Shown here: piece by piece, positions 1 to 64,000 of the stretch
Position numbering within the stretch: the first letter of the stretch is position 1
Layout of the letters: the number at the start of each line of letters is the position of its first letter
Assembly: GCF_000346615.1 (NCBI RefSeq)
Contig: NZ_ANNU01000038.1
Span: 1-64,000, forward strand
Direction: 5' to 3'
Source of the DNA: Nafulsella turpanensis ZLM-10
GTDB lineage: Bacteria; Bacteroidota; Bacteroidia; Cytophagales; Cyclobacteriaceae
Length of the DNA stretch: 64,000 bases
Position numbers and translations under genes: made by a program
Notes under the pieces: generated by a model
The model's input: the letters and a program-made list of their open reading frames with translations, nothing else
What the model was told of the DNA's origin: nothing
Database searches by the model: none

Positions 1-118
1 GCTGAAAATTGTCTTCTCTTTTGCATAGGATAACAAGTTAATAATTTACACTTAACCTGCTGTCCTATTTTCGGGGTCCATTATAGAAAGCCTGTCCGCC
101 CCTGAAGCTTACTAGTTT

Positions 119-385
119 TTATTCTTTCAGGAGTAGCTTCGGGGTGGCTTTGTCCTGCAAGCTTAATCCCCACTTAGCCAGTATCGGTTCTTCCAGTGAT
201 TTTTCACGGTACTCATCGGGCGTCATAATTGGGATACCGTATACGATGGGGTAATATCGGCGGCACTCCGCACAGCTTAGAAGGCCTTCTACGATATCTC
301 CGTTTTCGTCTTTTACAAAAGGCCGGAAGGCCAGCTCGTGTTTATCTACGGGACAGCATAGATTATCTAAAAGTGATACTTTCAT
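119..385 (-). CDS. Trm112-like zinc-binding protein
   Basis: A small protein (88 aa) of the Trm112/UPF0434 type. Visible zinc-ligand candidates are Cys10/Cys11 and the Cys38-x-x-Cys41 pair, followed by the family's typical YPIVYGIPIM strand. In eukaryotes and archaea Trm112 proteins bind and stabilise class I SAM methyltransferases that act on tRNA, rRNA or release factors. Bacterial versions are poorly understood. The last 30 or so residues go beyond the short bacterial form. It is the last visible gene of the riboswitch-headed operon and starts 9 nt after the ThiE-like gene. A methyltransferase heads the same operon, so I infer it may be the partner of that enzyme. The family call is fairly safe; the role is inference. 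Confidence 0.8.
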   Translation of the reverse strand: MKVSLLDNLCCPVDKHELAFRPFVKDENGDIVEGLLSCAECRRYYPIVYGIPIMTPDEYREKSLEEPILAKWGLSLQDKATPKLLLKE

Positions 386-394
386 TTGATTTCT

Positions 395-1042
395 TTAGTT
401 TAGTTTGTTTAAAGCATCCTGATAGGAAGCAGCAGCCTGCCGGGAAGATTCAGCATTCAGTATACCTGAAATAACCGCGACTCCGTTAAAATCCAGCTCC
501 TGAAGGTGAGACATATTGTCCACGCTGATTCCACCGGAAAGGAAAAGCGGCATTTGGGTTATTTCCCTGGCTTTCCTGATGGTTTCCGGCTTTACAATTT
601 CGCAGCTGGCAACGGAGGAGGAAGGAAAGACGGAGCAAAAAGAAACATAATCCACCCTGTTTTCCTCGGCCCAGTAAATAGGGGCCAGGTTATTGCTGCA
701 GGTAATACCTGCCATAAACCTCCTCCCAATCTCCTGTTTTATGCGCTCGTAATTTTCAGGAATGGCATCAAAATGTACGCCATCCAGGGAAGTGCCCTTC
801 AGCAGCTCCCATTCTTCGTTGATCAAAACAGGCACCTGGTAAGCGGAGGCAAGTTTGATTATGGGCCCGATAAGTTCCCTCTTTTCGGTCAGGCTAAACG
901 TATCCACCCAGTTATTCCATATCTGCAGCACCGCTATCCCTCCCTCCAGGGCCTGCTCCAGCTTTTCCAGCAGAACCGGCTTTTCAAGAGCGGGATTCAG
1001 CACCAGGTAAATGCCTCCGGTAATCTTCTTCCCTCTTTGCAT
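395..1042 (-). CDS. ThiE/TenI-like protein with divergent active site
   Basis: A TIM-barrel protein (215 aa) of the thiamine phosphate synthase/TenI family. Recognisable landmarks are GGIAVLQ (34-40), DGVH (87-90), the DYVSF strand (131-135) and the phosphate-binding SGGI (169-172). Canonical ThiE joins HMP-pyrophosphate to thiazole phosphate. Several usual catalytic positions differ here: the expected QLREK is QIWNN (40-44), the IND motif is INEE (74-77), and the GPVFPTxTK loop is CSVFPSSSV (136-144). The fold and thiamine regulation are well supported, but ordinary ThiE chemistry is doubtful. It lies third in the TPP-riboswitch operon, 78 nt after the PurM-like gene and 9 nt before the Trm112-like gene. 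Automatic pipelines would probably call it thiE. Confidence 0.8.
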   Translation of the reverse strand: MQRGKKITGGIYLVLNPALEKPVLLEKLEQALEGGIAVLQIWNNWVDTFSLTEKRELIGPIIKLASAYQVPVLINEEWELLKGTSLDGVHFDAIPENYERIKQEIGRRFMAGITCSNNLAPIYWAEENRVDYVSFCSVFPSSSVASCEIVKPETIRKAREITQMPLFLSGGISVDNMSHLQELDFNGVAVISGILNAESSRQAAASYQDALNKLN

Positions 1043-1120
1043 CGGTAATTTTTTAGCGTTGAAAGATCTCCATTATCGCCTATTCCTTTTTAAGCCAACA
1101 GGTGTAGCAGCGGCCTTTAT

Positions 1121-2185
1121 TTACTTCATACCGGCTTTCATGGCTTTAAAAAAGGCTTCCCAGTAAGGGTCCTTCCCATCAAAGAAAAGATGTTTCTCTT
1201 CCTCATTTTCAACAATGCGGAAACCTTCCTGCCGGTCGGTCATTTCGCCCACTACCGTAGCTTTGATGGACTTGCTTTGAAGGTGCGTAACCAGTTCCTG
1301 CTCCCTGCCTTTCCTAACGGCCATAATCATGGAACCCGCCCCTACACAAAAGCGGTGATCAATGCCAAACAGCCGGGTAATCCGCCGCTGAGCTTCTCCC
1401 ACCGGCAGCTTATCGTTGTGGATGAGGAAACCACAGCCGGAGGCCTGTGCCATTTCGATAATAGCCCCCACTACGCCTCCTTCGGTTGCATCATGCATGG
1501 CTTTTAACTCCTCCCGGTTCCGGAGTAGTTCTGTCGCACGGAGGGCATCCTGCAGGGAAGAGGTCTGGTAGAAATTCTCACAGCCCCTCTCAAACACTTC
1601 TTTCCCTAGCTTATTTTTTACCGTTTCCGGAAAGCTCATGGCCAGAATGGAGGAGGAAGCTAAAGCGGTTTCTTTGGTAACCACAATTACATCTCCGGGC
1701 GCGGCACAATTGCTCGTAATAATTTCGTCTTTAGGAGCCGTCAGAAACATGGTTCCCCCTCCTGAAATGGTCGAATCCTGGCCTTCGGCCTGTCCTGTAT
1801 GCCCACCGGTGATAGCTACCCCGATTTCTTCACAAAACTCATGGATGTACCTCCAGTATTCTTTAAATGCCGCTAAAGAAAGGCTGGTGGGCAGGTTGAG
1901 CACAAACTGGGCATACATAGGCGCAAAGCCGGTTGTAGCCATATCGTTCGCCAGCAGATGAACCGAAAGCCAGGCCGATTCCCTGAGCCCCAGGGAAGGA
2001 ATAAGGGACAGCGGATCGCTGGACACAGCCATGCCCATCCCATTTCCCAAATCAATAACGGCCGTATCTACTCCAAAGCGGGGACCTGTCAGCACTTCCT
2101 TTCTGCTGTACCCGCATTGCGGAAGCAGCACTTCCTTAAAGGTTCCGCTGCCTATTTTTCCTGAATTGTCTTCGAAAGCACTCAT
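1121..2185 (-). CDS. AIR synthase (PurM/HypE/ThiL superfamily) related protein
   Basis: A protein (354 aa) with the two-domain PurM/HypE/SelD/ThiL fold, a family that uses ATP to activate or phosphorylate small molecules. Landmarks are GVDTAV (38-43, matching GDDAAV of HypE and ThiL), SSDPLS (55-60), NDMATTG (80-86), GGHTGQ (127-132) and DATEGG (232-237, compare DPTRGG of HypE). The HypE C-terminal Cys tail (PRYC) is absent, since the protein ends AMKAGMK, so it is not a hydrogenase maturation factor. In this operon a ThiL-like kinase or another ATP-dependent step on a thiamine-related metabolite is plausible. Its ATG overlaps the upstream methyltransferase stop as ATGA, which points to translational coupling. 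Confidence 0.85.
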   Translation of the reverse strand: MSAFEDNSGKIGSGTFKEVLLPQCGYSRKEVLTGPRFGVDTAVIDLGNGMGMAVSSDPLSLIPSLGLRESAWLSVHLLANDMATTGFAPMYAQFVLNLPTSLSLAAFKEYWRYIHEFCEEIGVAITGGHTGQAEGQDSTISGGGTMFLTAPKDEIITSNCAAPGDVIVVTKETALASSSILAMSFPETVKNKLGKEVFERGCENFYQTSSLQDALRATELLRNREELKAMHDATEGGVVGAIIEMAQASGCGFLIHNDKLPVGEAQRRITRLFGIDHRFCVGAGSMIMAVRKGREQELVTHLQSKSIKATVVGEMTDRQEGFRIVENEEEKHLFFDGKDPYWEAFFKAMKAGMK

Positions 2186-2910
2186 GAATCCACATCATTC
2201 AGCCGCACATGTAAACCAAAAAAATCGCCATAGGGCATTCCCCACTGCTGCACCGGGAACCATTTGGGTAGACCGGTGGCCTTCCACTCCACGGTGTAAT
2301 CTCTTCCCTGCAGGGCTTCCTGGATGACGGCAATTAATTTCTTTGGCGTATAGAAAGTAGCGGTTACGTAAAAAGGATTTTTGCCGAACATTTCCTGAAT
2401 CCTCCTGCGGGCAACTTTCGGGGAATTCCTGTTCATCATGCCAAACACAATGCCGTACTTCCCTACACGAACAGCCTCCCTGATTACCTTTACCGGGTCT
2501 TTATAGTATTCGAAGGTGGTAATAAAGGCAAGTGCATCGAAGGTATGATCTTTAAAGGGCATGTGGTGAGAATCGGCCAGGACAAGATCTCCATCGAAAA
2601 GGTGAGCTCCCTGCCCCAGCATAAAAGGAGAAATATCGCCGCCGCTGGCTTCAATGCCTATTTCATGCCACCAGCGGGTAAAGCGGGTGGTTCCGCAACC
2701 AAATTCCAGCAGGGTCTTTACCCGGGTGTCTTTCTTTATAAGCTGGCCGATAACTTTCTTTTGCCAGATTTCGGCCCGCTTGTAGCGGCCTTCGTACCAC
2801 AGCTCATAGGTATCGGTGTGGTCCCTGTTAAAAAACCATTCTTCACGCCCCTGCCACTTACGGAGGTTTTGGGTAACAAGGTCGAATTTCTTTTGCTCAA
2901 TATTGCTCAT
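2182..2910 (-). CDS. class I SAM-dependent methyltransferase, first gene of TPP-riboswitch operon
   Basis: A protein (242 aa) with a clear class I methyltransferase core: motif I LLEFGCGTTRF (67-77), acidic residue of motif II at GGDIS (90-94), LADSHHMPF (111-119) and DALAFITTFEYY (125-136). The general architecture resembles UbiE/BioC-type enzymes, but the substrate cannot be read from the sequence. The C-terminal third, rich in Trp and aromatic residues (LPKWFPVQQWGMPYG), is probably a substrate lid. It is the first gene after the TPP riboswitch and is coupled to the next gene by an ATGA overlap. A Trm112-like gene at the end of the operon suggests a possible activator. It could act on a thiamine precursor, or on tRNA or protein. 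Confidence 0.85.
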   Translation of the reverse strand: MSNIEQKKFDLVTQNLRKWQGREEWFFNRDHTDTYELWYEGRYKRAEIWQKKVIGQLIKKDTRVKTLLEFGCGTTRFTRWWHEIGIEASGGDISPFMLGQGAHLFDGDLVLADSHHMPFKDHTFDALAFITTFEYYKDPVKVIREAVRVGKYGIVFGMMNRNSPKVARRRIQEMFGKNPFYVTATFYTPKKLIAVIQEALQGRDYTVEWKATGLPKWFPVQQWGMPYGDFFGLHVRLNDVDS

Positions 2911-2927
2911 TGTCCATTATTTAAAAC

Positions 2928-2968
2928 AAAAAATGCCACAGCCCGGATCCAGCAGACAGGCAATGGCA
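2928..2968 (-). terminator. terminator-like hairpin between TPP riboswitch and first gene
   Basis: On the minus strand TGCCA (2968-2964) can pair with TGGCA (2938-2934), with further GCC/GGC pairs inside, and six T residues follow (2933-2928). It lies between the riboswitch and the methyltransferase start. That is where an intrinsic terminator would sit if the riboswitch works by transcription attenuation. Pairing is imperfect, so confidence is moderate. Confidence 0.45.
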
Positions 2969-3002
2969 CTTACGCATTAAATAACAACTAATGTGCTAAG
3001 CA

Positions 3003-3102
3003 ATTTTGCATTTCCTACGCTGGTATTATCCAGATCAGGTTGCGGGTATAATCTCAGCCTCCCATTTGGTCTAATACCAATTGTTAAGCACCCCGTGCAA
3101 CA
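3003..3102 (-). promoter_or_regulatory. TPP riboswitch (THI element)
   Basis: Read on the minus strand this has the near-invariant THI-box pieces in the right order: GGGGTGC, then GGCTGAGA, ACCCGCAACCTGATCTGGAT, AATACCAGCG and TAGGAAA. A closing P1 stem forms between TTGCA (3100-3096) and TGCAA (3010-3006). These are the signature strings of the thiamine pyrophosphate aptamer. It sits 92 nt upstream of the methyltransferase start, so TPP should repress the four-gene operon. Confidence 0.95.
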
Positions 3103-3105
3103 GTA

Positions 3106-3133
3106 CGAAGATATATAATTATAAGCAGAAGGC
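3106..3133 (-). promoter_or_regulatory. possible Bacteroidota-type promoter for the riboswitch operon
   Basis: On the minus strand TATCTTCG (3113-3106) is one mismatch from the Bacteroidota -7 element TAnnTTTG. It lies just upstream of the riboswitch P1 stem, and a T-rich stretch is about 19 nt further upstream where the -33 element belongs. Position supports it more than sequence does. Confidence 0.35.
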
Positions 3134-3295
3134 GAAAAAATGCCTGCCAAAAATACAAATCTCAACTTACTCAGGGCTGCCACTTTATTGTTCCTTTACC
3201 TTTATGAATAGGCTAAGGAATATTGTCGGCTATTAGTTGTCGGTGAAAACACGAAAACTATTAATATAATTGCAAGAATTAACCTTACCCAAAGT

Positions 3296-3373
3296 CCGGT
3301 AAATTACTGGTCACCTTCTTCACAGCATCCTCCTTTCTAAACCTTTTACCTTTTCCGGTTCTTTACATTAGCT
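3296..3373 (-). other. short decayed remnant related to 5255-5600
   Basis: This stretch shares CACCTTCTTCAC-GCATC (near 3311) and TTCCGGT followed by TCTTTACATTAGC (near 3352-3372) with the 5255-5600 region, in the same order but compressed. On the minus strand it reads as short coding-like fragments ending EDAVKKVTSNL, compared with DDAVKKVAGNV in the other copy. The rest of the 3134-3553 gap shows nothing I can name. Confidence 0.3.
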
Positions 3374-3553
3374 TTTTTAGCTGTTCACACAGAGCCTTAT
3401 TGGATTTATTTACAAAACCTCTTACCTAAACGGCATTGATTTTTAATCCTTCAACCCATGAGCAGGATTAAAAATCCTGCCCCGTAACTATTTATAAACT
3501 CAACTGACTTTGCAGGAATCTTCCAAATACTTGGCGAGCCAAAAGGAAAAAGC

Positions 3554-4657
3554 TCAGGTCTCTTCAACTTCTGAAACATCCTCATTTCCAAGAGTATACC
3601 CAAGCGGGTTTAGGATGGGCACATGATCTGCAACTGCTTTTAAAAAGCTGAATAGCGGCAGAAAGACGATCATACCAATAATACCCCAAACGGCTCCCCC
3701 CACCACAATGGTGAATATCGTAAACAGCGGATTGATATGGACACGTTTGCCGACTAAGTAGGGAGAAATAAAATAACTTTCAACAAACTGGGTAATGACC
3801 ATGGTACCCAATACAATCCAGACAGATTGCAGACTTGCTGTGGTGATAAAGGCAAGGACAACGGCAATGGAACCTCCCACAATATTTCCAACATAAGGAA
3901 CTATAGCCAGTACTGCAGCAAGAATGGCAGTAGTGATAGGGCTTTTTATCCCGGAGATCGAAAATCCTATCGCATACAGACTGGCGTCAATCAGGATGAC
4001 AATCATTCGGGCAAAAAAGTAATGCTGGGCATTTTTTATGATTTCTGAAAGAACCTGTTTCCCCCTGTTTTTATCTTTATCAGGAAGGTACTTTAGTACC
4101 GCATTTTCAAATTTTCTGCGGTACAGCAGCATAAAAAAAATATATACCAGAATTAATAAAATGGTTCCTGAAAAATTAAGCACCTTTTCCAGAGATGTTT
4201 GCAACCAGCTCCTTACCGGTAAGTCTTCAATGGGAATGCCGATTTCTGCCTCCTGCCCTTGGGCAATTTCCTGCTCAGGATTGGTAAAGCCGGGGCCTCC
4301 CATCGTAAAGCCGCTTTTTTCCTCGATAAAGGCCTCCAGCTCATTCATTCGGGAGGTGAGCCGGTTTTGGATATCCGGCCATTGTTTTACCACCCCCTGG
4401 AGCTCTAAACCTACCGCTCCCATTATGCTAAGGATTAAAACAAGGAAAATAAGGTCAGAAAAAAAGGAGGACCAGGCTCTTTTGAACCCTTTTCTCTCCA
4501 GGAAATTCGCAACAGGAGTAAGTGTCATGGCCAGAATGATGGCAAGAAAAAAGGGGGCCAGCACACCTTTGGCCAAAGCAAGGCCATGGAAAATAAAATA
4601 AGCGATACCTGAAAGCAGAAATAAAACCAGTAAAAATCGCTTCTTTTTATTATCCAT
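3554..4657 (-). CDS. AI-2E family transporter (PerM-like membrane protein)
   Basis: An integral membrane protein (367 aa) of the AI-2E/PerM family. Hydrophobic segments lie near residues 8-50 and 62-85. A soluble stretch follows (about 90-150; it contains GFTMGGP and an acidic region), then another membrane segment (about 155-180) and a cluster of four helices from about 215 to 345 with the conserved PYVGNIVGG and NPLFTIFTIVVGGAVWGIIGM motifs. Length fits the family. Members have been linked to AI-2 export or Na+/H+ antiport, but the substrate is usually unknown. It is monocistronic on the minus strand, with about 1 kb of gene-poor DNA upstream. Confidence 0.9.
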   Translation of the reverse strand: MDNKKKRFLLVLFLLSGIAYFIFHGLALAKGVLAPFFLAIILAMTLTPVANFLERKGFKRAWSSFFSDLIFLVLILSIMGAVGLELQGVVKQWPDIQNRLTSRMNELEAFIEEKSGFTMGGPGFTNPEQEIAQGQEAEIGIPIEDLPVRSWLQTSLEKVLNFSGTILLILVYIFFMLLYRRKFENAVLKYLPDKDKNRGKQVLSEIIKNAQHYFFARMIVILIDASLYAIGFSISGIKSPITTAILAAVLAIVPYVGNIVGGSIAVVLAFITTASLQSVWIVLGTMVITQFVESYFISPYLVGKRVHINPLFTIFTIVVGGAVWGIIGMIVFLPLFSFLKAVADHVPILNPLGYTLGNEDVSEVEET

Positions 4658-5616
4658 AGAATGAGTTCAAAACTAATGCATATACCTCAGATCCGGACAT
4701 TCCTCCCTCACACTTTCCGGGCAGAAATAATAGTGCCATAAAACTTAAGAAAAAGCACCTTGTCCGGCATTAAAGGAATCTTATAGCATTACCGTTTAAA
4801 AGCCATTTTGTTTGGTTTTAAGCCTCTTTTCCTGTTTGAAGAAGGATTGTTTACTTCATTAACAGAAAAGAAAGAAGCGAAACTGGCTTTCCAGTAATTT
4901 TAGAAAGCAACAGGCATGTTCTGGCAGATTATTCCAGCTGCTACTGAGCTCTACTTTGCCTTTTGCCGAATGCTTTATTGAAATTTATGCAGGGACTTCA
5001 TCCGGGCCGCTGGCAGCATACCCGCATCCGTTAAAAAGTAAGCATATCATGGCTTGGAACTCACCTCACAGAAATAAAAAACCTCTCTTCCTCCTCCAAA
5101 AGGGAAGGGTTGGATTAGATTTTAAGGTACCCGTTCCTTTAAATTATAGACATTGACTGATGATTTATAAAAGACAAACCGGCAGAAAAAATCCGGCACA
5201 AAGGCATCCAAGGCCCTTTCTATAAAAGGTTTATGTAAGCTTACTAATAGAAGTCCTACACATTACCCGCCACCTTCTTCACTGCATCATCAAAGCCGAC
5301 CCAGTAACTTTTAATGGTTACCACACTCTGATGGTCCCTAAGGGCCGGAGACCTTTTCAAGAGACGCACCTTTGCGCACAATGGTGGTGAAGGTAGCCGA
5401 ACCCAGCAGGTGGTGATTTCTTCTGTTCTGTAATGCGATTGTAAAAGGTCCCCTCGTATTTCCGCGCACTTCTGCAACCCTTACCCGCGTCCCGGATTAT
5501 TTAATGGCAAAGAGTTTTTGCGCCTCTGCCGCCGTGGCCGGGCAAACTCTGCTTTTTAAAGTTCCGGTAACGGCCGCTTTCTCCTCTTTACATTAGCCCG
5601 ATTTATTGGGAGAAGG
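4658..5616. other. gene-poor region with a decayed coding remnant
   Basis: No intact gene is supported in this stretch of about 960 nt. Minus-strand reading of about 5255-5600 gives coding-like fragments in different frames, ending in IKSYWVGFDDAVKKVAGNV (stop near 5256). These could be joined only by assuming several frameshifts. Part of it is repeated at 3296-3373. I do not recognise the parent family. 4658-5250 shows nothing further. Confidence 0.4.
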
Positions 5617-6594
5617 TCAATTGGTTACTTTCATGTCTTTTCCCTCAACAATCAGTATTCCTTTTCCTCTTGTCGCTACAACTAAACCGATAAAGACCTT
5701 TTGCTGGGGCATAAACAGCACTTTATGTACGGGTCGTGGGGCTTTATATTTATATCCTCCGCTAGGGGTAACCACCTGAACTAAACCTGAAATTCGTGAT
5801 AGAACGATTATTTCCTCACCGCTAATGTTGTTCATTTGGTCAAGACTAAGAACCCAACCTCTTCCCTTCTGCAGTCTATGAAAGTCAGCTAAAGAATCAC
5901 CTATATGATAATAGGTTACCCTTGTATCATCTCCGGCAGCATAAAGCGTTTCACCTGATCTATTAAAATGGAGAGCTCTTACCCACTTTTTTGCTTTTGG
6001 CAGGGTATTTAAAAGACGAGCGGTCTTTGTGTCCCACAGGAAAATATTTTTAGCTGCGTCTGCGCTGGCAGCTGTTTTACCATCTGCCGAGAGGGCCAGT
6101 GCAGTAATATCGGCTGTGTGCAGGCTTAGCCCGGGCAGCTGTTTGTCTTCACGATAGTTATAAACCGCAAGCTTCCCGTCTGCTCCGCCAAAAATGAAGA
6201 CATCTTCTTCAGGAATAAATTTAGCAACAGTTACCGCTGCGGTATGGCGGATGGTTCTCAGTGGCCTTTCTGACTGAATATCCCACAGAACTACTAAACC
6301 ATCTTTACCTCCGGATACTATTTTACTGCTATCCCGGGAAATATCAACAGCTAAGACCGACCCGGAATGCGCTCCCTCAAAGGTCTTAACTGCCTTCGCA
6401 GAGGAAAGCTCAAACAGATTAATACGTTTGTTTTCTGTTGCTGCCAATTGGCTTCCTCCTTCAGAGAATGCCATATCATATACAATGCTGTTCGGGTTCC
6501 CCAGTACTTTTACCTGGGCAAAGCAGGGAGAAAAATTGATGAAGAGGAGGGCAAGAAGGATGAGGGGCATTGTTCTCTTTTTCATTTTTTTCAC
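5617..6594 (-). CDS. secreted WD40-repeat protein
   Basis: A protein (325 aa) with an N-terminal signal peptide (about 1-26, ending CFAQ) and WD40-type repeats. Clear repeat ends are KIVSGGKDGLVVLWDI (about 90-105), VFIFGGADGKLAVYNY, KTAASADAAKNIFLWDT and ETLYAAGDDTRVTYYHI. About five or six blades are recognisable; the last, ending in IVEGKDMKVTN, is weak. WD40 propellers are protein-interaction platforms, and no catalytic residues are expected. Its start overlaps the end of the upstream barrel gene by 4 nt (6591-6594), so it belongs to the envelope operon of 5.6-12.0 kb. It is probably periplasmic. Confidence 0.85.
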   Translation of the reverse strand: MKKMKKRTMPLILLALLFINFSPCFAQVKVLGNPNSIVYDMAFSEGGSQLAATENKRINLFELSSAKAVKTFEGAHSGSVLAVDISRDSSKIVSGGKDGLVVLWDIQSERPLRTIRHTAAVTVAKFIPEEDVFIFGGADGKLAVYNYREDKQLPGLSLHTADITALALSADGKTAASADAAKNIFLWDTKTARLLNTLPKAKKWVRALHFNRSGETLYAAGDDTRVTYYHIGDSLADFHRLQKGRGWVLSLDQMNNISGEEIIVLSRISGLVQVVTPSGGYKYKAPRPVHKVLFMPQQKVFIGLVVATRGKGILIVEGKDMKVTN

Positions 6595-7286
6595 AGGTAA
6601 AACCGCTTGTTTTTAACAAACCTATAAAATATTCCTGCCTCCAGGAAAGTTTGCTTCAGTTCGGTGTCAGGATATAATTGAGGTGATAGCGAATAGTCTT
6701 TAATACCAAAGGCAGCAGAGAATCCCGCGTTCTGATGGATAACTACATCAAGACCTACCGATGCTTTAATGCCCCTGAAGGTATTGGTGGCTGATAAAAT
6801 CTCACCCGGTGAGATCGGAAGCATAGACTTTACGAAGAAATGAGGATGGGCAAATGAGACCTTTGCACGGCCTATTACCGGGCTAAATTGCAACCTTGGT
6901 CTAATCCTGTTGAAGAAGCCCCTGGTGGTTTGCTCTGTATGGAGTTCGAGTAGCGGGTAAAAGGCTGTTTCTGTAATTTTAGCATGGCTGTAATGAGTAT
7001 AGTCATTATACGTCCAGTTTTTATAATGGCTTCTGTCTGTACCTATTCCCAGGCTTAAGTAAGGCAGTACCTTATAAGATGCCTTCACGGAAAAAGAAAG
7101 CCTGGTGTTCATATTATTAAACAGAGAAGGGGTGTAATATTCTCCCTCCCTTACATGATCTTCCTGTTCAGGTATCAGTTGCGCATAGCTCAGGTGAAGG
7201 TTAAGCTTGTTTTTAATAAACTGCGCCTGCACAGCTGTTCCTGCCAGGAAGGTGAGGAGAAACAGAAGGATAGTCTTTTTCATCAT
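6591..7286 (-). CDS. predicted outer-membrane beta-barrel protein
   Basis: A protein (231 aa) with a signal peptide (about 1-21, ending AVQAQ) followed by alternating amphipathic strands rich in Tyr, Phe and Gly (for example LSLGIGTDRSHYKNW, KASVGLDVVIHQNAGFSAAFG). It ends in an aromatic-containing strand (AGIFYRFVKNKRFYL), as outer-membrane barrels often do. No named family is recognised with certainty. The gene starts 3 nt after the TIG/kelch lipoprotein gene stops and overlaps the WD40 gene, so the three are probably co-transcribed and may form one surface complex. Confidence 0.7.
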   Translation of the reverse strand: MMKKTILLFLLTFLAGTAVQAQFIKNKLNLHLSYAQLIPEQEDHVREGEYYTPSLFNNMNTRLSFSVKASYKVLPYLSLGIGTDRSHYKNWTYNDYTHYSHAKITETAFYPLLELHTEQTTRGFFNRIRPRLQFSPVIGRAKVSFAHPHFFVKSMLPISPGEILSATNTFRGIKASVGLDVVIHQNAGFSAAFGIKDYSLSPQLYPDTELKQTFLEAGIFYRFVKNKRFYL

Positions 7287-7289
7287 TAC

Positions 7290-9842
7290 TTATTTTTTCG
7301 GTTCGTACACCCAGATAGCCCTGCTTCCGCCAAGACCGATATAGTCTTTGCCATTTATCTGAAAGCTTATTCCACCTCGTATATTTTCAGGTACTTCAAC
7401 AGGAGAAGGAACCCATGATCTATAAGCCCTTTGATATGAATGGAAATTAGTGGCGGCATCTGTTTTTAGGTACAGGAAGTAGTTATTGTAAGAGAATATT
7501 AGTGGCTGATAGGAAAATGTGCTGTTTGGATAACTTGATAATTCCCTCCATTGCCAATGGATGTCGTCGGTAAAGGAGTAAGAGTATGTTTTGATGTCTC
7601 TATAAAACATTGTTCTCTGAAATCCCAAGAAAAGCTCGTTACCAACCACATGAGCAAAGTAAGAGCTATGGTATTTAGTAGAAAAACTTTCGGGGAAAGC
7701 AGTATAATGGTTCCATAAATCCTGCTCCTCGTTATATACAATGATGTTATTTTGAGAACTCTCCGGATTACTCACGACCAGGTATCCCTGCATATTATAC
7801 ATGAAACCCAGGATGGAAAATCCGGAAGTGGCGGTTAAGGGTAAATCATTCTTTTTGCTCCAGCTGTCAGTTGAAGGATCGTAGAGCCACCAGTCCTGCA
7901 GGTGTCCATGATTATAGCCTCCGCCAAAGTAAACTTTACCGTTTAAGACAAAGCCTGTTCCTTTAATTCTTGGCTTGCCAGGAAAATCGGCTAATTTATG
8001 CCATTGCAGGGAGGAAGGTTCAAAAGACCACCACTCATTAGAGAAACATAAACCTATATAAACTTTATTACCTATTACAAAACTTTCGTAATCAATAAAC
8101 TGCTGATTTAAGGAGTAGCTGTTCGTAACACCGGGAAACTCACTTATTTGGCTCCAGGGAATATCAATTAAAAGCTTTTCTTCAAAAGTTTTGAGATCTC
8201 CCATAACCTCTACTGATACTGATACTTCAGCTGGCGGATAGTGGGGTGCCGGTTGGGTAGGTACTTCTACTTTTAATTCATTTACACTTACCTGTAAAAC
8301 TCTTGCCTCAGCGCCTCCTATTATTACTTTATTTCTCCATCTAACTGGGTGAAAGTCTGCTCCGGTAATGGTTAGTTCCTGTCCTGTAGAGATAACTTTC
8401 GGGTAAAAATCATCTAAGCGCAGGGGAGCAATAAGTAATATTCCTGGAGCCTGTTTTTTGAAGTTATTCATCTGAACATACACCTGGCTTTCTCGGACTG
8501 CAAAACCTGCCGGAGTGAGCACTTTTAGCTGGCTGGGTGTAATTTCCTGTATAGTGGCTTCATGTTCACCAATAAATACTTTTAATGATGCAGGGTTTTT
8601 AGTAAAATTAGTCCCCTTAATAATAATGGGAGTGCTTTCCCAGAGGCTTATTTCTTCAGGTGTGAATCCTGACAACTCGGGGGTAATAAGGGTAATCTTT
8701 TCCCCGGCAGTAACCGTAATCAGGTTGTGGTTTTTTATTTTTATTTCTGCAGTTTCCTCTCGCATGAGGTCTGGTATTAGAACTTTTATGGTATCTCCGG
8801 AAGCATGCAATGGCTGCAGATTATAATGATTTCCTATGGTTACCCAGCTTTGGCCAGAAGGCATGGCAAGGTTGGTTCCGTAAATTACAAGGGTATCATT
8901 AATATTAACCTGATGCGGATAAAAGCCTGAAATGAGAGGCGCATTGAGGTTGAATTCTTTCTCTGCGGTATGGCGCAAATAGTTTTGGTTACGGATCTCT
9001 ACCGAAAGAGCTTCAGTACTGTAAGAGTATGTCGGTACCTTAACGATTACTGTGTCAGGTGATAGATGTAGAATCTCGGCTGCTACGCCACCTAACTTAA
9101 CCTCTGTGTAATTATAATTATTTTCCATATAATCAGCACTGAAGTTCTGCCCAACAATTACCAAACTGTCCCGGAGGTTTCCTTTTTCAGGATAAAAACC
9201 AGAGATACGAGGAGCGAGGAAGGTAAACTTTCGGCTATATGCGGCAGCCTCCTTTAATAAGGAAACAGATACTTTAGCAGAATCCTTTAACAGCTTTGGT
9301 ACAATAACCTTCAGGGTATCAGTAGAAGAGTAAATAATGGAGGATGCCACTGAATCAAAATATACCTTATTATGTTCAGTTGTGGTGCTAAAGTAACGTC
9401 CTGTTAACACTAGGGTATCCATACTGTATCCTTCCTTAGGAAAAAAATCGATTAATTCCGGGGCTTCACTTTTCAACCCTAAAAAAGACACCTCAGATCC
9501 ATAGCTCACATGGTGTCTGGTTCTTACAAAGGCTCTAATGTATATCTCTGTTGGCTGGGACAAAACAGTAGGAAAAAAAGCTGAAAATGTGCCGCTTTCC
9601 GGCACTCCTTCTATGGCTAATATTTGTGCTTTTTCATGGGAGAAGCCCTTACGGTCACCCCATATAAAGCCATGTTCAATAATCTCATCTTCCGCAGTTG
9701 CCAGCAGTTTTGCATTGAAGTTGCCCCCTCTTTTAGTTATGTCCGTTACCTCACCGGTTTGTACAAGGGGATACTCAAATTCAACTTCCTTTTCACAGCC
9801 CAGTAAAAGGATGATTAAAGCGATATAGAGTTTGTTTTTCAC
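7290..9842 (-). CDS. IPT/TIG-repeat and kelch-like lipoprotein
   Basis: A protein (850 aa) with a lipoprotein signal whose lipobox is LLLGC (Cys about 16). Domains in order: an N-terminal Ig-like domain (about 25-125, TGEVTDITKRGGNF through EIYIRAFVRTR), five IPT/TIG Ig-like domains (about 128-550; each begins with an F-P or F-Y-P core such as LIDFFPKEGYSMD, ISGFYPEKGNLRD and ISGFYPHQVNIND), then a kelch-type propeller (about 570-850; motifs GNKVYIGLCF, NGKVYFGGGY, YDPSTDSWSKKNDLP). These domains bind glycans or proteins at the cell surface. The substrate is unknown. The N-terminal domain (EIIEHGFIW) is clearly related to that of the broken lipoprotein gene upstream (EIIEYGFLW). Confidence 0.85.
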   Translation of the reverse strand: MKNKLYIALIILLLGCEKEVEFEYPLVQTGEVTDITKRGGNFNAKLLATAEDEIIEHGFIWGDRKGFSHEKAQILAIEGVPESGTFSAFFPTVLSQPTEIYIRAFVRTRHHVSYGSEVSFLGLKSEAPELIDFFPKEGYSMDTLVLTGRYFSTTTEHNKVYFDSVASSIIYSSTDTLKVIVPKLLKDSAKVSVSLLKEAAAYSRKFTFLAPRISGFYPEKGNLRDSLVIVGQNFSADYMENNYNYTEVKLGGVAAEILHLSPDTVIVKVPTYSYSTEALSVEIRNQNYLRHTAEKEFNLNAPLISGFYPHQVNINDTLVIYGTNLAMPSGQSWVTIGNHYNLQPLHASGDTIKVLIPDLMREETAEIKIKNHNLITVTAGEKITLITPELSGFTPEEISLWESTPIIIKGTNFTKNPASLKVFIGEHEATIQEITPSQLKVLTPAGFAVRESQVYVQMNNFKKQAPGILLIAPLRLDDFYPKVISTGQELTITGADFHPVRWRNKVIIGGAEARVLQVSVNELKVEVPTQPAPHYPPAEVSVSVEVMGDLKTFEEKLLIDIPWSQISEFPGVTNSYSLNQQFIDYESFVIGNKVYIGLCFSNEWWSFEPSSLQWHKLADFPGKPRIKGTGFVLNGKVYFGGGYNHGHLQDWWLYDPSTDSWSKKNDLPLTATSGFSILGFMYNMQGYLVVSNPESSQNNIIVYNEEQDLWNHYTAFPESFSTKYHSSYFAHVVGNELFLGFQRTMFYRDIKTYSYSFTDDIHWQWRELSSYPNSTFSYQPLIFSYNNYFLYLKTDAATNFHSYQRAYRSWVPSPVEVPENIRGGISFQINGKDYIGLGGSRAIWVYEPKK

Positions 9843-9923
9843 GTTTCAGTTCTAATAAATGGCTCTTTACCCATTACATAAGCCTTCAGGAAGAGCTGTT
9901 ATAAATATGTAAATGTTTCTCTG

Positions 9924-10031
9924 TTAATCGGTATAGTGAATCATTAATAGCTCCGTATTTGAACCTTGCCTGGCAATTACCATTCCCACTCTCAGTATGT
10001 CGGATTCTCTAAACTCCATTTGCTCAGGCAT
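9924..10031 (-). other. short open frame after the broken TIG lipoprotein
   Basis: A 35-codon frame beginning MPEQMEFRESDILRVGMVIA and ending LLMIHYTD. Upstream it stays open to near 10091 (LKFKVFSSSPQPSLKRFYFK), directly after the stop of the lipoprotein at 10088 but in another frame. Residue composition is protein-like. It may be the displaced C-terminus of that broken gene rather than a gene of its own. Confidence 0.3.
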
Positions 10032-10087
10032 TTTAAAATAGAATCGCTTTAAAGATGGCTGCGGAGAAGAGGAAAAGACTTTGAACT

Positions 10088-10749
10088 TCAGGGTAACTCA
10101 TAGGTAAAATGAAGATAGTTTTCAGCCCACCTGCCAGTTGTGGCAACAGTAACTTTTACTGTTTCATTCGTCCTGTGGTTAGGAACCAGCACCTGCAGGT
10201 TTGTATCCGTGCTATAAGTAATTTCTGCTTCTAGCTCTCCAAACAGCAGCTGGTTTTCTTCCTTTCTGTAGCTAAAACCCTGTCCCTTAATTTCAACCGT
10301 ATCGCCCCAAAGCCCGGCAGAGGGTGTAATGGCTATGACTTCAGGTGCACCGCTTCCCTTGCTGATAAAGTAGGTGGTCGTTCCATAAATCATTTTATCC
10401 TGCACTTTTAGGAAGGGCCGTACATGGTATTTTTTGTATGCCTGTAAGGTAGTTTTGATAATAGCAGAAAAATTCCCTTCTGTTAAGGGAGCAGACAGCA
10501 CCTTTTTATTAGATGTATCATAGTCAGGCTCCTCTTCTTTTTGCCATAAAAACCCGTACTCTATAATTTCTTTTTTTCAGAGTTACTTAAGCCGGCATGA
10601 AAAACAGCGCCTGCCTCGGAAATGTCTGTTACAGGAAGTGTACTGAGGCTTAAATGTTGCTCAGGAATTAACACCTCTTCTTTACAGCCCGAAACAAGCA
10701 CAATCAGTAGCAGCAGGAAATTAAGGGAGGCTGAACGGCACTTACTCAT
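10088..10749 (-). pseudogene. IPT/TIG lipoprotein split by a -1 frameshift
   Basis: The first frame (10749-10561, 62 aa) encodes a lipoprotein signal with lipobox LVSGC (Cys 22) and the start of the Ig-like domain seen in the neighbouring 850-aa lipoprotein, then stops. The continuation lies in the -1 frame: EIIEYGFLWQKEEE onward, one TIG domain (APEVIAITPSAGLWGDTVEIKGQGF) and the end YLHFTYELP at 10088. The shift falls on seven A residues followed by G, read as A-AAA-AAG, which is the classic -1 slippery heptamer. The joined product would be only about 220 aa, far shorter than its paralogue. It may be a real frameshift mutation, a homopolymer sequencing error or programmed frameshifting. It sits between a barrel gene (10760) and the intact TIG/kelch gene. 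Confidence 0.75.
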
Positions 10750-10759
10750 TCGCTATTGG

Positions 10760-12019
10760 TTAAAAGTTTATTCCAGCCATGAGAGAAAGAGAAAGTAAAG
10801 AGGAAGTAATTTGTTTTGCAGCTATTCCGGTAAACTCATCGAAGTTAGTCGCATGGAAGTTTTCGGCACTTACAGCCCTTAACTCGATGAATCCGCTTGT
10901 ACCTGCTGAAAAGCTTTTGCTTAGCCCAACAGTGCCGGTAAACCCAAAGAGTGCTTTTTTTACAACAAAAGGCTCTGCCTTCTCTTCAATATACGGAGTG
11001 TCTTTACTTCCAATTTCCCGTACATAGTTCATTTCAGTACCGAAATTCCTTTGGTAACTAATTCCAAGATTTAGATAAGGGTTTAGGATTTTCTTTTTAA
11101 GCATGTACTGGAAGGTTACAGGCAATGTAACGGAATGAAGGGAGAAGTCCATTTGTTCATTATTCAGAAAGTCCCTGTAGTTATTAGAAATAAGAGCTGT
11201 AAAACTGCTTTTATGGTACAGGATATCGGTTCTAAATGAAATCCGTTCATTAATTCTTGGCGATGAAACTGCTAAAGAAGCCATTAATGCAAGTGATTTG
11301 CTTGTGCTGAACGTACCTTCAGAAATAACAATGTAAAGTGTTTGGGTGGAAGTGAAACTTATATTCGAGGAATTCATTCCGCCTGCAACTCCAAAACTGA
11401 ATGAAGTCCAGGGTTTTTCATTCTTAAATACAATAAAGTTTTCTGAAGTACATTCATTGTAATCCACTATCAGGTTGGTAAGGTTTCTCTCCGTAAGAAT
11501 CCGGAAACCAGTTACAGAGGGTAAAAGGGAGCAATCGCTTAATAAATAGGAGAGCTTTCCTAAGTTGGTATATGTTTTCCGAATCACCCTCTTCTCCCCA
11601 ACATACTCTTCTTTTTCCACCATTTTAATCTGGACTGAAACTGAATCGTCTTTCGTAACAAAGAAAAATTCCCTGTACTGGTAGAGAGATACTTTCCCTA
11701 TTACAAGCGCCTGAACAAAGAGTAAATTTGGTCCTTCATCGCCTAAATTCACCTCTATGCCCACATAGGATTTTCCATTTTTTGTTTTGTAGCCCTTTAC
11801 CTGACCCACAGAAAAATCCTGAACAGAATTTGTAGCAGACTGGAAGCGGATAGATTTTGAATCGAGGCCCTCCTGAATCTCCCCATAAAGGGTGTCGCTG
11901 GACTGGAGAATAACATACTCCTGGTATCCCCGGGTGGTTTGGTTCTGCCCCAGTAGCGGAAAGCTAAAAAGCAGCAGAGCCAGAAAAGCAGGTGGAAATT
12001 TAAATAGTTTCTCTCGCAT
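10760..12019 (-). CDS. predicted outer-membrane beta-barrel protein
   Basis: A protein (419 aa) with a signal peptide (about 1-24, ending LLGQ). An N-terminal periplasmic part (about 25-195) contains a small beta domain (VILQSSDTLYGEIQE, GYKTKNGKSYVGIEV) common in Bacteroidota envelope proteins. From about 205 on there is a PorT-like barrel (TSFSFGVAGGMNSSN, NPYLNLGISYQRNFG, SLLSLSLMAGINF at the end). No enzymatic residues are visible. Its stop lies 10 nt before the frameshifted lipoprotein start, which suggests an operon running from 12019 to 5617 with alternating barrels and lipoproteins. Function unknown. Confidence 0.75.
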   Translation of the reverse strand: MREKLFKFPPAFLALLLFSFPLLGQNQTTRGYQEYVILQSSDTLYGEIQEGLDSKSIRFQSATNSVQDFSVGQVKGYKTKNGKSYVGIEVNLGDEGPNLLFVQALVIGKVSLYQYREFFFVTKDDSVSVQIKMVEKEEYVGEKRVIRKTYTNLGKLSYLLSDCSLLPSVTGFRILTERNLTNLIVDYNECTSENFIVFKNEKPWTSFSFGVAGGMNSSNISFTSTQTLYIVISEGTFSTSKSLALMASLAVSSPRINERISFRTDILYHKSSFTALISNNYRDFLNNEQMDFSLHSVTLPVTFQYMLKKKILNPYLNLGISYQRNFGTEMNYVREIGSKDTPYIEEKAEPFVVKKALFGFTGTVGLSKSFSAGTSGFIELRAVSAENFHATNFDEFTGIAAKQITSSLLSLSLMAGINF

Positions 12020-12250
12020 CTATCTATTGGTTAAACTTTTTTTGAAATGATCAACTCCGTTACAATTCAAATATAATATTTAATTCTATTTAGCTATCCA
12101 CTTGTAATGTGCAAGTACTTTATTAGAAAATTTTGCTGTTTTTCAGAGGCATCTGCAAGCTTACCCGAAAATGGACTATTGAAAAGTTGGTGGGCTTCGC
12201 GCCTGAGGCCCTCCCAAAACCAGGACGCTCCAGGGCAGAAAAACTCGTTC

Positions 12251-12277
12251 AAAAAAAAGTCCGGACAATGCCCGGAC
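12251..12277 (-). terminator. intrinsic terminator of the OmpA/PD40 gene
   Basis: On the minus strand GTCCGG (12277-12272) pairs perfectly with CCGGAC (12264-12259) around a short loop, and eight T residues follow (12258-12251). It is placed just downstream of the stop at 12308. Confidence 0.9.
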
Positions 12278-12307
12278 CTCTTTTCTTTACTTTGCTTTTT
12301 CAACCAA

Positions 12308-13897
12308 TTATTTTTCGATAAAGCGAATAATGGTTTCCACCCTCCTGTTCAGGTCCCTGCCTTCATCCGTTTCATTTGGTGCAACAGGCTCGCCTTGCCC
12401 GGCACCAATTATCTCAATTCTGTTACTGCTCACGCCCCGCTCTGTCAAATAGCGTCGTATGTTCGCCACCCGAAGTCTGGCCACCTCTTCATTTACCTCC
12501 GCCGAACCAATGCTGTCGGTATGGCCGATTAACTGCAGCTTCAGCTCATCTTTTTCCTTCAGCACATTCTTAATGTTGTTCAAACGATCATAGTAGGTTC
12601 CCTGTGGATAGACGCTGTTAAAATCATACAGAATATTCTGGACCAGCTTAAACTCTGCCGTGTCGCCCTTCAGGCGCACCGCCAAATCGGCCTCAGGAAG
12701 TTCTTCCTCCAGGAAATCGAGTACTGCAGCTGCTTCCGCACTCAGGTTACTCACCTCTGCCACCGGCTGGAATCCTCTTAACCTTTCAGGTAAAAAAGGA
12801 TTCTCTTCCTCTGCACTTTCTTCAACGACCACTGCCGTATCTGCTTCTTCCTCCTCAACCGGCCAGCCGGGGAAACCAACACCCTGTGCATTGGTCTTTC
12901 TGCCAGCCGGGTTAATTTCATAGTTACCACTGTCCATTATTTTCTTAATCTCCACCCCGTTGAGGCGCGACAGCACCGGACCGTTTATCGCCGTAAAATC
13001 TTCCGGCAACTGAACCTCTATGATCCCTCCATCCTGCTCTCCTTTTATCTGGCTGGTATAATAAAGGTGGTTAAATTCCTTGTCCATTGAAAAGTAATTT
13101 TCATCCCCTTCCGTATTTATTTCCTCCCCCAGCTTCACCGGTTCCGACCAGTTGGTCCAGCTATCATCCAGGCGCACCGACATAAAGATGTCGCTGCCGC
13201 CCCCTGTGTCATGTCCATAGGAGCTAAAGAAAAGCGTTCTGGTATCCGCCCCCATAAAAGGCGCGAAATCGTCTTTGGCACTGTTCAGCACCGGCCCCAT
13301 ATTAAGGGGTTCCGACCAGCCACTTTCGCCCTGTGGAAAGGATACGAAAAGGTCCTGCCCGCCCTCGGTTTCTTTGGGCTGAATGGCCATCAGTAAAACT
13401 TCCTTTTTGTAGTCCACAAAAAAATCGGAATAGGGACTGAAGTTTTCATAGCCCTGGATGTTAATTTCCTCGGGGGCCGACCAGCTGCCATTCTCCTTGA
13501 TGGTCCGAACGAGCGGCACATTATCCGTTCCTTTGTAGGTATTAAAGAGCACCAGTTCTTTGCCGCTCGGGTTGGCGCTGGCCACCGCATTCATGCGCCT
13601 GTTATTCAGGCCGTCCCCCAGCAGGCGGGGTTCTCCCCATTCCCCGGTCTCCGGGTTTTTCTCCACTACATAAATATCCTGGTCCTTCTTTCCACTAAAG
13701 CGGCGATTAAAGAAAAGTATTTCTCCATTATCCGTAACCAGTGGCCTCACCTCCAGGTATTCTGAATTAATATCCTCAATCGGTGTTTTATTAAAAGTAG
13801 CGTCCGCTGTTTGAGCAGTATCCGAGCCGTCCTGCGCCCATAAGGAGTTTGTCCCGAAAAGGGCTATCAGCCCCAGAAAGTAAGTATTCTTTCTCAT
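12308..13897 (-). CDS. OmpA family protein with PD40-type repeats
   Basis: A protein (529 aa) with a signal peptide (about 1-21, ending LWAQ). The middle (about 45-300) contains PD40/WD40-like beta-propeller repeats (EILFFNRRFSGKKDQDIYV, RTLFFSSYGHDTGGGSDIFMS, NHLYYTSQIKGEQDGGI). An acidic linker follows (about 345-370), then a C-terminal OmpA domain (about 405-529) with the peptidoglycan-binding signature IGHTDSIGSAEVNEEVARLR and LNRRVE. OmpA domains tether the outer membrane to peptidoglycan. In Bacteroidota, PD40-OmpA proteins often accompany gliding and T9SS components (PorE-like). This one stands alone and ends at a strong terminator, so a T9SS role is only possible. Confidence 0.9.
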   Translation of the reverse strand: MRKNTYFLGLIALFGTNSLWAQDGSDTAQTADATFNKTPIEDINSEYLEVRPLVTDNGEILFFNRRFSGKKDQDIYVVEKNPETGEWGEPRLLGDGLNNRRMNAVASANPSGKELVLFNTYKGTDNVPLVRTIKENGSWSAPEEINIQGYENFSPYSDFFVDYKKEVLLMAIQPKETEGGQDLFVSFPQGESGWSEPLNMGPVLNSAKDDFAPFMGADTRTLFFSSYGHDTGGGSDIFMSVRLDDSWTNWSEPVKLGEEINTEGDENYFSMDKEFNHLYYTSQIKGEQDGGIIEVQLPEDFTAINGPVLSRLNGVEIKKIMDSGNYEINPAGRKTNAQGVGFPGWPVEEEEADTAVVVEESAEEENPFLPERLRGFQPVAEVSNLSAEAAAVLDFLEEELPEADLAVRLKGDTAEFKLVQNILYDFNSVYPQGTYYDRLNNIKNVLKEKDELKLQLIGHTDSIGSAEVNEEVARLRVANIRRYLTERGVSSNRIEIIGAGQGEPVAPNETDEGRDLNRRVETIIRFIEK

Positions 13898-14043
13898 TTA
13901 AATTTTGCTTTGTTCGCCTCTGGTATCATTCCTGTTCTTAGCACCCTCTACAGGAGCACTAAATCATAACATCCTGTTAGCTAAAGTCTCCTCTCTGCCC
14001 AGCCTGTTTTACTGAAAAGAAGAGCAGCCGAAAGATATTCCCC

Positions 14044-14892
14044 TTACCTGAAGGAGGGGTTTTTATTGCTCAGTGGTGGGGTATAGCGCACTTTTAAACC
14101 GGTAATCAGGTACCAGTCATTGGATTTGCCGTTTCCCCTATCTTCGAATCCGGCAGGTGCAGGAGCAAGTCCTTTTTCAGGTCTACGGTCGGAAAGGGCC
14201 CGGCGGATGGGATCTTCAATATTTTCCACCCCTACATACGAGCCGCTTGCATCATCGAGGTAATCGGTAAAGGCATAACGGTATCCATACTCAAAGGAAA
14301 TATCCCACTGGTCGTCGAGCACGTACGACACCCCCACGCCAAAAGGAATTACCAGGGTCAGCGGGCTGTAGGCTTCGCCTTCCGTCATCAGCGGGCGCAG
14401 ATCATACCATTTCCCTTCATAAAAGGCTTCCGGGCTCACGGTGGTAAGGCCCAAACCAATAAACCCATAAGGGATTAGCAGGGGGCGGTTCTGCGAGTAG
14501 CGGTTATACAATTCATAAAGGGCCACGGCATTCAGTTCTATATTATCGGAACGGAAAGAAAGGTTACGCCCATAGATGCGGGTATCCTCGTCATTCAGGG
14601 AATCGGCCCCGGAAATACGGTACCAGATCAGTTCTGTCCGGAAATGCAGGTGGTTGTTAAACCGGTAAAGGGCTCCCAGCTGTATGCTTGGTTTTCCCCA
14701 TATGTCGATGCTGTTCGCCTTGAGGTCTCCATAGTAAGTGCTTAATCCAACTCCGGCACTGTATGAAATGTCTCCATGCCTGTTTTTGGGTTTATAAGCG
14801 GGCGTTTCTGTAATCTCTAATTCCTGTCCCCAGGCAAGGGTGGTGCACAGTAAAAGGAGGCAGGCAAGGAGGGTTGAGCGTTTATACTGCAT
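14044..14892 (-). CDS. DUF6089-type outer-membrane protein
   Basis: A protein (282 aa) with a signal peptide (about 1-22, ending AWGQ) and a beta-barrel body. The pattern GVGLSTYYGDLK (about 47-58), then PSIQLGALYRFNNHLHFRTEL and ISFEYGYRYAFTDYLDDASG (about 197-216), is typical of the DUF6089 family of Bacteroidota. These proteins are widespread, are often found near T9SS or OmpA genes, and have no settled function. The gene lies on the same strand as the OmpA/PD40 gene, 146 nt upstream of it, so it may share a transcript or have its own promoter. Confidence 0.8.
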   Translation of the reverse strand: MQYKRSTLLACLLLLCTTLAWGQELEITETPAYKPKNRHGDISYSAGVGLSTYYGDLKANSIDIWGKPSIQLGALYRFNNHLHFRTELIWYRISGADSLNDEDTRIYGRNLSFRSDNIELNAVALYELYNRYSQNRPLLIPYGFIGLGLTTVSPEAFYEGKWYDLRPLMTEGEAYSPLTLVIPFGVGVSYVLDDQWDISFEYGYRYAFTDYLDDASGSYVGVENIEDPIRRALSDRRPEKGLAPAPAGFEDRGNGKSNDWYLITGLKVRYTPPLSNKNPSFR

Positions 14893-15144
14893 ACTTTATT
14901 TGAAAATGTTCGATGGCTGGAGGGCCTTAGCTGAAGAAAAGCGGCCGTAAGCATCAAATATAAAACAACATTAATAATTTTTATAAAAAAGGATCAAAAT
15001 CATGCAAAATTCCACCCTTTCCACCCTAGCAGCGCCCGTCCCGAATCAACTAACGGTAAGGCTAAGCGGTAACAAGAGCGGGGCGAGCTGAAAGGCATTT
15101 CTTTACACCTTGCGGCCCCACACCCTAGGCGGCTCCCCAATATT

Positions 15145-16539
15145 TTAAAAAACATTTTCATTTCCCCGCAATACCTGCCATACGGTCCTGAAAATAATTT
15201 TCACATCCAGCAGAAAGCTCCAGTTCTCCAGGTACCAGAGGTCGGCTTCCACCCGCCTGTTCATCGCCCCTGCTTCCTTGGTTTCTCCCCTATAGCCATT
15301 TACCTGGGCCCAGCCGGTAATGCCGGGGGTAAGGAAATGCCGGACCATAAAGTTGTTAATCTGCAGGGAGTAGTCCTGCGTATGCCGGAGCATGTGGGGG
15401 CGCGGCCCTACTACAGACATATCGCCCATTAATACATTGATAAACTGGGGCAGCTCATCGAGACTGCTCTTGCGGAGAAAGGCCCCTACCCTGGTAATGC
15501 GCGGGTCCTCTTTGCTGGCCTGCAGGCGGTCGGCCTCCCTGTTTACCTGCATACTCCTGAACTTGATACAGTAAAAAGGCTTATTTCCCTTACCGGAGCG
15601 CTGCTGCCGGAAAAATACAGGGCCGGGAGAATCGAGCTTAATCAGGAGCGCAATCAGCGGCACCAGCCAGCTCATGACGAATACAATGACCAGCAGGGAA
15701 AAGAATACATCGAATGCCCGCTTTACCAGCTCATTTGCCTTATTTTCCAGCGGCTCAATTCTTGGGCTCAGCACCGGCATTTGCCCGAAGAGCTCCGTTT
15801 CTATACTGGTGCCTGCAAAAGCCGGCACATCCGGCACCAGGCGCAGGCGCAGCATATGCCGGTCGGCCTCTTCCATCAGCATTTTCGCTTTTTCCACCTC
15901 ATGCCCGGGCAGTGCACAAAATACCTTGGAAATTCCGTTCGAGAGCGCATAGGAAAAGCAATCTTCCACCCTGCCCAGCAGCTGTAAGGCTCCGGGTGCA
16001 GGAGGGGTGGTATCATCAAATATTCCCTCCACGCTATACCCCAGCTGCGGGTTAGCCTTTAAATAGCGGTACAGCTCCATACCGGCCGGACCAGCACCCA
16101 CAATCGCCACCTTCTCCACATCCAGCCAGAACCTTCGCTGCGATCTCCTCAAATAGAGGAAGAGGAATTTCAGCAGCAGCAGAGAAGCAGACAGGATGAC
16201 AGAAACCCTTACCACAAAGCCTATCGTAAGGCTAAAGCGTGGAAAGGCAAGGGAACAAATGAGAATGCCCGCCAGGAACATCAGCAGGGAAATAATGAGT
16301 GCCATGGCGGTCGGGCCGGCATCCCTGTTCAGGATGTCATCGTAGAGCTTCACCCTCCTGGAGCAGAAGTACCAGAACAGGTTAATGCCCAGGAAGTGCA
16401 GCCGGTAATGCTCCGCCTCTGCCTCCCAGAAACCCCAGGTGCTTTCCATCAGGAAGCTGACAAAAAGAGCCAGGTTCAGGAAGGCGAAATCAGAAAGTAT
16501 GGAAATCCAGCGAAAGAAGGTCGTGTATTTATACGTCAT
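15145..16539 (-). CDS. undecaprenyl-phosphate glycosylphosphotransferase (WcaJ-like)
   Basis: A protein (464 aa) that starts polysaccharide assembly by moving a sugar-1-phosphate to undecaprenyl phosphate in the inner membrane. N-terminal membrane helices (about 10-125) are followed by a Rossmann-like domain ([17 protein letters not shown], about 143-159). After a further helix comes the catalytic bacterial sugar transferase domain (about 265-464), with [42 protein letters not shown] and VVGPRPHM, plus the [14 protein letters not shown] motif. Length fits the large polytopic PGT family. It is the last gene of the capsule locus. Glucose or galactose as substrate cannot be decided. Confidence 0.93.
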
Positions 16540-16941
16540 ATTTAAATAAGAAAACTTCCCTGCTACCTGATTCTTTCATTAAACAATGTCGCAACAGCTT
16601 TCAAAGCTACTACTTTTAGTCCACATTTTTTACCCGAAAAATGCTGTAGTTCCATTTTGTTAAATATGTCATATCTTCCTGTTTCTGCCAAAAAACGGCC
16701 CCCATAAAAACACCCATTTAGCCCGAACTATAACAACCTGAAAGTGTGAAACTTAAAATGAAAGGAGTGGATGAGCATGCTTACTCACAGCATATCCTAT
16801 CCCCCTCCTGCTTTGAAAATTCTTCCAATAATCCTATGCTACTTTTCCCAATACCAACCCGGGTGAAGAAAACCGGCCGGGCTGATTTTTCAGAATCGCC
16901 TGGCCCGTTTCTCACTCATCGTGGCAATTACTCGTGGTAAT
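16540..16941. other. intergenic, nothing recognised
   Basis: The 402 nt between gmd and the WcaJ-like gene contain no supported gene or clear hairpin terminator. A promoter for the WcaJ-like gene may lie here, but none can be assigned. Confidence 0.5.
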
Positions 16942-18042
16942 TCAGTACCCGGTGGCCGGCTTCCAGCAGGTAGGTGTCGCGTTTAAAGAGCTCCCCAGGT
17001 CGGCTTCCATCATGTCTTTTACCAGGGCAGGCAAATCATACTTTGGTGTCCAGCCCAGCTTCTCTTTGGCTTTGCTGCCGTCGCCTATCAGCAGTTCTAC
17101 CTCTGTTGGGCGGAAATATTCGGGGTCGACACTTACCACTTCCTGGCCGATTGCTAGCTGGTAGTCCGGGTGACTGCAGGACACCACATAGCCCTTTTCT
17201 TCTACGCCTTCACCGCTGAACGCAAGGGCAATGCCTACCTCCGCAAAGGCCATGCGCACAAATTCGCGAACCGTTGTTGTTACACCGGTGGCAATTACAA
17301 AGTCTTCGGGCTCGTCCTGCTGCAGGATGCGCCACATGGCCTCCACATAATCTTTTGCATGCCCCCAATCGCGGCGGGCATCGAGGTTCCCCAAGTACAT
17401 CTTTTCCTGCATCCCAAGGGCAATGCGGGCAGCGGCGCGGGTAATTTTACGGGTTACAAAGGTCTCTCCCCGCAGCGGAGATTCATGGTTAAAGAGAATA
17501 CCGTTACAGGCAAACATATTATAGGCTTCGCGGTAGTTTACGGTAATCCAGTAAGCATACAGTTTGGCTACGGCATAAGGGGAGCGTGGATAGAAAGGAG
17601 TCGTTTCCGACTGCGGGACTGCCTGCACCAGGCCGTACAGTTCTGAAGTAGAGGCCTGGTAAACCTTTGTTTTGTTGGTGAGGCCCAGGATACGGATAGC
17701 CTCCAGGATGCGGAGCGTACCCAACCCATCGGCATTGGCGGTATATTCCGGCGTATCGAAACTTACCTTTACATGGCTCATGGCCGCCAGGTTGTAAATT
17801 TCGTCCGGCTGCACTTCCTGAATAATACGAATCAGGTTGGTAGAGTCGGTCAGGTCGCCATAATGCAGCTTGAAATTAATGTTTTTTTCGTGCGGGTCCT
17901 GGTAAAGGTGGTCGATGCGGTCGGTGTTGAATAGGGAGCTGCGGCGTTTGATGCCATGCACCATATAGCCTTTTTCCAATAAGAGTTCTGCTAAGTAGGC
18001 ACCGTCCTGCCCGGTTACACCTGTTATTAATGCTGTTTTCAT
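16942..18042 (-). CDS. gmd: GDP-mannose 4,6-dehydratase
   Basis: An enzyme (366 aa) that converts GDP-mannose to GDP-4-keto-6-deoxymannose, the precursor of GDP-fucose, rhamnose or perosamine. It is an extended short-chain dehydrogenase: the NAD(P)-binding motif [10 protein letters not shown] is at 8-17, [15 protein letters not shown] at 33-47, the catalytic Tyr and Lys are in [10 protein letters not shown] (about 156-165), and the family motifs [16 protein letters not shown] and [14 protein letters not shown] follow. Length is normal. No GDP-fucose synthase or perosamine aminotransferase is adjacent, so the final sugar is unclear. A palindromic repeat lies about 12 nt upstream of the start. 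Confidence 0.97.
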
Positions 18043-18053
18043 AGTTTAAGAGG

Positions 18054-18095
18054 TTCACGCAAAGGGCGCTAAGCTTTAGCGCAGAGAACGCGAAG
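18054..18095 (-). repeat. palindromic dispersed repeat in the gmd leader
   Basis: The core GCGCTAAGCTTTAGCGC (18066-18082) is an almost perfect inverted repeat. It is flanked by CTTCGCG and TTTGCGTGAA on the minus strand, a sequence type that occurs as a dispersed palindromic repeat in many bacterial genomes. It ends about 12 nt before the gmd start codon. Confidence 0.55.
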
Positions 18096-18218
18096 TTTTC
18101 ATTTATTCTTTAATTTTTTTGGTAAAATGATGTTACCAAACATCCGGAAAGCAATTAAGCTTTCTTTGTCAGCCATAAATTAATTTGGATGTTAGTAAAT
18201 TAAAACCACATAAAGGTT

Positions 18219-19820
18219 TCAAAAATCGTAGTAGCGATTGGTCAGGGCTGTTTTCAGGCCGAAGTAGAAAAGTTGCGTGTTTGTATCAAGCAGTGAGGAA
18301 AACTCTTTCCGATAGATATGCCCCACTTCCAGCTGCATATTGGTGGCAGGGTTTAGCAGGTAACTAAAGCTTGTTGTAAGGTGGTAAAGATTTGTTGCCG
18401 TTCCCTGGCCTGTAAAATTTCCGAAAGAAAATTCACCGCGTGGGGCTTCATAGTCTGAGCGGAAAATATCTTTCCCATAGTGCAGGCCGGCAGAATCCGC
18501 TCCGAATCGTGCGGCTACAAGTTTAGTGCTGAGCTCTGCCCTTCTGTATCGGTAAGCGCCTATCAGCACCCATTCCTTAAAATTGGCGCCCAGGGGGTGT
18601 GCCAGGGCCTCATTAAAGTGGGCATTGGCCAGTCGCGGGTCTTTATGCCCATGAACATACGGACGAAGCGTATTAAACTCTGCCTGAGCGAATAGGTTAG
18701 GCAGACCAAAAACATCAAAAGCCTTTACCCCAACTTGATATCCATACTTTTGCTGGAAAAAGCCGTCCCCCTCCTGCAGCTTTGCCACATGAAAATCATC
18801 CAGGATAAATTGTCCGTACAGCCTGACACTATTTAAAAGGTCGTAGCGGATGTTGAATCCCATGGTGACATTGGCAGGCGAACCCTGGTTAAAGTTCATG
18901 GAGTTGGCAAAAATAATCGGGTTCAGGTACGCCAGGTTAATTCCCCCGGCTCCACTCGTGTCCGGTGCCCAAATCATGGACTGGAATATGCTGATGTTCA
19001 GCTTAGGGATGGGCAGAAAGGAAAGGTACTGGTAAGCCGCATATTTTTTCGGGTACACCGGACCTTTAAAACCCTCGCTGATGTCCATGTACTGTGCCCA
19101 GAGGTTTACATATTTTATTTTCCAGAAGCGGGTACTGATTTTGAAAAAAGGATAATTGTAGGCAAAGTCCGACAAAATGAGGGACCGATAGCCATCGCCC
19201 AGGAAGTTCTTATCCTGCCCGAACTGGAAATTCACATACTGATTTGGCGTATAGCTGATATAGCCGTAGGGAATAGCATAGTCTACCTCATTCTCACCTC
19301 CAAAACGGGCCATCCCCTGCCCCGGCACTACCCTTCTTTTTTTTATGTACCCGCTAATGTAGTCAGGAAAGTGGGCCTGGTTTTCATAAAAAGCGGTGTA
19401 GAAGGAAAATTGCTTTCCAAGGTCTCCCTGTAATTGTACCCCACGAGTATTGGTAAATAAATACTCCCCGTTCCTTTCTTTTCCCACCGCTAAATCAAAC
19501 AGGATGTCTGCTGATATGCTAACAAGGCTATCGCTGTATTGCAGCAGGTGCTCCTGGTACAGCTTGCGGTATAACCAGGAGCGGTTCTTCTTTGGAGAAG
19601 AGCCAAACCGGCTAAGCAGAAGTAAATCTACCTCTGTCAACTCATTAATTTCGCTCCGCAGATAAGGACGGACGGAAGTGTGCAAATCCAGATTCTGCTT
19701 CACAGCCTCACGCTCAATGATTCGCTGGTAATCATGTTGCAGCGGTAAATGTGTTTGCTGAGCCCGTAGCGCTAAACAAGGGAAACAGAAAAGGAAGAGT
19801 AAGAATATATAATTATGCAC
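18219..19820 (-). CDS. capsule assembly Wzi family outer-membrane protein
   Basis: A protein (533 aa) with a signal peptide (about 1-20, ending LRAQ) and a large beta-barrel rich in aromatic strands. Wzi-type features include the N-terminal helical part (DYQRIIEREAVKQNLDLHTSVRPY), FQFGQDKNFLGDGYRSLILSDFAYNYPFFK (in two parts at about 198-228) and a C-terminal VGHIYRKEFSSLLDTNTQLF. Wzi is a lectin-like barrel that holds capsule on the cell surface in Enterobacteria. Bacteroidota homologues are common in exopolysaccharide loci. It lies between the WecG/TagA-type transferase and gmd, so it belongs to the same surface polymer. Confidence 0.87.
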   Translation of the reverse strand: MHNYIFLLFLFCFPCLALRAQQTHLPLQHDYQRIIEREAVKQNLDLHTSVRPYLRSEINELTEVDLLLLSRFGSSPKKNRSWLYRKLYQEHLLQYSDSLVSISADILFDLAVGKERNGEYLFTNTRGVQLQGDLGKQFSFYTAFYENQAHFPDYISGYIKKRRVVPGQGMARFGGENEVDYAIPYGYISYTPNQYVNFQFGQDKNFLGDGYRSLILSDFAYNYPFFKISTRFWKIKYVNLWAQYMDISEGFKGPVYPKKYAAYQYLSFLPIPKLNISIFQSMIWAPDTSGAGGINLAYLNPIIFANSMNFNQGSPANVTMGFNIRYDLLNSVRLYGQFILDDFHVAKLQEGDGFFQQKYGYQVGVKAFDVFGLPNLFAQAEFNTLRPYVHGHKDPRLANAHFNEALAHPLGANFKEWVLIGAYRYRRAELSTKLVAARFGADSAGLHYGKDIFRSDYEAPRGEFSFGNFTGQGTATNLYHLTTSFSYLLNPATNMQLEVGHIYRKEFSSLLDTNTQLFYFGLKTALTNRYYDF

Positions 19821-19892
19821 GTATTAAAACAAACTATGGGTGCAAGCTAATTTAAAACAACAATGGACAAGCAAGGAATATCTTTATAAGCC

Positions 19893-19917
19893 GTCATTCC
19901 TGCCCAGGCAGGAATCT
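19893..19917. repeat. half copy of GTCATTCC-type repeat
   Basis: GTCATTCCTGCC followed by GGCAGGAAT forms a small hairpin. The GTCATTCC end matches the ends of the longer repeats at 30227-30347 and 55143-55262. Confidence 0.4.
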
Positions 19918-20017
19918 CCAAATGGGTGTTGTTCGGAAAACATTACCAGTCTTCATCATGCATCGGTAAGAGAATAATGTCTGGATTCAAAACAGCCTAC
20001 ATACAAGTCCAGCAGGA

Positions 20018-20767
20018 TTACTGCACTCTCCCAAAACGCTTCCTTGACTTTTCTCTAAGCACATAGTAAGCAAAAACGCCACCATAGTACAGATACCGCT
20101 TCCACATTCGCTTTGGCTCTTTGACCAGACGGCCCAACCACTCCAACCCTAAGCTAATCCAGATTTCCCCTGGCCGTTCTATGGTGCCGGCATAGAAATC
20201 AAATACGGCCCCTATAGAACAAATAAGCTTCGCATCCAGCTGGTCTTTATGGGCAAAGGCCCATTTCTCCTGCTTGGGTGCAGTCATGCCAACAAACAGG
20301 ACATCCGGTTTAAAAGCATTCACTGCTTCTGTCATTTGCTGGTTTTCGGTTTCATTAAACTTGGCTTTGAAAGGAGGAGAATAAATACCAACTCCAACTA
20401 ACGGATAGTCTACAGCAAGTCGTTCTTTTATCCTGCTCAAGGTCTTATCAGACGAGCCCAGGTAAAAGCAACTGCCTCCTTTTTTGTTGAGTTGGGTAAG
20501 GAGATAGGCATGTAAGTCTGCCCCGGCAATCTTCGTAATCTTTTGCCCTGACAATAGCCTTTCAGCTCCTACTATACCGATTCCATCCGGTAGAAGGATG
20601 TCTGACTCCTGTAGTACCTTTTTAAAACCGGCATCTTTCTCTGCCACACAATAGGAATATTGATTAATGGTATTGATTAAGGTCTTGCTTAATTTTGGCA
20701 ATTGGTTTAAGCTCCCTGTAAATAAAGGGTAGCCCATACAATTGATAGTGTTTAATTCTTTATCCAT
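20018..20767 (-). CDS. WecG/TagA/CpsF family glycosyltransferase
   Basis: A protein (249 aa) of family GT26. It adds a sugar to a lipid-linked acceptor in the cytoplasm. Family motifs are LLPDGIGIV (about 53-61, with the catalytic Asp), AGADLHAYLL (about 80-89), CFYLGSSDKTLSRIKERL (about 97-114), VLFVGMTAPKQEKWA (about 156-170) and a C-terminal GAVFDFYAGTIERPGEIWISLGLEWLGRL, which closely fits the family. Known members transfer N-acetylmannosamine or its uronic acid. The exact donor here is unknown. The gene follows the acyltransferase by 240 nt. Confidence 0.93.
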   Translation of the reverse strand: MDKELNTINCMGYPLFTGSLNQLPKLSKTLINTINQYSYCVAEKDAGFKKVLQESDILLPDGIGIVGAERLLSGQKITKIAGADLHAYLLTQLNKKGGSCFYLGSSDKTLSRIKERLAVDYPLVGVGIYSPPFKAKFNETENQQMTEAVNAFKPDVLFVGMTAPKQEKWAFAHKDQLDAKLICSIGAVFDFYAGTIERPGEIWISLGLEWLGRLVKEPKRMWKRYLYYGGVFAYYVLREKSRKRFGRVQ

Positions 20768-21007
20768 TGAAGAACTTAAATCTTATAGGAAGAAAGAGCT
20801 AAAGAAAAGCTGTTTCTTGAAAAGGCTTCTTACCTATAGCTAACGGTGAGCGTATAAATATTTATAAAATTAATTAATGAAAGTTAATTTTTGGAAGGTA
20901 GACTAAAAAACTATTTCTAGTTTCTAATTCACTGTAAAGGCAACTACAGCGAATATTATTGCTTGATAATTATTATATTTAGGTTAACTTGTGCCTAAAT
21001 CATAAAC

Positions 21008-21589
21008 CTACACGTCTATACTCTCTACTCCTCTATAGTTCTTATGACTTGCCAGAATCTGCTCTTCTAGCCAGATATGTTTTTCAAGTTCATCAGGAGA
21101 GTCAAACCTCGATTTAATTTTTCGCGCAGGGTTTCCTGCATATATGGAAAATGGCTCAACATCCTTTGTAACAACAGAACCTGCGGCAACAATACTTCCC
21201 TTTCCTATTCTTATCCCCCCCATTATAACTGAGCCATACCCTATCCAAACATCATCTTCAATTATGGTAAGTTGGTCTAGCCCCTTCCAATTGTAGTTTT
21301 TATCTCTTATCCTGGGAGCTAAACGGGTTGGCACTCCAACCTTTTGGTAGTGATGATCATACCTTCCAACAATTGCTACTTTATTCCCGAAGATAACATT
21401 ATCACCAATAATACTGTCTGTTTCTATTTGGGAGTCTCTTCCAATGTAGAAGTTATTCCCAATCATTAACTTTTCTCTTGCCCAAAAATAAACCCTTACC
21501 CCCGCATAGAAATTTCTTCCAATTTTGTACTTACGCCATTTAAATTTAACAAGGTAAAGAAAGCGAAGCTGTTTGATAAATTGTTTCAT
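21008..21589 (-). CDS. left-handed beta-helix acyltransferase (WcaF/LbH type)
   Basis: A protein (193 aa) with hexapeptide repeats throughout: [33 protein letters not shown] (two blocks, about 42-75), [36 protein letters not shown] (about 110-145) and the closing [10 protein letters not shown]. Enzymes of this class O- or N-acetylate sugars with acetyl-CoA. The gene starts 3 nt after the preceding glycosyltransferase ends, so they are co-transcribed. It probably decorates the repeat unit. Confidence 0.9.
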
Positions 21590-21592
21590 TCT

Positions 21593-22501
21593 TTAGAAAT
21601 ATTTAAGAACAATGCTTTCTATTTTAGATTTTAGCCGGGCTCTAATTCCCATCTTTTGCTGAAACTTCATTTGATAAAATGGATGCTTCTCTACTAAATC
21701 TGGAAACAAAAAGGCGTCTGCATGTTCAACATCTAAAAATGGGCGATATCTTTTATCAGAACCATTTGTATGTGTTGCATAGGCATCAAAACCGTTATTA
21801 TATACCTTTGAATGAACGGGATAAAGGGTAAGTCCACCTTTTATAAACTGGTGATAAAACCACCGTATTGCCCACGAATCCAACTTACCCTCCATTTGGT
21901 GACGCAGCATTTTATTTAAATCAGAACCTCCTTGTGCAAATTCCTTCTGTCTCCGCTTATCAGATTTAAAATTCTCATAATCCTTTACCTGCCAATCTAC
22001 CTCACCCCACCTATTTTTCCAAGTAGCCCATCCCCAGGACCATCCACGACTAAGAAAATAAGCATCTGCACTATCCAATGAGCTTTTTCCTAAATTAAAT
22101 GAATAGCCAGAAATGGAGAAAACTAGTGAAATATTTTCAAATTGGACTAGGCTCTTATTCATAAAGTTTAAGAAATTTGGAGTTGTTAGTAAGTCATCCT
22201 CTAGTACGATTACCTTATCAAATGATTCTAATACTTCTGTAACTCCAGTAATTATAGAATTGGCTAAACCTTTATTTGATTGGGCTTCCTTTACTTTTAC
22301 GTTTTTAAACCCATTAACATTTACTAAAAATGCTCTTACCTCATTTACCTGCATTTGATCCTTTTCACTTTTTGGCCCATCAGAAAAAATAAAAAGCTCA
22401 GACTCGTTTGCTAAATAATTTTTCTGTAAAGCAGAAATTGTCTTCTTTAGAGTATCTAGTCTTTTATAAGTAAAAAGCAAAATAGGTGCGTAATTTTTCA
22501 T
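21593..22501 (-). CDS. GNT-I-like glycosyltransferase
   Basis: A protein of about 302 aa with a GT-A fold. APILLFTYKRLDTLKKTISAL lies at the N-terminus (split here as start and helix), FIFSDGPKS about 38-46, the DxD-like VLEDDLLTTPNFLNF about 100-114, and SRGWSWGWATWKNRW about 145-159. This architecture matches GNT-I-family transferases common in Bacteroidota capsule loci. I choose the ATG at 22501. The frame extends 4 codons upstream to a TTG at 22513, which is less likely. Base composition is strongly AT-biased, like the neighbouring genes. Confidence 0.88.
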   Translation of the reverse strand: MKNYAPILLFTYKRLDTLKKTISALQKNYLANESELFIFSDGPKSEKDQMQVNEVRAFLVNVNGFKNVKVKEAQSNKGLANSIITGVTEVLESFDKVIVLEDDLLTTPNFLNFMNKSLVQFENISLVFSISGYSFNLGKSSLDSADAYFLSRGWSWGWATWKNRWGEVDWQVKDYENFKSDKRRQKEFAQGGSDLNKMLRHQMEGKLDSWAIRWFYHQFIKGGLTLYPVHSKVYNNGFDAYATHTNGSDKRYRPFLDVEHADAFLFPDLVEKHPFYQMKFQQKMGIRARLKSKIESIVLKYF

Positions 22502-22519
22502 GATTCTACCCAAAATCCT

Positions 22520-23389
22520 TTAAGAAGACGCTTTCATTTTAAGCTGGGAATAAGTCATTCTAGCTAAATCAATACAGAAATATAAAACAGGAAAAGGAGT
22601 ATTCCTTATAGCCCATCTCCAACGGTATTTTAAGTTGCATGGTGATTTTATTGAGGTAAAATAGGCTTTCCAGTAACCTAGATCTTTTTTAAAATGGCTT
22701 TGTTTTAATCCAGTCTCCTCAGAATAGGAATAAACTACTGCTTTAGTGGCTACCAAAGTTTTATAACCATGTTTCATACACCTTAAAGAAAACTCCTCAT
22801 CTGCCAAATAGTGAGGAAAATTCACCTGATCAAAAAGCCCTACATTTTTAATGCATTTAATGGGTATAAGAACACCCCGCCCAGGCAGCAAATCTGTTGA
22901 AACCCAACTATTTCTATCTTGTACAGCCTTAAGTGATTCTTTTGTATCAACTACAGATTTGTATTTTGCAGTAATCCTATTCCATTGAACCCCTGAAAAG
23001 ACAATTTTTTCTCTATTATTTATATCCACTGAAATTGAACCAATAATCGCTGTTTTGTTCTTTGCATTAACTTGTAATAATTCTGTTAAATAATTTTCCT
23101 CAACCTCAAGGTCATTATTTAATGTCAAAACAAAATCACTATCTGATTGAGACATTTCAAGGGCTCTCTGAATCCCAACATTAGTCGCACCAGCCCACCA
23201 TAAATCTTCAGTTCCTCTTACCAACAATACTTCAGGAAAACCAGTAGTTATCATTTCTTCCGTCCCATCAGAAGAGCCATGATCAACTACAATAATCCGA
23301 AAATCCTTGTAAGTCTGGCATAATAAGCCTGCAAGGCAATGAAAAGTAAATTTCCTCCTATTGAATACTGGTATAACTATAAATATCAT
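22520..23389 (-). CDS. family 2 glycosyltransferase
   Basis: A protein (289 aa) with the typical GT2 N-terminus IFIVIPVFNRRKFTFHCL (2-19), IIVVDHGSSDGTEE (about 33-46), WWAGATNVGIQRAL (about 64-77) and the metal-binding FVLTLNNDLEVEE (about 86-98). VSTDLLPGRGVLIP and HYLADEEFSLRCMKHGY follow. These features resemble rhamnosyl- or GlcNAc-transferases of the GT2 RfbF/WbbL type. Its start lies 32 nt inside the end of the wzy gene, so translation of the two genes is coupled. Confidence 0.93.
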   Translation of the reverse strand: MIFIVIPVFNRRKFTFHCLAGLLCQTYKDFRIIVVDHGSSDGTEEMITTGFPEVLLVRGTEDLWWAGATNVGIQRALEMSQSDSDFVLTLNNDLEVEENYLTELLQVNAKNKTAIIGSISVDINNREKIVFSGVQWNRITAKYKSVVDTKESLKAVQDRNSWVSTDLLPGRGVLIPIKCIKNVGLFDQVNFPHYLADEEFSLRCMKHGYKTLVATKAVVYSYSEETGLKQSHFKKDLGYWKAYFTSIKSPCNLKYRWRWAIRNTPFPVLYFCIDLARMTYSQLKMKASS

Positions 23390-24758
23390 TTCTTTTACGC
23401 TTGGGGAAAATCAATTTTAACGCCTTGAAAATTATGAAAATATAAATTACTATTGTCAAACATCCAAAGAATACAGTGGATTGACCATTTATTAAAAAAA
23501 ATATTAGTGAAAATATTATTGAATTTTGAACTAGATTAAAAAAAGATCTGGGGTTTTCTAACCTGTGTGAAATAAGATTAAGAAAGTATGCCAGTGGTAC
23601 CATCATGACTAAAACAAAATAATTATATGCAAAATATAATTCTGAAATTATGCCAGTTCTTATCCCAAATTCTTCATTGTATAATTTCATCCAAATGTTA
23701 GCACTCCCCATCATTACTAATTCTTCTTTATTAAGCCCTAAAAGCCTTAGCATTTCGGAATTAAAAAATGCACCAACGGAACTTAATTCATAACTGTATC
23801 CAGCAATTGGCCCTCCATAGGTATTAAAGGAGTGAACATAATCTTTGTACTCTACCCCAAAAGGTAAATTCTCAAAGATTGAAGTTAAGGACTCTTGCAA
23901 GTCTCCACCAGTTCTAATGACATTTAGTAAGATATAAATCCCTGAAATAGAAACTGAAGCAACAATTATTGGAAACCAAGTGTCCACCTTTTTACCTTGT
24001 ACATTAATAAAATAAAAAACTGGGATAAATGCGACAAAACAAAGAAGGAGTAAAAACCTTTTCCCATCTATTGAGAGAATAAAAAATAGTAAGATTATAT
24101 AAGATATCGGTATTATTTGGTTACCTCTTTTTGTCTTTAATATTAAGAAAACAATTAAAAAGCTATAAACGCACACAAATTTGTACCCATACAAAGGCCC
24201 ATAATTAAAGTGATACATTTCCTCCACAAAACTTTCACCACTCATAATTGGAATATAGCCAATATTATAAACAACAGAAACAAACAATAAAAGAGGAAAT
24301 ACAAGAATAAACATAGAAAAAAGGGAATAAGTTACTTCGCCAAAATCATTCCTAAAATATGCGATCCTTCCTTTTACTGCCCCCTTCTTCTTTCTTTTTT
24401 CCAGAAGAAATAGACTTACGCTCAATATTACCAAGCAAAATAAATAAAGCAAGCTTGCATCATAGACCTCAAGATTCCATACATTCGTACGCATCCTAAC
24501 GCTATTTATATTTAAAATACCTAGAACAAAAAAAAGCAACCACCCCTGGACAATTATTTTATTATACTTATTACATAGTCTTGTTGATACAAAGTAAACT
24601 ATCCATACCAAGAAAATCAGCTCAAAGTCTACAGTGACGTTTGTTATAGGTTCGAATAACAAATCATTGATTTCATTTATTAGACTAAATACAACATAAG
24701 GCAACCATTTTAATACCAATGCAGTTCCAGTTGTTTTTGTCATTTTACCCTTTTGCAA
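23358..24758 (-). CDS. Wzy-type polysaccharide polymerase
   Basis: A polytopic inner-membrane protein (466 aa) with about 12 hydrophobic segments and a long periplasmic loop (about 270-350; contains GVEYKDYVHSFNTYGGPIAG). This fits the oligosaccharide repeat-unit polymerase family (O-antigen polymerase type). Wzy proteins are too divergent for motif proof, so the call rests on topology and position between Wzx-proximal genes and glycosyltransferases. An in-frame ATG at 24743 (MTKTTG) is an alternative start. Codon use is very AT-rich. Its 3' end overlaps the next gene by 32 nt. Confidence 0.85.
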   Translation of the reverse strand: MQKGKMTKTTGTALVLKWLPYVVFSLINEINDLLFEPITNVTVDFELIFLVWIVYFVSTRLCNKYNKIIVQGWLLFFVLGILNINSVRMRTNVWNLEVYDASLLYLFCLVILSVSLFLLEKRKKKGAVKGRIAYFRNDFGEVTYSLFSMFILVFPLLLFVSVVYNIGYIPIMSGESFVEEMYHFNYGPLYGYKFVCVYSFLIVFLILKTKRGNQIIPISYIILLFFILSIDGKRFLLLLCFVAFIPVFYFINVQGKKVDTWFPIIVASVSISGIYILLNVIRTGGDLQESLTSIFENLPFGVEYKDYVHSFNTYGGPIAGYSYELSSVGAFFNSEMLRLLGLNKEELVMMGSANIWMKLYNEEFGIRTGIISELYFAYNYFVLVMMVPLAYFLNLISHRLENPRSFFNLVQNSIIFSLIFFLINGQSTVFFGCLTIVIYIFIIFKALKLIFPKRKRNDIYSYTSIQ

Positions 24759-24777
24759 TTTGAGACTGAATTACCTC

Positions 24778-25401
24778 TTATTTCAAAATTCTCCTAATGA
24801 ATTTTGCAGGATTACCAGCCCACACTTCATAAGCTGGGACCTTTTTTGTAACCAGTGAACCAGCTCCTATAATGGAATTTTCACCAATTACTACGCCTTT
24901 CAATATAGTAGAATGAGCCCCAATAAATACATTATCCCCAATAATTACTGGGGAAGTAATCGTGTGAGCTTTATCTGAAGACTTGTCTCTTCTTAAATTA
25001 GCATCCAGGGAATGAAAATCAGTATCATAAATTACCGTATTTCCTCCTATCTTCACGTCATTACCAATGACAATTTTATTTGCACAAACTATAGCTGAAC
25101 CGCTGATCCCCACATTGTTACCAATTATTAATTCTCCACTATTCTGAACAATAAAGTAACACGGCTGCTGACGCCCAATTATATTATGCAATTTACCATT
25201 ATTAATTTTAAAGTTTTTACCAACCTTCATCTTCCCACCTCTCCACACATCAATAGTTGGTATTCCATTTGACACTAAGCCAGGCCCATAATCTACATTA
25301 TTAGCTTTTAGCAACAACTTAGTTATTAATGAATCAAAAATAGATCTAATGAGTCTACTTATCCTTCTTTGACCTTTATATATCAGAGAAATGGCCCTCA
25401 T
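24778..25401 (-). CDS. left-handed beta-helix acyltransferase
   Basis: A protein (207 aa) with hexapeptide repeats: VGKNFKINNGKLHNIIG (about 61-77), IIGNNVGISGSAIVCANKIVIGNDVKIGGNTVIYDTDFHSL (in blocks, about 91-131), VIIGDNVFIGAHSTILKGVVIGENSIIGAGSLVTKKVP and the terminal WAGNPAKFIRRI. The DTDFHSL element is typical of sugar O-acetyltransferases related to WbbJ/LacA. It is the second acetyltransferase of the locus and lies 19 nt upstream of wzy. The acetylated sugar is unknown. Confidence 0.9.
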   Translation of the reverse strand: MRAISLIYKGQRRISRLIRSIFDSLITKLLLKANNVDYGPGLVSNGIPTIDVWRGGKMKVGKNFKINNGKLHNIIGRQQPCYFIVQNSGELIIGNNVGISGSAIVCANKIVIGNDVKIGGNTVIYDTDFHSLDANLRRDKSSDKAHTITSPVIIGDNVFIGAHSTILKGVVIGENSIIGAGSLVTKKVPAYEVWAGNPAKFIRRILK

Positions 25402-25471
25402 TTAAAAAATATGTTTACCACAACGTTAGAAATAATAAATTTTAAGAGCTCCGCAGCTATCTGAATTCATT

Positions 25472-26812
25472 TCAACTATTCCAAATTCCAAAAGCTTTTC
25501 CTCTTAATATTTTATCGCTTTGGATCCAGAGGATCAAGGTCATAATTGAAAATGCTATAATATTTGAGATTACCACTCCTACTACCCCATGAGACTTACA
25601 CAGAAAGACAGAGAGGGGAATGTTCAAAATGCACACCACTAAATACAATAAAAACTGAACTCTTACCTTACCAATTCCATTCAAGAAATAGCAATTTAGC
25701 ATCAATCCGGTAAAGCCAATTACATAAACTGCCATACTTATGGATAAGGGCCAAGAAATTGAAACGGAATCCCCAACCCAAATGCTAAAAAGGTTCTTAG
25801 ATAAAAGGCACAATACTGGAACTACTGTAAAAGAAATTATTAACCATATTTTCCTGATTAGTTTAAGGTTTGATTCGAGCCACTGGAAATCTTCTTTAGC
25901 ATAAGCATCTGTAAAAGCACTCCAATAAGGTGTTACAATAATTGAAAACACCATAATTACTATTGAAAATAGTTTATAGGAAACATTAAATTCTGTTACT
26001 GCTCCAGGGCCTAAAACTTGGGCAATAACCATATTATTGGTCTGAAACAGGACTAATGCACCAATTTGGATTATAAAAAAAAGGCTACCAACATTAACTA
26101 AATTCTTCGCATACTTAAAATCCACACTACCCATTGATGGCGCGATAGAATTAAGTTTTGTCCTATATAGGTAGCTACTTGCAAAAACCGTCACAACCAC
26201 CGGAACAACCGTTAAAACTAACACTAAGGCTGTCAGGCTACTTGTCACAAACCACTGAACAACCACAATAGCCAATAAAACACCTAATTGACCAATAAAT
26301 GAAATTAATGCCGCCTTAGATGGTTGCTGTTGAGCAGCAAGTACCACATTAATTATCTGCACAATAAACTGAATACAAAAAGAGCTAAAAACAATTAAGA
26401 TTATCACCTGAATATCTTCGGAAACAGTTTCAGGGATATTTAAAAGCCTATTCCAGTTAATAATAGGATTTACAATATTAAAAATTAAAAAAAGGCCAAG
26501 GGAGATTAGTAATAAAACAATATAAGTTGTACTTATATAGGCCTTTGCTTCATCATATTCTTTGAGTGCTAAAGAATGTGCAAGTTTATTTCTTAAGCCA
26601 TTACCCATTCCTACATCAAAGAAAGTCATCCAACTGACAACAGAGCTTATCGTTAGCCAAACCCCATATTTTACTGGGTTTACATAGTCAAGTGTAATGG
26701 GAACCAATAGTAAACCTACTAAAATTCCTCCGCCCTTTACTACAAAGGAAATTAGTACATTCTTCCAAATCAGCTCAGACCTTTCATTCTTCTGAGCTAA
26801 CAAACTACTCAT
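25472..26812 (-). CDS. Wzx-type repeat-unit flippase (MOP superfamily)
   Basis: A protein of about 446 aa with the 12 to 14 helices of polysaccharide flippases. The first helices carry NVLISFVVKGGGILVGLLLVPITLDYV and YGVWLTISSVVSWMTFFDVGMGNGLRNKLA (listed as separate segments), the classic N-terminal region of RfbX/Wzx proteins. It moves the undecaprenyl-linked repeat unit across the inner membrane. The frame runs 17 codons upstream to 26863. I choose the ATG at 26812 (MSSLLAQKNERSEL) because the extra N-terminus looks non-conserved. 104 nt separate it from wzc. Confidence 0.92.
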   Translation of the reverse strand: MSSLLAQKNERSELIWKNVLISFVVKGGGILVGLLLVPITLDYVNPVKYGVWLTISSVVSWMTFFDVGMGNGLRNKLAHSLALKEYDEAKAYISTTYIVLLLISLGLFLIFNIVNPIINWNRLLNIPETVSEDIQVIILIVFSSFCIQFIVQIINVVLAAQQQPSKAALISFIGQLGVLLAIVVVQWFVTSSLTALVLVLTVVPVVVTVFASSYLYRTKLNSIAPSMGSVDFKYAKNLVNVGSLFFIIQIGALVLFQTNNMVIAQVLGPGAVTEFNVSYKLFSIVIMVFSIIVTPYWSAFTDAYAKEDFQWLESNLKLIRKIWLIISFTVVPVLCLLSKNLFSIWVGDSVSISWPLSISMAVYVIGFTGLMLNCYFLNGIGKVRVQFLLYLVVCILNIPLSVFLCKSHGVVGVVISNIIAFSIMTLILWIQSDKILRGKAFGIWNS

Positions 26813-26916
26813 CTTAGCTGAAACAGAATGCAACATAACCAATTTTATCAATGAATAATGCACTCAATCTACCACCCAATGTAGTCTGCAGGCGAAGTTT
26901 AATATCAACCAATTTT

Positions 26917-29277
26917 CTATATTTTTCTTTTATTTCCTTCTTCACTTCCATAGCCATAACCATAGCCATAACCATAGCCATTTTCTTTCTTTGCATCATT
27001 TAGCACAACCATAGGAGAACGGAGCTTTTTACTCTTATAAATTTCTTCAATGAGAGATAATTGGTTTTTATAAGTATATCCATACCTGACAATATAGATG
27101 CTTGAATCAATGTACGGCTTCAATGAAAAAGCATCAGCTACCTGTCCTACCGGTGAAGAGTCAATCAGCACATAATCAAACTTCTCTTTCAGCTCTCCTA
27201 TTAATGCACCCACCCTGCTGCTTAACATCAATTCAGCGGGGTTGGGTGGTATGGGTCCGGAACCCATCACAAATAAATGGGGCTGATCTTTTACCGGAAC
27301 CAGACCGTCTTCTACCCTCATCTTCTCTGTTACGAGATAGTTGGTAATACCAACTCCACTTTCTATCCCCAGTTCCTGTAAGAGCCGGGGCTTCCGAAGG
27401 TCGAAGCTGAGAATCACCACCTTTTTCCCTGAAAGGGCCAGGCTGGCCCCCAGGTTAATGCTGAAAAAGGTTTTCCCTTCCCCGCTCATGCTGGAGGTAA
27501 TGAGGATCACCTTATTTTCCCTCCCCAAAGTGGTAAACTGAAGGTTGGAGCGAACCAGGCGGAACATCTCGGCAACAGGGGTTCTGTTATTTTCTTTTAC
27601 CACAAGGGCTTCTCCCCCTTCGTTATGCGAAATTTCCCCCAAAACAGGTGCTCCCGTTGCCTCCTCCACTTCTCTTTTCTCCTGCACCTTATCATTCAGC
27701 AGGTCCTTTGCGTAAATAAGGGCAAAAGGAGCTCCTACTCCCATGAAAAAGGCAAGTAACAGAATCATGAGCTTCTTCGGCTTCACCGGCTCTCTTCCTG
27801 CCATAGCAGGGTCAATGATCCTGGAATTGGCAACTGAGGCAGCCAGGGATAAGGCCGATTCTTCCCGCTTCTGCAAGAGGAAGAGATACAAGCCTTCTTT
27901 GATGCCCTGCTGCCGGCTGATTTCTACCAGCTCCCGCTCAATGGTCGGCACCTGTTTGATACGGGAAGCAAATTGTGCGGAGTTTGCCTCCAGGTTATCG
28001 CGGGTAATGATAAGGCCCTCCTTTATATTCCGGAGGTTTTCGCTGATGTTGGCCCTGAGGTGCAACAGCTGGTCATGGACATTCCCTACCAGCGGGTTAT
28101 CCGGCGGAAGGGTGCGGAGCATGCGCTGGCGCTCCAGCTGCAGCTCATTAAAGGTGGTAATAAGGCCGAGCAGGGTGGGGTCCGGAATGCTCAGGGAGCT
28201 GGGTACCAGCTGGATCTGGTTATCCGGCTTATGCAAATACTCCTCAATGGATTTTAATACATCTATCTGGATCTCCAGCTCCCCCAACTGCTTGCTGTAG
28301 TCGCTGGCCCGCTCCAGGTATAAAGTGGCTTCGGAGCTTACATCCGTCAGCCGGTTTTTCCGCTTAAACTGCTCCACATCTCTTTCCACACTCGTCAGTT
28401 CAGTCGTCAGGAACTTGAGCCTTTCGTCGATAAACTCGATGGTGCTGGCGGCAATTAAATTCTTATCCTCCACATCTTCCTTATTATAAACTTCTACGAG
28501 TTTATTAATGATGTCTTTGCCTCTTTCCGGAATGGAAGTTTCCATGCTTATTTTCAGCACACTGGCATCCTTATTGACCGTTTCCACCTTCAGGAGCTCT
28601 GTACTGTAATAGTCGGCTATTAAATTGATGTCCTGAAACTTCACCATCACATCTCTTTTACGGCCTTCCAGGGCAGCCAGGTCGGTAGTGGCCAATACCG
28701 TAAAGGTGCCATAAGGCTTTTGTATTTCCTGCCCGAACGGGTGGGTGGTGAGGGAAACATTTCCTTCCTCATCTTCCTCTTCCAGTTCAAAGCGGTTATG
28801 GTCTTTTACATGGATCACAATTTGCTTTTCGAAGGCGGTGGAATCGAGGCGGTTTACCAGCACCTTTACCGGCAGGTCTTTGCCATAAATTTCCTGGTCC
28901 TTTACGGTTCCATCGAGGTAATAAGTACAGTAGAGAGAGAGCTCTGTAAATACCCGCCGCATCAGGCTCAGTGATTTTAAGACCTCAATTTCATTTTCAA
29001 CATTTTTAGTAGTCTTAAAGATATCCAGATCACTAAAAAGGCTGTTCCCTCCTAAAATATCCGGGCCTTTTTTATCATCCTTAATCAGCAGTTTACTGCT
29101 GATGGCGTACTGCGGTGTACTATAGCGCAGGTAGATAAACGCCAGCCCCAGGCATAGCACTACCCCCAGCACAAAAAGATACCAGTAGCGCAGGTATTTG
29201 TATAGAAGGGCTTTTATATCTACTTCCTCTTCCTTCCCTGCTCCAAAGGCAAGCTGCATTAATTCTTTCTCCGTCAT
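26917..29277 (-). CDS. Wzc-type tyrosine autokinase and chain-length regulator
   Basis: A protein (786 aa) with the fused Wzc layout. An N-terminal Wzz domain with a membrane helix (about 31-49, YLFVLGVVLCLGLAFIYL) is followed by long periplasmic coiled coils (about 260-460) and a second helix preceded by a Pro-rich boundary (PVKPKKLMILLLAFFMGVG, about 516-534). The cytoplasmic BY-kinase has Walker A SSMSGEGKTFF (about 592-602), Walker A-prime VVILSFDLRKPRL and Walker B YVLIDSSPVG. The C-terminus ends in a tyrosine tail of five Tyr-Gly pairs before SEEGNKRKI. Tail phosphorylation normally controls polymer export. The tail is encoded by a hexamer array (see repeat). The gene starts 12 nt after wza ends. 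Confidence 0.95.
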   Translation of the reverse strand: MTEKELMQLAFGAGKEEEVDIKALLYKYLRYWYLFVLGVVLCLGLAFIYLRYSTPQYAISSKLLIKDDKKGPDILGGNSLFSDLDIFKTTKNVENEIEVLKSLSLMRRVFTELSLYCTYYLDGTVKDQEIYGKDLPVKVLVNRLDSTAFEKQIVIHVKDHNRFELEEEDEEGNVSLTTHPFGQEIQKPYGTFTVLATTDLAALEGRKRDVMVKFQDINLIADYYSTELLKVETVNKDASVLKISMETSIPERGKDIINKLVEVYNKEDVEDKNLIAASTIEFIDERLKFLTTELTSVERDVEQFKRKNRLTDVSSEATLYLERASDYSKQLGELEIQIDVLKSIEEYLHKPDNQIQLVPSSLSIPDPTLLGLITTFNELQLERQRMLRTLPPDNPLVGNVHDQLLHLRANISENLRNIKEGLIITRDNLEANSAQFASRIKQVPTIERELVEISRQQGIKEGLYLFLLQKREESALSLAASVANSRIIDPAMAGREPVKPKKLMILLLAFFMGVGAPFALIYAKDLLNDKVQEKREVEEATGAPVLGEISHNEGGEALVVKENNRTPVAEMFRLVRSNLQFTTLGRENKVILITSSMSGEGKTFFSINLGASLALSGKKVVILSFDLRKPRLLQELGIESGVGITNYLVTEKMRVEDGLVPVKDQPHLFVMGSGPIPPNPAELMLSSRVGALIGELKEKFDYVLIDSSPVGQVADAFSLKPYIDSSIYIVRYGYTYKNQLSLIEEIYKSKKLRSPMVVLNDAKKENGYGYGYGYGYGSEEGNKRKI
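26948..26980. repeat. hexanucleotide array encoding the Tyr-Gly tail of Wzc
   Basis: Plus-strand alternation of CCATAG and CCATAA, about five and a half units, encodes the five Tyr-Gly pairs of the kinase tail on the minus strand. Adding or losing units keeps the reading frame but changes the number of phosphorylatable tyrosines. Confidence 0.85.
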
Positions 29278-29289
29278 GCCTGCAAAATG

Positions 29290-30078
29290 TTAAAACCTGG
29301 AAATAGCTAATATTAATACTGAAAGGGCCGAACCGGCTATGGCGATCCAGCGGGTATCGGTGCTTACCTGTGCCTTTTTCATCCGGTGTGGCTCCACATA
29401 TACCACATCCTTCGGCTGGAGGTAGAAATAAGGAGAGCTCAGCACCTCCTTGCTGTTCAGGTTCAGCCTCGTTGCTTTCCGCACCCCTTCTTCTTCCCGC
29501 ATAATCAGCACATTCTCCCGCTTACCATAAGCTGTCATATCGCCGGCCAGCCCCAGTGCTTCGATGATGTTGATTCTCTCCGAGGGGATGGTAAAGGTGC
29601 CGGGCCGGTTCACTTCCCCCACCACCGTAACGGTATAGTTCAGGTATCGGATATTAATGATGGGATTTATCAATACCTTCTCCAGCTTTTGCTTCAGCAT
29701 TTCTTTTGCTTCGGCCTTCGTTAGGCCGGCAATGTGTACCCTGCCTAAGACAGGAAAATCAATAAAGCCTTCCGGATCAACTAAATAACCCTCCCGGTAG
29801 AGGTTGGAATTGGTGTGCAGGTAACTGCTCTGGGCACCATAGTTGGCGGTTGCACCGGCAGGAATAACTTCACCCCGGTTAAACAGCATATTGCCTTCGG
29901 GGCTCAGGCTGGTGACGCTGATGCTCAGCAGGTCGTCGGGCTGGATTTCGGGCTCAATGACATTGCTTACCTCCTCGGCATAACCAGTTGCCTCGAGGTC
30001 GCTAAGGTAAGCCAGGTTACGCTTGGCGCAGGAAGTGAGTAAAAGGATTCCCAGGAGGGAAAGGATTAGCTTGTTCAT
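29290..30078 (-). CDS. Wza-type polysaccharide export lipoprotein
   Basis: A protein (262 aa) with a lipoprotein signal (lipobox LLTSC, Cys 17). The polysaccharide export domain (IQPDDLLSISVTSLSPEG, about 46-63, then GFIDFPVLGRVHIAGLTKAEAKEML) is followed by a SLBB domain (VTVVGEVNRPGTFTIPSERINIIEAL, about 150-175). A final hydrophobic helix (about 243-258, WIAIAGSALSVLILAI) could span the outer membrane. It forms the outer-membrane export channel with Wzc. The gene directly precedes wzc. Confidence 0.95.
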   Translation of the reverse strand: MNKLILSLLGILLLTSCAKRNLAYLSDLEATGYAEEVSNVIEPEIQPDDLLSISVTSLSPEGNMLFNRGEVIPAGATANYGAQSSYLHTNSNLYREGYLVDPEGFIDFPVLGRVHIAGLTKAEAKEMLKQKLEKVLINPIINIRYLNYTVTVVGEVNRPGTFTIPSERINIIEALGLAGDMTAYGKRENVLIMREEEGVRKATRLNLNSKEVLSSPYFYLQPKDVVYVEPHRMKKAQVSTDTRWIAIAGSALSVLILAISRF

Positions 30079-30226
30079 TATTATATTAGACGGGAGATGG
30101 GAGACTGGAGACAGGAGAACTGTTTTTTACAGCTCCGGCTCGTCCCTGTTTTCATCCATTTATTTTATATCTGTAGCTTTTATGTTCATTTTTTTTGGGT
30201 GCTTTTGATAGCACGTCTAACAGCAC

Positions 30227-30347
30227 GTCATTCCTGGCGGAGCTTAGCGGAGACCGGGAATCTTCTCACTGGATTGTACAAACCCTTGCAAGAGATCCCT
30301 CCCTACGCGGGCCGCCCTGCGCGGGCCGCCTCCGTCGGGATGACAAA
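30227..30347. repeat. REP/MITE-like element with GTCATTCC...GGGATGAC ends
   Basis: The element begins GTCATTCC (30227-30234) and ends with a matching inverted end GGGATGAC (30337-30344). Internal GC-rich inverted runs (GCGGGCCGCC repeated near 30307-30330) are present. A third related end, GCAATGACAAA, occurs near 30419. Similar ends occur at 55143-55262 and 19893-19917. It fills most of the wza-upxY gap. Confidence 0.6.
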
Positions 30348-30486
30348 GTAGGGAAGTGTCTGCTCCTATTCAGGAGATTGCGGCAGCGGCCGACCGCCAC
30401 ACTACGCTCTGCTTCGTTCGCAATGACAAATTATCGAGTCCTCTGCCCTTTACCCAATATTCAATACCCACTAGTCAATACCCTTT

Positions 30487-31020
30487 TTAAGCCACCTGTT
30501 GCTTTTCAATTCTTTTCACCTCTGCCAGGCTTACTTCGGTATGCACGCAGAAGCCGAGGGAGTGGAAGCGCAGCAGGAGGCGGTGATGGCCGCGGATTTG
30601 CTGCAGCTCTCCCCGTACGCCGCGAAGAGGACCGTCGGTAATTTCCATCAGGTCGCCGGCAGCCAGCTGCCCTACTTCTACCTGTACATCTTTCGGCTTG
30701 CTGAGCACGAAATGCTGCAGGGCCAGCATCTGGCTTTCCGGGATGGCCGCTGCTTTACCCTCCTGGCAAACGAAACGTACGGCCCCTGCCGTATTCAGCA
30801 CCTCGAAATACTCGCGCTGGCTGATTCGTACAAAAAGGTAGCAGCGCAGGAGCGGCTCCTCCACCCATTTTTTACGATCGCTGTACTGGCGAAGCGTTTT
30901 TTTCAGGGGAAGATAACAATCTATTCCCTTCTGGGTTAATAAGGTGTAAAGCTTCTTTTCTGCACGTGAGCGGGTATACAAAGCATACCACTTTTCCCGC
31001 CCGTCTATCTGTCTTTCCAT
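30487..31020 (-). CDS. UpxY-type NusG-like transcription antiterminator
   Basis: A protein (177 aa) with an N-terminal NGN domain (WYALYTRSRAEKKLYTLL, about 11-28; YLPLKKTLRQYSDRKKWVEEPLLRCYLFVRI, about 36-66) and a C-terminal KOW-like domain (GDLMEITDGPLRGVRGELQQI, about 125-145). This matches UpxY proteins of Bacteroidota, which bind RNA polymerase in the 5' leader of their own capsule locus and prevent early termination. It is the first gene upstream of wza on the same strand. The 408 nt between it and wza carry a repeat rather than a second regulator. No upxZ-like gene is adjacent. Confidence 0.93.
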   Translation of the reverse strand: MERQIDGREKWYALYTRSRAEKKLYTLLTQKGIDCYLPLKKTLRQYSDRKKWVEEPLLRCYLFVRISQREYFEVLNTAGAVRFVCQEGKAAAIPESQMLALQHFVLSKPKDVQVEVGQLAAGDLMEITDGPLRGVRGELQQIRGHHRLLLRFHSLGFCVHTEVSLAEVKRIEKQQVA

Positions 31021-31719
31021 TTTCCCAAGGCTTTATTTAGCAGTCACAGCTGAGAATCCGGTTCGGCACTACACAGCTTCGCTCTCTCAGTCACACCCTT
31101 CAGCTGCAACCTAGCGTTTTATTGATTCTTTCCGGGCTATCGAAGAATAAAGCCTTTCCGCAAGACCCATTTTATTATTCCTGGCCATGCAGAAAAATTT
31201 GCCCTTCTCTGCTCTTCCGGATTTTATTTATATCGTTACAAGGCTGCAATTTAGATCTTAAATATTATTTATTCTCTTCCCTTCAACTGAATTTATTTTT
31301 ATTTTTCCTCCATTTCATACACACTTTTTCCTTCTCCCCGCCCTCGCCCTTTTGCTGTGATTTTCCAATATCTGTTGTATCCTTCTTATAATTAAGCACT
31401 TATAAGAACTATCCTAAGCAGGTAAAACGGGTAGCTTTTTGTAGCAGGCATCTTTAAAATCTGCAACAAGCTCTCCCTCTGCTGCTCTCTATCCCTCTTG
31501 AATAAAAAATAATTCAAGTTCGGCAACATAAAAAAGAAGCCGCTAGCCCACCATTTCCTGTTTTTACCAGTTGTAGCTATCTGTACTTCTTCAACCAAAT
31601 AAGCATCAGGACCTTACATGCAAAACCAAAATGGGTGGCACTTCTTTTTTGATTTTAAACCATCATCCTGCTGGATTCACTCAGTTCCATACCAGGCTAT
31701 GCTGGGGTACTGCTAATAC
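31021..31719. other. leader/promoter region of the capsule locus
   Basis: This AT-rich stretch upstream of upxY has no credible gene; its short open frames have low-complexity Phe/Leu/Ser composition. The promoter and untranslated leader of the capsule operon should lie here, but no single promoter box is convincing. Confidence 0.5.
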
Positions 31720-31724
31720 ATGTT

Positions 31725-31925
31725 TGGGTTAGGCAACAATTAAGAGGACAACCCTGATGAATAAGCTGGAAGAGTTTCTGGGAGCAGAGCACTTAAAAAT
31801 CTCCATGCATGAAGGAAGGGGACACCTTGTCGGGGCAAGCGGTTCCAGGCGGCCAGCCGCTGCGGTCAGGGCAAAAGTACAAAGAACGTAGAGAAGAAGC
31901 TTAAGGGGCTTTTAATACCTCCATA
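31725..31925 (+). repeat. dispersed degenerate element, copy D
   Basis: Copy D shares with the other three copies a GGTTAGGC-like start, the block TTAAAAATCTCCATG (31791-31805) and GACACCTTGTCGGGG. It also shares GCGGTCAGGGCAAAAGTACA (31863-31882) and a purine-rich tail before AATACCTCCATAG. No intact protein is encoded. Confidence 0.65.
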
Positions 31926-32346
31926 GTTCAGGAAAGGCTGACTTCCCACGAAAGCAACTTTTATGGAACAAAAACCACACATTATTCACCTCGTTTACTT
32001 TAAAAAAGTACGCCTCTCTCTTCCCGAATATAGCAGTTCTGGCGCCGAAGGCTTTCGGGGAGGGAGCATTCTTCCTCTTTAAAGGCAGATAATTTAATCC
32101 TTTTTCTTACGCCAATTTTAGTCGGCTTTATTTTTAGGATAATAAAGTCTTTATCTATTATTTAAATAATAAATGAGTCAAATTTAGTTATTTTTCCTAT
32201 CCTTTCCCTAGGGCTTTTTACTACGGCCTGCCAGCCTGTTTAGCCAACTCAGCGGGGAGTCCTGTCGGGGCTTCCATAGGTGTTTTTCTATAATGACGAA
32301 ACAGGAAGCTGACCTTACCCAACACAGCAGGCGAAGCGGAGCCTGG

Positions 32347-32454
32347 AGGATGGTATAATTTCCATCCTGATCAGCTGCTGATTAATTTCAGCTGTTGAAA
32401 CCGTTAAAAACGGTCGTTTAAACCATTCATTTTCCGCGTAGCGGTAAAAAATGG
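32347..32454 (+). promoter_or_regulatory. four consecutive hairpins in the leader of a T9SS gene
   Basis: Perfect or near-perfect stems follow each other: AGGATGG/CCATCCT (32347-32368), ATCAG/CTGAT (32370-32382), ACCGTT/AACGGT (32400-32414) and CCATT...CCGC/GCGG...AATGG (32423-32454). They end 40 nt before the start codon at 32495. They may be a structured 5' leader; no known riboswitch is recognised. Confidence 0.4.
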
Positions 32455-32494
32455 ATCAATCAGAAAAAATCTCATCTCCCAAACCACCTTATCT

Positions 32495-33631
32495 ATGAAA
32501 AAACATTTACGAACGTTCACCTCCTCCTTTTCGGGCAGGAACCGACAACCGCTTAACCGTAGTGGCCATCCCTTTCAAAGGCTGCTCCCCAAAGGGGCGG
32601 GGCTTTTCCTCTTACTATTCACCCTGCTGAATACAGGGGCACTGGCCTCCCACTTTAAGGGCGGGTATTTTACCTATACCTATCTCGGGAAAGGGACATA
32701 TGAAGTTTTAATGACCGGCTACTGGCACAAAAGTGAGGTAGGCTCCATTGTACCGCGCTACCAGGGATACCCTGCCCTGGATGATTCGCCGGTTACGGTT
32801 TCCAAAACCCTGCTGAAGGATGGCGAAACAGTAGAACATGTACAAAAACAGGTGGTTACCTGGTCGAAGCCCGGCCTTTACACCATCTCCTGGAGAAGTT
32901 GCTGCCGCGGGGAAGGTGCAAACTTTAATGGTGGTATGATGGGACTGTACGGACTCATCAATTATAAGCCGGAGGCTCCCAGCTCATCGCCCCGCTTTAA
33001 TAATGAGCGGGCCCTCTCGTTCAATTCAAGACAGCGGATTAATTATGTGATGGAGCTGGAGGACCCTGATGGACATGAGCAGGAGTTTACCTTAGAGACT
33101 CCCTTTGGCCTAAAAGGGGCTCCCTATCAGGAAATGCTGGCATCTGGTTTCCAGCTAAAAAAGGATGGCACTATCGTATGGACGCATCCCCGGGAGGGAA
33201 ATTGGCTGGTCAACCTGAGAGTGCGTGAAAAAATAAACGGCCTGTATACCGGGGCCTATATCGACCGGGAAGTCATTATTGAGGTAAGTTCTCCCGGCAA
33301 TAAGCCTGATAAAAACAGCAGGAATTCCACTTTGGCGCCCGCCAGCCTGCTGGCAGCAGCCACTGAGGTGGAAACAGGCGTGAGCCTGTACCCAAACCCT
33401 GTTCAGAACGCAAGCCTCTTAAAAGTAGCCCTTGAGGAAGCCGACTGGGTAAAAATAGATATACTGAATGTATCGGGCCAGCTGGTGAAGGAGCTGTATG
33501 CAGGAAAGCTGGAGGCAAAGCAGTCACTTGAGTTAAAAATTGATGCAAAAGAACTCGGGACGGATAAGCTTTATATTGGCCGGATTACCAGCAGCAAGGG
33601 GATTAAGACCTTTAAACTGCTGATACAGTAG
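32495..33631 (+). CDS. secreted protein with T9SS C-terminal sorting domain
   Basis: A protein (378 aa). A long basic N-terminus precedes the hydrophobic signal segment (about 36-51, GLFLLLFTLLNTGALA). The mature part starts SHFKGGYFTYTYLGKGTYEV, which resembles the N-terminal domain of Bacteroidota adhesins and gliding-associated proteins starting SHxxGG. The last 80 or so residues form a type A sorting domain (SLYPNPVQNASLLKVALEEADWVKIDILN, two segments, then KTFKLLIQ). The protein should be exported by T9SS to the surface. An alternative start could be internal, because the first 30 residues are unusual for a signal peptide. It is followed by a strong terminator. Confidence 0.85.
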   Translation: MKKHLRTFTSSFSGRNRQPLNRSGHPFQRLLPKGAGLFLLLFTLLNTGALASHFKGGYFTYTYLGKGTYEVLMTGYWHKSEVGSIVPRYQGYPALDDSPVTVSKTLLKDGETVEHVQKQVVTWSKPGLYTISWRSCCRGEGANFNGGMMGLYGLINYKPEAPSSSPRFNNERALSFNSRQRINYVMELEDPDGHEQEFTLETPFGLKGAPYQEMLASGFQLKKDGTIVWTHPREGNWLVNLRVREKINGLYTGAYIDREVIIEVSSPGNKPDKNSRNSTLAPASLLAAATEVETGVSLYPNPVQNASLLKVALEEADWVKIDILNVSGQLVKELYAGKLEAKQSLELKIDAKELGTDKLYIGRITSSKGIKTFKLLIQ

Positions 33632-33651
33632 CGGAAATAGTTTTACCTAAC

Positions 33652-33696
33652 AACCATTCATGCGGAGGTCAGCCTACCGCATGAATGGTTGTTTTT
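33652..33696 (+). terminator. strong intrinsic terminator
   Basis: A 14-bp perfect stem, AACCATTCATGCGG (33652-33665) with its complement at 33677-33690, is followed by GTTTTT. It lies 20 nt after the stop at 33631. Confidence 0.95.
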
Positions 33697-33752
33697 CTCC
33701 TCCACCCCTTCCGCTAAACCAGCCTTTCCACTGACGACTTCTCCTTAAGCAG

Positions 33753-34799
33753 ATGAAATTTAAAGCTCTTATACCGGCAGTAGCCCTATTCTGCTGCATG
33801 ACAAAGCAGGGATTCACCTCTACTTCTCCCTTTTTCATAAACACGACAGTTGCAGCAACAGAGTCGGCAGCCGGGCTAAAGGTATTGGGAGGTGAACCTT
33901 ATTTTTATGTCGATAACGGGATGAGTCCCTTTGAAGCGGAAGTTGGACAGGAGCACCTGCAGAGTTATTATATAGAGGTGTTTAACCTGGCACCGACAGA
34001 ATCCTTCACTATTCAGCTCACCGATCCCGCCGGGCCTTTCTCTATTTCTACCTCGAGTAGCTCCGATTTTGGCTCAAGTATAGAACTGAGCGCGACCAAT
34101 GATGGGGTAATTACACGCTATATATGGGTAAAGTACGTGCCGGAGACAGCAGGAGGCCATGTGGCCACCATTCAGCATTCCACCGCCAGTAGTGAACTGG
34201 AGGCCGTAAATGTGGAAGGTAATGCCACCTCTCTTCCGGTTAAATGGCATTCCTTTACCGCCCGAAAGACCGAAGGAGCTGTTCTGCTGGAGTGGGCTAC
34301 TGCTACAGAAACAAACAATTCGCATTTTGAAGTAGAATGGTCGGGAAACCCTTTAAACGGCTTTGAACAAACCGGCCGGGTAGAAAGCAAGGCACACAAT
34401 TCAGAGTGGCTTACCCGCTACAGCTATCAGCTTCCGCTGAAAGATCATACTGCCGGCACTCTTTACTTTCGGCTGAAGCAGGTAGACATTGACGGCAGAT
34501 TTGAATACAGCAAAATTGTTGCAGTGGAGCTGGCTGGTTTCGCAGGAGTCACCCTTACCCTTGCGCCCAATCCTGTAACAGATGCTACTTTTCTCCTTAT
34601 AAGCACCCCGGCAGAAGGCCCCCTTGAGGTACAAATACGGGATAGCAGCGGCACCCTGGTGTGGCAGCAGTTTTACCAGGTGTACAAAGGCTCCCAGCAA
34701 ATAAAATTACCCTACTCCCGAATGCCTGCTGCCGGCCTGTACGTACTGCTCACTAATTTCAGGGGCGAAGTAAACCGCCAATGGTTTATCCGCTTATAA
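33753..34799 (+). CDS. secreted protein with T9SS C-terminal sorting domain
   Basis: A protein (348 aa) with a short signal-like N-terminus (about 1-20, LIPAVALFCCMTKQGFT). Ig-like beta segments (about 48-150; ESFTIQLTDPAGPFSIS) are followed by the LPVKWHSFTARKTEGAVLLEWATATETNNSHFEVE element (two parts, about 160-195) that usually precedes sorting domains in this phylum. The end is a T9SS type A domain (LAPNPVTDATFLLIS, about 270-284, to the C-terminus RQWFIRL). No enzymatic motif is seen. It lies 122 nt after the previous T9SS gene but behind its terminator, so it needs its own promoter. Confidence 0.85.
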   Translation: MKFKALIPAVALFCCMTKQGFTSTSPFFINTTVAATESAAGLKVLGGEPYFYVDNGMSPFEAEVGQEHLQSYYIEVFNLAPTESFTIQLTDPAGPFSISTSSSSDFGSSIELSATNDGVITRYIWVKYVPETAGGHVATIQHSTASSELEAVNVEGNATSLPVKWHSFTARKTEGAVLLEWATATETNNSHFEVEWSGNPLNGFEQTGRVESKAHNSEWLTRYSYQLPLKDHTAGTLYFRLKQVDIDGRFEYSKIVAVELAGFAGVTLTLAPNPVTDATFLLISTPAEGPLEVQIRDSSGTLVWQQFYQVYKGSQQIKLPYSRMPAAGLYVLLTNFRGEVNRQWFIRL

Positions 34800-34902
34800 G
34801 TAGCCATTGCTGGACACGGAAACAAGTAGTTTCCTGCTGCTACGGCCAATATTTCTAAAACCAGCCGTTCTGCCAGATCCTTTTTTTTGCGACAATATAA
34901 TT

Positions 34903-35185
34903 AGCGTGAATTATGGGTTAAACCATTCTTTATACAGGAGAGTATTGCTGAAAAAGCGTGAAGAATTTCAGGGAATGGAACGGTTAAAAAACTCCATGTT
35001 TGAGCGAAGAGAGTTTTGGAGGTTTTCAGTGGAATGGACTCTAATTTAGTTTTTCCATCACAGGCTTGACCTTAGGACGGTCCGCCCCTGCGGAACTATT
35101 GTCGGTCTCCGGGGGTAGCCCGCCGCTGCGCTCAAAAAAGTACAGAGAAGATGGAGATACAGCCTCAGGTGCTTCTTTTTAATAA
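34903..35185 (+). repeat. dispersed degenerate element, copy A
   Basis: Copy A starts CGTGAATTATGGGTTAAACC (34905-34924), as copy B does at 51391. Further shared blocks are GGAATGGAACGGTTAAAAAACTCCATG (two overlapping pieces, 34972-34998) and AAGTACAGAGAAG (35138-35150). The copies diverge between blocks. It lies between a T9SS gene and the DegT gene. Confidence 0.7.
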
Positions 35186-35200
35186 AAACACCCCTTACCT

Positions 35201-36340
35201 TCAGGAGGCAAAATACCCTTTCACTGCCTTTACCACCCGTGCTAAATCTTCCTTTGTTAAATTGGAACCCGAGGGCAAACACAGCCCTTTTTCAAAGAGG
35301 CATTCACTGCTGCCATCTCCGTAAAAGGGAGCAGTTGCGAACACCGGCTGCAGGTGCAGGGGCTTACAGAGCGGGCGTGCTTCAATATTTTCTTTTTCCA
35401 GGGCCAGACGAATCCTTTCCCTGTTAATGCCCTTTTCCTCTGCATCCTCAAGCAGAATGGCAGTGAGCCAGTGGTTGGAATAATAGTCAGCATGGGGTGC
35501 GATATGGAATTTGATTTCCGTCATGGCTGCAAAAGCTTCCTGATAGAAGAAAAAGTTTGCACGCCTTTGCACTATCCGCTCCGGCAGGATTTCCATTTGC
35601 CCGCGGCCAATCCCTGCACAGATGTTGCTCATCCGGTAGTTATAGCCGATATGCGAATGCTGGTAATGCGGAGCCGCATCACGAGCCTGGGTAGCCAGGA
35701 AACGGGCTTTCTTTATCCACTCCTCATTTGCTGATACCAGGGCGCCACCACCCGAAGTGGTAATAATTTTATTCCCGTTAAAGGAAAGAACACTCAGCGC
35801 TCCAAAGGTGCCCAGCGGCTGCCCTTTATAAGAAGAGCCCAAAGCTTCCGCCGCATCTTCCACCACCGGAATATCATAGCGGTCGGCAATTTCCATGATC
35901 CTATCCATTTGGGCAGGCATACCGTAGAGATGAACGATCATAATGGCCTTTGGCTTCTTCCCCTTTGCGATGCGGTCCTGAACGGCTTCTTCCAGCAGCT
36001 CCGGCGACATATTCCAGGTACTGCTTTCACTATCCACGAATACGGGCGTGGCGCCCTGGTAAGCAATGGGATTGGCCGAAGCAGAGAAGGTCTTGGACTG
36101 GCAGATGACTTCATCCCCTGCCTGCACCCCCAGGAGGATCAATGCCAGGTGAAGGGCCGCAGTGCCGGAGCTGAGAGCTGCTACATGTACTCCTCTTCCC
36201 AGGAAAGCGGCAATATCCTGTTCAAAACCATCCACATTCGGCCCCAGGGGGGCAATCCAGTTGGTATCGAAGGCTTCTTTTATATAAGATAACTCCTCCC
36301 CTCCCATGTGGGGGGAAGAAATCCAGATTTTACGGTTCAT
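35201..36340 (-). CDS. DegT/DnrJ/EryC1/StrS aminotransferase (PglE-like)
   Basis: A PLP enzyme (379 aa) that aminates a keto-sugar nucleotide. Family features are ISSPHMGGEELSYIKEAFDTNW (start region, two parts), the PLP pocket VAALSSGTAALHLALILLG (about 52-70), VVEDAAEALGSSYKG (about 156-170) with the active-site Asp, the internal-aldimine Lys in SFNGNKIITTSGGGALV (about 187-203) and GYNYRMSNICAGIGRGQ (about 230-246). Its start overlaps the end of the PglD-like gene by 11 nt. Together with PglD- and PglC-like genes it resembles the N,N'-diacetylbacillosamine pathway. The dehydratase of that pathway (PglF) is not in the window. Confidence 0.93.
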   Translation of the reverse strand: MNRKIWISSPHMGGEELSYIKEAFDTNWIAPLGPNVDGFEQDIAAFLGRGVHVAALSSGTAALHLALILLGVQAGDEVICQSKTFSASANPIAYQGATPVFVDSESSTWNMSPELLEEAVQDRIAKGKKPKAIMIVHLYGMPAQMDRIMEIADRYDIPVVEDAAEALGSSYKGQPLGTFGALSVLSFNGNKIITTSGGGALVSANEEWIKKARFLATQARDAAPHYQHSHIGYNYRMSNICAGIGRGQMEILPERIVQRRANFFFYQEAFAAMTEIKFHIAPHADYYSNHWLTAILLEDAEEKGINRERIRLALEKENIEARPLCKPLHLQPVFATAPFYGDGSSECLFEKGLCLPSGSNLTKEDLARVVKAVKGYFAS

Positions 36341-36959
36341 TTGTTGGCTGTTTTATAATCCTGGCCGGGTTCCCCACGGCAGTCACCCTATCCGGAATAT
36401 CCCGGATGACGACCGCCCCTGCTCCTATTGTGCACCAGCGTCCTATTTTCACCCCCGGGATTACCAAAGCCCCCGCTCCTACATAAGCACCCTCCCCAAC
36501 CTGCACGTTGCCGGATAATACCGCCCCGGGAGAAATATGCACAAAATTATCAATAAAGCAGTCATGGTCTACAGAAGCCCCGGTATTAATAATTACATGC
36601 GACCCAATATGAGCCGCTGCCTGGATAATGGCTCCCTGCATCACCACGGTTCCTTCTCCGATGCGGGCGGAAGGAGAAATAAGGGCGCTTGTATGCACAG
36701 CACTGCCAAAGGAGAACTGTAATTTCCCTGCAATCCGGGCACGCACCCGGTTATTCCCGATACTGACAAGCAGCGGAGCATCCAGTTCCTGTCCGCTAAA
36801 CTTCCCCAGCACTTTAATGCCATTGAGCGTCTCCAGCGCCGGATTATCATCGAAAATCCCCGACACCCTTATACCTGCACTTTGCAGTACATCAATAATT
36901 ACTTTGGCATGGCCGCTGGCGCCGTAGAGGTACATGCTTTGTCCTGAGTCTTGAGTCAT
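36330..36959 (-). CDS. PglD/NeuD-like sugar N- or O-acetyltransferase
   Basis: A protein (209 aa). The N-terminal Rossmann-like part YLYGASGHAKVIIDVLQSAG (about 11-30) is followed by a left-handed beta-helix (about 90-200) with SPSARIGEGTVVMQGAIIQ, GASVDHDCFIDNFVHISPG and GAYVGAGALVIPGVKIGRWCTIGAGAVV. The catalytic His motif DHDCFI is present. The closing VGNPARIIK is typical. It is arranged pglC-like, pglD-like, pglE-like in transcription order. Confidence 0.92.
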   Translation of the reverse strand: MTQDSGQSMYLYGASGHAKVIIDVLQSAGIRVSGIFDDNPALETLNGIKVLGKFSGQELDAPLLVSIGNNRVRARIAGKLQFSFGSAVHTSALISPSARIGEGTVVMQGAIIQAAAHIGSHVIINTGASVDHDCFIDNFVHISPGAVLSGNVQVGEGAYVGAGALVIPGVKIGRWCTIGAGAVVIRDIPDRVTAVGNPARIIKQPTNEP

Positions 36960-37096
36960 TAGCCTAGAGCCTCGTATCCTGAGAATTTCTTTTCCCTTGT
37001 AGTGGGAATTATATAAAAAATGTATTACTGCAATAAAAATTTCAACTCATTTTTATGTTTCCACACTTGTCCCGCTGCCCCTAAACTTCGGCATGA

Positions 37097-37657
37097 TCAC
37101 CACGCCTTCCTACAGGATACTTTCAGCATGGTCAGGAAGATAATTTTCAGGTCCAGGAGAAAGGAAACATTCTCCACATACCAGATATCATAACAGAGCT
37201 TTTCTTCCCAGCTAATGGTGTTTCGTCCGTTTACCTGAGCCCAGCCGGTAATGCCCGGGCGTACCTCATGCCTCCGCTGCTGCTCCATATTGTACAGTGG
37301 GAGGTATTCGACCAACAGAGGGCGGGGACCCACAAGGCTCATATCACCTTTCACTACATTCAGCAGCTGGGGGATTTCGTCCAGCGAATTTTTACGAAAA
37401 AAGCGACCAATGGTGGTCAGCCTTTCTTCATCGGGCAGCAGACTACCTTCACCATCCTTCCTGTCGTGCATGGTCTTAAATTTAATAATGCGGAAAATAC
37501 GGCCTCTCTTACCCGGGCGCTCCTGTAAGAAGAATGGGCTTCCGTTATTGGTTACCGTAAGCCCCAGCACGAGCAGCAAAAATACCGGCGATAATAAAAC
37601 GAGCGCCAGCAAGGCAAGGGAAAAGTCAATTAACCGCTTCAGGAGCCGTAGATACAT
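37097..37657 (-). CDS. PglC-like phosphoglycosyl transferase with frameshifted C-terminus
   Basis: A small membrane-bound sugar transferase (186 aa as read). An N-terminal reentrant helix with basic residues ([20 protein letters not shown], about 5-24) is followed by [11 protein letters not shown] (about 55-65), [20 protein letters not shown] (about 93-112) with the catalytic Asp-Glu pair, [14 protein letters not shown] and [13 protein letters not shown]. The reading ends VSCRKAW. In the next frame the sequence continues [18 protein letters not shown] to a stop at 37053, the usual end for this family. A 1-nt indel near 37108 is therefore likely. The catalytic core is intact, so the protein may still function. 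Confidence 0.88.
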
Positions 37658-37709
37658 AAGAAGACAAACTAATATTCCCTAATTTAAAACTTAATGTGCA
37701 AAGTTCATT

Positions 37710-37878
37710 ATAATGATAACGTGAATGGTGGATTAAAATATTGCTACTGGTGGAGGCCCCTGATAAGAAAGTGTGAAAAATTTTAGGTATTGGAGCGGTT
37801 AAAAAACTCCACCTTTGAGAGAGGACACCTAGCCGAGACACCTTGCAGGGAACGACTGGTCGGGGCATCCGGCAAGCC
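37710..37878 (+). repeat. dispersed degenerate element, copy C
   Basis: Copy C carries ACGTGAAT (37719), AAAGTGTGAAAAATTTTAGG (37768-37787), TTGGAGCGGTTAAAAAACTCC (two overlapping pieces, 37790-37810) and GGACACCTAGCCGAG (37823-37837). The order matches copies A, B and D. The 3' block with AAGTACAGAGAA is missing, so this copy is truncated. Confidence 0.65.
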
Positions 37879-37919
37879 AGGATTAATCGCCAAACCACTA
37901 CCTTACGACATTTTCAGAA

Positions 37920-39164
37920 TTAGCTTTTCTTCTTCAGCACCTCCATGAACTCCTGGAGGGCCTTCTTAAACAGCTCTACTTCTTCCCTGGTATTGTAAGG
38001 GGCAAGCCCGATGCGAATCCAGCCTCCACCGGGGTTTACGCCCAACTTCTCCGCCATGGTGGAAGCATAGAAGTGGCCGTCGGCAATACACATCCGGTAG
38101 TTTTCTGCAAACCAGCGGCAGGCCTCCCGGGAATTTACCCCTTCTATGGTAAAAGCAAAAGTGGGTGTTTTCCTGACGCCTGCCGGTGCCCGGTACAGGT
38201 GGAGTCCAGGCAAACCTTCCAGAAAATGCTCCAGTTCCTGAGCCAGCTCCTGCTCCCAGGTATCAATGGCATGCATGCCGGATTGAAGTCGCTCCCTTCG
38301 GCTCGCCCCCTCTCCCAAACCTTCGATGAAAGAAATGGCTCCCAACAGGCCTGCAACAGCCTCGTGATTCTGAGTGCCGGTTTCCAGCTTATCGGGAATT
38401 TGCTGCGGGGCCGGCTGTAATTTATACACCGGCAGCTTTTCAAACAGTTCAGCAGAAAGCACTGCAATGCCAAGATGCGGCCCGAAAAACTTATAGGCGG
38501 AACAAAAGAGAATATCACAACCGAGTTCTTTAAAGTCGAGACTCAGGTGAGGAGCTGCATGTACGGCATCGGTAATGGTGACGGCATTTACTGCCTTCGC
38601 CCTGGCAATGATTTTCTCCGCATCCGTAACCGTGCCGGTAACATTAGAAGAGAGCCCTACCGCTACCAGCTTTGTCTTCTCCGTTATCAACTCATCCAGG
38701 TGGTCCTGCTCAAGGGTATAGGTCTCAGGGTTCAGCTTAATAAATTTCACCTTCGCACCACGGTCCTTCGCCAAGGTCAGCCAGGGGTCTACATTTGCCC
38801 GATGGTCCTGCTCCGTTACCACCACCTCATCCCCTTCTGTTATGAAGTGAGCAAGACTGCGGGCAATGGAAAAAGCCAGGCTGGTCATGTTCTGCCCGAA
38901 GGCTACTTCGGAAGGATGGCAGTTCAGAAAATCTGCAACGGCCATCCTTCCCTCATCCAGTAGTTTGTCGGTACGAATACTACTTGGAAAGGTGCCATGC
39001 AGATTGGCCATGCCTGCTGTGATATAGGTCAGCATGCCATTCACGCACTTTTGCACCATCTGAGTGCCACCGGGGCCATCGAAAAATATCAGCGGCTCTT
39101 CTGTGCCATTGTTTTGCAGGGCAGGAAACTGGGCGCGTATCTTTTGTATGGGAAAATGATTCAT
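37920..39164 (-). CDS. cysteine desulfurase-like class V aminotransferase
   Basis: A PLP protein (414 aa) with FFDGPGGTQMVQKCV (about 27-41), AFGQNMTSLAFSIARSLA (about 88-105), EQDHRANVDPWLTLA (about 118-132), TITDAVHAAPHLSLDF (about 195-210) and the PLP-binding Lys in FCSAYKFFGPHLG (about 219-231). This matches the cysteine-desulfurase-like protein family related to, but distinct from, IscS. The usual mobile Cys loop of IscS/NifS is not evident near the C-terminus, so sulfur transfer is unproven. It is monocistronic. Confidence 0.88.
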   Translation of the reverse strand: MNHFPIQKIRAQFPALQNNGTEEPLIFFDGPGGTQMVQKCVNGMLTYITAGMANLHGTFPSSIRTDKLLDEGRMAVADFLNCHPSEVAFGQNMTSLAFSIARSLAHFITEGDEVVVTEQDHRANVDPWLTLAKDRGAKVKFIKLNPETYTLEQDHLDELITEKTKLVAVGLSSNVTGTVTDAEKIIARAKAVNAVTITDAVHAAPHLSLDFKELGCDILFCSAYKFFGPHLGIAVLSAELFEKLPVYKLQPAPQQIPDKLETGTQNHEAVAGLLGAISFIEGLGEGASRRERLQSGMHAIDTWEQELAQELEHFLEGLPGLHLYRAPAGVRKTPTFAFTIEGVNSREACRWFAENYRMCIADGHFYASTMAEKLGVNPGGGWIRIGLAPYNTREEVELFKKALQEFMEVLKKKS

Positions 39165-39356
39165 TTTAGCTCAATTAAATATTTTTGTTTTCATTAGCCG
39201 AGTGATAGATACCGACCGCTAATGGAAGATGACCCTGAAGAAAAGGAGGTAAGCATTTCAGGGAACAGAGCTCCCTCATCAAAATCCAGTCCCTTTTCAG
39301 GTAAGCCTGCTCTGCCATAGTCCATTGAAATACATTAAGCAGGCAGGCCGTTATTT

Positions 39357-40097
39357 TTAGTACCATTCCCTTAAACGTACTTCAATATTGGGATTTTGCG
39401 ACTCAACCTTCTGCTTAAAGGCTTCCACATCGCTTCCTTTATAATGATAAGGATAAATAACTTCTGGTGCAAAAGCCAGCACACCTTCCGCTGCCTGTTG
39501 AATATCCATGGTATAAGGCAGGTTCATCGGCACGAAAGCGACATCAATATCTTTCAGCGCCCGCATTTCCGGAATAGCTTCTGTATCGCCGGAGATATAT
39601 ACTCTGGTACCATCAAAACTGAGCACATAGCCGTTACCCCTGCCCTTCGGGTGCCTGGAGTCAGAAGTTTCCGGAAGATTATACATGGGGATGGCTTCAA
39701 TTTGAATGCCTTCCCAGCTGGTCTGTTCGCCATTGGCTAAAACTTCCGGTTCAGGAATACTCAACTCCATCTCCCCCAACTTTTCCTTTACTGCTGCAGG
39801 CACAATAAAATCAGCCTTTTCTAAACTGAGCGCCTTCAGCGTTTCTTCATGCAGGTGGTCGCCATGAATATCGGTAATCAGCACCAGGTCCGGTTCCTTT
39901 ACTTCCTGGTAGCTCTTCCCTCCCCCATAGGGATCTACATAAATAGTCTTCCCCTGGTACTCCAACACGAGGGAACCATGCTGGATAGGGGTAATTATCA
40001 GCTCTCCCTGCCCGGTCTGGATGGTATCGGGCTGGGCATGCACTGGAAAGTGAAGCAGGAGAAGAATTGGGAGGATGAAAAACTTGTTCATAATCAA
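39357..40097 (-). CDS. periplasmic metallo-beta-lactamase-fold hydrolase
   Basis: A protein (246 aa) with a signal peptide (about 1-22, LPILLLLHFPVHAQ) and the metal motif ITDIHGDHLHEETL (about 74-87), which replaces the textbook HxHxDH by DIHGDHLH. Other metal-ligand candidates are at SRHPKGRGNGYVLSFDGTRVYISGDT (two parts, about 137-162) and YPYHYKGSD (about 217-225). It resembles the UlaG/UPF0173-type branch. Substrate unknown. The start may be the second Met (40091), because M-I-M-N-K is ambiguous. Confidence 0.87.
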   Translation of the reverse strand: MIMNKFFILPILLLLHFPVHAQPDTIQTGQGELIITPIQHGSLVLEYQGKTIYVDPYGGGKSYQEVKEPDLVLITDIHGDHLHEETLKALSLEKADFIVPAAVKEKLGEMELSIPEPEVLANGEQTSWEGIQIEAIPMYNLPETSDSRHPKGRGNGYVLSFDGTRVYISGDTEAIPEMRALKDIDVAFVPMNLPYTMDIQQAAEGVLAFAPEVIYPYHYKGSDVEAFKQKVESQNPNIEVRLREWY

Positions 40098-40669
40098 AAA
40101 AATTTGCTGGTGGTTTTAACAAAATAATAAATCTCTTTCGATTGTTTAACCTAAACCAGGGGCAAATAAATAACTATTTCACCCCCGGCAATCCGCTTTT
40201 TCTCCACTCTATAGGTTTGCCTACGGCTCCTGGAAGGCATGCAGTATAGCCTAAGGCAAAAAGCCCCGGGCTTACCCACTGGAATCAATCCCGCAAAACA
40301 TTAAAAACCAACCGATTAAACCCTTTACTTTGTTGAACTAATTGAATTTGTTTTTTAAATTTACTTAAACACAACTATCCGCCTATAAGGAATAGAAATT
40401 CTTTCCTTTTGGTGATTTTTACCGGCAGTCATGGCCGCTGCAGGGAGCAGTTAGTAAGAATGAAGCTCCTTGTCAAAGAGTATATCAGCTCTTTATTTTT
40501 GATTCGAAAGGGCTCTCCTCTCTGGTACTGCTTATTTCTACAGCAGGCGCTATGCATTGATTGATGAAAAAAGACACTGCCCTTCGGGAGCTGCTGCTTT
40601 TACCCGTACCGGTATACGGAATCAGTTCATCATCAAAAACCTACTGTCCATTTTAAAAACCTTACTATC
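40098..40669. other. intergenic region, nothing specific recognised
   Basis: About 570 nt between divergent genes, AT-rich around 40310-40400. Promoters for both genes should lie here, but I cannot assign boxes. No gene, repeat or strong hairpin is supported. Confidence 0.5.
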
Positions 40670-43600
40670 ATGAAAATTTTTTTTACTACACTCGGGTTGG
40701 GGAGCCTCATGCTGCTCTTTTTCAACCTGGATGGGCATGCCCAGCTGAGCCTTAACTGGGAAAAAACCATTGGCGGAAATCAGGATGACAATTTAAGCAG
40801 CGTAATTTTAACGCACGATGGAAATTACCTGCTGGCAGGCACCTCTTCTTCCAAGGTTTCCTACGAAAGAACGGCCGCCCATAAAGGAGGCAAGGATTAC
40901 TGGATTGTAAAAACAGATGCGCAGGGAAACATTATCTGGGACCATGCTTATGGTGGCCGCGGTGATGATGAGCTACATGCGGTACTGCCTACAGAAGATG
41001 GCGGCTTTCTGCTGGCCGGGAATTCCTCTTCCGGCATGTCGGGCGAAAAAGAGAGTCCCTCTCAGGGTGGAACGGATTACTGGCTGGTAAAGACTGATGC
41101 ATCTGGCAGATTGCTGTGGGAGCAGACCTATGGCGGAAACGCCGATGACCGGCTGCAGGCCATCACGCCTGCTCCGGGGGGTGGTTATCTTTTATCCGGC
41201 TATTCTGCCTCGGGTGTATCGGGTAGTAAGTCGGAGACTGGCAACGGCGGTACGGATTTTTGGGTCATCCGCATTGATGCCGAAGGCCTGTTACTGTGGG
41301 ATAAAACCTTTGGTGGAAGTGAAGATGAGCAACTGTTGGCTGCGACAGCCGCTCCCGACGGAAGTTTCCTGCTGGGGGGTACTTCACTCTCCGGTGTGGG
41401 CGGCGACAAAACCGAGGCCTCCAGGGGCGACATGGATTTTTGGGTCATCCGCATCGATGCAGCGGGCCGCCAGCTGTGGGACAGAACCCTTGGAGGCTCC
41501 GGTTACGACGGCTTACAGGCGGTAGAAGCTATTGAGGGAGGCGGTTTTTTAGTAGGCGGCTTCTCCCACTCCGATGCTTCCGGCGACAAAAGCCACAACC
41601 GGATCTCCGACCAGTATTACTATTCCGATTATTGGTTCCTTCGCCTGGATGAGCAGGGAAATATTCTCTGGGACAATACCCTGGGCGGCGAGGGCTACGA
41701 CCGGCTAACGGCTATTTTACCTGCTCCTGGCGGGGGCTATCTGCTCGGTGGCTACTCCTTCTCCAACTCCACGGCCTTTAAATCGGAAAATTCACAGGGA
41801 AGTTCGGATTACTGGCTCATAAAGGTAGACGAAAATGGCAAAAAGCTGTGGGACAAAGGTTTCGGCAGCGCCGGCTCCGACTTGCTGACGGATATGCTTA
41901 GCACTTCCAATGGCAGCTACCTGCTGGCAGGGTACTCCTGGGGCTATGCCTCGGGAGATAAATCTTCCGATAGAAGAGAAATATCCAGTGATTTCTGGAT
42001 CCTGGAGGTGGAAGAAAGTGAGGGCACCCCTCCTGTTCTTCCAAGGCCGGAGATAATGCTGGCATGGGATAAAGCCTATGCTCCCTCCCGTGGTTTAGGG
42101 CAGGGAGAATTAACTTCTGTAGCCGCTACGGCCGATGGCGGTTATTTGCTGGGCGAAACCACCGCTTTTAAAGCCGGCTTCTGGACCGATTACGGCATTA
42201 TAAAACTTGACGCTTCGGGCAACCAACTGTGGAGAAAAACCTACGGAGGAAACCAGCAGGAGGAACTAAGTGCGCTGGTGGCCCTGCCCGACGGGGGTTT
42301 CCTCCTGGCCGGCACTTCAAAATCGGGCATTTCCGGCGATAAGACGGAAGAAAACAGGAGCCGTCGCAATTACCCTGGTTTTGTGTATATGGGCCCGGAT
42401 TACTGGGTAATCCGCATTGATGCCGAAGGAAACAAGCTCTGGGACAAAACCTTTGGAAGTTCCGGGAATGATTATCTGATAGATGCTATCCCAACAGCTG
42501 ATGGAGGATTTTTACTTGGCGGACACTCCTTTGGTGGGGCCACGGCCGATAAAAGCGCGGTTGAGAGAGGCACCTGGGTGGTACGCATCGATGCCTATGG
42601 CAATAAGTTATGGGACAATGCCTTTAACGGTTCGGGCTCTGTTACTTTTACGTCCTTCACAGAAGCGGCTGACGGAAGCGGCTTTCTTTTAGGGGGAAGC
42701 ACTTTGGGAGGTGCAGATTCCCGGGGATCCTCGGATTACTGGGTGCTGCACATCGATCAGCAGGGCGAGCAGGTATGGGAAAGAACCTTTGGCGGAAAGG
42801 GTTTCGAACGGGTAGGTGCTCTGGCAGCCCCTGCCGAGGGAGGATTCCTGATTGGTGGTTCGTCGACCTCCGGGGCCTCGGGCGACAAATCCCAGGAGAA
42901 CAGGGGGCACAATGATTTCTGGGTGCTACGGGTTGATGCCTCCGGCAATATCCTGTGGGAAAAAACATTCGGGGGAAATTTATGGGACAATTTCCGGGAT
43001 ATGGTGGCAAGCCGGGACGGTGGATTTGTACTGGCCGGCGAATCCGTTTCTGAAATTTCCTACGAGAAAACAGAGGAAAGTAGAGGGCAAGCAGATTACT
43101 GGGCCCTGAAAATAGATGCTGAAGGTCATGTACAATGGGATAAAACCCTTGGGGGCAATGGCTTTGAAGAGCTGGTTAGTATAGCGGAAGCCCAGGACGG
43201 TGGTTTTCTTTTGACCGGCACCTCCAGGTCCGGGCTGTCCGGCGATAAATCAGCTGATGAGGAAGGAGAAACTGATTACTGGCTAAGCAAAATAACTGAA
43301 CCTTCGCAGGGAATGTTAAGCGGCGGCGGCAGGTTCGACTCTCCTGAAGGGGCTTATTTTCCCGAGCCTTTCATGCATGGCAGGGCTCAGTTTGGCCTTG
43401 GAGTTCGCAGCCAGGAATCGGGCAGCGTAAACGGAACCTTAAGCTTCCATTTACCGGAAGCCCTGCTGAACTTTCGTTCCCACCAGCTGGACTGGCTGGC
43501 CATAGCCGGAGAGAAGGCCATGCTCACAGGCAGCGGTATTTTAAACCGAGAAGAAGGCTACCGCTTTTTTCTTTCGGTGGATGACCGAAACCTAACTACC

Positions 43601-44071
43601 CGGGCGGCAAAAGATGCCTTCAGGCTTATGATCTGGGGCCCGGATGGTCGGATGGTCTATGATAACCAACGGGGAAACACCTGGTCTGTCCCTGCCACTA
43701 TCACCATCAGCGCCGGCAACATTAGCGTAATGCCACTCCAAACAAAGCATAAGGCGAAACAGTCAGGCAAGTGGCAACACCTCAGGCAGCAACCCGATAT
43801 CCGCACGGTTCTGGAAGGCTTCAAGGCGTACCCTATGCCGCTAAACCAGGAAGGTTTATGGCTGCTTTTTCCGGAGGCAAACCATACAAGGACGCTGAGA
43901 ATTGGCATTTACGATATGCAGGGAAAAGCCAGAGCACGTACCACTGTTCATTTAGGGCGCTCAGCCGAACAACACTTCTGGAAGCTTGACCACCAGGGCT
44001 GGCCTGCCGGTGTATACATCCTCCGCATCAGCGGCAATGGGTTGCTGCATCAGCAAAAATTGATAAAATAG
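40670..44071 (+). CDS. giant repeat protein, two predicted seven-blade propellers, T9SS-type tail
   Basis: A protein (1133 aa) with a signal peptide (about 1-25, ending GHAQ). It contains fourteen repeats of roughly 50-70 residues with the pattern W-x-K-T-x-G-G-x-x-x-D-x-L, then a-x-x-DGGFLLaG, a SGDKs turn and DYWvvriDaxG. Repeats 1-7 (about 28-445) and 8-14 (about 465-880) are separated by a Pro-rich linker EGTPPVLPRPEI. I infer two tandem seven-bladed beta-propellers. A beta-rich region follows (about 900-1030), then a C-terminal sorting-like domain (FKAYPMPLNQEGLWLLF to HQQKLIK). A surface adhesin or binding protein is likely. Confidence 0.85.
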   Translation: MKIFFTTLGLGSLMLLFFNLDGHAQLSLNWEKTIGGNQDDNLSSVILTHDGNYLLAGTSSSKVSYERTAAHKGGKDYWIVKTDAQGNIIWDHAYGGRGDDELHAVLPTEDGGFLLAGNSSSGMSGEKESPSQGGTDYWLVKTDASGRLLWEQTYGGNADDRLQAITPAPGGGYLLSGYSASGVSGSKSETGNGGTDFWVIRIDAEGLLLWDKTFGGSEDEQLLAATAAPDGSFLLGGTSLSGVGGDKTEASRGDMDFWVIRIDAAGRQLWDRTLGGSGYDGLQAVEAIEGGGFLVGGFSHSDASGDKSHNRISDQYYYSDYWFLRLDEQGNILWDNTLGGEGYDRLTAILPAPGGGYLLGGYSFSNSTAFKSENSQGSSDYWLIKVDENGKKLWDKGFGSAGSDLLTDMLSTSNGSYLLAGYSWGYASGDKSSDRREISSDFWILEVEESEGTPPVLPRPEIMLAWDKAYAPSRGLGQGELTSVAATADGGYLLGETTAFKAGFWTDYGIIKLDASGNQLWRKTYGGNQQEELSALVALPDGGFLLAGTSKSGISGDKTEENRSRRNYPGFVYMGPDYWVIRIDAEGNKLWDKTFGSSGNDYLIDAIPTADGGFLLGGHSFGGATADKSAVERGTWVVRIDAYGNKLWDNAFNGSGSVTFTSFTEAADGSGFLLGGSTLGGADSRGSSDYWVLHIDQQGEQVWERTFGGKGFERVGALAAPAEGGFLIGGSSTSGASGDKSQENRGHNDFWVLRVDASGNILWEKTFGGNLWDNFRDMVASRDGGFVLAGESVSEISYEKTEESRGQADYWALKIDAEGHVQWDKTLGGNGFEELVSIAEAQDGGFLLTGTSRSGLSGDKSADEEGETDYWLSKITEPSQGMLSGGGRFDSPEGAYFPEPFMHGRAQFGLGVRSQESGSVNGTLSFHLPEALLNFRSHQLDWLAIAGEKAMLTGSGILNREEGYRFFLSVDDRNLTTRAAKDAFRLMIWGPDGRMVYDNQRGNTWSVPATITISAGNISVMPLQTKHKAKQSGKWQHLRQQPDIRTVLEGFKAYPMPLNQEGLWLLFPEANHTRTLRIGIYDMQGKARARTTVHLGRSAEQHFWKLDHQGWPAGVYILRISGNGLLHQQKLIK

Positions 44072-44094
44072 GGCTCCGGTTTTTTTAATCCCTC

Positions 44095-44256
44095 AGAGCC
44101 TGTTTAAATTTATTGTTGATTTCGAAAGGCTTATATTTTGTGCGAAGGCAAAGCTCTTTTCTCAGGTAATAGCAGCGCTATTACCTGAGAAAAAGCCAAA
44201 GAAATCGTGCAAAATATTGATTTGTAATTCAAAATATAAATTTTTAAACAGGCTCT
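44095..44256. mobile_element. fold-back MITE-like element
   Basis: Terminal inverted repeats AGAGCCTGTTTAAA (44095-44108) and TTTAAACAGGCTCT (44243-44256) enclose about 160 bp. The two arms are alignable along their whole length and meet at a perfect 12-bp hairpin CTCAGGTAATAG/CTATTACCTGAG near the centre (44161-44189). If the ends are taken as GAGCC...GGCTC, TCA flanks both sides. It has no coding capacity and lies between the stop of the propeller gene and its probable terminator. Confidence 0.8.
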
Positions 44257-44305
44257 CAGAAAAAAAAGAAAACGACAGTTAGCAAAGTTTGTAGTTCTGA
44301 AACTG

Positions 44306-44338
44306 AAAAAGCAGCTCCGAAAACAGGGCTGCTTTTTT
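44306..44338 (+). terminator. intrinsic terminator, separated from its gene by the MITE-like element
   Basis: AAAAAGCAGC pairs with GCTGCTTTTTT around a 12-nt loop and is followed by T residues. The nearest upstream plus-strand gene ends 235 nt away. The rest of 44340-44774 is AT-rich and holds no supported gene. Confidence 0.8.
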
Positions 44339-44774
44339 AGTTTGCCTGTTTCGCAGAAAAAAGGAAACTTAAAGATCCACATCGAACCAGGTCAGCAGAA
44401 AAAAGAGGTTCTGGTACCTGATGTTGAGAATACTAATTTGCGACTATCTTAAGCGAATGCGTTAAAGCCCGGCCCAGGCTGAATTTTGGTTATATAATAT
44501 AATTTATACTAAAAAAAGTGTTACACCGCCAGGAAATAAAATTCGTATATTGCCATCATATTCATTTTTTTATTCTGTAACCAAGTAGTAAACACAGGAA
44601 GCAACCCCTATTCGTACGCCATCTAAGAACTTTCTTTCGAAATCTGTTCTCCGGCTCACTACGGACTTCCTGAATTAGCATCTCCCACCTTTAGCTGGTG
44701 TGACTGCTTTTATTTTTAGTAAAGACTTATGATGTTTTTATTCCCATATTTTTTTCCAACTAATCCTTTTTTTT

Positions 44775-47294
44775 ATGAAGAGAATACTACTCCTTATTCC
44801 CCTTTTGGGGCTGTTATGCTCTGGCATTTACAGCCAGACATTAACTGATCCGAGCCTGACAGAGGATGTTATCCGCTGCTACAGCGTGGAATATCACGAG
44901 TTCAGAAAAAGCAGCAATCCTGGCATTCCGTCTACCGAAGATTTTGAAAAAACCCTGGCTGCCCAAATGGAAGCCGCTATGACCGATGAAACCAATAACG
45001 GCATCCTGAAAGGGGTACTGCAAATTCCGGTTATTGTGCATGTAGTCCATTTTGGAGAACCCGTCGGAACAGGCCCTAATATTGCAGCAGAGCAGGTGTA
45101 CTCACAAATAGAGGTGATGAACGAAGATTTCCGGCGTATGCTGGGCACCCGGGGATATAACGACGACCCCCGTGGAGCCGATGTGGAAATAGAATTCGTA
45201 CCAGCCCTGGTGGACCCGGAAGGCAATTTGCTGAAAGAACCTGGCATACACCGCTACCAGGGCCCACTCCCTGCCTATGTGCTGGAAGACATTGAATTGC
45301 TGATTAAGCCGGCTACCATTTATGACCCTAACCGTTACCTGAACTTATGGACGGTGAACTTCGCAGCCCTCCTGCTGGGTTATGCCCAGTTCCCTGACCC
45401 TGCACACGGCCTTGCCTTTGGCGTAGGCTGCGACACCGGCGGGTCAAATACCGATGGCGTTGTGCAGCTTTACAGTGCTTTTGGCTCCAGGGAGAAATAT
45501 CCCGAAGGTACCTATACGGCTAATTACGACCTGGGCAGAACAGTTACCCACGAAGTAGGCCACTGGATGGGACTTCGCCACATTTGGGGCGATGGCGGTT
45601 GCGGAGTCGATGATTATTGCGGCGATACACCAATGGCAGCGGCCTCGAACAGCGGTTGTCCAACAGGAATTGTTTCCTGCGGCAGTATAGATATGATAGA
45701 AAACTACATGGACTATACCTACGATGCCTGCATGAATATTTTCACGAACGACCAGGCACTGCGTATGCGTACGGTAATGACGAAGAGCCCTCGCCGCAGA
45801 GAGCTGCTAAGCTCCACTGTTCACCTGCAGCCGGTGGCATTGGATGCCGCCATCATCGATATTGCCTCGCCTAAAGGTGAGCGTTGCAATAGCAATGTGC
45901 TGCCGGAAGTGTTGCTGCGCAACCTGGGTCAAAGCACCCTCAACACCGTTGCCATTAACTACCAGGTAGATGGAGGAGACGTACAAACGTACCAGTGGAA
46001 TGGCTCCCTTGGTACAGGCGATATAGAAATAGTGACTCTCCCGGCTATTAGCACAACGGAAGGAACCCACACCCTTACAGTTTACACTACAAGCCCGAAT
46101 GGCAGCACTGATGCCTATGCGCACAATGATCAGTGGAGCGATGAGTTTATCGTTTCAAGCATCGGCGAGAAATTAGATTTTCTGGAAGCTTTCGAGAGCG
46201 GCCTGTATCCGCCAAGCAACAAATGGGACATTCAGAACCCAGACTTCTGCGAATCCTGGAGCCCCTATTCAAATATTACAGGTCCGGACGGGACACTTAC
46301 TACCGGCGCTTTCTTAAACTACTATAACTATGATGCGACCGGAACAACAGATGGTCTTGTACTGCCGCTCATTAACCTCAGCACCACTGAAGACGCTGCC
46401 CTGGAGTTTGATGTAGCCTATGCCTCCTCCGGCGAAGCACAGGATAGACTGGAAGTATTTATTTCCGTGGACTGCGGTCTGACCTTCAAAAATATCTACA
46501 GCAAATCAGGGGCAGATCTGGCTACTGCTCCTGAAGCCGATGGCGCCTTTTTGCCAGGTGCTCCGGAACAGTGGAGACGGGAGGTTCTGAACCTGAATAA
46601 CTACAGAAGCAGCCAGGTGCTCATCAAGTTCGTAGGTACGAACGCCTATGGCAATAATATCTTTGTGGATAATATTTATGTGAGCGGCGCATCCGACAAT
46701 GCTGAGCCAATTGAACTGAAAAAGTTTACGGCCTCCAAAACAGATAAAGGGGTGGAGCTGCAGTGGGTAACAAGCGCTGAAGAAAACTACCTCCACTTCG
46801 AGCTGGAGCGTTCGCCAGATGGAGAAAGCTTTATTTATGCGCAGACCATCGATGTAAAAAAAGGCACCTCCTCGGGCGCTTCTTATAAGACCCTGGATGC
46901 TGAACCGTACAGCGGCAATAACTTTTACCGCTTAAAAATTGTGCGCGATTATGGCCTAAATCCGCTGTATAGCCAAACCATCAGCCTTAAATCGAATAAC
47001 ACTGGCAGCAATGCCAGAATAGCGGATATCGGTCAGGAGGCATTAAAAGCGACAGGTATCTATCCGAACCCGGCTTCCGATTATTTTGAGCTCAACTATG
47101 AGGCATTGATGGACGGCGAGGTAGAAGTGGAGCTGATTGATGTAATGGGCAAAGTGGTTTACACAGGCAGGCTACAATCGCAGGAAGGCCACAACCAGGC
47201 AAAAATCTCTACGGTAGATTTACCCTCCGGTGTATACGCTATTGTAATCCATCATGCAGGCGGAATCACAAAGGAGAAAATAATTATCCAATAA
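44775..47294 (+). CDS. M43 (pappalysin-type) zinc metalloprotease with T9SS domain
   Basis: A protein (839 aa) with a signal peptide (about 1-20, SGIYSQ). The catalytic domain (about 75-340) contains the metzincin zinc motif HEVGHWMGLRH (His259, His263, His269, with Glu260 catalytic), YCGDTP just after, and the Met-turn region MIENYMDYTYDACMNIFT. Ig-like and MAM-like beta domains follow (about 360-640), then the EPIELKKFTASKTDKGVELQW element and a C-terminal type A sorting domain (IYPNPASDYFELNYEALMDG). It is a secreted protease exported by T9SS. It is followed 112 nt later by a second secreted metalloprotease. Confidence 0.95.
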   Translation: MKRILLLIPLLGLLCSGIYSQTLTDPSLTEDVIRCYSVEYHEFRKSSNPGIPSTEDFEKTLAAQMEAAMTDETNNGILKGVLQIPVIVHVVHFGEPVGTGPNIAAEQVYSQIEVMNEDFRRMLGTRGYNDDPRGADVEIEFVPALVDPEGNLLKEPGIHRYQGPLPAYVLEDIELLIKPATIYDPNRYLNLWTVNFAALLLGYAQFPDPAHGLAFGVGCDTGGSNTDGVVQLYSAFGSREKYPEGTYTANYDLGRTVTHEVGHWMGLRHIWGDGGCGVDDYCGDTPMAAASNSGCPTGIVSCGSIDMIENYMDYTYDACMNIFTNDQALRMRTVMTKSPRRRELLSSTVHLQPVALDAAIIDIASPKGERCNSNVLPEVLLRNLGQSTLNTVAINYQVDGGDVQTYQWNGSLGTGDIEIVTLPAISTTEGTHTLTVYTTSPNGSTDAYAHNDQWSDEFIVSSIGEKLDFLEAFESGLYPPSNKWDIQNPDFCESWSPYSNITGPDGTLTTGAFLNYYNYDATGTTDGLVLPLINLSTTEDAALEFDVAYASSGEAQDRLEVFISVDCGLTFKNIYSKSGADLATAPEADGAFLPGAPEQWRREVLNLNNYRSSQVLIKFVGTNAYGNNIFVDNIYVSGASDNAEPIELKKFTASKTDKGVELQWVTSAEENYLHFELERSPDGESFIYAQTIDVKKGTSSGASYKTLDAEPYSGNNFYRLKIVRDYGLNPLYSQTISLKSNNTGSNARIADIGQEALKATGIYPNPASDYFELNYEALMDGEVEVELIDVMGKVVYTGRLQSQEGHNQAKISTVDLPSGVYAIVIHHAGGITKEKIIIQ

Positions 47295-47303
47295 ACAGAA
47301 ATC

Positions 47304-47349
47304 CTGCTGTGCGTTAAGGCCTGCCGAACCGCCGCTTTACGCACAGCAG
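47304..47349 (+). terminator. hairpin between the two metalloprotease genes
   Basis: CTGCTGTGCGT (47304-47314) pairs with ACGCACAGCAG (47339-47349). The loop is long and no T tract follows, so it could be a weak terminator or an mRNA-stabilising stem. Confidence 0.55.
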
Positions 47350-47406
47350 AATTCTCATTCAAAGCATCATTTTTATTTCTTTTTTCCAACTTTAACCCCT
47401 TTTTAA

Positions 47407-50400
47407 ATGCGAAGATCTTTTACTAATCCGAAGGCTGTTTTGCTGGCCTTCCTCTCACTATTTATTTTCTGTGCTGCCTATGCGCAGGACCCGCTCGAGC
47501 GGGCGCTGGCTCATCTTTCAGCGAATAAAGAAAAATTCAACCTGACGAGTGCCGATATTTCGGACTATACGATAACCGACCAGTATGTAAGCAAAAGCAG
47601 TGGCATTACCCACATTTACCTCCGCCAGCGTCACAGGGGTATTGAAGTTGAAGGAGCTGTCATCAACATAAATATTGGGCCCGATGGCGAGGTCATCAAC
47701 ATGGGCAGTCGCTTTATCCCTAACTTAAAAGCAGCCGTAAGAGGTGCTGCTGCGGCCCAAACACCCGTGCAGGCCGTGCAGGCTGCGGCCCGCTCACTAA
47801 AGCTGCCGGTAGAAAAAGCCCTGAAGGTACAGGAGGAAAAACCTGCTCGCGGTAGTGGCAGAGAGGTTCTCGTGAGCAAGGGAAATATTTCCCGCCAGGC
47901 TATTCCGGTGAAGATGATGTACCAACCTATGGAAGACGGTACTGTAAGGCTGGCCTGGATTGTTTCCATTTATTCGATAGATGCCCAGCATTACTGGAAC
48001 GTGGCCATCGATGCCACCAACGGCAGTATGCTAAAAACAGAAGATCAGGTAATCCACGATGTGTGGGAAGGGACCCCTATCGTTACCGATGCGCCGGCAG
48101 TTGAAGCAGCAAAAAAATCGCCGGCACCCGCAGAGGTAAATAAAGTACCTTATGCGCCGGCAAGCGCCAAGGTGGCTGCGGCAAGTGGTACCTACCGGGT
48201 GCTCGACGCTCCTTTTGAAACACCGAACCATGGCGAGCGCAGTCTGGTAACAGGAAAAGAAAATCCGGCTGCCTCCCCGCTGGGCTGGCACAACGATGGC
48301 GCCCTGAGCTATACCATCACCCGGGGCAACAATGTTTTTGCCTATGAAGATCGTGCCGGCGCCAATGCAGGTACCAGCCCTAATGGAGGTCCCGGGCTGG
48401 TATTTGATTTTCCTCTTGATTACAGTCAGCAGCCAACCACCTATGTAGAGGCCGCTACCACCAATCTGTTTTACTGGAACAACCTTATGCATGACGTCTT
48501 TTACCAGTATGGCTTCGATGAGGTAAGTGGCAACTTTCAGCATACCAACTTTACAGGCGAAGGCGAAGGGCTGGATGCCGTAAGTGCTGAAGCCCAGGAT
48601 GGGGGCGGAACGAACAATGCGAACTTCCTTACCCTGCAGGATGGAGTGCCGGGCCGTATGCAAATGTATCTCTGGACCTCCGCCCTGCCGGCAGAACTTC
48701 TTTTTGTAGATGCTCCCGCCTCTGTTGCAGGAGCTTATATCGGAATAGAAGCTGCATTTGGAAAGCCCCTGGACGAAACAGGCGTAAGCGGTCGTATTGT
48801 TTTGGCAGACCCAGCCAATGGCTGTAGCGGCACGCCCGCCCTGCCGGAGGGTGCCGTACCGGTACCTTTCAATAACCAGGAAGAAATCAACGGCAATATT
48901 GCCCTTATCGACCGGGGAGAGTGTACATTCATAGAAAAAGCCTTGAATGCACAGGTTTCCGGCGCTACCGGTGTTATTGTAGTAAACAATATCCCCGGGG
49001 CAGATCCGATTTCCATGGGCGGCGGAGAAAGCGGCAAAGCCATTGTTATTCCGGCCATCATGATTAGCAAGGAAGATGGTGATAAGCTGAAGGCGGAACT
49101 TGCCAATGGCCTAAGCGGCAGCCTGAAGCGGGAAGGTGGCGTACCTCCGCTCAAAGATGGGGACCTGGACAATGGCATTATTGCGCATGAATATGGTCAC
49201 GGCATTTCTACCCGCTTAACCGGCGGCCCCAGCACCCAATGTCTGAGCGGTGCCGAACAGGGTGGCGAAGGCTGGAGTGACTTTTTCGCTCTCTTTATGA
49301 CCATGCAGGAAGGAGATGTTGCAACAATGCGCCGAGGCATTGGCACTTATGTGCGTTCTGAAGGTACCGACGGCAACGGCATTCGCCCGGCTCCTTACAG
49401 CACCGACATGAGCGTGAACGGCTATACCTATGGCGATGTATCCAACCCGGAAATTAGCGTGCCTCACGGCGTAGGCTTTATCTGGGCTACCATGCTGTGG
49501 GACATGACCTGGAACCTTATTGACGAGTATGGTTACGACCCTGACCTTTATAATGGCACCGGCGGTAACAATATAGCACTGCAGCTTGTTATAGATGGGC
49601 TTAAACTACAGCCTTGCAGCCCCGGCTTTATCGATGCCCGCGATGCCATTCTGGCAGCAGATAAAATTCGTACCGGCGGAGCCAATGCCTGCTACATCTG
49701 GCGCGCCTTTGCCAAAAGAGGCCTGGGTTACAGCGCAAGCCAGGGCAGCCAGAATGACCTGACGGATGGGGTGGAAGCCTTCGACCTGCCTCCAAGCTGT
49801 GAGCCAAATATGGCCATTAACTTAAAGGCCAATCCATCTCCTGTAGAAGACGGTGCCGAGCTTACCTATACCATCCGTGTTCGTAACGACACCAAAGCCT
49901 CCCTGGCCGGGGTTCAGATTACCGATACCCTGCCGACAAACACTACTTTTGTATCGGCTACCGACGGAAGCCTGAAAAAAGGAATTGTTACCTTTAAGCC
50001 GGTAAAACTTAAAGAAGGTGAAATTATTGAACGCCAGCTGACCGTGCAGGTAAATTCCGGACAGGGAACGAAGGTATACTTCAGCGATGACATGGAAAAT
50101 GGCGGGGCTAACTGGAAGACTTTCCACGATGTAGGTGTAAACGACTGGGCCTTAAGCACGGCCAATCCGCACAGCGGAAGTACCTCCTGGTTTGCCGTAG
50201 ATCCGGATGCTTACAGCAATCAGTCCCTCATTTTAAAATCTCCTGTACAGCTTGGTGAAAATTCCCTGCTGCGCTTCTGGCACGACTTCGCTACCGAGGA
50301 TACCTTCGATGGTGGTGTGGTGGAAATTACGACCAATGGCGGACTTACCTGGGAAGACCTGGGTGATAAAATGATACAGAACGGTTACAACGGAAATATA

Positions 50401-51216
50401 CCGCTTGAGAATGCTTCTACAGTAAGTGGTCCTGCCTTTACCGGAGGCAGCGGAGGTTACATTCAAACCATTGTCGACTTAAGTGCCTACAGCGGACAAC
50501 AGGTACAAATCCGCTTCCGGATGGGCTCCGATGTACTTACGGCTGCCACCGGCTGGTATGTGGACGATGTGGATATTGTAAGCAACCCGACCACTGTGGT
50601 AAATACCGCAACAGTCGATTCTAAGCAGGGCGGCCTGAAGAGTACCACCATTGAAACCATGGTGCTCGAAAGCAGCGCCACCGTTGAAGGAACCGGCACC
50701 TTAACAGCCTCCGCAGAACCTGAAACAGTTACGCTCAGTTTCTCAGCTGAAAACCTGAAACCGGAAGAATATTTACTGGAGAGAAGTCTCGACAATAAGG
50801 AATTTGCAGCGGTTGCTACGCTTTCCATCACAGAAGGCGAAGGAGAACACTTCCGCTACGAAGACCGTGAAGTTAAAGCCGGCGCAATTTACTACTACAG
50901 GGTCAGAAGAACTTCGGATAACCATGGGAAGGGCGTGGCCGTGGAGGTAAAAGTGCCAAATCCTGCCCTTGAGGTAGGAATACATCCAAACCCGGCAAGT
51001 GCGCAGCTAAACCTGCGATTCCCTTCGCAGCTGAATAAAACAGTAGATGTTCGCATTACGAATACAGCAGGCCGGCTCGTTCAAAGCCAGTCCTTTGATT
51101 TGACGGAAGGCAACGGAAAAACAGTCCTGGATGTAAATAGCCTTCAGCCGGGAATCTACTTTATTCTTATTAGTACAGGCGAAGAGCTCACTACCGAAAA
51201 AGTGATCATTAAATAA
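47407..51216 (+). CDS. M36 (fungalysin-type) metalloprotease with PA, DUF11-like and T9SS domains
   Basis: A protein (1269 aa) with a signal peptide (about 1-26, CAAYAQ). An FTP propeptide (about 45-215, HIYLRQRHRGIEVEGAVININ) is followed by the catalytic domain with zinc motif HEYGH (His594, Glu595, His598) and ISTRLTGG. A protease-associated domain (about 440-565; GNIALIDRGECTFIEKA) is inserted before it. After the catalytic part come a DUF11-like domain (about 798-880, PSPVEDGAELTYTIRVRND), a MAM-like domain with VDDVDI (about 895-1060) and a C-terminal sorting domain (VGIHPNPASAQLNLRF to TTEKVIIK). It is secreted by T9SS and probably self-activates by removing the FTP part. Confidence 0.95.
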   Translation: MRRSFTNPKAVLLAFLSLFIFCAAYAQDPLERALAHLSANKEKFNLTSADISDYTITDQYVSKSSGITHIYLRQRHRGIEVEGAVININIGPDGEVINMGSRFIPNLKAAVRGAAAAQTPVQAVQAAARSLKLPVEKALKVQEEKPARGSGREVLVSKGNISRQAIPVKMMYQPMEDGTVRLAWIVSIYSIDAQHYWNVAIDATNGSMLKTEDQVIHDVWEGTPIVTDAPAVEAAKKSPAPAEVNKVPYAPASAKVAAASGTYRVLDAPFETPNHGERSLVTGKENPAASPLGWHNDGALSYTITRGNNVFAYEDRAGANAGTSPNGGPGLVFDFPLDYSQQPTTYVEAATTNLFYWNNLMHDVFYQYGFDEVSGNFQHTNFTGEGEGLDAVSAEAQDGGGTNNANFLTLQDGVPGRMQMYLWTSALPAELLFVDAPASVAGAYIGIEAAFGKPLDETGVSGRIVLADPANGCSGTPALPEGAVPVPFNNQEEINGNIALIDRGECTFIEKALNAQVSGATGVIVVNNIPGADPISMGGGESGKAIVIPAIMISKEDGDKLKAELANGLSGSLKREGGVPPLKDGDLDNGIIAHEYGHGISTRLTGGPSTQCLSGAEQGGEGWSDFFALFMTMQEGDVATMRRGIGTYVRSEGTDGNGIRPAPYSTDMSVNGYTYGDVSNPEISVPHGVGFIWATMLWDMTWNLIDEYGYDPDLYNGTGGNNIALQLVIDGLKLQPCSPGFIDARDAILAADKIRTGGANACYIWRAFAKRGLGYSASQGSQNDLTDGVEAFDLPPSCEPNMAINLKANPSPVEDGAELTYTIRVRNDTKASLAGVQITDTLPTNTTFVSATDGSLKKGIVTFKPVKLKEGEIIERQLTVQVNSGQGTKVYFSDDMENGGANWKTFHDVGVNDWALSTANPHSGSTSWFAVDPDAYSNQSLILKSPVQLGENSLLRFWHDFATEDTFDGGVVEITTNGGLTWEDLGDKMIQNGYNGNIPLENASTVSGPAFTGGSGGYIQTIVDLSAYSGQQVQIRFRMGSDVLTAATGWYVDDVDIVSNPTTVVNTATVDSKQGGLKSTTIETMVLESSATVEGTGTLTASAEPETVTLSFSAENLKPEEYLLERSLDNKEFAAVATLSITEGEGEHFRYEDREVKAGAIYYYRVRRTSDNHGKGVAVEVKVPNPALEVGIHPNPASAQLNLRFPSQLNKTVDVRITNTAGRLVQSQSFDLTEGNGKTVLDVNSLQPGIYFILISTGEELTTEKVIIK

Positions 51217-51277
51217 TCAGTCACACTAAGCATTTTAAAAGAGGCTGCCTCAACAGTCTCTAAATCTAAACAAGGAG

Positions 51278-51309
51278 AAAAGGCCATCCGTGAAAGGGTG
51301 GCTTTTTTT
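51278..51309 (+). terminator. intrinsic terminator of the M36 protease gene
   Basis: GGCCATCC (51282-51289) pairs with GGGTGGC (51296-51302), allowing one G-T pair, and seven T residues follow. It lies about 70 nt after the stop at 51216. Confidence 0.85.
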
Positions 51310-51384
51310 ATGTTCTTTAAATGAAGGCTATGTAAACTTCATCAGCTACTGAGGCCTTCAAAGGCTGTAATCCTTGAGGGTTAA

Positions 51385-51625
51385 TGTTCACGTGAATTAT
51401 GGGTTAAACCCTTCTTCAATTAGAACGGCCTTGATGAAAAGTGTGAAGACTTTCAGGTAATGGAGCGATTAAAAAAACTCCATGTCTGAGGCAGGGGCGC
51501 CTAGCCGGAGCGAACGGTTCGCAGCGGCGGTCCCTGGTGGGCAGCCTGCCGTTGCGGTCAGGACAAAAGTACAGAGAAGGTAGCCAGTCACACAGCTTAA
51601 GATGTTTACAACACTCCAATATGAA
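51385..51625 (+). repeat. dispersed degenerate element, copy B (most complete)
   Basis: It starts ACGTGAATTATGGGTTAAAC (51390-51409), then GTGTGAAGACTTTCAGG, TAATGGAGCGATTAAAAAAA-CTCCATG, GGCGCCTAGCCGGAG, GCGGTCAGGACAAAAGTACA (51554-51573) and CAGCTTAAG. All blocks are found in at least one other copy (31725, 34903, 37710). No protein is intact in either direction. 51626-51796 shows nothing further except an imperfect GC-rich hairpin near 51745-51775. Confidence 0.7.
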
Positions 51626-51796
51626 TTTCTTTTCTCATACCAACAAAGCATAACTCATGTAATTACAGCTTATTAACCGGCAAAAAAGAAACCATTCGGA
51701 ACATTCTGCCAGTTCAATACCAAACCTCCTTCTCACCCACCGAAAAAAACATCCCCCCTGTGGGAAGAGGGTAAAACACCCTCCAATAAGCAACCT

Positions 51797-53077
51797 TTAT
51801 TGCGGCTGGGCACCGATGGTTTCTTCCGCTGTTTTATTTTCACCGGAAACCTCCAGAGGCTCCTCCGGGTAGAGGAGTTGTTCCACCTCATCCATATATC
51901 CTAAAATGCCATTGGTTACATTACTCAGCATAATAAGCGCACTGTGGTCCTTTGGATTACGCCACAGGTAGCTGTTGTAGCCGTGCCACCAGCCGGCATG
52001 GTATACTACGGTATCGCCACTCTCAATAGGCTTAATGCGCCAGCCAAAGCCATAGTCTTCTGTAATATTCTTCCTGGTTCTGGAGCCGGTAAAAGCTTCT
52101 TTCAGCGTTTCCTGTGTCACCAGCTTTTCTCCATACAGGGCCTGGTCCCACTTATATAAATCTTCTACTGTAGAAAATACTCCTTTATCTCCCAGCACGA
52201 AATCCAGGTAATCGGGCCTCCTTCTTCGGTTGCGGCTGGTATGACCAAAAGCAAGTTTTTCTGTCTGGGTCAGCAGACTGTCGCTGAAGGTATAAGTATC
52301 TTCCATATCTGCCGGTTCAAAGATATACTCCTGCAGGAAGACAGCAAAAGGCATTCCGGATGCCCTCCTGACAATAGAAGCCAGCAGAAAATAGCCGGTA
52401 TTACTGTAATCGTAATGGGTATTGGGCTGGTAGTAAGGCTGGGGCTGATGCTCCTTCATGAGTCCCAGAACGTCATCGTTGGTGATGGGAATGTCGCGGT
52501 CGGGCCAGAGGGCATCGCTGAAATAGGTATACTCCGATAAGCCGGCGCGATGGTTCAGCAACTGCCGGATGGTAATGCCCTCATAGGGAAAATCGGGGAT
52601 GTACTGCTGTACGCTGTCATCATAGCTGAGTTTGCCCTGCTCCTTCAGTATCATGATGGCCATGGCCGTAAACTGCTTGGAGACGGAGGCCAGCTGAAAA
52701 ACAGATTCCGTGGTGAGGGTATCTTTACTGGGAAAATCTTCATAGCCAAAAGCGCCCTTATAAATTACCCTGTCATATTTACTTACCAGCACGGTTCCGT
52801 TAAAGCCTCTTTTTTCGTGAAGATAGGTAAAAGCAGAATCCAGCTTATCTGCCAGCTCCTGTCTTTTTTCGGGAGTGAAGGAAGGTGGAACAGGCATTTT
52901 CTGCCTTTCCTTTTCTTTCACCTCCAAACTGCTGATGGCTCTTTCCTTTACGGAGCGGGAGCTGGACTCTCCGCAGGAATACAATAGCAAACATAAGACA
53001 GATGCGGCAATGCACCTGAGTATTAAAAATTGTACTTTAAATACCATACCTGATTTTACCAACACCAAAACAGCCAT
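51797..53077 (-). CDS. class C beta-lactamase-like serine hydrolase (lipoprotein)
   Basis: A protein (426 aa) of the beta-lactamase/penicillin-binding family. The active-site motif SVSK (Ser131, Lys134) lies in QLASVSKQFTAMAI. The second motif YSN lies in HYDYSNTGYFLLASIVRRA (about 213-231), and the third motif (KTG equivalent) is HAGW in VVYHAGWWHGYNSYLW. A lipobox-like LLYSC (Cys35) suggests a lipoprotein. An in-frame ATG at 53047 (MVFKVQ) is a likely true start, since the ten preceding residues are unusual. Such proteins may be D-aminopeptidases or esterases; beta-lactam resistance cannot be inferred. Confidence 0.9.
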   Translation of the reverse strand: MAVLVLVKSGMVFKVQFLILRCIAASVLCLLLYSCGESSSRSVKERAISSLEVKEKERQKMPVPPSFTPEKRQELADKLDSAFTYLHEKRGFNGTVLVSKYDRVIYKGAFGYEDFPSKDTLTTESVFQLASVSKQFTAMAIMILKEQGKLSYDDSVQQYIPDFPYEGITIRQLLNHRAGLSEYTYFSDALWPDRDIPITNDDVLGLMKEHQPQPYYQPNTHYDYSNTGYFLLASIVRRASGMPFAVFLQEYIFEPADMEDTYTFSDSLLTQTEKLAFGHTSRNRRRRPDYLDFVLGDKGVFSTVEDLYKWDQALYGEKLVTQETLKEAFTGSRTRKNITEDYGFGWRIKPIESGDTVVYHAGWWHGYNSYLWRNPKDHSALIMLSNVTNGILGYMDEVEQLLYPEEPLEVSGENKTAEETIGAQPQ

Positions 53078-53332
53078 AAATATAGCCGATCGACTTCAGT
53101 ATTCCGGTGCAAATAGTAAAAAATCCTGATTCAGGCCTCCCGGCATACAGCAGGATGGCACCACTCACGGGCAGAATGAGGAAAAAAAACTTCTGCAAAA
53201 CCCGGACTATTATTACTTCAGGCCGCTTTCTACCCACGATAAAATCAACTTACCGCTAAATCATCTGCTGAACAAGGGGCCTTTCCAGCGGTTACCTACA
53301 CACGAACGTTTGACAACAGGCAGGAGATACAA

Positions 53333-54538
53333 ATGAAAGAAATCAGGGATATTGTGGAGGCTTATGAGGCGGCGCAGAAAGAAGGGAAACAGCTGGCGCT
53401 GGCGACGGTGGTAAAGGTGCAGGGTTCTTCTTACCGACAGCCCGGTGCCCGGATGCTGATAACGGAAGACGGGCAGCTAACCGGTGCCATTAGTGGCGGA
53501 TGCCTGGAGGGAGATGCGCTTCGCAAAGCACAGCTGGTGATGCTGCAGCAAAAGCCAAAACTGATCAAATACGATACCATGGATGAGGATGATGCCCAAC
53601 TGGGGGTGGGCTTAGGCTGTAATGGTATCATCCATATCTTAATCGAGCCAATTCTTCCTGAAGAACCTCATAACCCTCTTCAGCTACTCAGGCACTTTCT
53701 TTACAAACGGCAAAAAGCTGTACTGCTCACCCTCTTTTCTTTTTCCAATCCAAAAGCAGCCGGTGCGGGTTCCACGCTGCTCCTTACCGAAGAAGGAAAT
53801 ACCTACGGCCAACTCTCCGCTCCTGAACTGCAGGATGAATTACTGGCCGATACCGAAAATGTGCTTCAAACGGGCGTCTCCACTATGAAGAGCTATACTG
53901 AAAAGATGAGCGCATTTATAGAAGTTCTGGAACCGGCTGTTTCTCTTGTGATTGCCGGTGCGGGGAATGATGCCATCCCACTCATGAAGCTGGCGACGGT
54001 ATTGGGCTGGCAAACCACCCTTGTAGACGGGAGAGCCCACTATGCCACCAAAGCCCGTTTCCCTGGGGCAGAAGATATTTTTATTACCAAAGCGGAAGAG
54101 GCCCTCACCCACCTCTCACCTGACGAGCGGACTGTTTTTGTATTGATGACGCACAATTACCATTACGACCTTACACTACTGAGAAAACTGCTTCCCCTTC
54201 GCCTTCCTTATATTGGTGTTCTCGGCCCTAAAAAGAAGCTGAAGCGGATGCTGAATGAGCTGGAGGAAGAAGGGCTGGAGATAGATAGCAGCCAGTTACA
54301 GGCGGTATTCGGACCTGTGGGGCTGGATATAGGAGCGGAAAGTCCGGAAGAAATTGCCCTTTCCATTACAGCGGAAATAAAAGCAGTACTGGCCGGAAAA
54401 AAGGGTAACTCCCTCCGCGAAAAAACCGGACCTATTCATGAAAGCACAACTATCCGTCCTGCCCATGAAACCGCTGAGCCGGCTGTCCCGGCTAAGGCTA
54501 CAAAGACAGCAGGAAACTACCAAAGCTGTTCCGTATGA
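53333..54538 (+). CDS. XdhC family molybdenum cofactor insertion protein
   Basis: A protein (401 aa) with an N-terminal XdhC/CoxI domain (LALATVVKVQGSSYRQPGARMLI, about 20-42; GAISGGCLEGDALRKA, about 51-66) and a C-terminal Rossmann domain (LVIAGAGNDAIPLMKLATVLGWQTTLVDGR, about 204-233; PYIGVLGPKKKLKRML). XdhC binds molybdopterin cofactor, protects its sulfurated form and inserts it into xanthine dehydrogenase-type enzymes. The last 30 residues or so are an Ala/Thr-rich extension. Its stop overlaps the next start by 4 nt (ATGA type). Confidence 0.94.
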   Translation: MKEIRDIVEAYEAAQKEGKQLALATVVKVQGSSYRQPGARMLITEDGQLTGAISGGCLEGDALRKAQLVMLQQKPKLIKYDTMDEDDAQLGVGLGCNGIIHILIEPILPEEPHNPLQLLRHFLYKRQKAVLLTLFSFSNPKAAGAGSTLLLTEEGNTYGQLSAPELQDELLADTENVLQTGVSTMKSYTEKMSAFIEVLEPAVSLVIAGAGNDAIPLMKLATVLGWQTTLVDGRAHYATKARFPGAEDIFITKAEEALTHLSPDERTVFVLMTHNYHYDLTLLRKLLPLRLPYIGVLGPKKKLKRMLNELEEEGLEIDSSQLQAVFGPVGLDIGAESPEEIALSITAEIKAVLAGKKGNSLREKTGPIHESTTIRPAHETAEPAVPAKATKTAGNYQSCSV

Positions 54539-55137
54539 CGGGCACCATTATTTTAGCGGCAGGTGCCTCCACCCGGCTGGGTGAGCCAAAACAATGCTTG
54601 GCATTCGGCGGAAAAACTTTATTGCAGAAGGCCCTCCAGGCGGCCGGGGAATCTTGTAAAAACACGGTAGTCGTTCTGGGAGCCCATGCCAAAAGCATTC
54701 TTCCCATTATCGAGAAGGAAGCCGTTCATGTAGTGCATAATGAGCACTGGCAGGAAGGAATGGCTTCTTCTATCAGAAAAGGATTAGAGGCCCTGCTCCG
54801 GCTGGCACCGCAAACAACAGAAGTAATTGTAATGCTCTGCGACCAGCCCTTTGCAGATACATCTCTGCTAAACCGGCTTATAGCGGAAAAGAACAGAACA
54901 GGCAAAGGAATTATTGCCAGCGCCTATGAGGATACAGCAGGGGTACCGGTTTTATTCGATAAAAAATTCTTTCCTGAACTGCTGTCTTTACGTGGCCGGG
55001 AAGGCGCAAAGAAGCTGCTGTCCAGGCATCCCGAGGCCCTCACCACCATCCCCTTTCCTTTAGGGGCCATCGACATTGATACTGCAGCGGATTACCAGGC
55101 CCTCCTTCATCAAAGGGAACGCCACCATAAGTTTTAA
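54535..55137 (+). CDS. MocA-like molybdenum cofactor nucleotidyltransferase
   Basis: A protein (200 aa) with the nucleotidyltransferase signature TIILAAGASTRLGEPKQCLAFGGKTLLQ (in two pieces, 3-31) and the metal-binding VIVMLCDQPFAD (about 98-109). MocA adds CMP to molybdopterin cofactor to make MCD for xanthine dehydrogenase-type enzymes. GTP-specific MobA is the alternative, but the LxEPK signature and pairing with xdhC favour MocA. It is coupled to xdhC by a 4-nt overlap. Confidence 0.9.
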   Translation: MTGTIILAAGASTRLGEPKQCLAFGGKTLLQKALQAAGESCKNTVVVLGAHAKSILPIIEKEAVHVVHNEHWQEGMASSIRKGLEALLRLAPQTTEVIVMLCDQPFADTSLLNRLIAEKNRTGKGIIASAYEDTAGVPVLFDKKFFPELLSLRGREGAKKLLSRHPEALTTIPFPLGAIDIDTAADYQALLHQRERHHKF

Positions 55138-55142
55138 AGAAA

Positions 55143-55262
55143 TTTGTCATTCCCGTAGGGAATCTATCAAAGCTATTGCTGGCTGAGGAGGAAAGAAGGC
55201 TCCTGCCATTCCATCTTTTCCTTTTCCGCTCATTCCCCAGATGCCCTGCAGGCATGACAAAA
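55143..55262. repeat. REP/MITE-like element with TTTGTCAT...ATGACAAA ends
   Basis: Left end TTTGTCATTCCC (55143-55154) and right end GGCATGACAAA (55251-55261) are inverted repeats. Internal GTAGGGAATC and ATGCCCTGCAGGCAT palindromic pieces are present. The ends match the element at 30227-30347. Confidence 0.6.
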
Positions 55263-55400
55263 GGTTCCATTGCTCCTAATCCCAACACCTCCTCTGGCCC
55301 ATACAGTGAAGAGTTTTATCAAACCGAAAAGCTTCTTATACTTTTACCCTAACTACCTCAACAGGATTTTCAACAAGCAAATCAATCCGAAAAATACTAC

Positions 55401-56561
55401 TCATTTCCTCACCTGCCGCAGGATTTCGATGGTCTTGCCTATTTCCCCGATTGCAAAATCCACTTCTTCTTCGGTGGTGAAGCGGCCCAGGCTCAACCGA
55501 AGGGTACTCATGGCAAGCCTATGCGGTACTCCCATGGCTTCCAGCACATGAGAAGGCTGCTGAGTTACAGAAGAACAGGCAGAGCCGGAGCTTACCGCCA
55601 GGCTTTTCGCCAGCTGAAGGAGCAGGCGCTCCCCTTCCACCGCTTCAAAAGATATATTGCATACATGCGGGAGCCGTGGTGAAGAATATCCGTTTACATG
55701 ACTTCCTTCTACCCTGCGAAGGGCATTTTCCAGCTTATCCCGCAAACGCTTTAATCGGCTGAATTCGGCTTCCATTCCTGCCATGGCCAGTTCAGCCGCT
55801 TTTCCAAAACCAACTATTCCCGGCACATTAAGCGTACCACTCCGCTGGCCCCGCTCGTGGCCTCCCCCTTCTATCTGCGGAACAGGCTTCCGGCCTGAAA
55901 GCTTCCTGCTGATATACAAGGCTCCGACCCCTTTCGGTCCATACATTTTATGGGCTGAAAAAGCCAATAAATCGACACCCTCTTCCTTTACATCTACAGG
56001 AATTTTACCGACAGCCTGTACCGCATCACAAAAAAAGGGCACCCCATGTTTCGCTGCGATACCTGCTATTTCCTTTACAGGCTGGATGACACCGGTTTCA
56101 TTATTGGCATACATTGCGGCTATTAAAGCCGTATTCGGTTGTATGGCCGCTTCCAGCTCCTGTACATCCGGAAGGCCGGCAGCATTCACCTCCAGGTAAG
56201 TCACGGTGCCACCCGCTTCCTCTACCCGCCTGCAGCAATCCAGCACGGCTTTATGTTCAGTTTTAAGGGTGATGATATGCTTATCCGGACCCGAAGCTCT
56301 TTCGAACATTCCTTTTATGGCAAGATTGGCGGCCTCTGTTGCACCGCTGGTAAAAATTATTTCCAATGGTTCAGCGCCAATCACCCGTGCCAGCTGCGCC
56401 CTTGCTTCCTCCACCGCTTCTTCGGCCAGCCAGCCATACGCATGGGTACGGCTGGCTGCATTCCCAAACTGCTCTGTAAAAAAGGGAAGCATGGCTTCCA
56501 CAACTTTAGGGTCGCAGGGAGTGGTGGCATTATAGTCCAGGTAAACGGGCGGATTTCTCAT
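55401..56561 (-). CDS. cysteine desulfurase (NifS/IscS type)
   Basis: A PLP enzyme (386 aa) that takes sulfur from cysteine. It shows YLDYNATTPCDP (about 7-18), the PLP-binding Lys in DLLAFSAHKMYGPKGVGALYI (about 191-211) and the mobile catalytic Cys in SSGSACSSVTQQPSHVLEAMG (about 325-345). It lies on the minus strand between the xdhC-mocA pair and the structural genes of the molybdenum enzyme. In Rhodobacter, a NifS-type desulfurase (NifS4) supplies sulfur for XdhC-bound cofactor, and by context this one could do the same. A general Fe-S cluster role cannot be excluded. Confidence 0.93.
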   Translation of the reverse strand: MRNPPVYLDYNATTPCDPKVVEAMLPFFTEQFGNAASRTHAYGWLAEEAVEEARAQLARVIGAEPLEIIFTSGATEAANLAIKGMFERASGPDKHIITLKTEHKAVLDCCRRVEEAGGTVTYLEVNAAGLPDVQELEAAIQPNTALIAAMYANNETGVIQPVKEIAGIAAKHGVPFFCDAVQAVGKIPVDVKEEGVDLLAFSAHKMYGPKGVGALYISRKLSGRKPVPQIEGGGHERGQRSGTLNVPGIVGFGKAAELAMAGMEAEFSRLKRLRDKLENALRRVEGSHVNGYSSPRLPHVCNISFEAVEGERLLLQLAKSLAVSSGSACSSVTQQPSHVLEAMGVPHRLAMSTLRLSLGRFTTEEEVDFAIGEIGKTIEILRQVRK

Positions 56562-56827
56562 TTCAGGTTCTGGATTGAGTTTCTGGCAGATCTACTGTTT
56601 AGGGTAACCCCTTTTCAACTTCTCCTTCTGCCGGAATGTTATGGGCTCTACACTTCCTCCATCCTTTCTTAAAAATCTCAAAACCTTCAGCTGCCAGGCC
56701 GGTTCAAACTCTATATCCGGCAGATGCTTAATTTTTTCACTCACAGACCTTTCGCTTTTAAGCTGCAAAGTATCACTCCGGCTAGCCCGTTTTTTATTCA
56801 TTCGGATATTCAAGAAAACATCCTCCT

Positions 56828-57328
56828 ATGGAAAAGAATACCATCGCTCCTATCTCTAAGGAAAAAGTCACCCTCACCATCAATGGCAAGGAACAGCAGC
56901 TGGAGGTGGAGGTCTGGACTTCCCTCCTGGACCTGCTCCGCGAACAACTCCATTTAACCGGAACCAAGAAGGGCTGCGACCATGGCCAGTGTGGCGCCTG
57001 CACCATTCTGCTGGACGGCAAACGCATCAACTCCTGCCTGTCACTGGCAGTTATGCACGATGGTGCCGACATTACCACCATCGAAGGTATTGCCAATGGG
57101 GAAGAGCTGCACCCGGTACAGCAGGCATTTATCGAGCACGATGCCTTCCAGTGCGGTTACTGCACCTCCGGCCAGATTTGCTCCACCATCGGCCTCCTTA
57201 ACGAAGGCAAGGCCAAAACCCTCGATGATATCCGCGACCTGATGAGTGGTAACATCTGCCGCTGCGGGGCCTATTCCAACATTATAAAAGTAGTGCAGGA
57301 AGCACTGGAAAGGAGCCGGACAGCATGA
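56828..57328 (+). CDS. 2Fe-2S subunit of a molybdenum hydroxylase (PaoA-like)
   Basis: A protein (166 aa) with the plant-ferredoxin cluster motif CDHGQCGACTILLDGKRINSC (in two pieces, about 50-70) and the second cluster motif QCGYCTSGQICS (about 113-124) with CRCGAYSNI near the end. It transfers electrons from the molybdenum site to FAD. It lacks the long N-terminal Tat signal seen in periplasmic PaoA, so the enzyme is expected in the cytoplasm. Its stop overlaps the start of the FAD subunit by 4 nt. Confidence 0.94.
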   Translation: MEKNTIAPISKEKVTLTINGKEQQLEVEVWTSLLDLLREQLHLTGTKKGCDHGQCGACTILLDGKRINSCLSLAVMHDGADITTIEGIANGEELHPVQQAFIEHDAFQCGYCTSGQICSTIGLLNEGKAKTLDDIRDLMSGNICRCGAYSNIIKVVQEALERSRTA

Positions 57329-58314
57329 GGAGTTTTAGCTACACACGGGCACAGGATGTAAAAAAAGCGGTGAGTGAAGTGAGCAGTCATGAAGATGCTA
57401 AGTTTATTGCCGGCGGCACCAACCTGCTCGACCTGATGAAGTACGACATTATGAAGCCCCGCCACCTCGTGGACATCACCCGCCTGGAAATGAAGTCCAT
57501 TGAAGAAACCGAAGGGGGAGGTCTGCGACTGGACGCCCTGGTAAGCAATGCCGATACCGCCTACCATCCGCTGGTGGAAGAGCGCTATCCGCTCCTCTCC
57601 CACGCCATTCTGGCGGGAGCCACTGCCCAGCTCCGAAACAAAGCGACCGATGGAGGCAACCTGCTGCAACGTACCCGATGCTATTATTTTTACGACACTA
57701 CTACCCTTTGCAATAAGCGCGAGCCGGGCACAGGCTGCTCTGCCATTACAGGTTACAACCGCAATCATGCCATTTTAGGGCACAGCCAGCACTGCATTGC
57801 CACCCACCCTTCCGATATGGCCGTAGCCCTCGCCGCGCTGGAGGCTACCATACAGGTAAGTGGTCCTGAAGGGGAACGGAGCATCCCCATAGCCGACTTC
57901 CACCGCCTGCCCGGCGACAAACCGGAAAAGGATACCAATCTGGCCGAAAATGAAATTGTTACCGCCATTGAGCTGCCCAAAAAAGGCTTCGCCCGGCACT
58001 ACACTTACCTGAAAAATCGCGACCGTGCTTCCTTTGCCTTTGCACTGGTATCTGTTGCGGCTGCCCTCGAACTGGATGGAGACACCATACAGGAAGCCCG
58101 CATTGCTCTGGGAGGAGTGGCTCATAAGCCCTGGCGCAAGCCGGAAGCGGAAGCCCTGCTTCAGGGAAAAGAAGTCAGCAGGGAACATTTTCAGCAAGTG
58201 GCCGATGCCTACCTTGAAGGGGCAGAAGGCTTCCAGTATAATGAATTTAAAATAGAACTGGCCCGCCGCTCCATTGTACGTGCACTCATGCAGGCCGCTA
58301 AAACTGATCAATAA
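57325..58314 (+). CDS. FAD subunit of a molybdenum hydroxylase (PaoB-like)
   Basis: A protein (329 aa) with the FAD-binding domain KFIAGGTNLLDLMKYDIMKP (about 29-48) and GATAQLRNKATDGGNLLQRTRC (in two pieces, about 97-118). A segment with several Cys (RTRCYYFYDTTTLCNKREPG, TGCSAITGYNRNHAILG and SQHCIATHPSDM, about 115-165) resembles the extra [4Fe-4S] insertion of E. coli PaoB. The C-terminal CO-dehydrogenase-flavoprotein domain ends at the Mo subunit, 2 nt downstream. The insertion distinguishes PaoABC-type aldehyde oxidoreductases from ordinary xanthine dehydrogenase. Confidence 0.93.
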   Translation: MRSFSYTRAQDVKKAVSEVSSHEDAKFIAGGTNLLDLMKYDIMKPRHLVDITRLEMKSIEETEGGGLRLDALVSNADTAYHPLVEERYPLLSHAILAGATAQLRNKATDGGNLLQRTRCYYFYDTTTLCNKREPGTGCSAITGYNRNHAILGHSQHCIATHPSDMAVALAALEATIQVSGPEGERSIPIADFHRLPGDKPEKDTNLAENEIVTAIELPKKGFARHYTYLKNRDRASFAFALVSVAAALELDGDTIQEARIALGGVAHKPWRKPEAEALLQGKEVSREHFQQVADAYLEGAEGFQYNEFKIELARRSIVRALMQAAKTDQ

Positions 58315-58316
58315 AG

Positions 58317-60539
58317 ATGGCAACAGATTTTATCGGGAAGCCCAGCAAACGCGTTGACGGACTTAAAAAAGTGACCGGCCAGGCCAGATATGCCGGAGAA
58401 TTTGAAGTGCCTGAGCTTACCCACGGAGTGGTTATCAACAGCAGCATTGCCAGAGGAAAAATAAAATCTATCGACAGCAGTAAAGCCCTGCAACTGGAAG
58501 GAGTGCTGCAGGTATTTACCCATGAAAACCGGCCGAAGCTGGCATGGTTCGATAAGAGCTACAGCGATATGGACTCCCCTCCGGGCTCCCCTTTCCGCCC
58601 GCTCTACAATGAGAAAGTTCAGTTTAACATGCAACCTATTGCCCTTGTGGTAGCCGAAACGCCTGAACTGGCACAGTATGCCGCCACGCAGGTAAAGGTT
58701 GAGTATGAAACGGAGCCACATGAAACCAACTTCGACAGCCAGCTGAAAAGCGCCTATGTTCCCGAAGAATTTAACTCCACTCCACCACCGGAGCCGTGGG
58801 GGGAGTCGGAAGAGCAGTTTAAGAAGGCAGCTATTCAGCTGAAAGAAGAATATTTCCACCCCAGCCAGCACCACAACCCCATGGAAATGCATGCTTCCAC
58901 GGTTCACTGGGAAGGCGACGGGCGAATAACGGTTTACGATAAGATTCAGGGCGCTCTCAACAGCCAGAAGTACCTGATGGGCGTTTTTGGCCTTGCCAAA
59001 GAAGAGGTGCGGGTGCTTTCGCCTTTTGTCGGCGGAGCGTTTGGCTCCGGACTACGACCACAGTACCAGCTGTTTATGGCCACCATGGCTGCACTGGAAC
59101 TAAAACGCTCGGTAAGGGTCATGCTGAGCCGGACCCAGATGTTCTCCTTTGGCCACCGGCCAAAAACCCTGCAGCGCTTTTCCATCGGGGCATCGGCTGA
59201 AGGAAAGCTCCAGAGCATTATCCACGAAACCTATGCTGAAACCTCCAAATTTGAGGATTTTCAGGAGGATGTGGTCATCTGGCCGGCCGTCCTTTATAAA
59301 TGCGATAATGTAAAGCTCAGCCACCAGCTGGTAGGGCTGGATGAATATACGCCGCTCGATGTGCGTGCCCCTGGTGGCACCACCGGCATTTTTGCCCTGG
59401 AGTGTGCCATGGACGAAGTAGCTTATAAAGCTGGATTGGATCCGTTGGAATTCCGGAAAAAGAATTATTCGGAAATGGACCAGACCAAAAAGGTCCCTTT
59501 TTCGAGTAAAGAACTGATGGAGTGTTACCGGCAGGGAGCCGAAAAGTTTGGCTGGCAAAATCGGAAGCAGGAGCCTCGCTCCATGCGGGAAGGCCACCAG
59601 CTGGTTGGCTGGGGAATGGCCCAAGGAGCATGGGAGGCCAACCAGAAGCCAGCCAATGCCAAAGCCATTTTATCGGTCGATGGGAAGCTCAAAGTCAGTA
59701 GTGCCACGGCCGATATTGGCACCGGCACCTATACCATCATGACTCAGATTGCTGCCGACACCCTGGGCCTTCCACTGGAAGATGTCTCCTTCAAACTGGG
59801 CGATTCTTCCCTGCCCGAGGCGCCGCTGGAGGGCGGTTCCGCAACAGCCTCTTCAGTAGGTTCTGCGGTAAAAGCGGTTTGCCAGAAAATACAGGAACAG
59901 CTATTGGAGCTGGTAAAGAAGCAGGGGAATACCGACTTCGCAGGCAAAGAAGTTGAGGAACTCGACTTTAAAGATGGGCAGATGAGCCTGAAGGACCAGC
60001 CTGCTACCGCTGTTTCCATTACTGAACTAATGGCCCAGAACAAGGAAGACCAGCTGCAGGCGGAGATTTCTGCGGAGCCTGCCAAAGAGGAACAAAAGAA
60101 GTGGGGCCGCTATTCCCACTCCGCCACTTTTGTGGAGGTAAAGGTCGATGAAGAACTGGGGACCATCAAGGTAACAAGGGTGGTAAGTGCCATTGCCGGC
60201 GGGCGCATCCTGAATCCAAAAACCGCCCGCAGCCAGATTCTCGGTGGAGTGGTTTGGGGAATAGGAATGGCCATGGAAGAATATTCCGTGATGGACAACC
60301 AGTACGGCCGCTTCATCAACCATAACCTGGCGGAATACCATGTTCCGGTGAATGCCGATGTACAGGAGATTGACGTAATTTTCGTGGAGGAGAAAGATGA
60401 TGTGGTGAATCCCATCGGGGCCAAAGGGCTGGGCGAAATTGGTATTGTAAGTGTGGCTCCGGCCATTGCCAATGCTGTTTTCCATGCCACCGGCAAAAGG
60501 GTGCGGGCCCTTCCTATTACGCTGGATAAAACCATGTAG
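58317..60539 (+). CDS. molybdopterin-binding large subunit (PaoC-like)
   Basis: A protein (740 aa) of the xanthine dehydrogenase/aldehyde oxidoreductase family. An N-terminal aldehyde oxidase a/b-hammerhead domain (GQARYAGEFEVPELTHGVV, about 21-39) is followed by Moco-binding motifs: SPFVGGAFGSGLRPQY (about 236-251), VRAPGGTTGIFALECAMDEV (about 350-369) and GGSATASSVGSAVKAV (about 505-520). The catalytic Glu lies in GAKGLGEIGIVSVAPAI (about 701-717). Substrate cannot be read from sequence. PaoABC oxidises aldehydes. It is the last gene of the module and is followed by a convergent gene. Confidence 0.94.
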   Translation: MATDFIGKPSKRVDGLKKVTGQARYAGEFEVPELTHGVVINSSIARGKIKSIDSSKALQLEGVLQVFTHENRPKLAWFDKSYSDMDSPPGSPFRPLYNEKVQFNMQPIALVVAETPELAQYAATQVKVEYETEPHETNFDSQLKSAYVPEEFNSTPPPEPWGESEEQFKKAAIQLKEEYFHPSQHHNPMEMHASTVHWEGDGRITVYDKIQGALNSQKYLMGVFGLAKEEVRVLSPFVGGAFGSGLRPQYQLFMATMAALELKRSVRVMLSRTQMFSFGHRPKTLQRFSIGASAEGKLQSIIHETYAETSKFEDFQEDVVIWPAVLYKCDNVKLSHQLVGLDEYTPLDVRAPGGTTGIFALECAMDEVAYKAGLDPLEFRKKNYSEMDQTKKVPFSSKELMECYRQGAEKFGWQNRKQEPRSMREGHQLVGWGMAQGAWEANQKPANAKAILSVDGKLKVSSATADIGTGTYTIMTQIAADTLGLPLEDVSFKLGDSSLPEAPLEGGSATASSVGSAVKAVCQKIQEQLLELVKKQGNTDFAGKEVEELDFKDGQMSLKDQPATAVSITELMAQNKEDQLQAEISAEPAKEEQKKWGRYSHSATFVEVKVDEELGTIKVTRVVSAIAGGRILNPKTARSQILGGVVWGIGMAMEEYSVMDNQYGRFINHNLAEYHVPVNADVQEIDVIFVEEKDDVVNPIGAKGLGEIGIVSVAPAIANAVFHATGKRVRALPITLDKTM

Positions 60540-60602
60540 CGGGTTAGGCTGCCGGCATTTAGAGGTGCAGTAAGGCTCTCTTTCAGCCATACTTTTTTAG
60601 CT

Positions 60603-60630
60603 AAAAAGCAGGAGGAGCTTCCCTCCTGCT
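60603..60630 (-). terminator. terminator of the tail-anchored HTH gene
   Basis: On the minus strand AGCAGGAGG (60630-60622) pairs with CCTCCTGCT (60615-60607), followed by TTTTTAG. The stem starts at the stop codon of the gene. The inverted A/T run CTTTTTTAGCTAAAAAG next to it may serve the convergent gene. Confidence 0.8.
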
Positions 60631-61201
60631 ACTCCACTAAAGTGCGTATTTCATCAACAAAGATGATGGCCAGCAGCAAGACAGCTCCCACTGCTGCCAG
60701 TATCGTGTAAATGGTTTTTGCCTCATAAATGAAGGGCAGCTGCTCGTCCATTCCTTCGCGATTTGAATTTTCCTGAGAAGAGGCCGGAGGCTCAGGAGCT
60801 GACTCGGCAGGCTTCCGGAGTTGATCCAGTAGGTTCGACTGGTGGTTTAAAAGGTAGTGCAGCTCTTTTTGCCTTTCCTGTAAACGGACAATCATCTGGT
60901 CTTTACGCTCCATTTGTTCATCTTTCCTGTCCAGCAGTTGCCGGTAGTAATTCTTTTCATGGAGCAGCTCTTCAATAAAAATATCCACCAGTTCCCGCCG
61001 GCTTTCTCCAGGTAAGCGATCTCCCTCAGCATCACTGGCGGGTGATTCATAGTGCTGGGAAAGAAAGTCTTCGTCTATCAGGAATTTCTTGTCCTCCCGC
61101 ATCACATGCTTGGTGTGCTCATGTTTCCTGCATAAACGGTAAATGGTGGTCGATCCTTTACCTGTTCGCTCCACTGCATCTGCCACTGAAATATAGGCCA
61201 T
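60629..61201 (-). CDS. HTH protein with coiled coil and C-terminal membrane anchor
   Basis: A protein of about 190 aa counted from the ATG at 61201 (MAYISVADAVERTG). The frame also runs 18 codons upstream to 61255, but those residues look non-coding. The N-terminus (about 1-50, SVADAVERTGKGSTTIYRLC and KKFLIDEDFLSQHY) is a MerR/excisionase-like helix-turn-helix. The middle (about 65-130) is a charged coiled coil (QLLDRKDEQMERKDQMIVRLQ). After a Pro/Ser linker a single hydrophobic helix (about 162-184, YTILAAVGAVLLLAIIFVDEI) ends the protein. It looks like a membrane-tethered DNA-binding protein of unknown function. Confidence 0.8.
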   Translation of the reverse strand: MAYISVADAVERTGKGSTTIYRLCRKHEHTKHVMREDKKFLIDEDFLSQHYESPASDAEGDRLPGESRRELVDIFIEELLHEKNYYRQLLDRKDEQMERKDQMIVRLQERQKELHYLLNHQSNLLDQLRKPAESAPEPPASSQENSNREGMDEQLPFIYEAKTIYTILAAVGAVLLLAIIFVDEIRTLVE

Positions 61202-61444
61202 GATAGGGTTATTTTTCGTTGAAATAAAGCCGTAAAAAGAATAGAAGTAAAACAACAGTTCAACTGCTGTAAACGAAGATTATTAAGTTTTGGTATATAT
61301 TTGGCAATGGAGGGCTGTTGGTTACTTCGCCTGTTAAACCCACCACTCTTTCGATTGTTCGGCTGTTGAGGAAAGGATTTTTTTCATCCCGGCTGCAGAC
61401 TTAGGCTTTTAAGAATTCATTTACCTGCAGGTGCTACCTACTCC

Positions 61445-61672
61445 TTAAGGCAACTGGATAATCCTGAGCTGGAGGGCTTTAACAATTAGTTCAACAGGGG
61501 AGCTCTTCAGAATTTTTTTCCGGTGGGCATTAACGGTATGAGGACTAAGGTTCAGGCGGTCGTCCATTTTCTCTGTGGAAACTCCCCGTGAGATAAAGCT
61601 TATGGTCTGGATCTCCCGCTTTCTGAGGAGTTCGTGCGCCGGCGGCTCCTGCTGGTAAAACTGCTTGTCCAT
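61445..61672 (-). CDS. small LuxR-type (GerE) HTH protein
   Basis: About 75 aa from the ATG at 61672; an earlier ATG at 61690 is possible. The body is a GerE-type helix-turn-helix (LRKREIQTISFISRGVSTEKMDDRLNLSPHTVNAHRKKIL, as split segments), the DNA-binding domain that normally ends a response regulator. No receiver or sensor domain is present. It may be a standalone regulator or the remnant of one. It is isolated in a gap between a minus-strand HTH gene and a plus-strand methyltransferase gene. Confidence 0.7.
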   Translation of the reverse strand: MDKQFYQQEPPAHELLRKREIQTISFISRGVSTEKMDDRLNLSPHTVNAHRKKILKSSPVELIVKALQLRIIQLP

Positions 61673-61910
61673 GGGTATATCCAACACCATAGCTAACGCA
61701 ATAAAACTTTTAAGGAATTACAAACAAAAAAGGTGAGTGTCCTGCGAGTCCTTTTCTTCCCTGGACCTGCTACAGCCTCAAAAAGCCAATGCTCTAGGTT
61801 TTACATTATTTATGCACCAAAACAGTAACAATAAAACACATCAGCAGTAAAATACTATAAATGAGAGACTTACTCATTTTTTCCATTATCACAATTAAAC
61901 TTTTTAAACT

Positions 61911-62804
61911 ATGTTAGTTGACAAAATAATTAAGAAGGGAAACAGGAAAATAGCTAAACTCACCCACCTGAATTCCTACAAGTTTCATGTACCACCCGGG
62001 CATTTCTACAGTCCGCTGATATCCGAAGATTTTGTTCGCCAGTATGAAGATCGGATTTTTGAAAACAGAAGTAAGGAAATTCCTGCGGTCGACCTGAATG
62101 AAGAAGGACAGGTAAAATTGCTGAAACAGTTTCAGAAGTATTATGACGAGCTTCCTTTTACGGAAGAGAAGCAGCCAAATTTAAGGTACGCCCTGCGAAA
62201 TGAGTATTTCGATTATTCAGATGGCTTTTTTCTGCACGCCATGATCCGCCATTACAAACCAAAACGCATTGTAGAAGTAGGTTCCGGCTTTTCATCGGCC
62301 ATGATGCTGGACACCAACGATTTATTTTTTGAAAATAAAATTGACTTAACCTTTATTGAGCCAAACCCCGAGCGCCTGAAGTCTAACCTGAAACCGGGTG
62401 AAGAAATTAATTTATATGACCAGAATGTGCAGGATGTAGAGCTTGATGTGTTTACGCAGCTGGAGGAAAATGATATCCTGTTTATTGACACCTCCCATGT
62501 GGTAAAAACCGGTGGCGAACTAAACTACCTGGTGTTTAACATTCTTCCCCTCCTGCAGAAGGGTGTTAAAATTCATATCCACGATATTTTCTTCCCCTTC
62601 GAGTATCCGCGGGAATGGGTTATCGAGCAGAAAAGAGGCTGGAATGAGACCTACTTTATCCGTGCATTTTTAATGTACAATAACGCCTATAAAATTATTG
62701 CCTTCAACTCTTTCCTGGAGTTCCACTATACGGACCTGCTGAAAGAGCGCTTCCCCATCCTCCTGAAGCAGGAAGCCAAAAGCTTATGGCTCACAAAAGA
62801 GTAG
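61911..62804 (+). CDS. class I SAM-dependent methyltransferase
   Basis: A protein (297 aa). The methyltransferase core shows motif I RIVEVGSGFSSAMML (about 120-134), the acidic residue of motif II in LTFIEPNPERL (about 146-156) and a motif IV-like DILFIDTSHVV (about 187-197). This pattern is of the Methyltransf_24 kind. The N-terminal 90 residues are basic and helix-rich. Its substrate is unknown; related genes often occur near glycan or surface genes, but here it is alone. It ends at a bidirectional terminator. Confidence 0.87.
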   Translation: MLVDKIIKKGNRKIAKLTHLNSYKFHVPPGHFYSPLISEDFVRQYEDRIFENRSKEIPAVDLNEEGQVKLLKQFQKYYDELPFTEEKQPNLRYALRNEYFDYSDGFFLHAMIRHYKPKRIVEVGSGFSSAMMLDTNDLFFENKIDLTFIEPNPERLKSNLKPGEEINLYDQNVQDVELDVFTQLEENDILFIDTSHVVKTGGELNYLVFNILPLLQKGVKIHIHDIFFPFEYPREWVIEQKRGWNETYFIRAFLMYNNAYKIIAFNSFLEFHYTDLLKERFPILLKQEAKSLWLTKE

Positions 62805-62827
62805 AATACCAACAGGAATAAAAACAA

Positions 62828-62863
62828 AACAGCAGAAAGAATAAGCATCTTCCTGCTGTTTTT
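62828..62863. terminator. bidirectional intrinsic terminator
   Basis: AACAGCAG (62828-62835) pairs with CTGCTGTT (62853-62860). T runs follow on both strands, directly on the plus strand and after TTG on the minus strand. It lies between the convergent methyltransferase and carA genes. Confidence 0.85.
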
Positions 62864-62908
62864 ATTTCTACTGAACACCCAAGGACTTTCTGCCCTTCGG
62901 AGAGCTGT

Positions 62909-64000
62909 TTATCTTTCGGCGGATTCTTCTACCTTTCCACCAGGTTTTTTTGCTTTGTTCTCCCTGATAAGCTCAAAGAACTGTTCAAACAGATACTCCG
63001 AATCATTAGGCCCTGGCGAAGCTTCCGGGTGGTACTGCACGGAAAACACAGGCTTATTTCGGAGGCGCAGGCCGGCAATGGTATCGTCGTTTAGATGGAT
63101 ATGGGTAATCTCCACACTTCCGTTTTTCTCTGCCGATTCTCGTGAAACCGCAAAGCCATGGTTCTGGCTCGTTACTTCACACCTGCCCGTCAGGAGGTTT
63201 TTAACCGGGTGATTAATACCCCTGTGGCCGTTAAACATCTTAAATGTTTCCAGCCCCTGCGAAAGAGAAATAAGCTGGTGGCCCAGGCAAATTCCGAAAG
63301 TAGGCATTTCCTGGTCGATCAGCTTTTTAACCAGCTCGGCCTGCTCGTGCAGTGGCTCTGGGTCGCCGGGACCATTAGAGATAAGGATGCCATCCGGCTT
63401 CCAGGCCGCAATTTCCTCCAGGCTGGCATTATGCGGAAAAACGCCTACATAAGCATCATACTTCAGGAGGCTGTCCAGTATATTCCTTTTTACCCCCAGG
63501 TCCAGCACTGCTATCCGGTACGCCCTGTTCTCATCGCCCAGGGTATACATCTTTTGAGTCGACACTTCAGAAGCAAGCCCCATCCCCTTCATGGACGGCG
63601 CCTTGGCCAGGATGGCTTTAAGTTCCTCCAGCGGTTTATCTTCGGAAGAGATGAGGGCATTCATGGCGCCTTTTTCCCGTATATGCCGCACCAGCTTGCG
63701 GGTATCGACTTCCGATACTGCCAATATTCCTTCTCTGCGAAAAAAGTCCGGCAGGCTTTCCGACTCCCTTACCCTGGAATGCTGCTCGTTAAAATTGCGG
63801 CAAACAAAACCGGCAATTTTTACACTGCCCGACTGCGACTCATCCCGGTGAATACCATAATTCCCGATATGGGTATTGGTGGCGACTACAATCTGGTTAA
63901 AATAAGAAGGATCGGTAAAAACCTCCTGATAGCCTGTCATGCCGGTTGTAAAGCATATTTCGCCCACACTGGTCATAGCCGGCCCTTCGGCTTTGCCGTA
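62909..64000 (-). CDS. carA: carbamoyl-phosphate synthase small subunit (5' end outside window)
   Basis: The visible 363 codons encode the glutaminase subunit of carbamoyl-phosphate synthase. The enzyme releases ammonia from glutamine for arginine and pyrimidine synthesis. FTTGMTGYQEVFTDPSYFNQIVV lies near the start of the visible part. The class I amidotransferase nucleophile is in FGICLGHQLISLSQG, with NSRHPVKNL-type GHRGINHPVKNL and the catalytic His-Glu in SVQYHPEASPGPND. The frame stays open through YGKAEGPA to the right window edge, so the true start lies beyond 64000. The visible frame contains an internal ATG at 63976 that is not the real start. Confidence 0.97.
   Translation of the reverse strand, partial: YGKAEGPAMTSVGEICFTTGMTGYQEVFTDPSYFNQIVVATNTHIGNYGIHRDESQSGSVKIAGFVCRNFNEQHSRVRESESLPDFFRREGILAVSEVDTRKLVRHIREKGAMNALISSEDKPLEELKAILAKAPSMKGMGLASEVSTQKMYTLGDENRAYRIAVLDLGVKRNILDSLLKYDAYVGVFPHNASLEEIAAWKPDGILISNGPGDPEPLHEQAELVKKLIDQEMPTFGICLGHQLISLSQGLETFKMFNGHRGINHPVKNLLTGRCEVTSQNHGFAVSRESAEKNGSVEITHIHLNDDTIAGLRLRNKPVFSVQYHPEASPGPNDSEYLFEQFFELIRENKAKKPGGKVEESAER

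Follow-up and report, generated by a model that had tools for sequence, protein, structure and literature searches.

A conserved four-gene cassette behind a TPP riboswitch points to a possible undescribed vitamin B1 salvage or repair route in Bacteroidota

The window analysed here, a stretch of 64,000 nt from Nafulsella turpanensis ZLM-10 (contig NZ_ANNU01000038.1), carries close to its first base a TPP riboswitch followed by four genes on the minus strand. The window begins at the contig end, so the surroundings of the operon are visible only from base 1 upward. The features, in the direction of transcription, are as follows.

2994-3105, minus strand: TPP riboswitch aptamer (THI element); cmscan RF00059, score 63.6 bits (gathering score 54.3), E-value 3.8e-10
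2928-2976 (boundaries approximate), minus strand: terminator-like hairpin followed by T6, between the aptamer and the start of gene 1; -20.5 kcal/mol (script)
2182-2910, minus strand: gene 1, class I SAM-dependent methyltransferase (MT), 242 aa; PF08241 Methyltransf_11
1121-2185, minus strand: gene 2, PurM/AIR-synthase superfamily protein of a separate clade, 354 aa; PF00586 AIRS and PF02769 AIRS_C
395-1042, minus strand: gene 3, ThiE/TenI-fold protein lacking the HMP-PP/Mg residues, 215 aa; PF02581 TMP-TENI
119-385, minus strand: gene 4, Trm112-like protein, 88 aa; PF03966 Trm112p

This layout bears out the original prediction of a TPP aptamer ahead of four genes, as the aptamer and the Pfam matches of all four proteins exceeded their gathering scores. 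Its account of the junctions, overlaps and 9-nt spacing, fits two of the three: the MT and PurM-like genes overlap by 4 nt (2182-2185) and the ThiE-like and Trm112-like genes lie 9 nt apart (386-394), whereas a gap of 78 nt (1043-1120) separates the PurM-like gene from the ThiE-like gene. Among relatives, spacings of -4 or -1 occurred, junction by junction, in 45/75, 50/75 and 33/76 cases, and genes overlapped or lay no more than 12 nt apart in 70/75, 71/75 and 65/76, figures that depend on our choice of start codons.

The leader contains a candidate expression platform. Folding placed a helix in the hairpin stretch (z -2.05; 5 of 200 shuffles were equally good), and the consensus scan's list held no hairpin at 2928-2976. 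The terminator script, applied to 79 leaders, missed the aptamer end in 37 and found a hairpin of -6 kcal/mol or lower in 23 of the other 42; its result is relied on for the window's leader only. The hairpin and T6 form a possible transcriptional OFF switch, and such a switch would presumably leave the cassette on when TPP is scarce.

We asked how widely the arrangement is conserved. The best 80 of 179 MT relatives were analysed, all of them from Bacteroidota to judge by their titles, and the same four-gene order was present in 78 of these 80 loci; the other two end at contig breaks. Any additional family was limited to 21 or fewer of the 80 neighbourhoods. A covariance model placed a TPP aptamer just upstream, on the same strand, in 86/86 related loci, 79 of which are independent, since seven either served to build that model or duplicate loci that did; only two further aptamer matches occurred in the 1.56 Mb scanned. 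An earlier count, in which a strict TPP letter pattern found the aptamer in only part of the 80 loci, is void, as the covariance model found an aptamer in every one. In a phylum sample of 198 genomes, seven, the window's own included, carried a close orthologue, and gene order was the same in all seven. The four genes are thus co-inherited behind a TPP riboswitch, and order in 7/7 sampled genomes and 78/80 loci rules out strain-specific or chance neighbours. The divergence matrices of the four proteins, compared across the 86 loci without two duplicate contigs (L071 = L035, L120 = L037), correlated at 0.65-0.80 (best shuffle 0.14), which partly reflects shared host-genome history.

The co-occurrence check that the original prediction had proposed, using the Rfam model and gene neighbourhoods, came out in its favour: the set is not confined to this strain, and the thiamine-linked unit that it described is conserved. 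Its interpretation is thus supported in part. It had also set the methyltransferase and the Trm112-like protein apart, as belonging to no thiamine pathway known to it; here it needs correcting, because both are constant members of the cassette (78/80) and the MT is the best conserved.

The ThiE-like protein matched TMP-TENI at 99.9 bits, above the gathering score, and its fold is closest to ThiE 2tps (TM 0.85). It fell below the cut-offs of the thiE equivalog TIGR00693 (92.7 against 145.1 bits) and of the TenI thiazole tautomerase model PRK07695 (42.2 against 251 bits). Residues were counted in 65 sequences that we picked from related loci. R59, K61, D93, D112 and K159 are the HMP-PP/Mg2+ residues of ThiE; R59, K61, D112 and K159 were kept in 0/65 and D93 in 4/65. 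The thiazole-phosphate residues T156, T158, G188 and S209 were kept as S/T, S/T (64/65), G and S (64/65), respectively, and two new cysteines, C136 and C147, were invariant in the 65 aligned members. As a control, three ThiEs encoded beside ThiC/ThiD in cassette genomes retained all five HMP-PP/Mg residues. The earlier description of a divergent ThiE was therefore too mild. The protein is probably not a TMP synthase, judging from its residues; general models nonetheless name proteins of this kind thiamine phosphate synthase, an activity that the proteins probably lack.

Apart from the three ThiEs beside ThiC, second full-length ThiE-family matches occurred in two cassette genomes, G229 and G244; these proteins lack R59 and K159 and resemble neither the ThiE nor the ThiE-like group. 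Genome G221 additionally encodes one TenI-like and one partial ThiE-family protein, and G233 a fragment. Plasmids yielded 12 records with ThiE-like relatives, at 30.4% identity or less.

In the PurM-like protein, AIRS (46.2 bits) and AIRS_C (76.9 bits) exceeded their gathering scores, and the protein fell under the curated cut-offs of all 18 NCBIfam models that it matched, including thiL, hypE, selD and purM (ThiL TIGR01379, 73.3 against 184.15 bits; HypE TIGR02124, 77 against 251.6; SelD TIGR00476, 54 against 125). Foldseek ranked HypE first, then ThiL and SelD. In the tree, the PurM-like clade stood apart from ThiL and HypE, as sister to haloarchaeal 'AIR synthase family' proteins. D40, D57, D81 and D232, which align with the ATP/metal site of the superfamily, were invariant in 62/62 sequences that we picked from the loci. 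By these sequence criteria the protein is neither ThiL nor HypE: the proposed PurM/ThiL assignment stands at the superfamily level and fails for ThiL itself, given the tree and the true ThiL (329.9 bits) encoded by another gene of the window genome.

Relatives of the PurM-like protein occur on plasmids in 70 records; among the 20 matches listed, seven were inspected, one of them unannotated. In favour of a thiamine role, the nearest outside relatives found have genes for thiamine binding and thiamine transport as neighbours; these are on three Haloarcula plasmids, whose gene neighbourhood is one and the same, so that together they amount to a single event. Other genes adjoin the relatives examined in Halobacterium, Haloferax and Acaryochloris. 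None of the five annotated haloarchaeal records examined had MT, ThiE-like or Trm112 genes beside the relative, and viral contigs, scanned with a profile of the PurM-like protein, yielded no relative.

The MT matched Methyltransf_11 at 56 bits (gathering score 21.2) and carries the class I SAM motif I, EFGCGTTRF. Its PDB matches were weak, Bud23 among them (6.9e-5). Six orthologues share 72-83% identity with the window's MT, and with a median pairwise identity of 76% it exceeds the other three cassette proteins in conservation. Seven plasmid records held relatives at 33% identity at most, and the one inspected lacked the cassette. The Trm112-like protein scored 36.8 bits against PF03966 (gathering score 22) and 67.5 bits against the archaeal equivalog NF038101, below its cut-off of 77. 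Nothing in a salvage or repair function, the reading developed below, predicts a methyltransferase.

To place the cassette among the known thiamine genes, we considered 54 cassette genomes, 47 from the 80 named loci (isolates favoured, L114 left out) and seven from the phylum sample. In a whole-genome scan, the cassette aptamer exceeded the Rfam gathering score in 53 of them, one (G069) falling short at 47.8. ThiC was present in 3/54. ThiG, which makes TenI's substrate, passed the Pfam cut-off in 30/54, but in 29 of these just short stretches matched, leaving a full-length protein in 1/54. Some ThiD match occurred in 44/54; full-length ThiD was confined to the same three genomes as ThiC (139, 139 and 302 bits, one above the curated cut-off of 205), and the remaining matches, partial and at most 64 bits, we took as other kinases of that fold. 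ThiC and ThiD therefore cannot supply HMP-PP in 51/54. An ordinary thiamine synthesis operon is ruled out by the ThiC and full-length ThiG counts and by the loss of HMP-PP residues from the ThiE-like protein. Three cassette genomes also carry ThiC, ThiD and ThiE, and one of these (G221, which is locus L089) has ThiG as well, so the cassette is not simply their substitute. Within the phylum sample, ThiC was found in 0/7 cassette genomes against 67/191 others, a difference that is weak once kinship is considered.

ThiL exceeded its cut-off in 7/7 cassette genomes of the sample and in 148/198 across the whole sample; its retention is too common to count as a sign of a TMP product, and for the same reason would lend a salvage or repair function weak support. 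TPK (PF04263) was found in 14/54 cassette genomes and was absent from the window's own. Among 20 TPP sites retrieved from elsewhere in cassette genomes, 16 precede an ORF of TonB-receptor size, and these bacteria therefore probably import thiamine-like compounds.

The cassette points to an undescribed vitamin B1 salvage or repair route, because this TPP-switch unit is found in many Bacteroidota, most of them without known B1 synthesis genes. We tentatively favour, at somewhat less than an even chance, the view that the cassette is repressed by TPP, salvages or repairs a compound resembling thiamine phosphate and delivers it to ThiL. The four genes would act as one metabolic unit, on when TPP is scarce. 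The substrate would be an imported or damaged compound already built on the skeleton of thiamine, probably that of thiamine monophosphate, and the product would rejoin the pool that ThiL converts to TPP. Because the thiazole-phosphate site is kept and the HMP-diphosphate/Mg site lost, the ThiE-like protein would bind a joined TMP-like molecule, not two halves, and may work via residues that are new to it, chiefly the invariant cysteines C136 and C147. At the cost of ATP, the PurM-like protein would phosphorylate or dehydrate the compound, and the MT, activated by the Trm112-like protein, would make a SAM-dependent change. We infer the substrate class and the order of steps.

A new thiamine pathway, in which ATP drives the repair of a thiazolium ring that has been opened or oxidised, or, in a wider form, any wholly undescribed TPP route, we consider rather unlikely. 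The ThiE-like cysteine pair would reduce or hold TMP with its ring open, and closure of the ring would fall to the PurM-like protein, by AIR synthase chemistry, in which the formamide oxygen is phosphorylated and an internal nucleophile, here a thiol, closes the five-membered ring; MT-Trm112 would add a SAM-dependent step.

A pyrimidine (HMP or a derivative) might instead be activated by a route that bypasses ThiD and HMP-PP, perhaps through phosphorylation at the cost of ATP, methylation of the leaving group or both, and then joined to thiazole phosphate by the ThiE-like protein via a covalent cysteine intermediate such as thiaminase I forms. The ThiE fold with its retained thiazole-phosphate residues and new invariant cysteines, and the lack of full-length ThiD in 51/54, are consistent with this moiety salvage, and a methyl group could in principle create a leaving group. 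The role thus given to the MT is speculative, however, and ThiC, ThiD and ThiE persist in three genomes, so we regard it as improbable.

Less probable again is a modified (for example methylated) thiamine or other TPP-related product made under thiamine scarcity. The first and best conserved gene encodes a SAM methyltransferase, but genes under TPP repression usually raise TPP, and we know of no such modified product. Alternative de novo synthesis replacing ThiC, ThiG and ThiE ranks lower still. In the majority of cassette genomes there is no ThiC, full-length ThiG, ThiD or second ThiE-family protein, and ThiL is kept in the sample's seven, as such a pathway would have it; yet four proteins of these folds offer no evident route to both rings, the known genes coexist with the cassette in G221, and TPP-controlled receptor-like genes are common. 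We find least plausible a thiamine-starvation response in which a Trm112-activated MT modifies RNA or protein with the other two genes as accessories: the usual substrates of Trm112 partners, the weak Bud23 match and the very high conservation of the MT fit it, but two of the four genes encode thiamine-type folds and accompany the MT in 78/80 loci.

Communities in the sea and in soil are shaped by the exchange of thiamine, and Bacteroidota that lack ThiC are readily classed as simple auxotrophs for it. Since a four-gene unit under riboswitch control runs across several lineages of the phylum, such scoring may overlook a route. The Trm112-like protein would also be, to our knowledge, a rare bacterial case tied to a single methyltransferase in apparent small-molecule metabolism. 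Searches of an open-access library found no description of this gene set; subscription papers and regulon databases lay outside the search, and earlier notice there is possible.

Known proteins come close to parts of the cassette. With ThiE (PDB 2tps, 1g4t, 3o15) the ThiE-like protein has the fold and thiazole-phosphate residues in common; it differs in its missing HMP-PP/Mg residues, its added C136/C147 and its score below the TIGR00693 cut-off. The PurM-like protein shares the fold of the HypE/ThiL/SelD/PurM superfamily and forms its own clade. ThiL has GGD where it has GGH, and the two HypE proteins shown end in LPRIC, with the C-terminal PRIC cysteine, whereas the PurM-like members shown have no C-terminal Cys. 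With the haloarchaeal 'AIR synthase family protein' it shares N-terminal GKI, GHT, HDATE and C-terminal DPxW, at an identity of about 27-33%. The Trm112 partners Bud23, Trm9 and Mtq2 act on RNA or protein (tRNA, rRNA, release factors). The cassette likewise has an MT and a Trm112-like protein, here in one operon and with a weak Bud23 match of the MT, and the two are candidate partners.

As operons, the closest known systems are thiamine operons that Bacteroidetes place under TPP riboswitches (thiSEGCHF-tenI, OMthi and pnuT-tnr3), as given in PMC5613172, where the word 'methyltransferase' does not appear. They have the riboswitch class and the phylum in common with the cassette, and their biosynthesis operon contains ThiE/TenI-fold genes. 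Compared with them, the cassette has no ThiC, ThiG, ThiH, ThiS or ThiF and adds the MT, PurM-like and Trm112-like genes.

Four minus-strand ORFs lie behind a TPP riboswitch at the start of the window, which coincides with a contig end in the 4.8-Mb genome:

3105-2994, minus strand, TPP aptamer, upstream of the four ORFs
2910-2182, minus strand, SAM-dependent methyltransferase (MT)
2185-1121, minus strand, PurM-like protein
1042-395, minus strand, ThiE-like protein
385-119, minus strand, Trm112-like protein

MT and the PurM-like gene overlap by 4 nt; gaps of 78 nt and 9 nt precede the ThiE-like and Trm112-like genes, respectively. The stretch separating the aptamer from the MT start contains a -20.5 kcal/mol hairpin and then six T, which suggests early termination as the off switch; the list from a simple terminator scan did not include this hairpin. 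Judged by this locus, the closest named relatives are Pontibacter species, with MT identity of up to 92%.

The four-gene order is widely conserved. Among 198 sampled genomes of the phylum, six besides the window's own encode a close PurM-like ortholog (51-70% identical), the next-best matches being 29% identical or less, and all seven have the same four genes in the same order. An MT profile run against 84,980 species genomes recovered 179 relatives, and neighborhoods were taken from the best 80 of these. All four genes were in order at 78 of the 80 loci, the other two being cut by contig ends; a stricter count of extracted full-length ORFs gave 72/80. Going by record titles, hosts among these best 80 include Pontibacter, Cyclobacterium, Runella, Emticicia, Chitinophaga, Mucilaginibacter, Sphingobacterium, Chryseobacterium, Salegentibacter, Arenibacter, Sunxiuqinia and Balneolaceae, and the commonest additional gene family occurred in at most 21 of the 80 neighborhoods, on either strand. 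Pairwise divergence of the four proteins was correlated across 77 loci (r = 0.65-0.80; best of 999 shuffles per protein pair, at most 0.14), in part because the host genomes share ancestry. Median pairwise identity in this comparison was 76% for MT, 54% for the PurM-like, 50% for the Trm112-like and 43% for the ThiE-like protein. In Arenibacter arenosicollis the cassette is present twice, on separate contigs (L103, L134), and each copy has its own TPP riboswitch.

The riboswitch accompanies the genes throughout. Six cassette aptamers were used to build a covariance model, which was run on 86 loci (1.56 Mb) that had been selected by protein, not by RNA; five of these loci supplied the model and two more are copies of those, leaving 79 independent. 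An aptamer lay directly upstream of MT, on the gene strand, at 86/86 loci, and the model matched only twice elsewhere (39.8 and 17 bits). The Rfam gathering level was reached in six of the seven phylum-sample cassette genomes; the seventh, G069, fell below the cut-off with Rfam (47.8 bits) and scored 77.4 bits under the model made from cassette aptamers. Of the eight loci with the lowest scores (two tied), seven were tested, and all seven exceeded the Rfam gathering score (57.5-72.5 bits). In whole-genome searches, with sites matched by position, the cassette site was above this score in 53 of 54 cassette genomes (the seven plus 47 others).

Thiamine synthesis genes are scarce in these genomes. 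ThiC was present in 67 of the 198 sampled genomes, none of them among the seven with the cassette, and in 3 of the 47 others. Matches spanning the ThiD profile occurred in the same three of 54 genomes (one above the curated cut-off), and full-length ThiG in one, the remaining matches being partial. Counting the cassette protein, all 54 had a TMP-TENI family match above cut-off; full-length matches outside the cassette were confined to the three ThiC genomes, G229 and G244. ThiL exceeded its cut-off in 7/7 cassette genomes of the sample (148/198 sample genomes overall). Thiamine pyrophosphokinase (TPK, PF04263) was found in 14/54 cassette genomes, and not in the window genome.

The predicted structure of the ThiE-like protein (pLDDT 96) is closest to ThiE (TM 0.85 to 2tps). 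We aligned 65 sequences to B. subtilis ThiE, whose numbering is used for the mapped positions. Q57 (65/65), N92 (64/65), G188 (65/65) and S209 (64/65) are conserved, S130 is replaced by Thr (65/65), and T156 (65/65) and T158 (64/65) are Ser or Thr. R59 is Trp in 63 sequences and Tyr in two; K61 is never Lys and once Arg; D93 is Asp in only 4/65, and neither D112 nor K159 is kept in any. Cys136 and Cys147 are invariant. Given the roles that we take the B. subtilis residues to have, toward thiazole phosphate or toward HMP diphosphate (HMP-PP) and Mg2+, these counts indicate a site that retains the thiazole-phosphate half and has lost the HMP diphosphate/Mg2+ half. As a control in a joint alignment with the cassette proteins, the ThiEs of three cassette genomes that are encoded next to ThiC and ThiD retain Q-x-R-x-K, N-D, D112 and K159; the family members of G229 and G244 retain neither R59 nor K159. 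The altered site agrees with the lack of ThiC and full-length ThiD in 51/54 genomes, and the ThiE-like protein therefore probably does not use HMP-PP.

The predicted structure of the PurM-like protein (pLDDT 92.8) retrieved HypE first in Foldseek, then ThiL and SelD, and its sequence fell below the cut-off of every one of the 18 curated models it matched. In a 37-sequence tree that included HypE and ThiL but neither SelD nor PurM, and for which the program issued a long-branch warning, the PurM-like proteins form a clade (support 99/98) separate from Bacteroidota HypE and ThiL, with haloarchaeal 'AIR synthase family' proteins as sister (97/83). D40, D57, D81, D232, G9-K10 and G127-G128-H129 are invariant in 62/62 sequences. 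The haloarchaeal relatives, on plasmids, are up to 33% identical (tblastn, E 1e-49). On three Haloarcula plasmids (L193, L194, L198), which represent one common neighborhood, the 'AIR synthase family' gene is oriented divergently from genes whose annotations read thiamine-binding protein and thiamine ABC substrate-binding protein; other neighbors surround the relatives in the records examined from Halobacterium, Haloferax and Acaryochloris.

MT belongs to the class I enzymes and scores far under every named NCBIfam cut-off; its weak PDB matches include Bud23, a Trm112 partner. The last cassette gene is Trm112-like, and from the operon we infer that its product pairs with MT.

Non-cassette TPP sites point to uptake. 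Of 20 stretches examined, 16 had downstream of the site an ORF of 799-843 aa whose size and start resemble those of a TonB receptor (Pfam was run on the window genome's receptor only), three had a PnuT-like ORF of ~200 aa, and one had no clear assignment. Import of thiamine or its derivatives thus seems likely in these bacteria.

Contig 5 of the window genome (L003, 8689-13144) has a second TPP site, which at 37.4 bits falls below the cut-off. Behind it come genes for a TonB receptor and a DUF6687 protein, and an ORF of 210 aa for which neither a family nor a PDB match was significant. ORFs with a similar start occur in G241 (207 aa, L190, behind a receptor) and G244 (190 aa, L202); by eye, one of the group recalls a divergent thiamine pyrophosphokinase. 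G235 likewise has a receptor-like ORF followed by a DUF6687-like ORF, assigned by eye (L206, 246-3865), and this shared pairing suggests a role for DUF6687 in thiamine uptake or use. A PnuC/PnuT-family transporter and an AAA_28 (NadR-like) kinase adjoin a TPP riboswitch in the window genome (L003, 7474-8627), and a similar pair follows one in G235 (L189; Pfam was run on the former pair only). Both genomes are without PF04263 TPK, and the kinase might convert thiamine to TMP for ThiL. In two Chryseobacterium genomes (L191, L192) a TPP site is followed by a PnuT-like ORF and a 342-363-aa ORF that by eye looks like an acyl-CoA dehydrogenase.

We favor a route ending at ThiL in which a joined, thiamine-phosphate-like compound is salvaged or repaired; this best matches the TPP switch, the thiamine-type folds next to it, the lack of synthesis genes and the altered ThiE site. 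This reading offers no explanation for a methylation step by MT. Two findings argue against the cassette being a mere substitute for thiamine synthesis: three genomes have ThiC, ThiD and ThiE alongside it, and receptor-like genes are common behind TPP sites. Searches of an open-access library gave no description of the gene set. Nor was it seen in a survey of thiamine genes in gut Bacteroidetes, where the systems named are thiSEGCHF-tenI, OMthi, pnuT-tnr3 and a THI4-like enzyme (PMC5613172).
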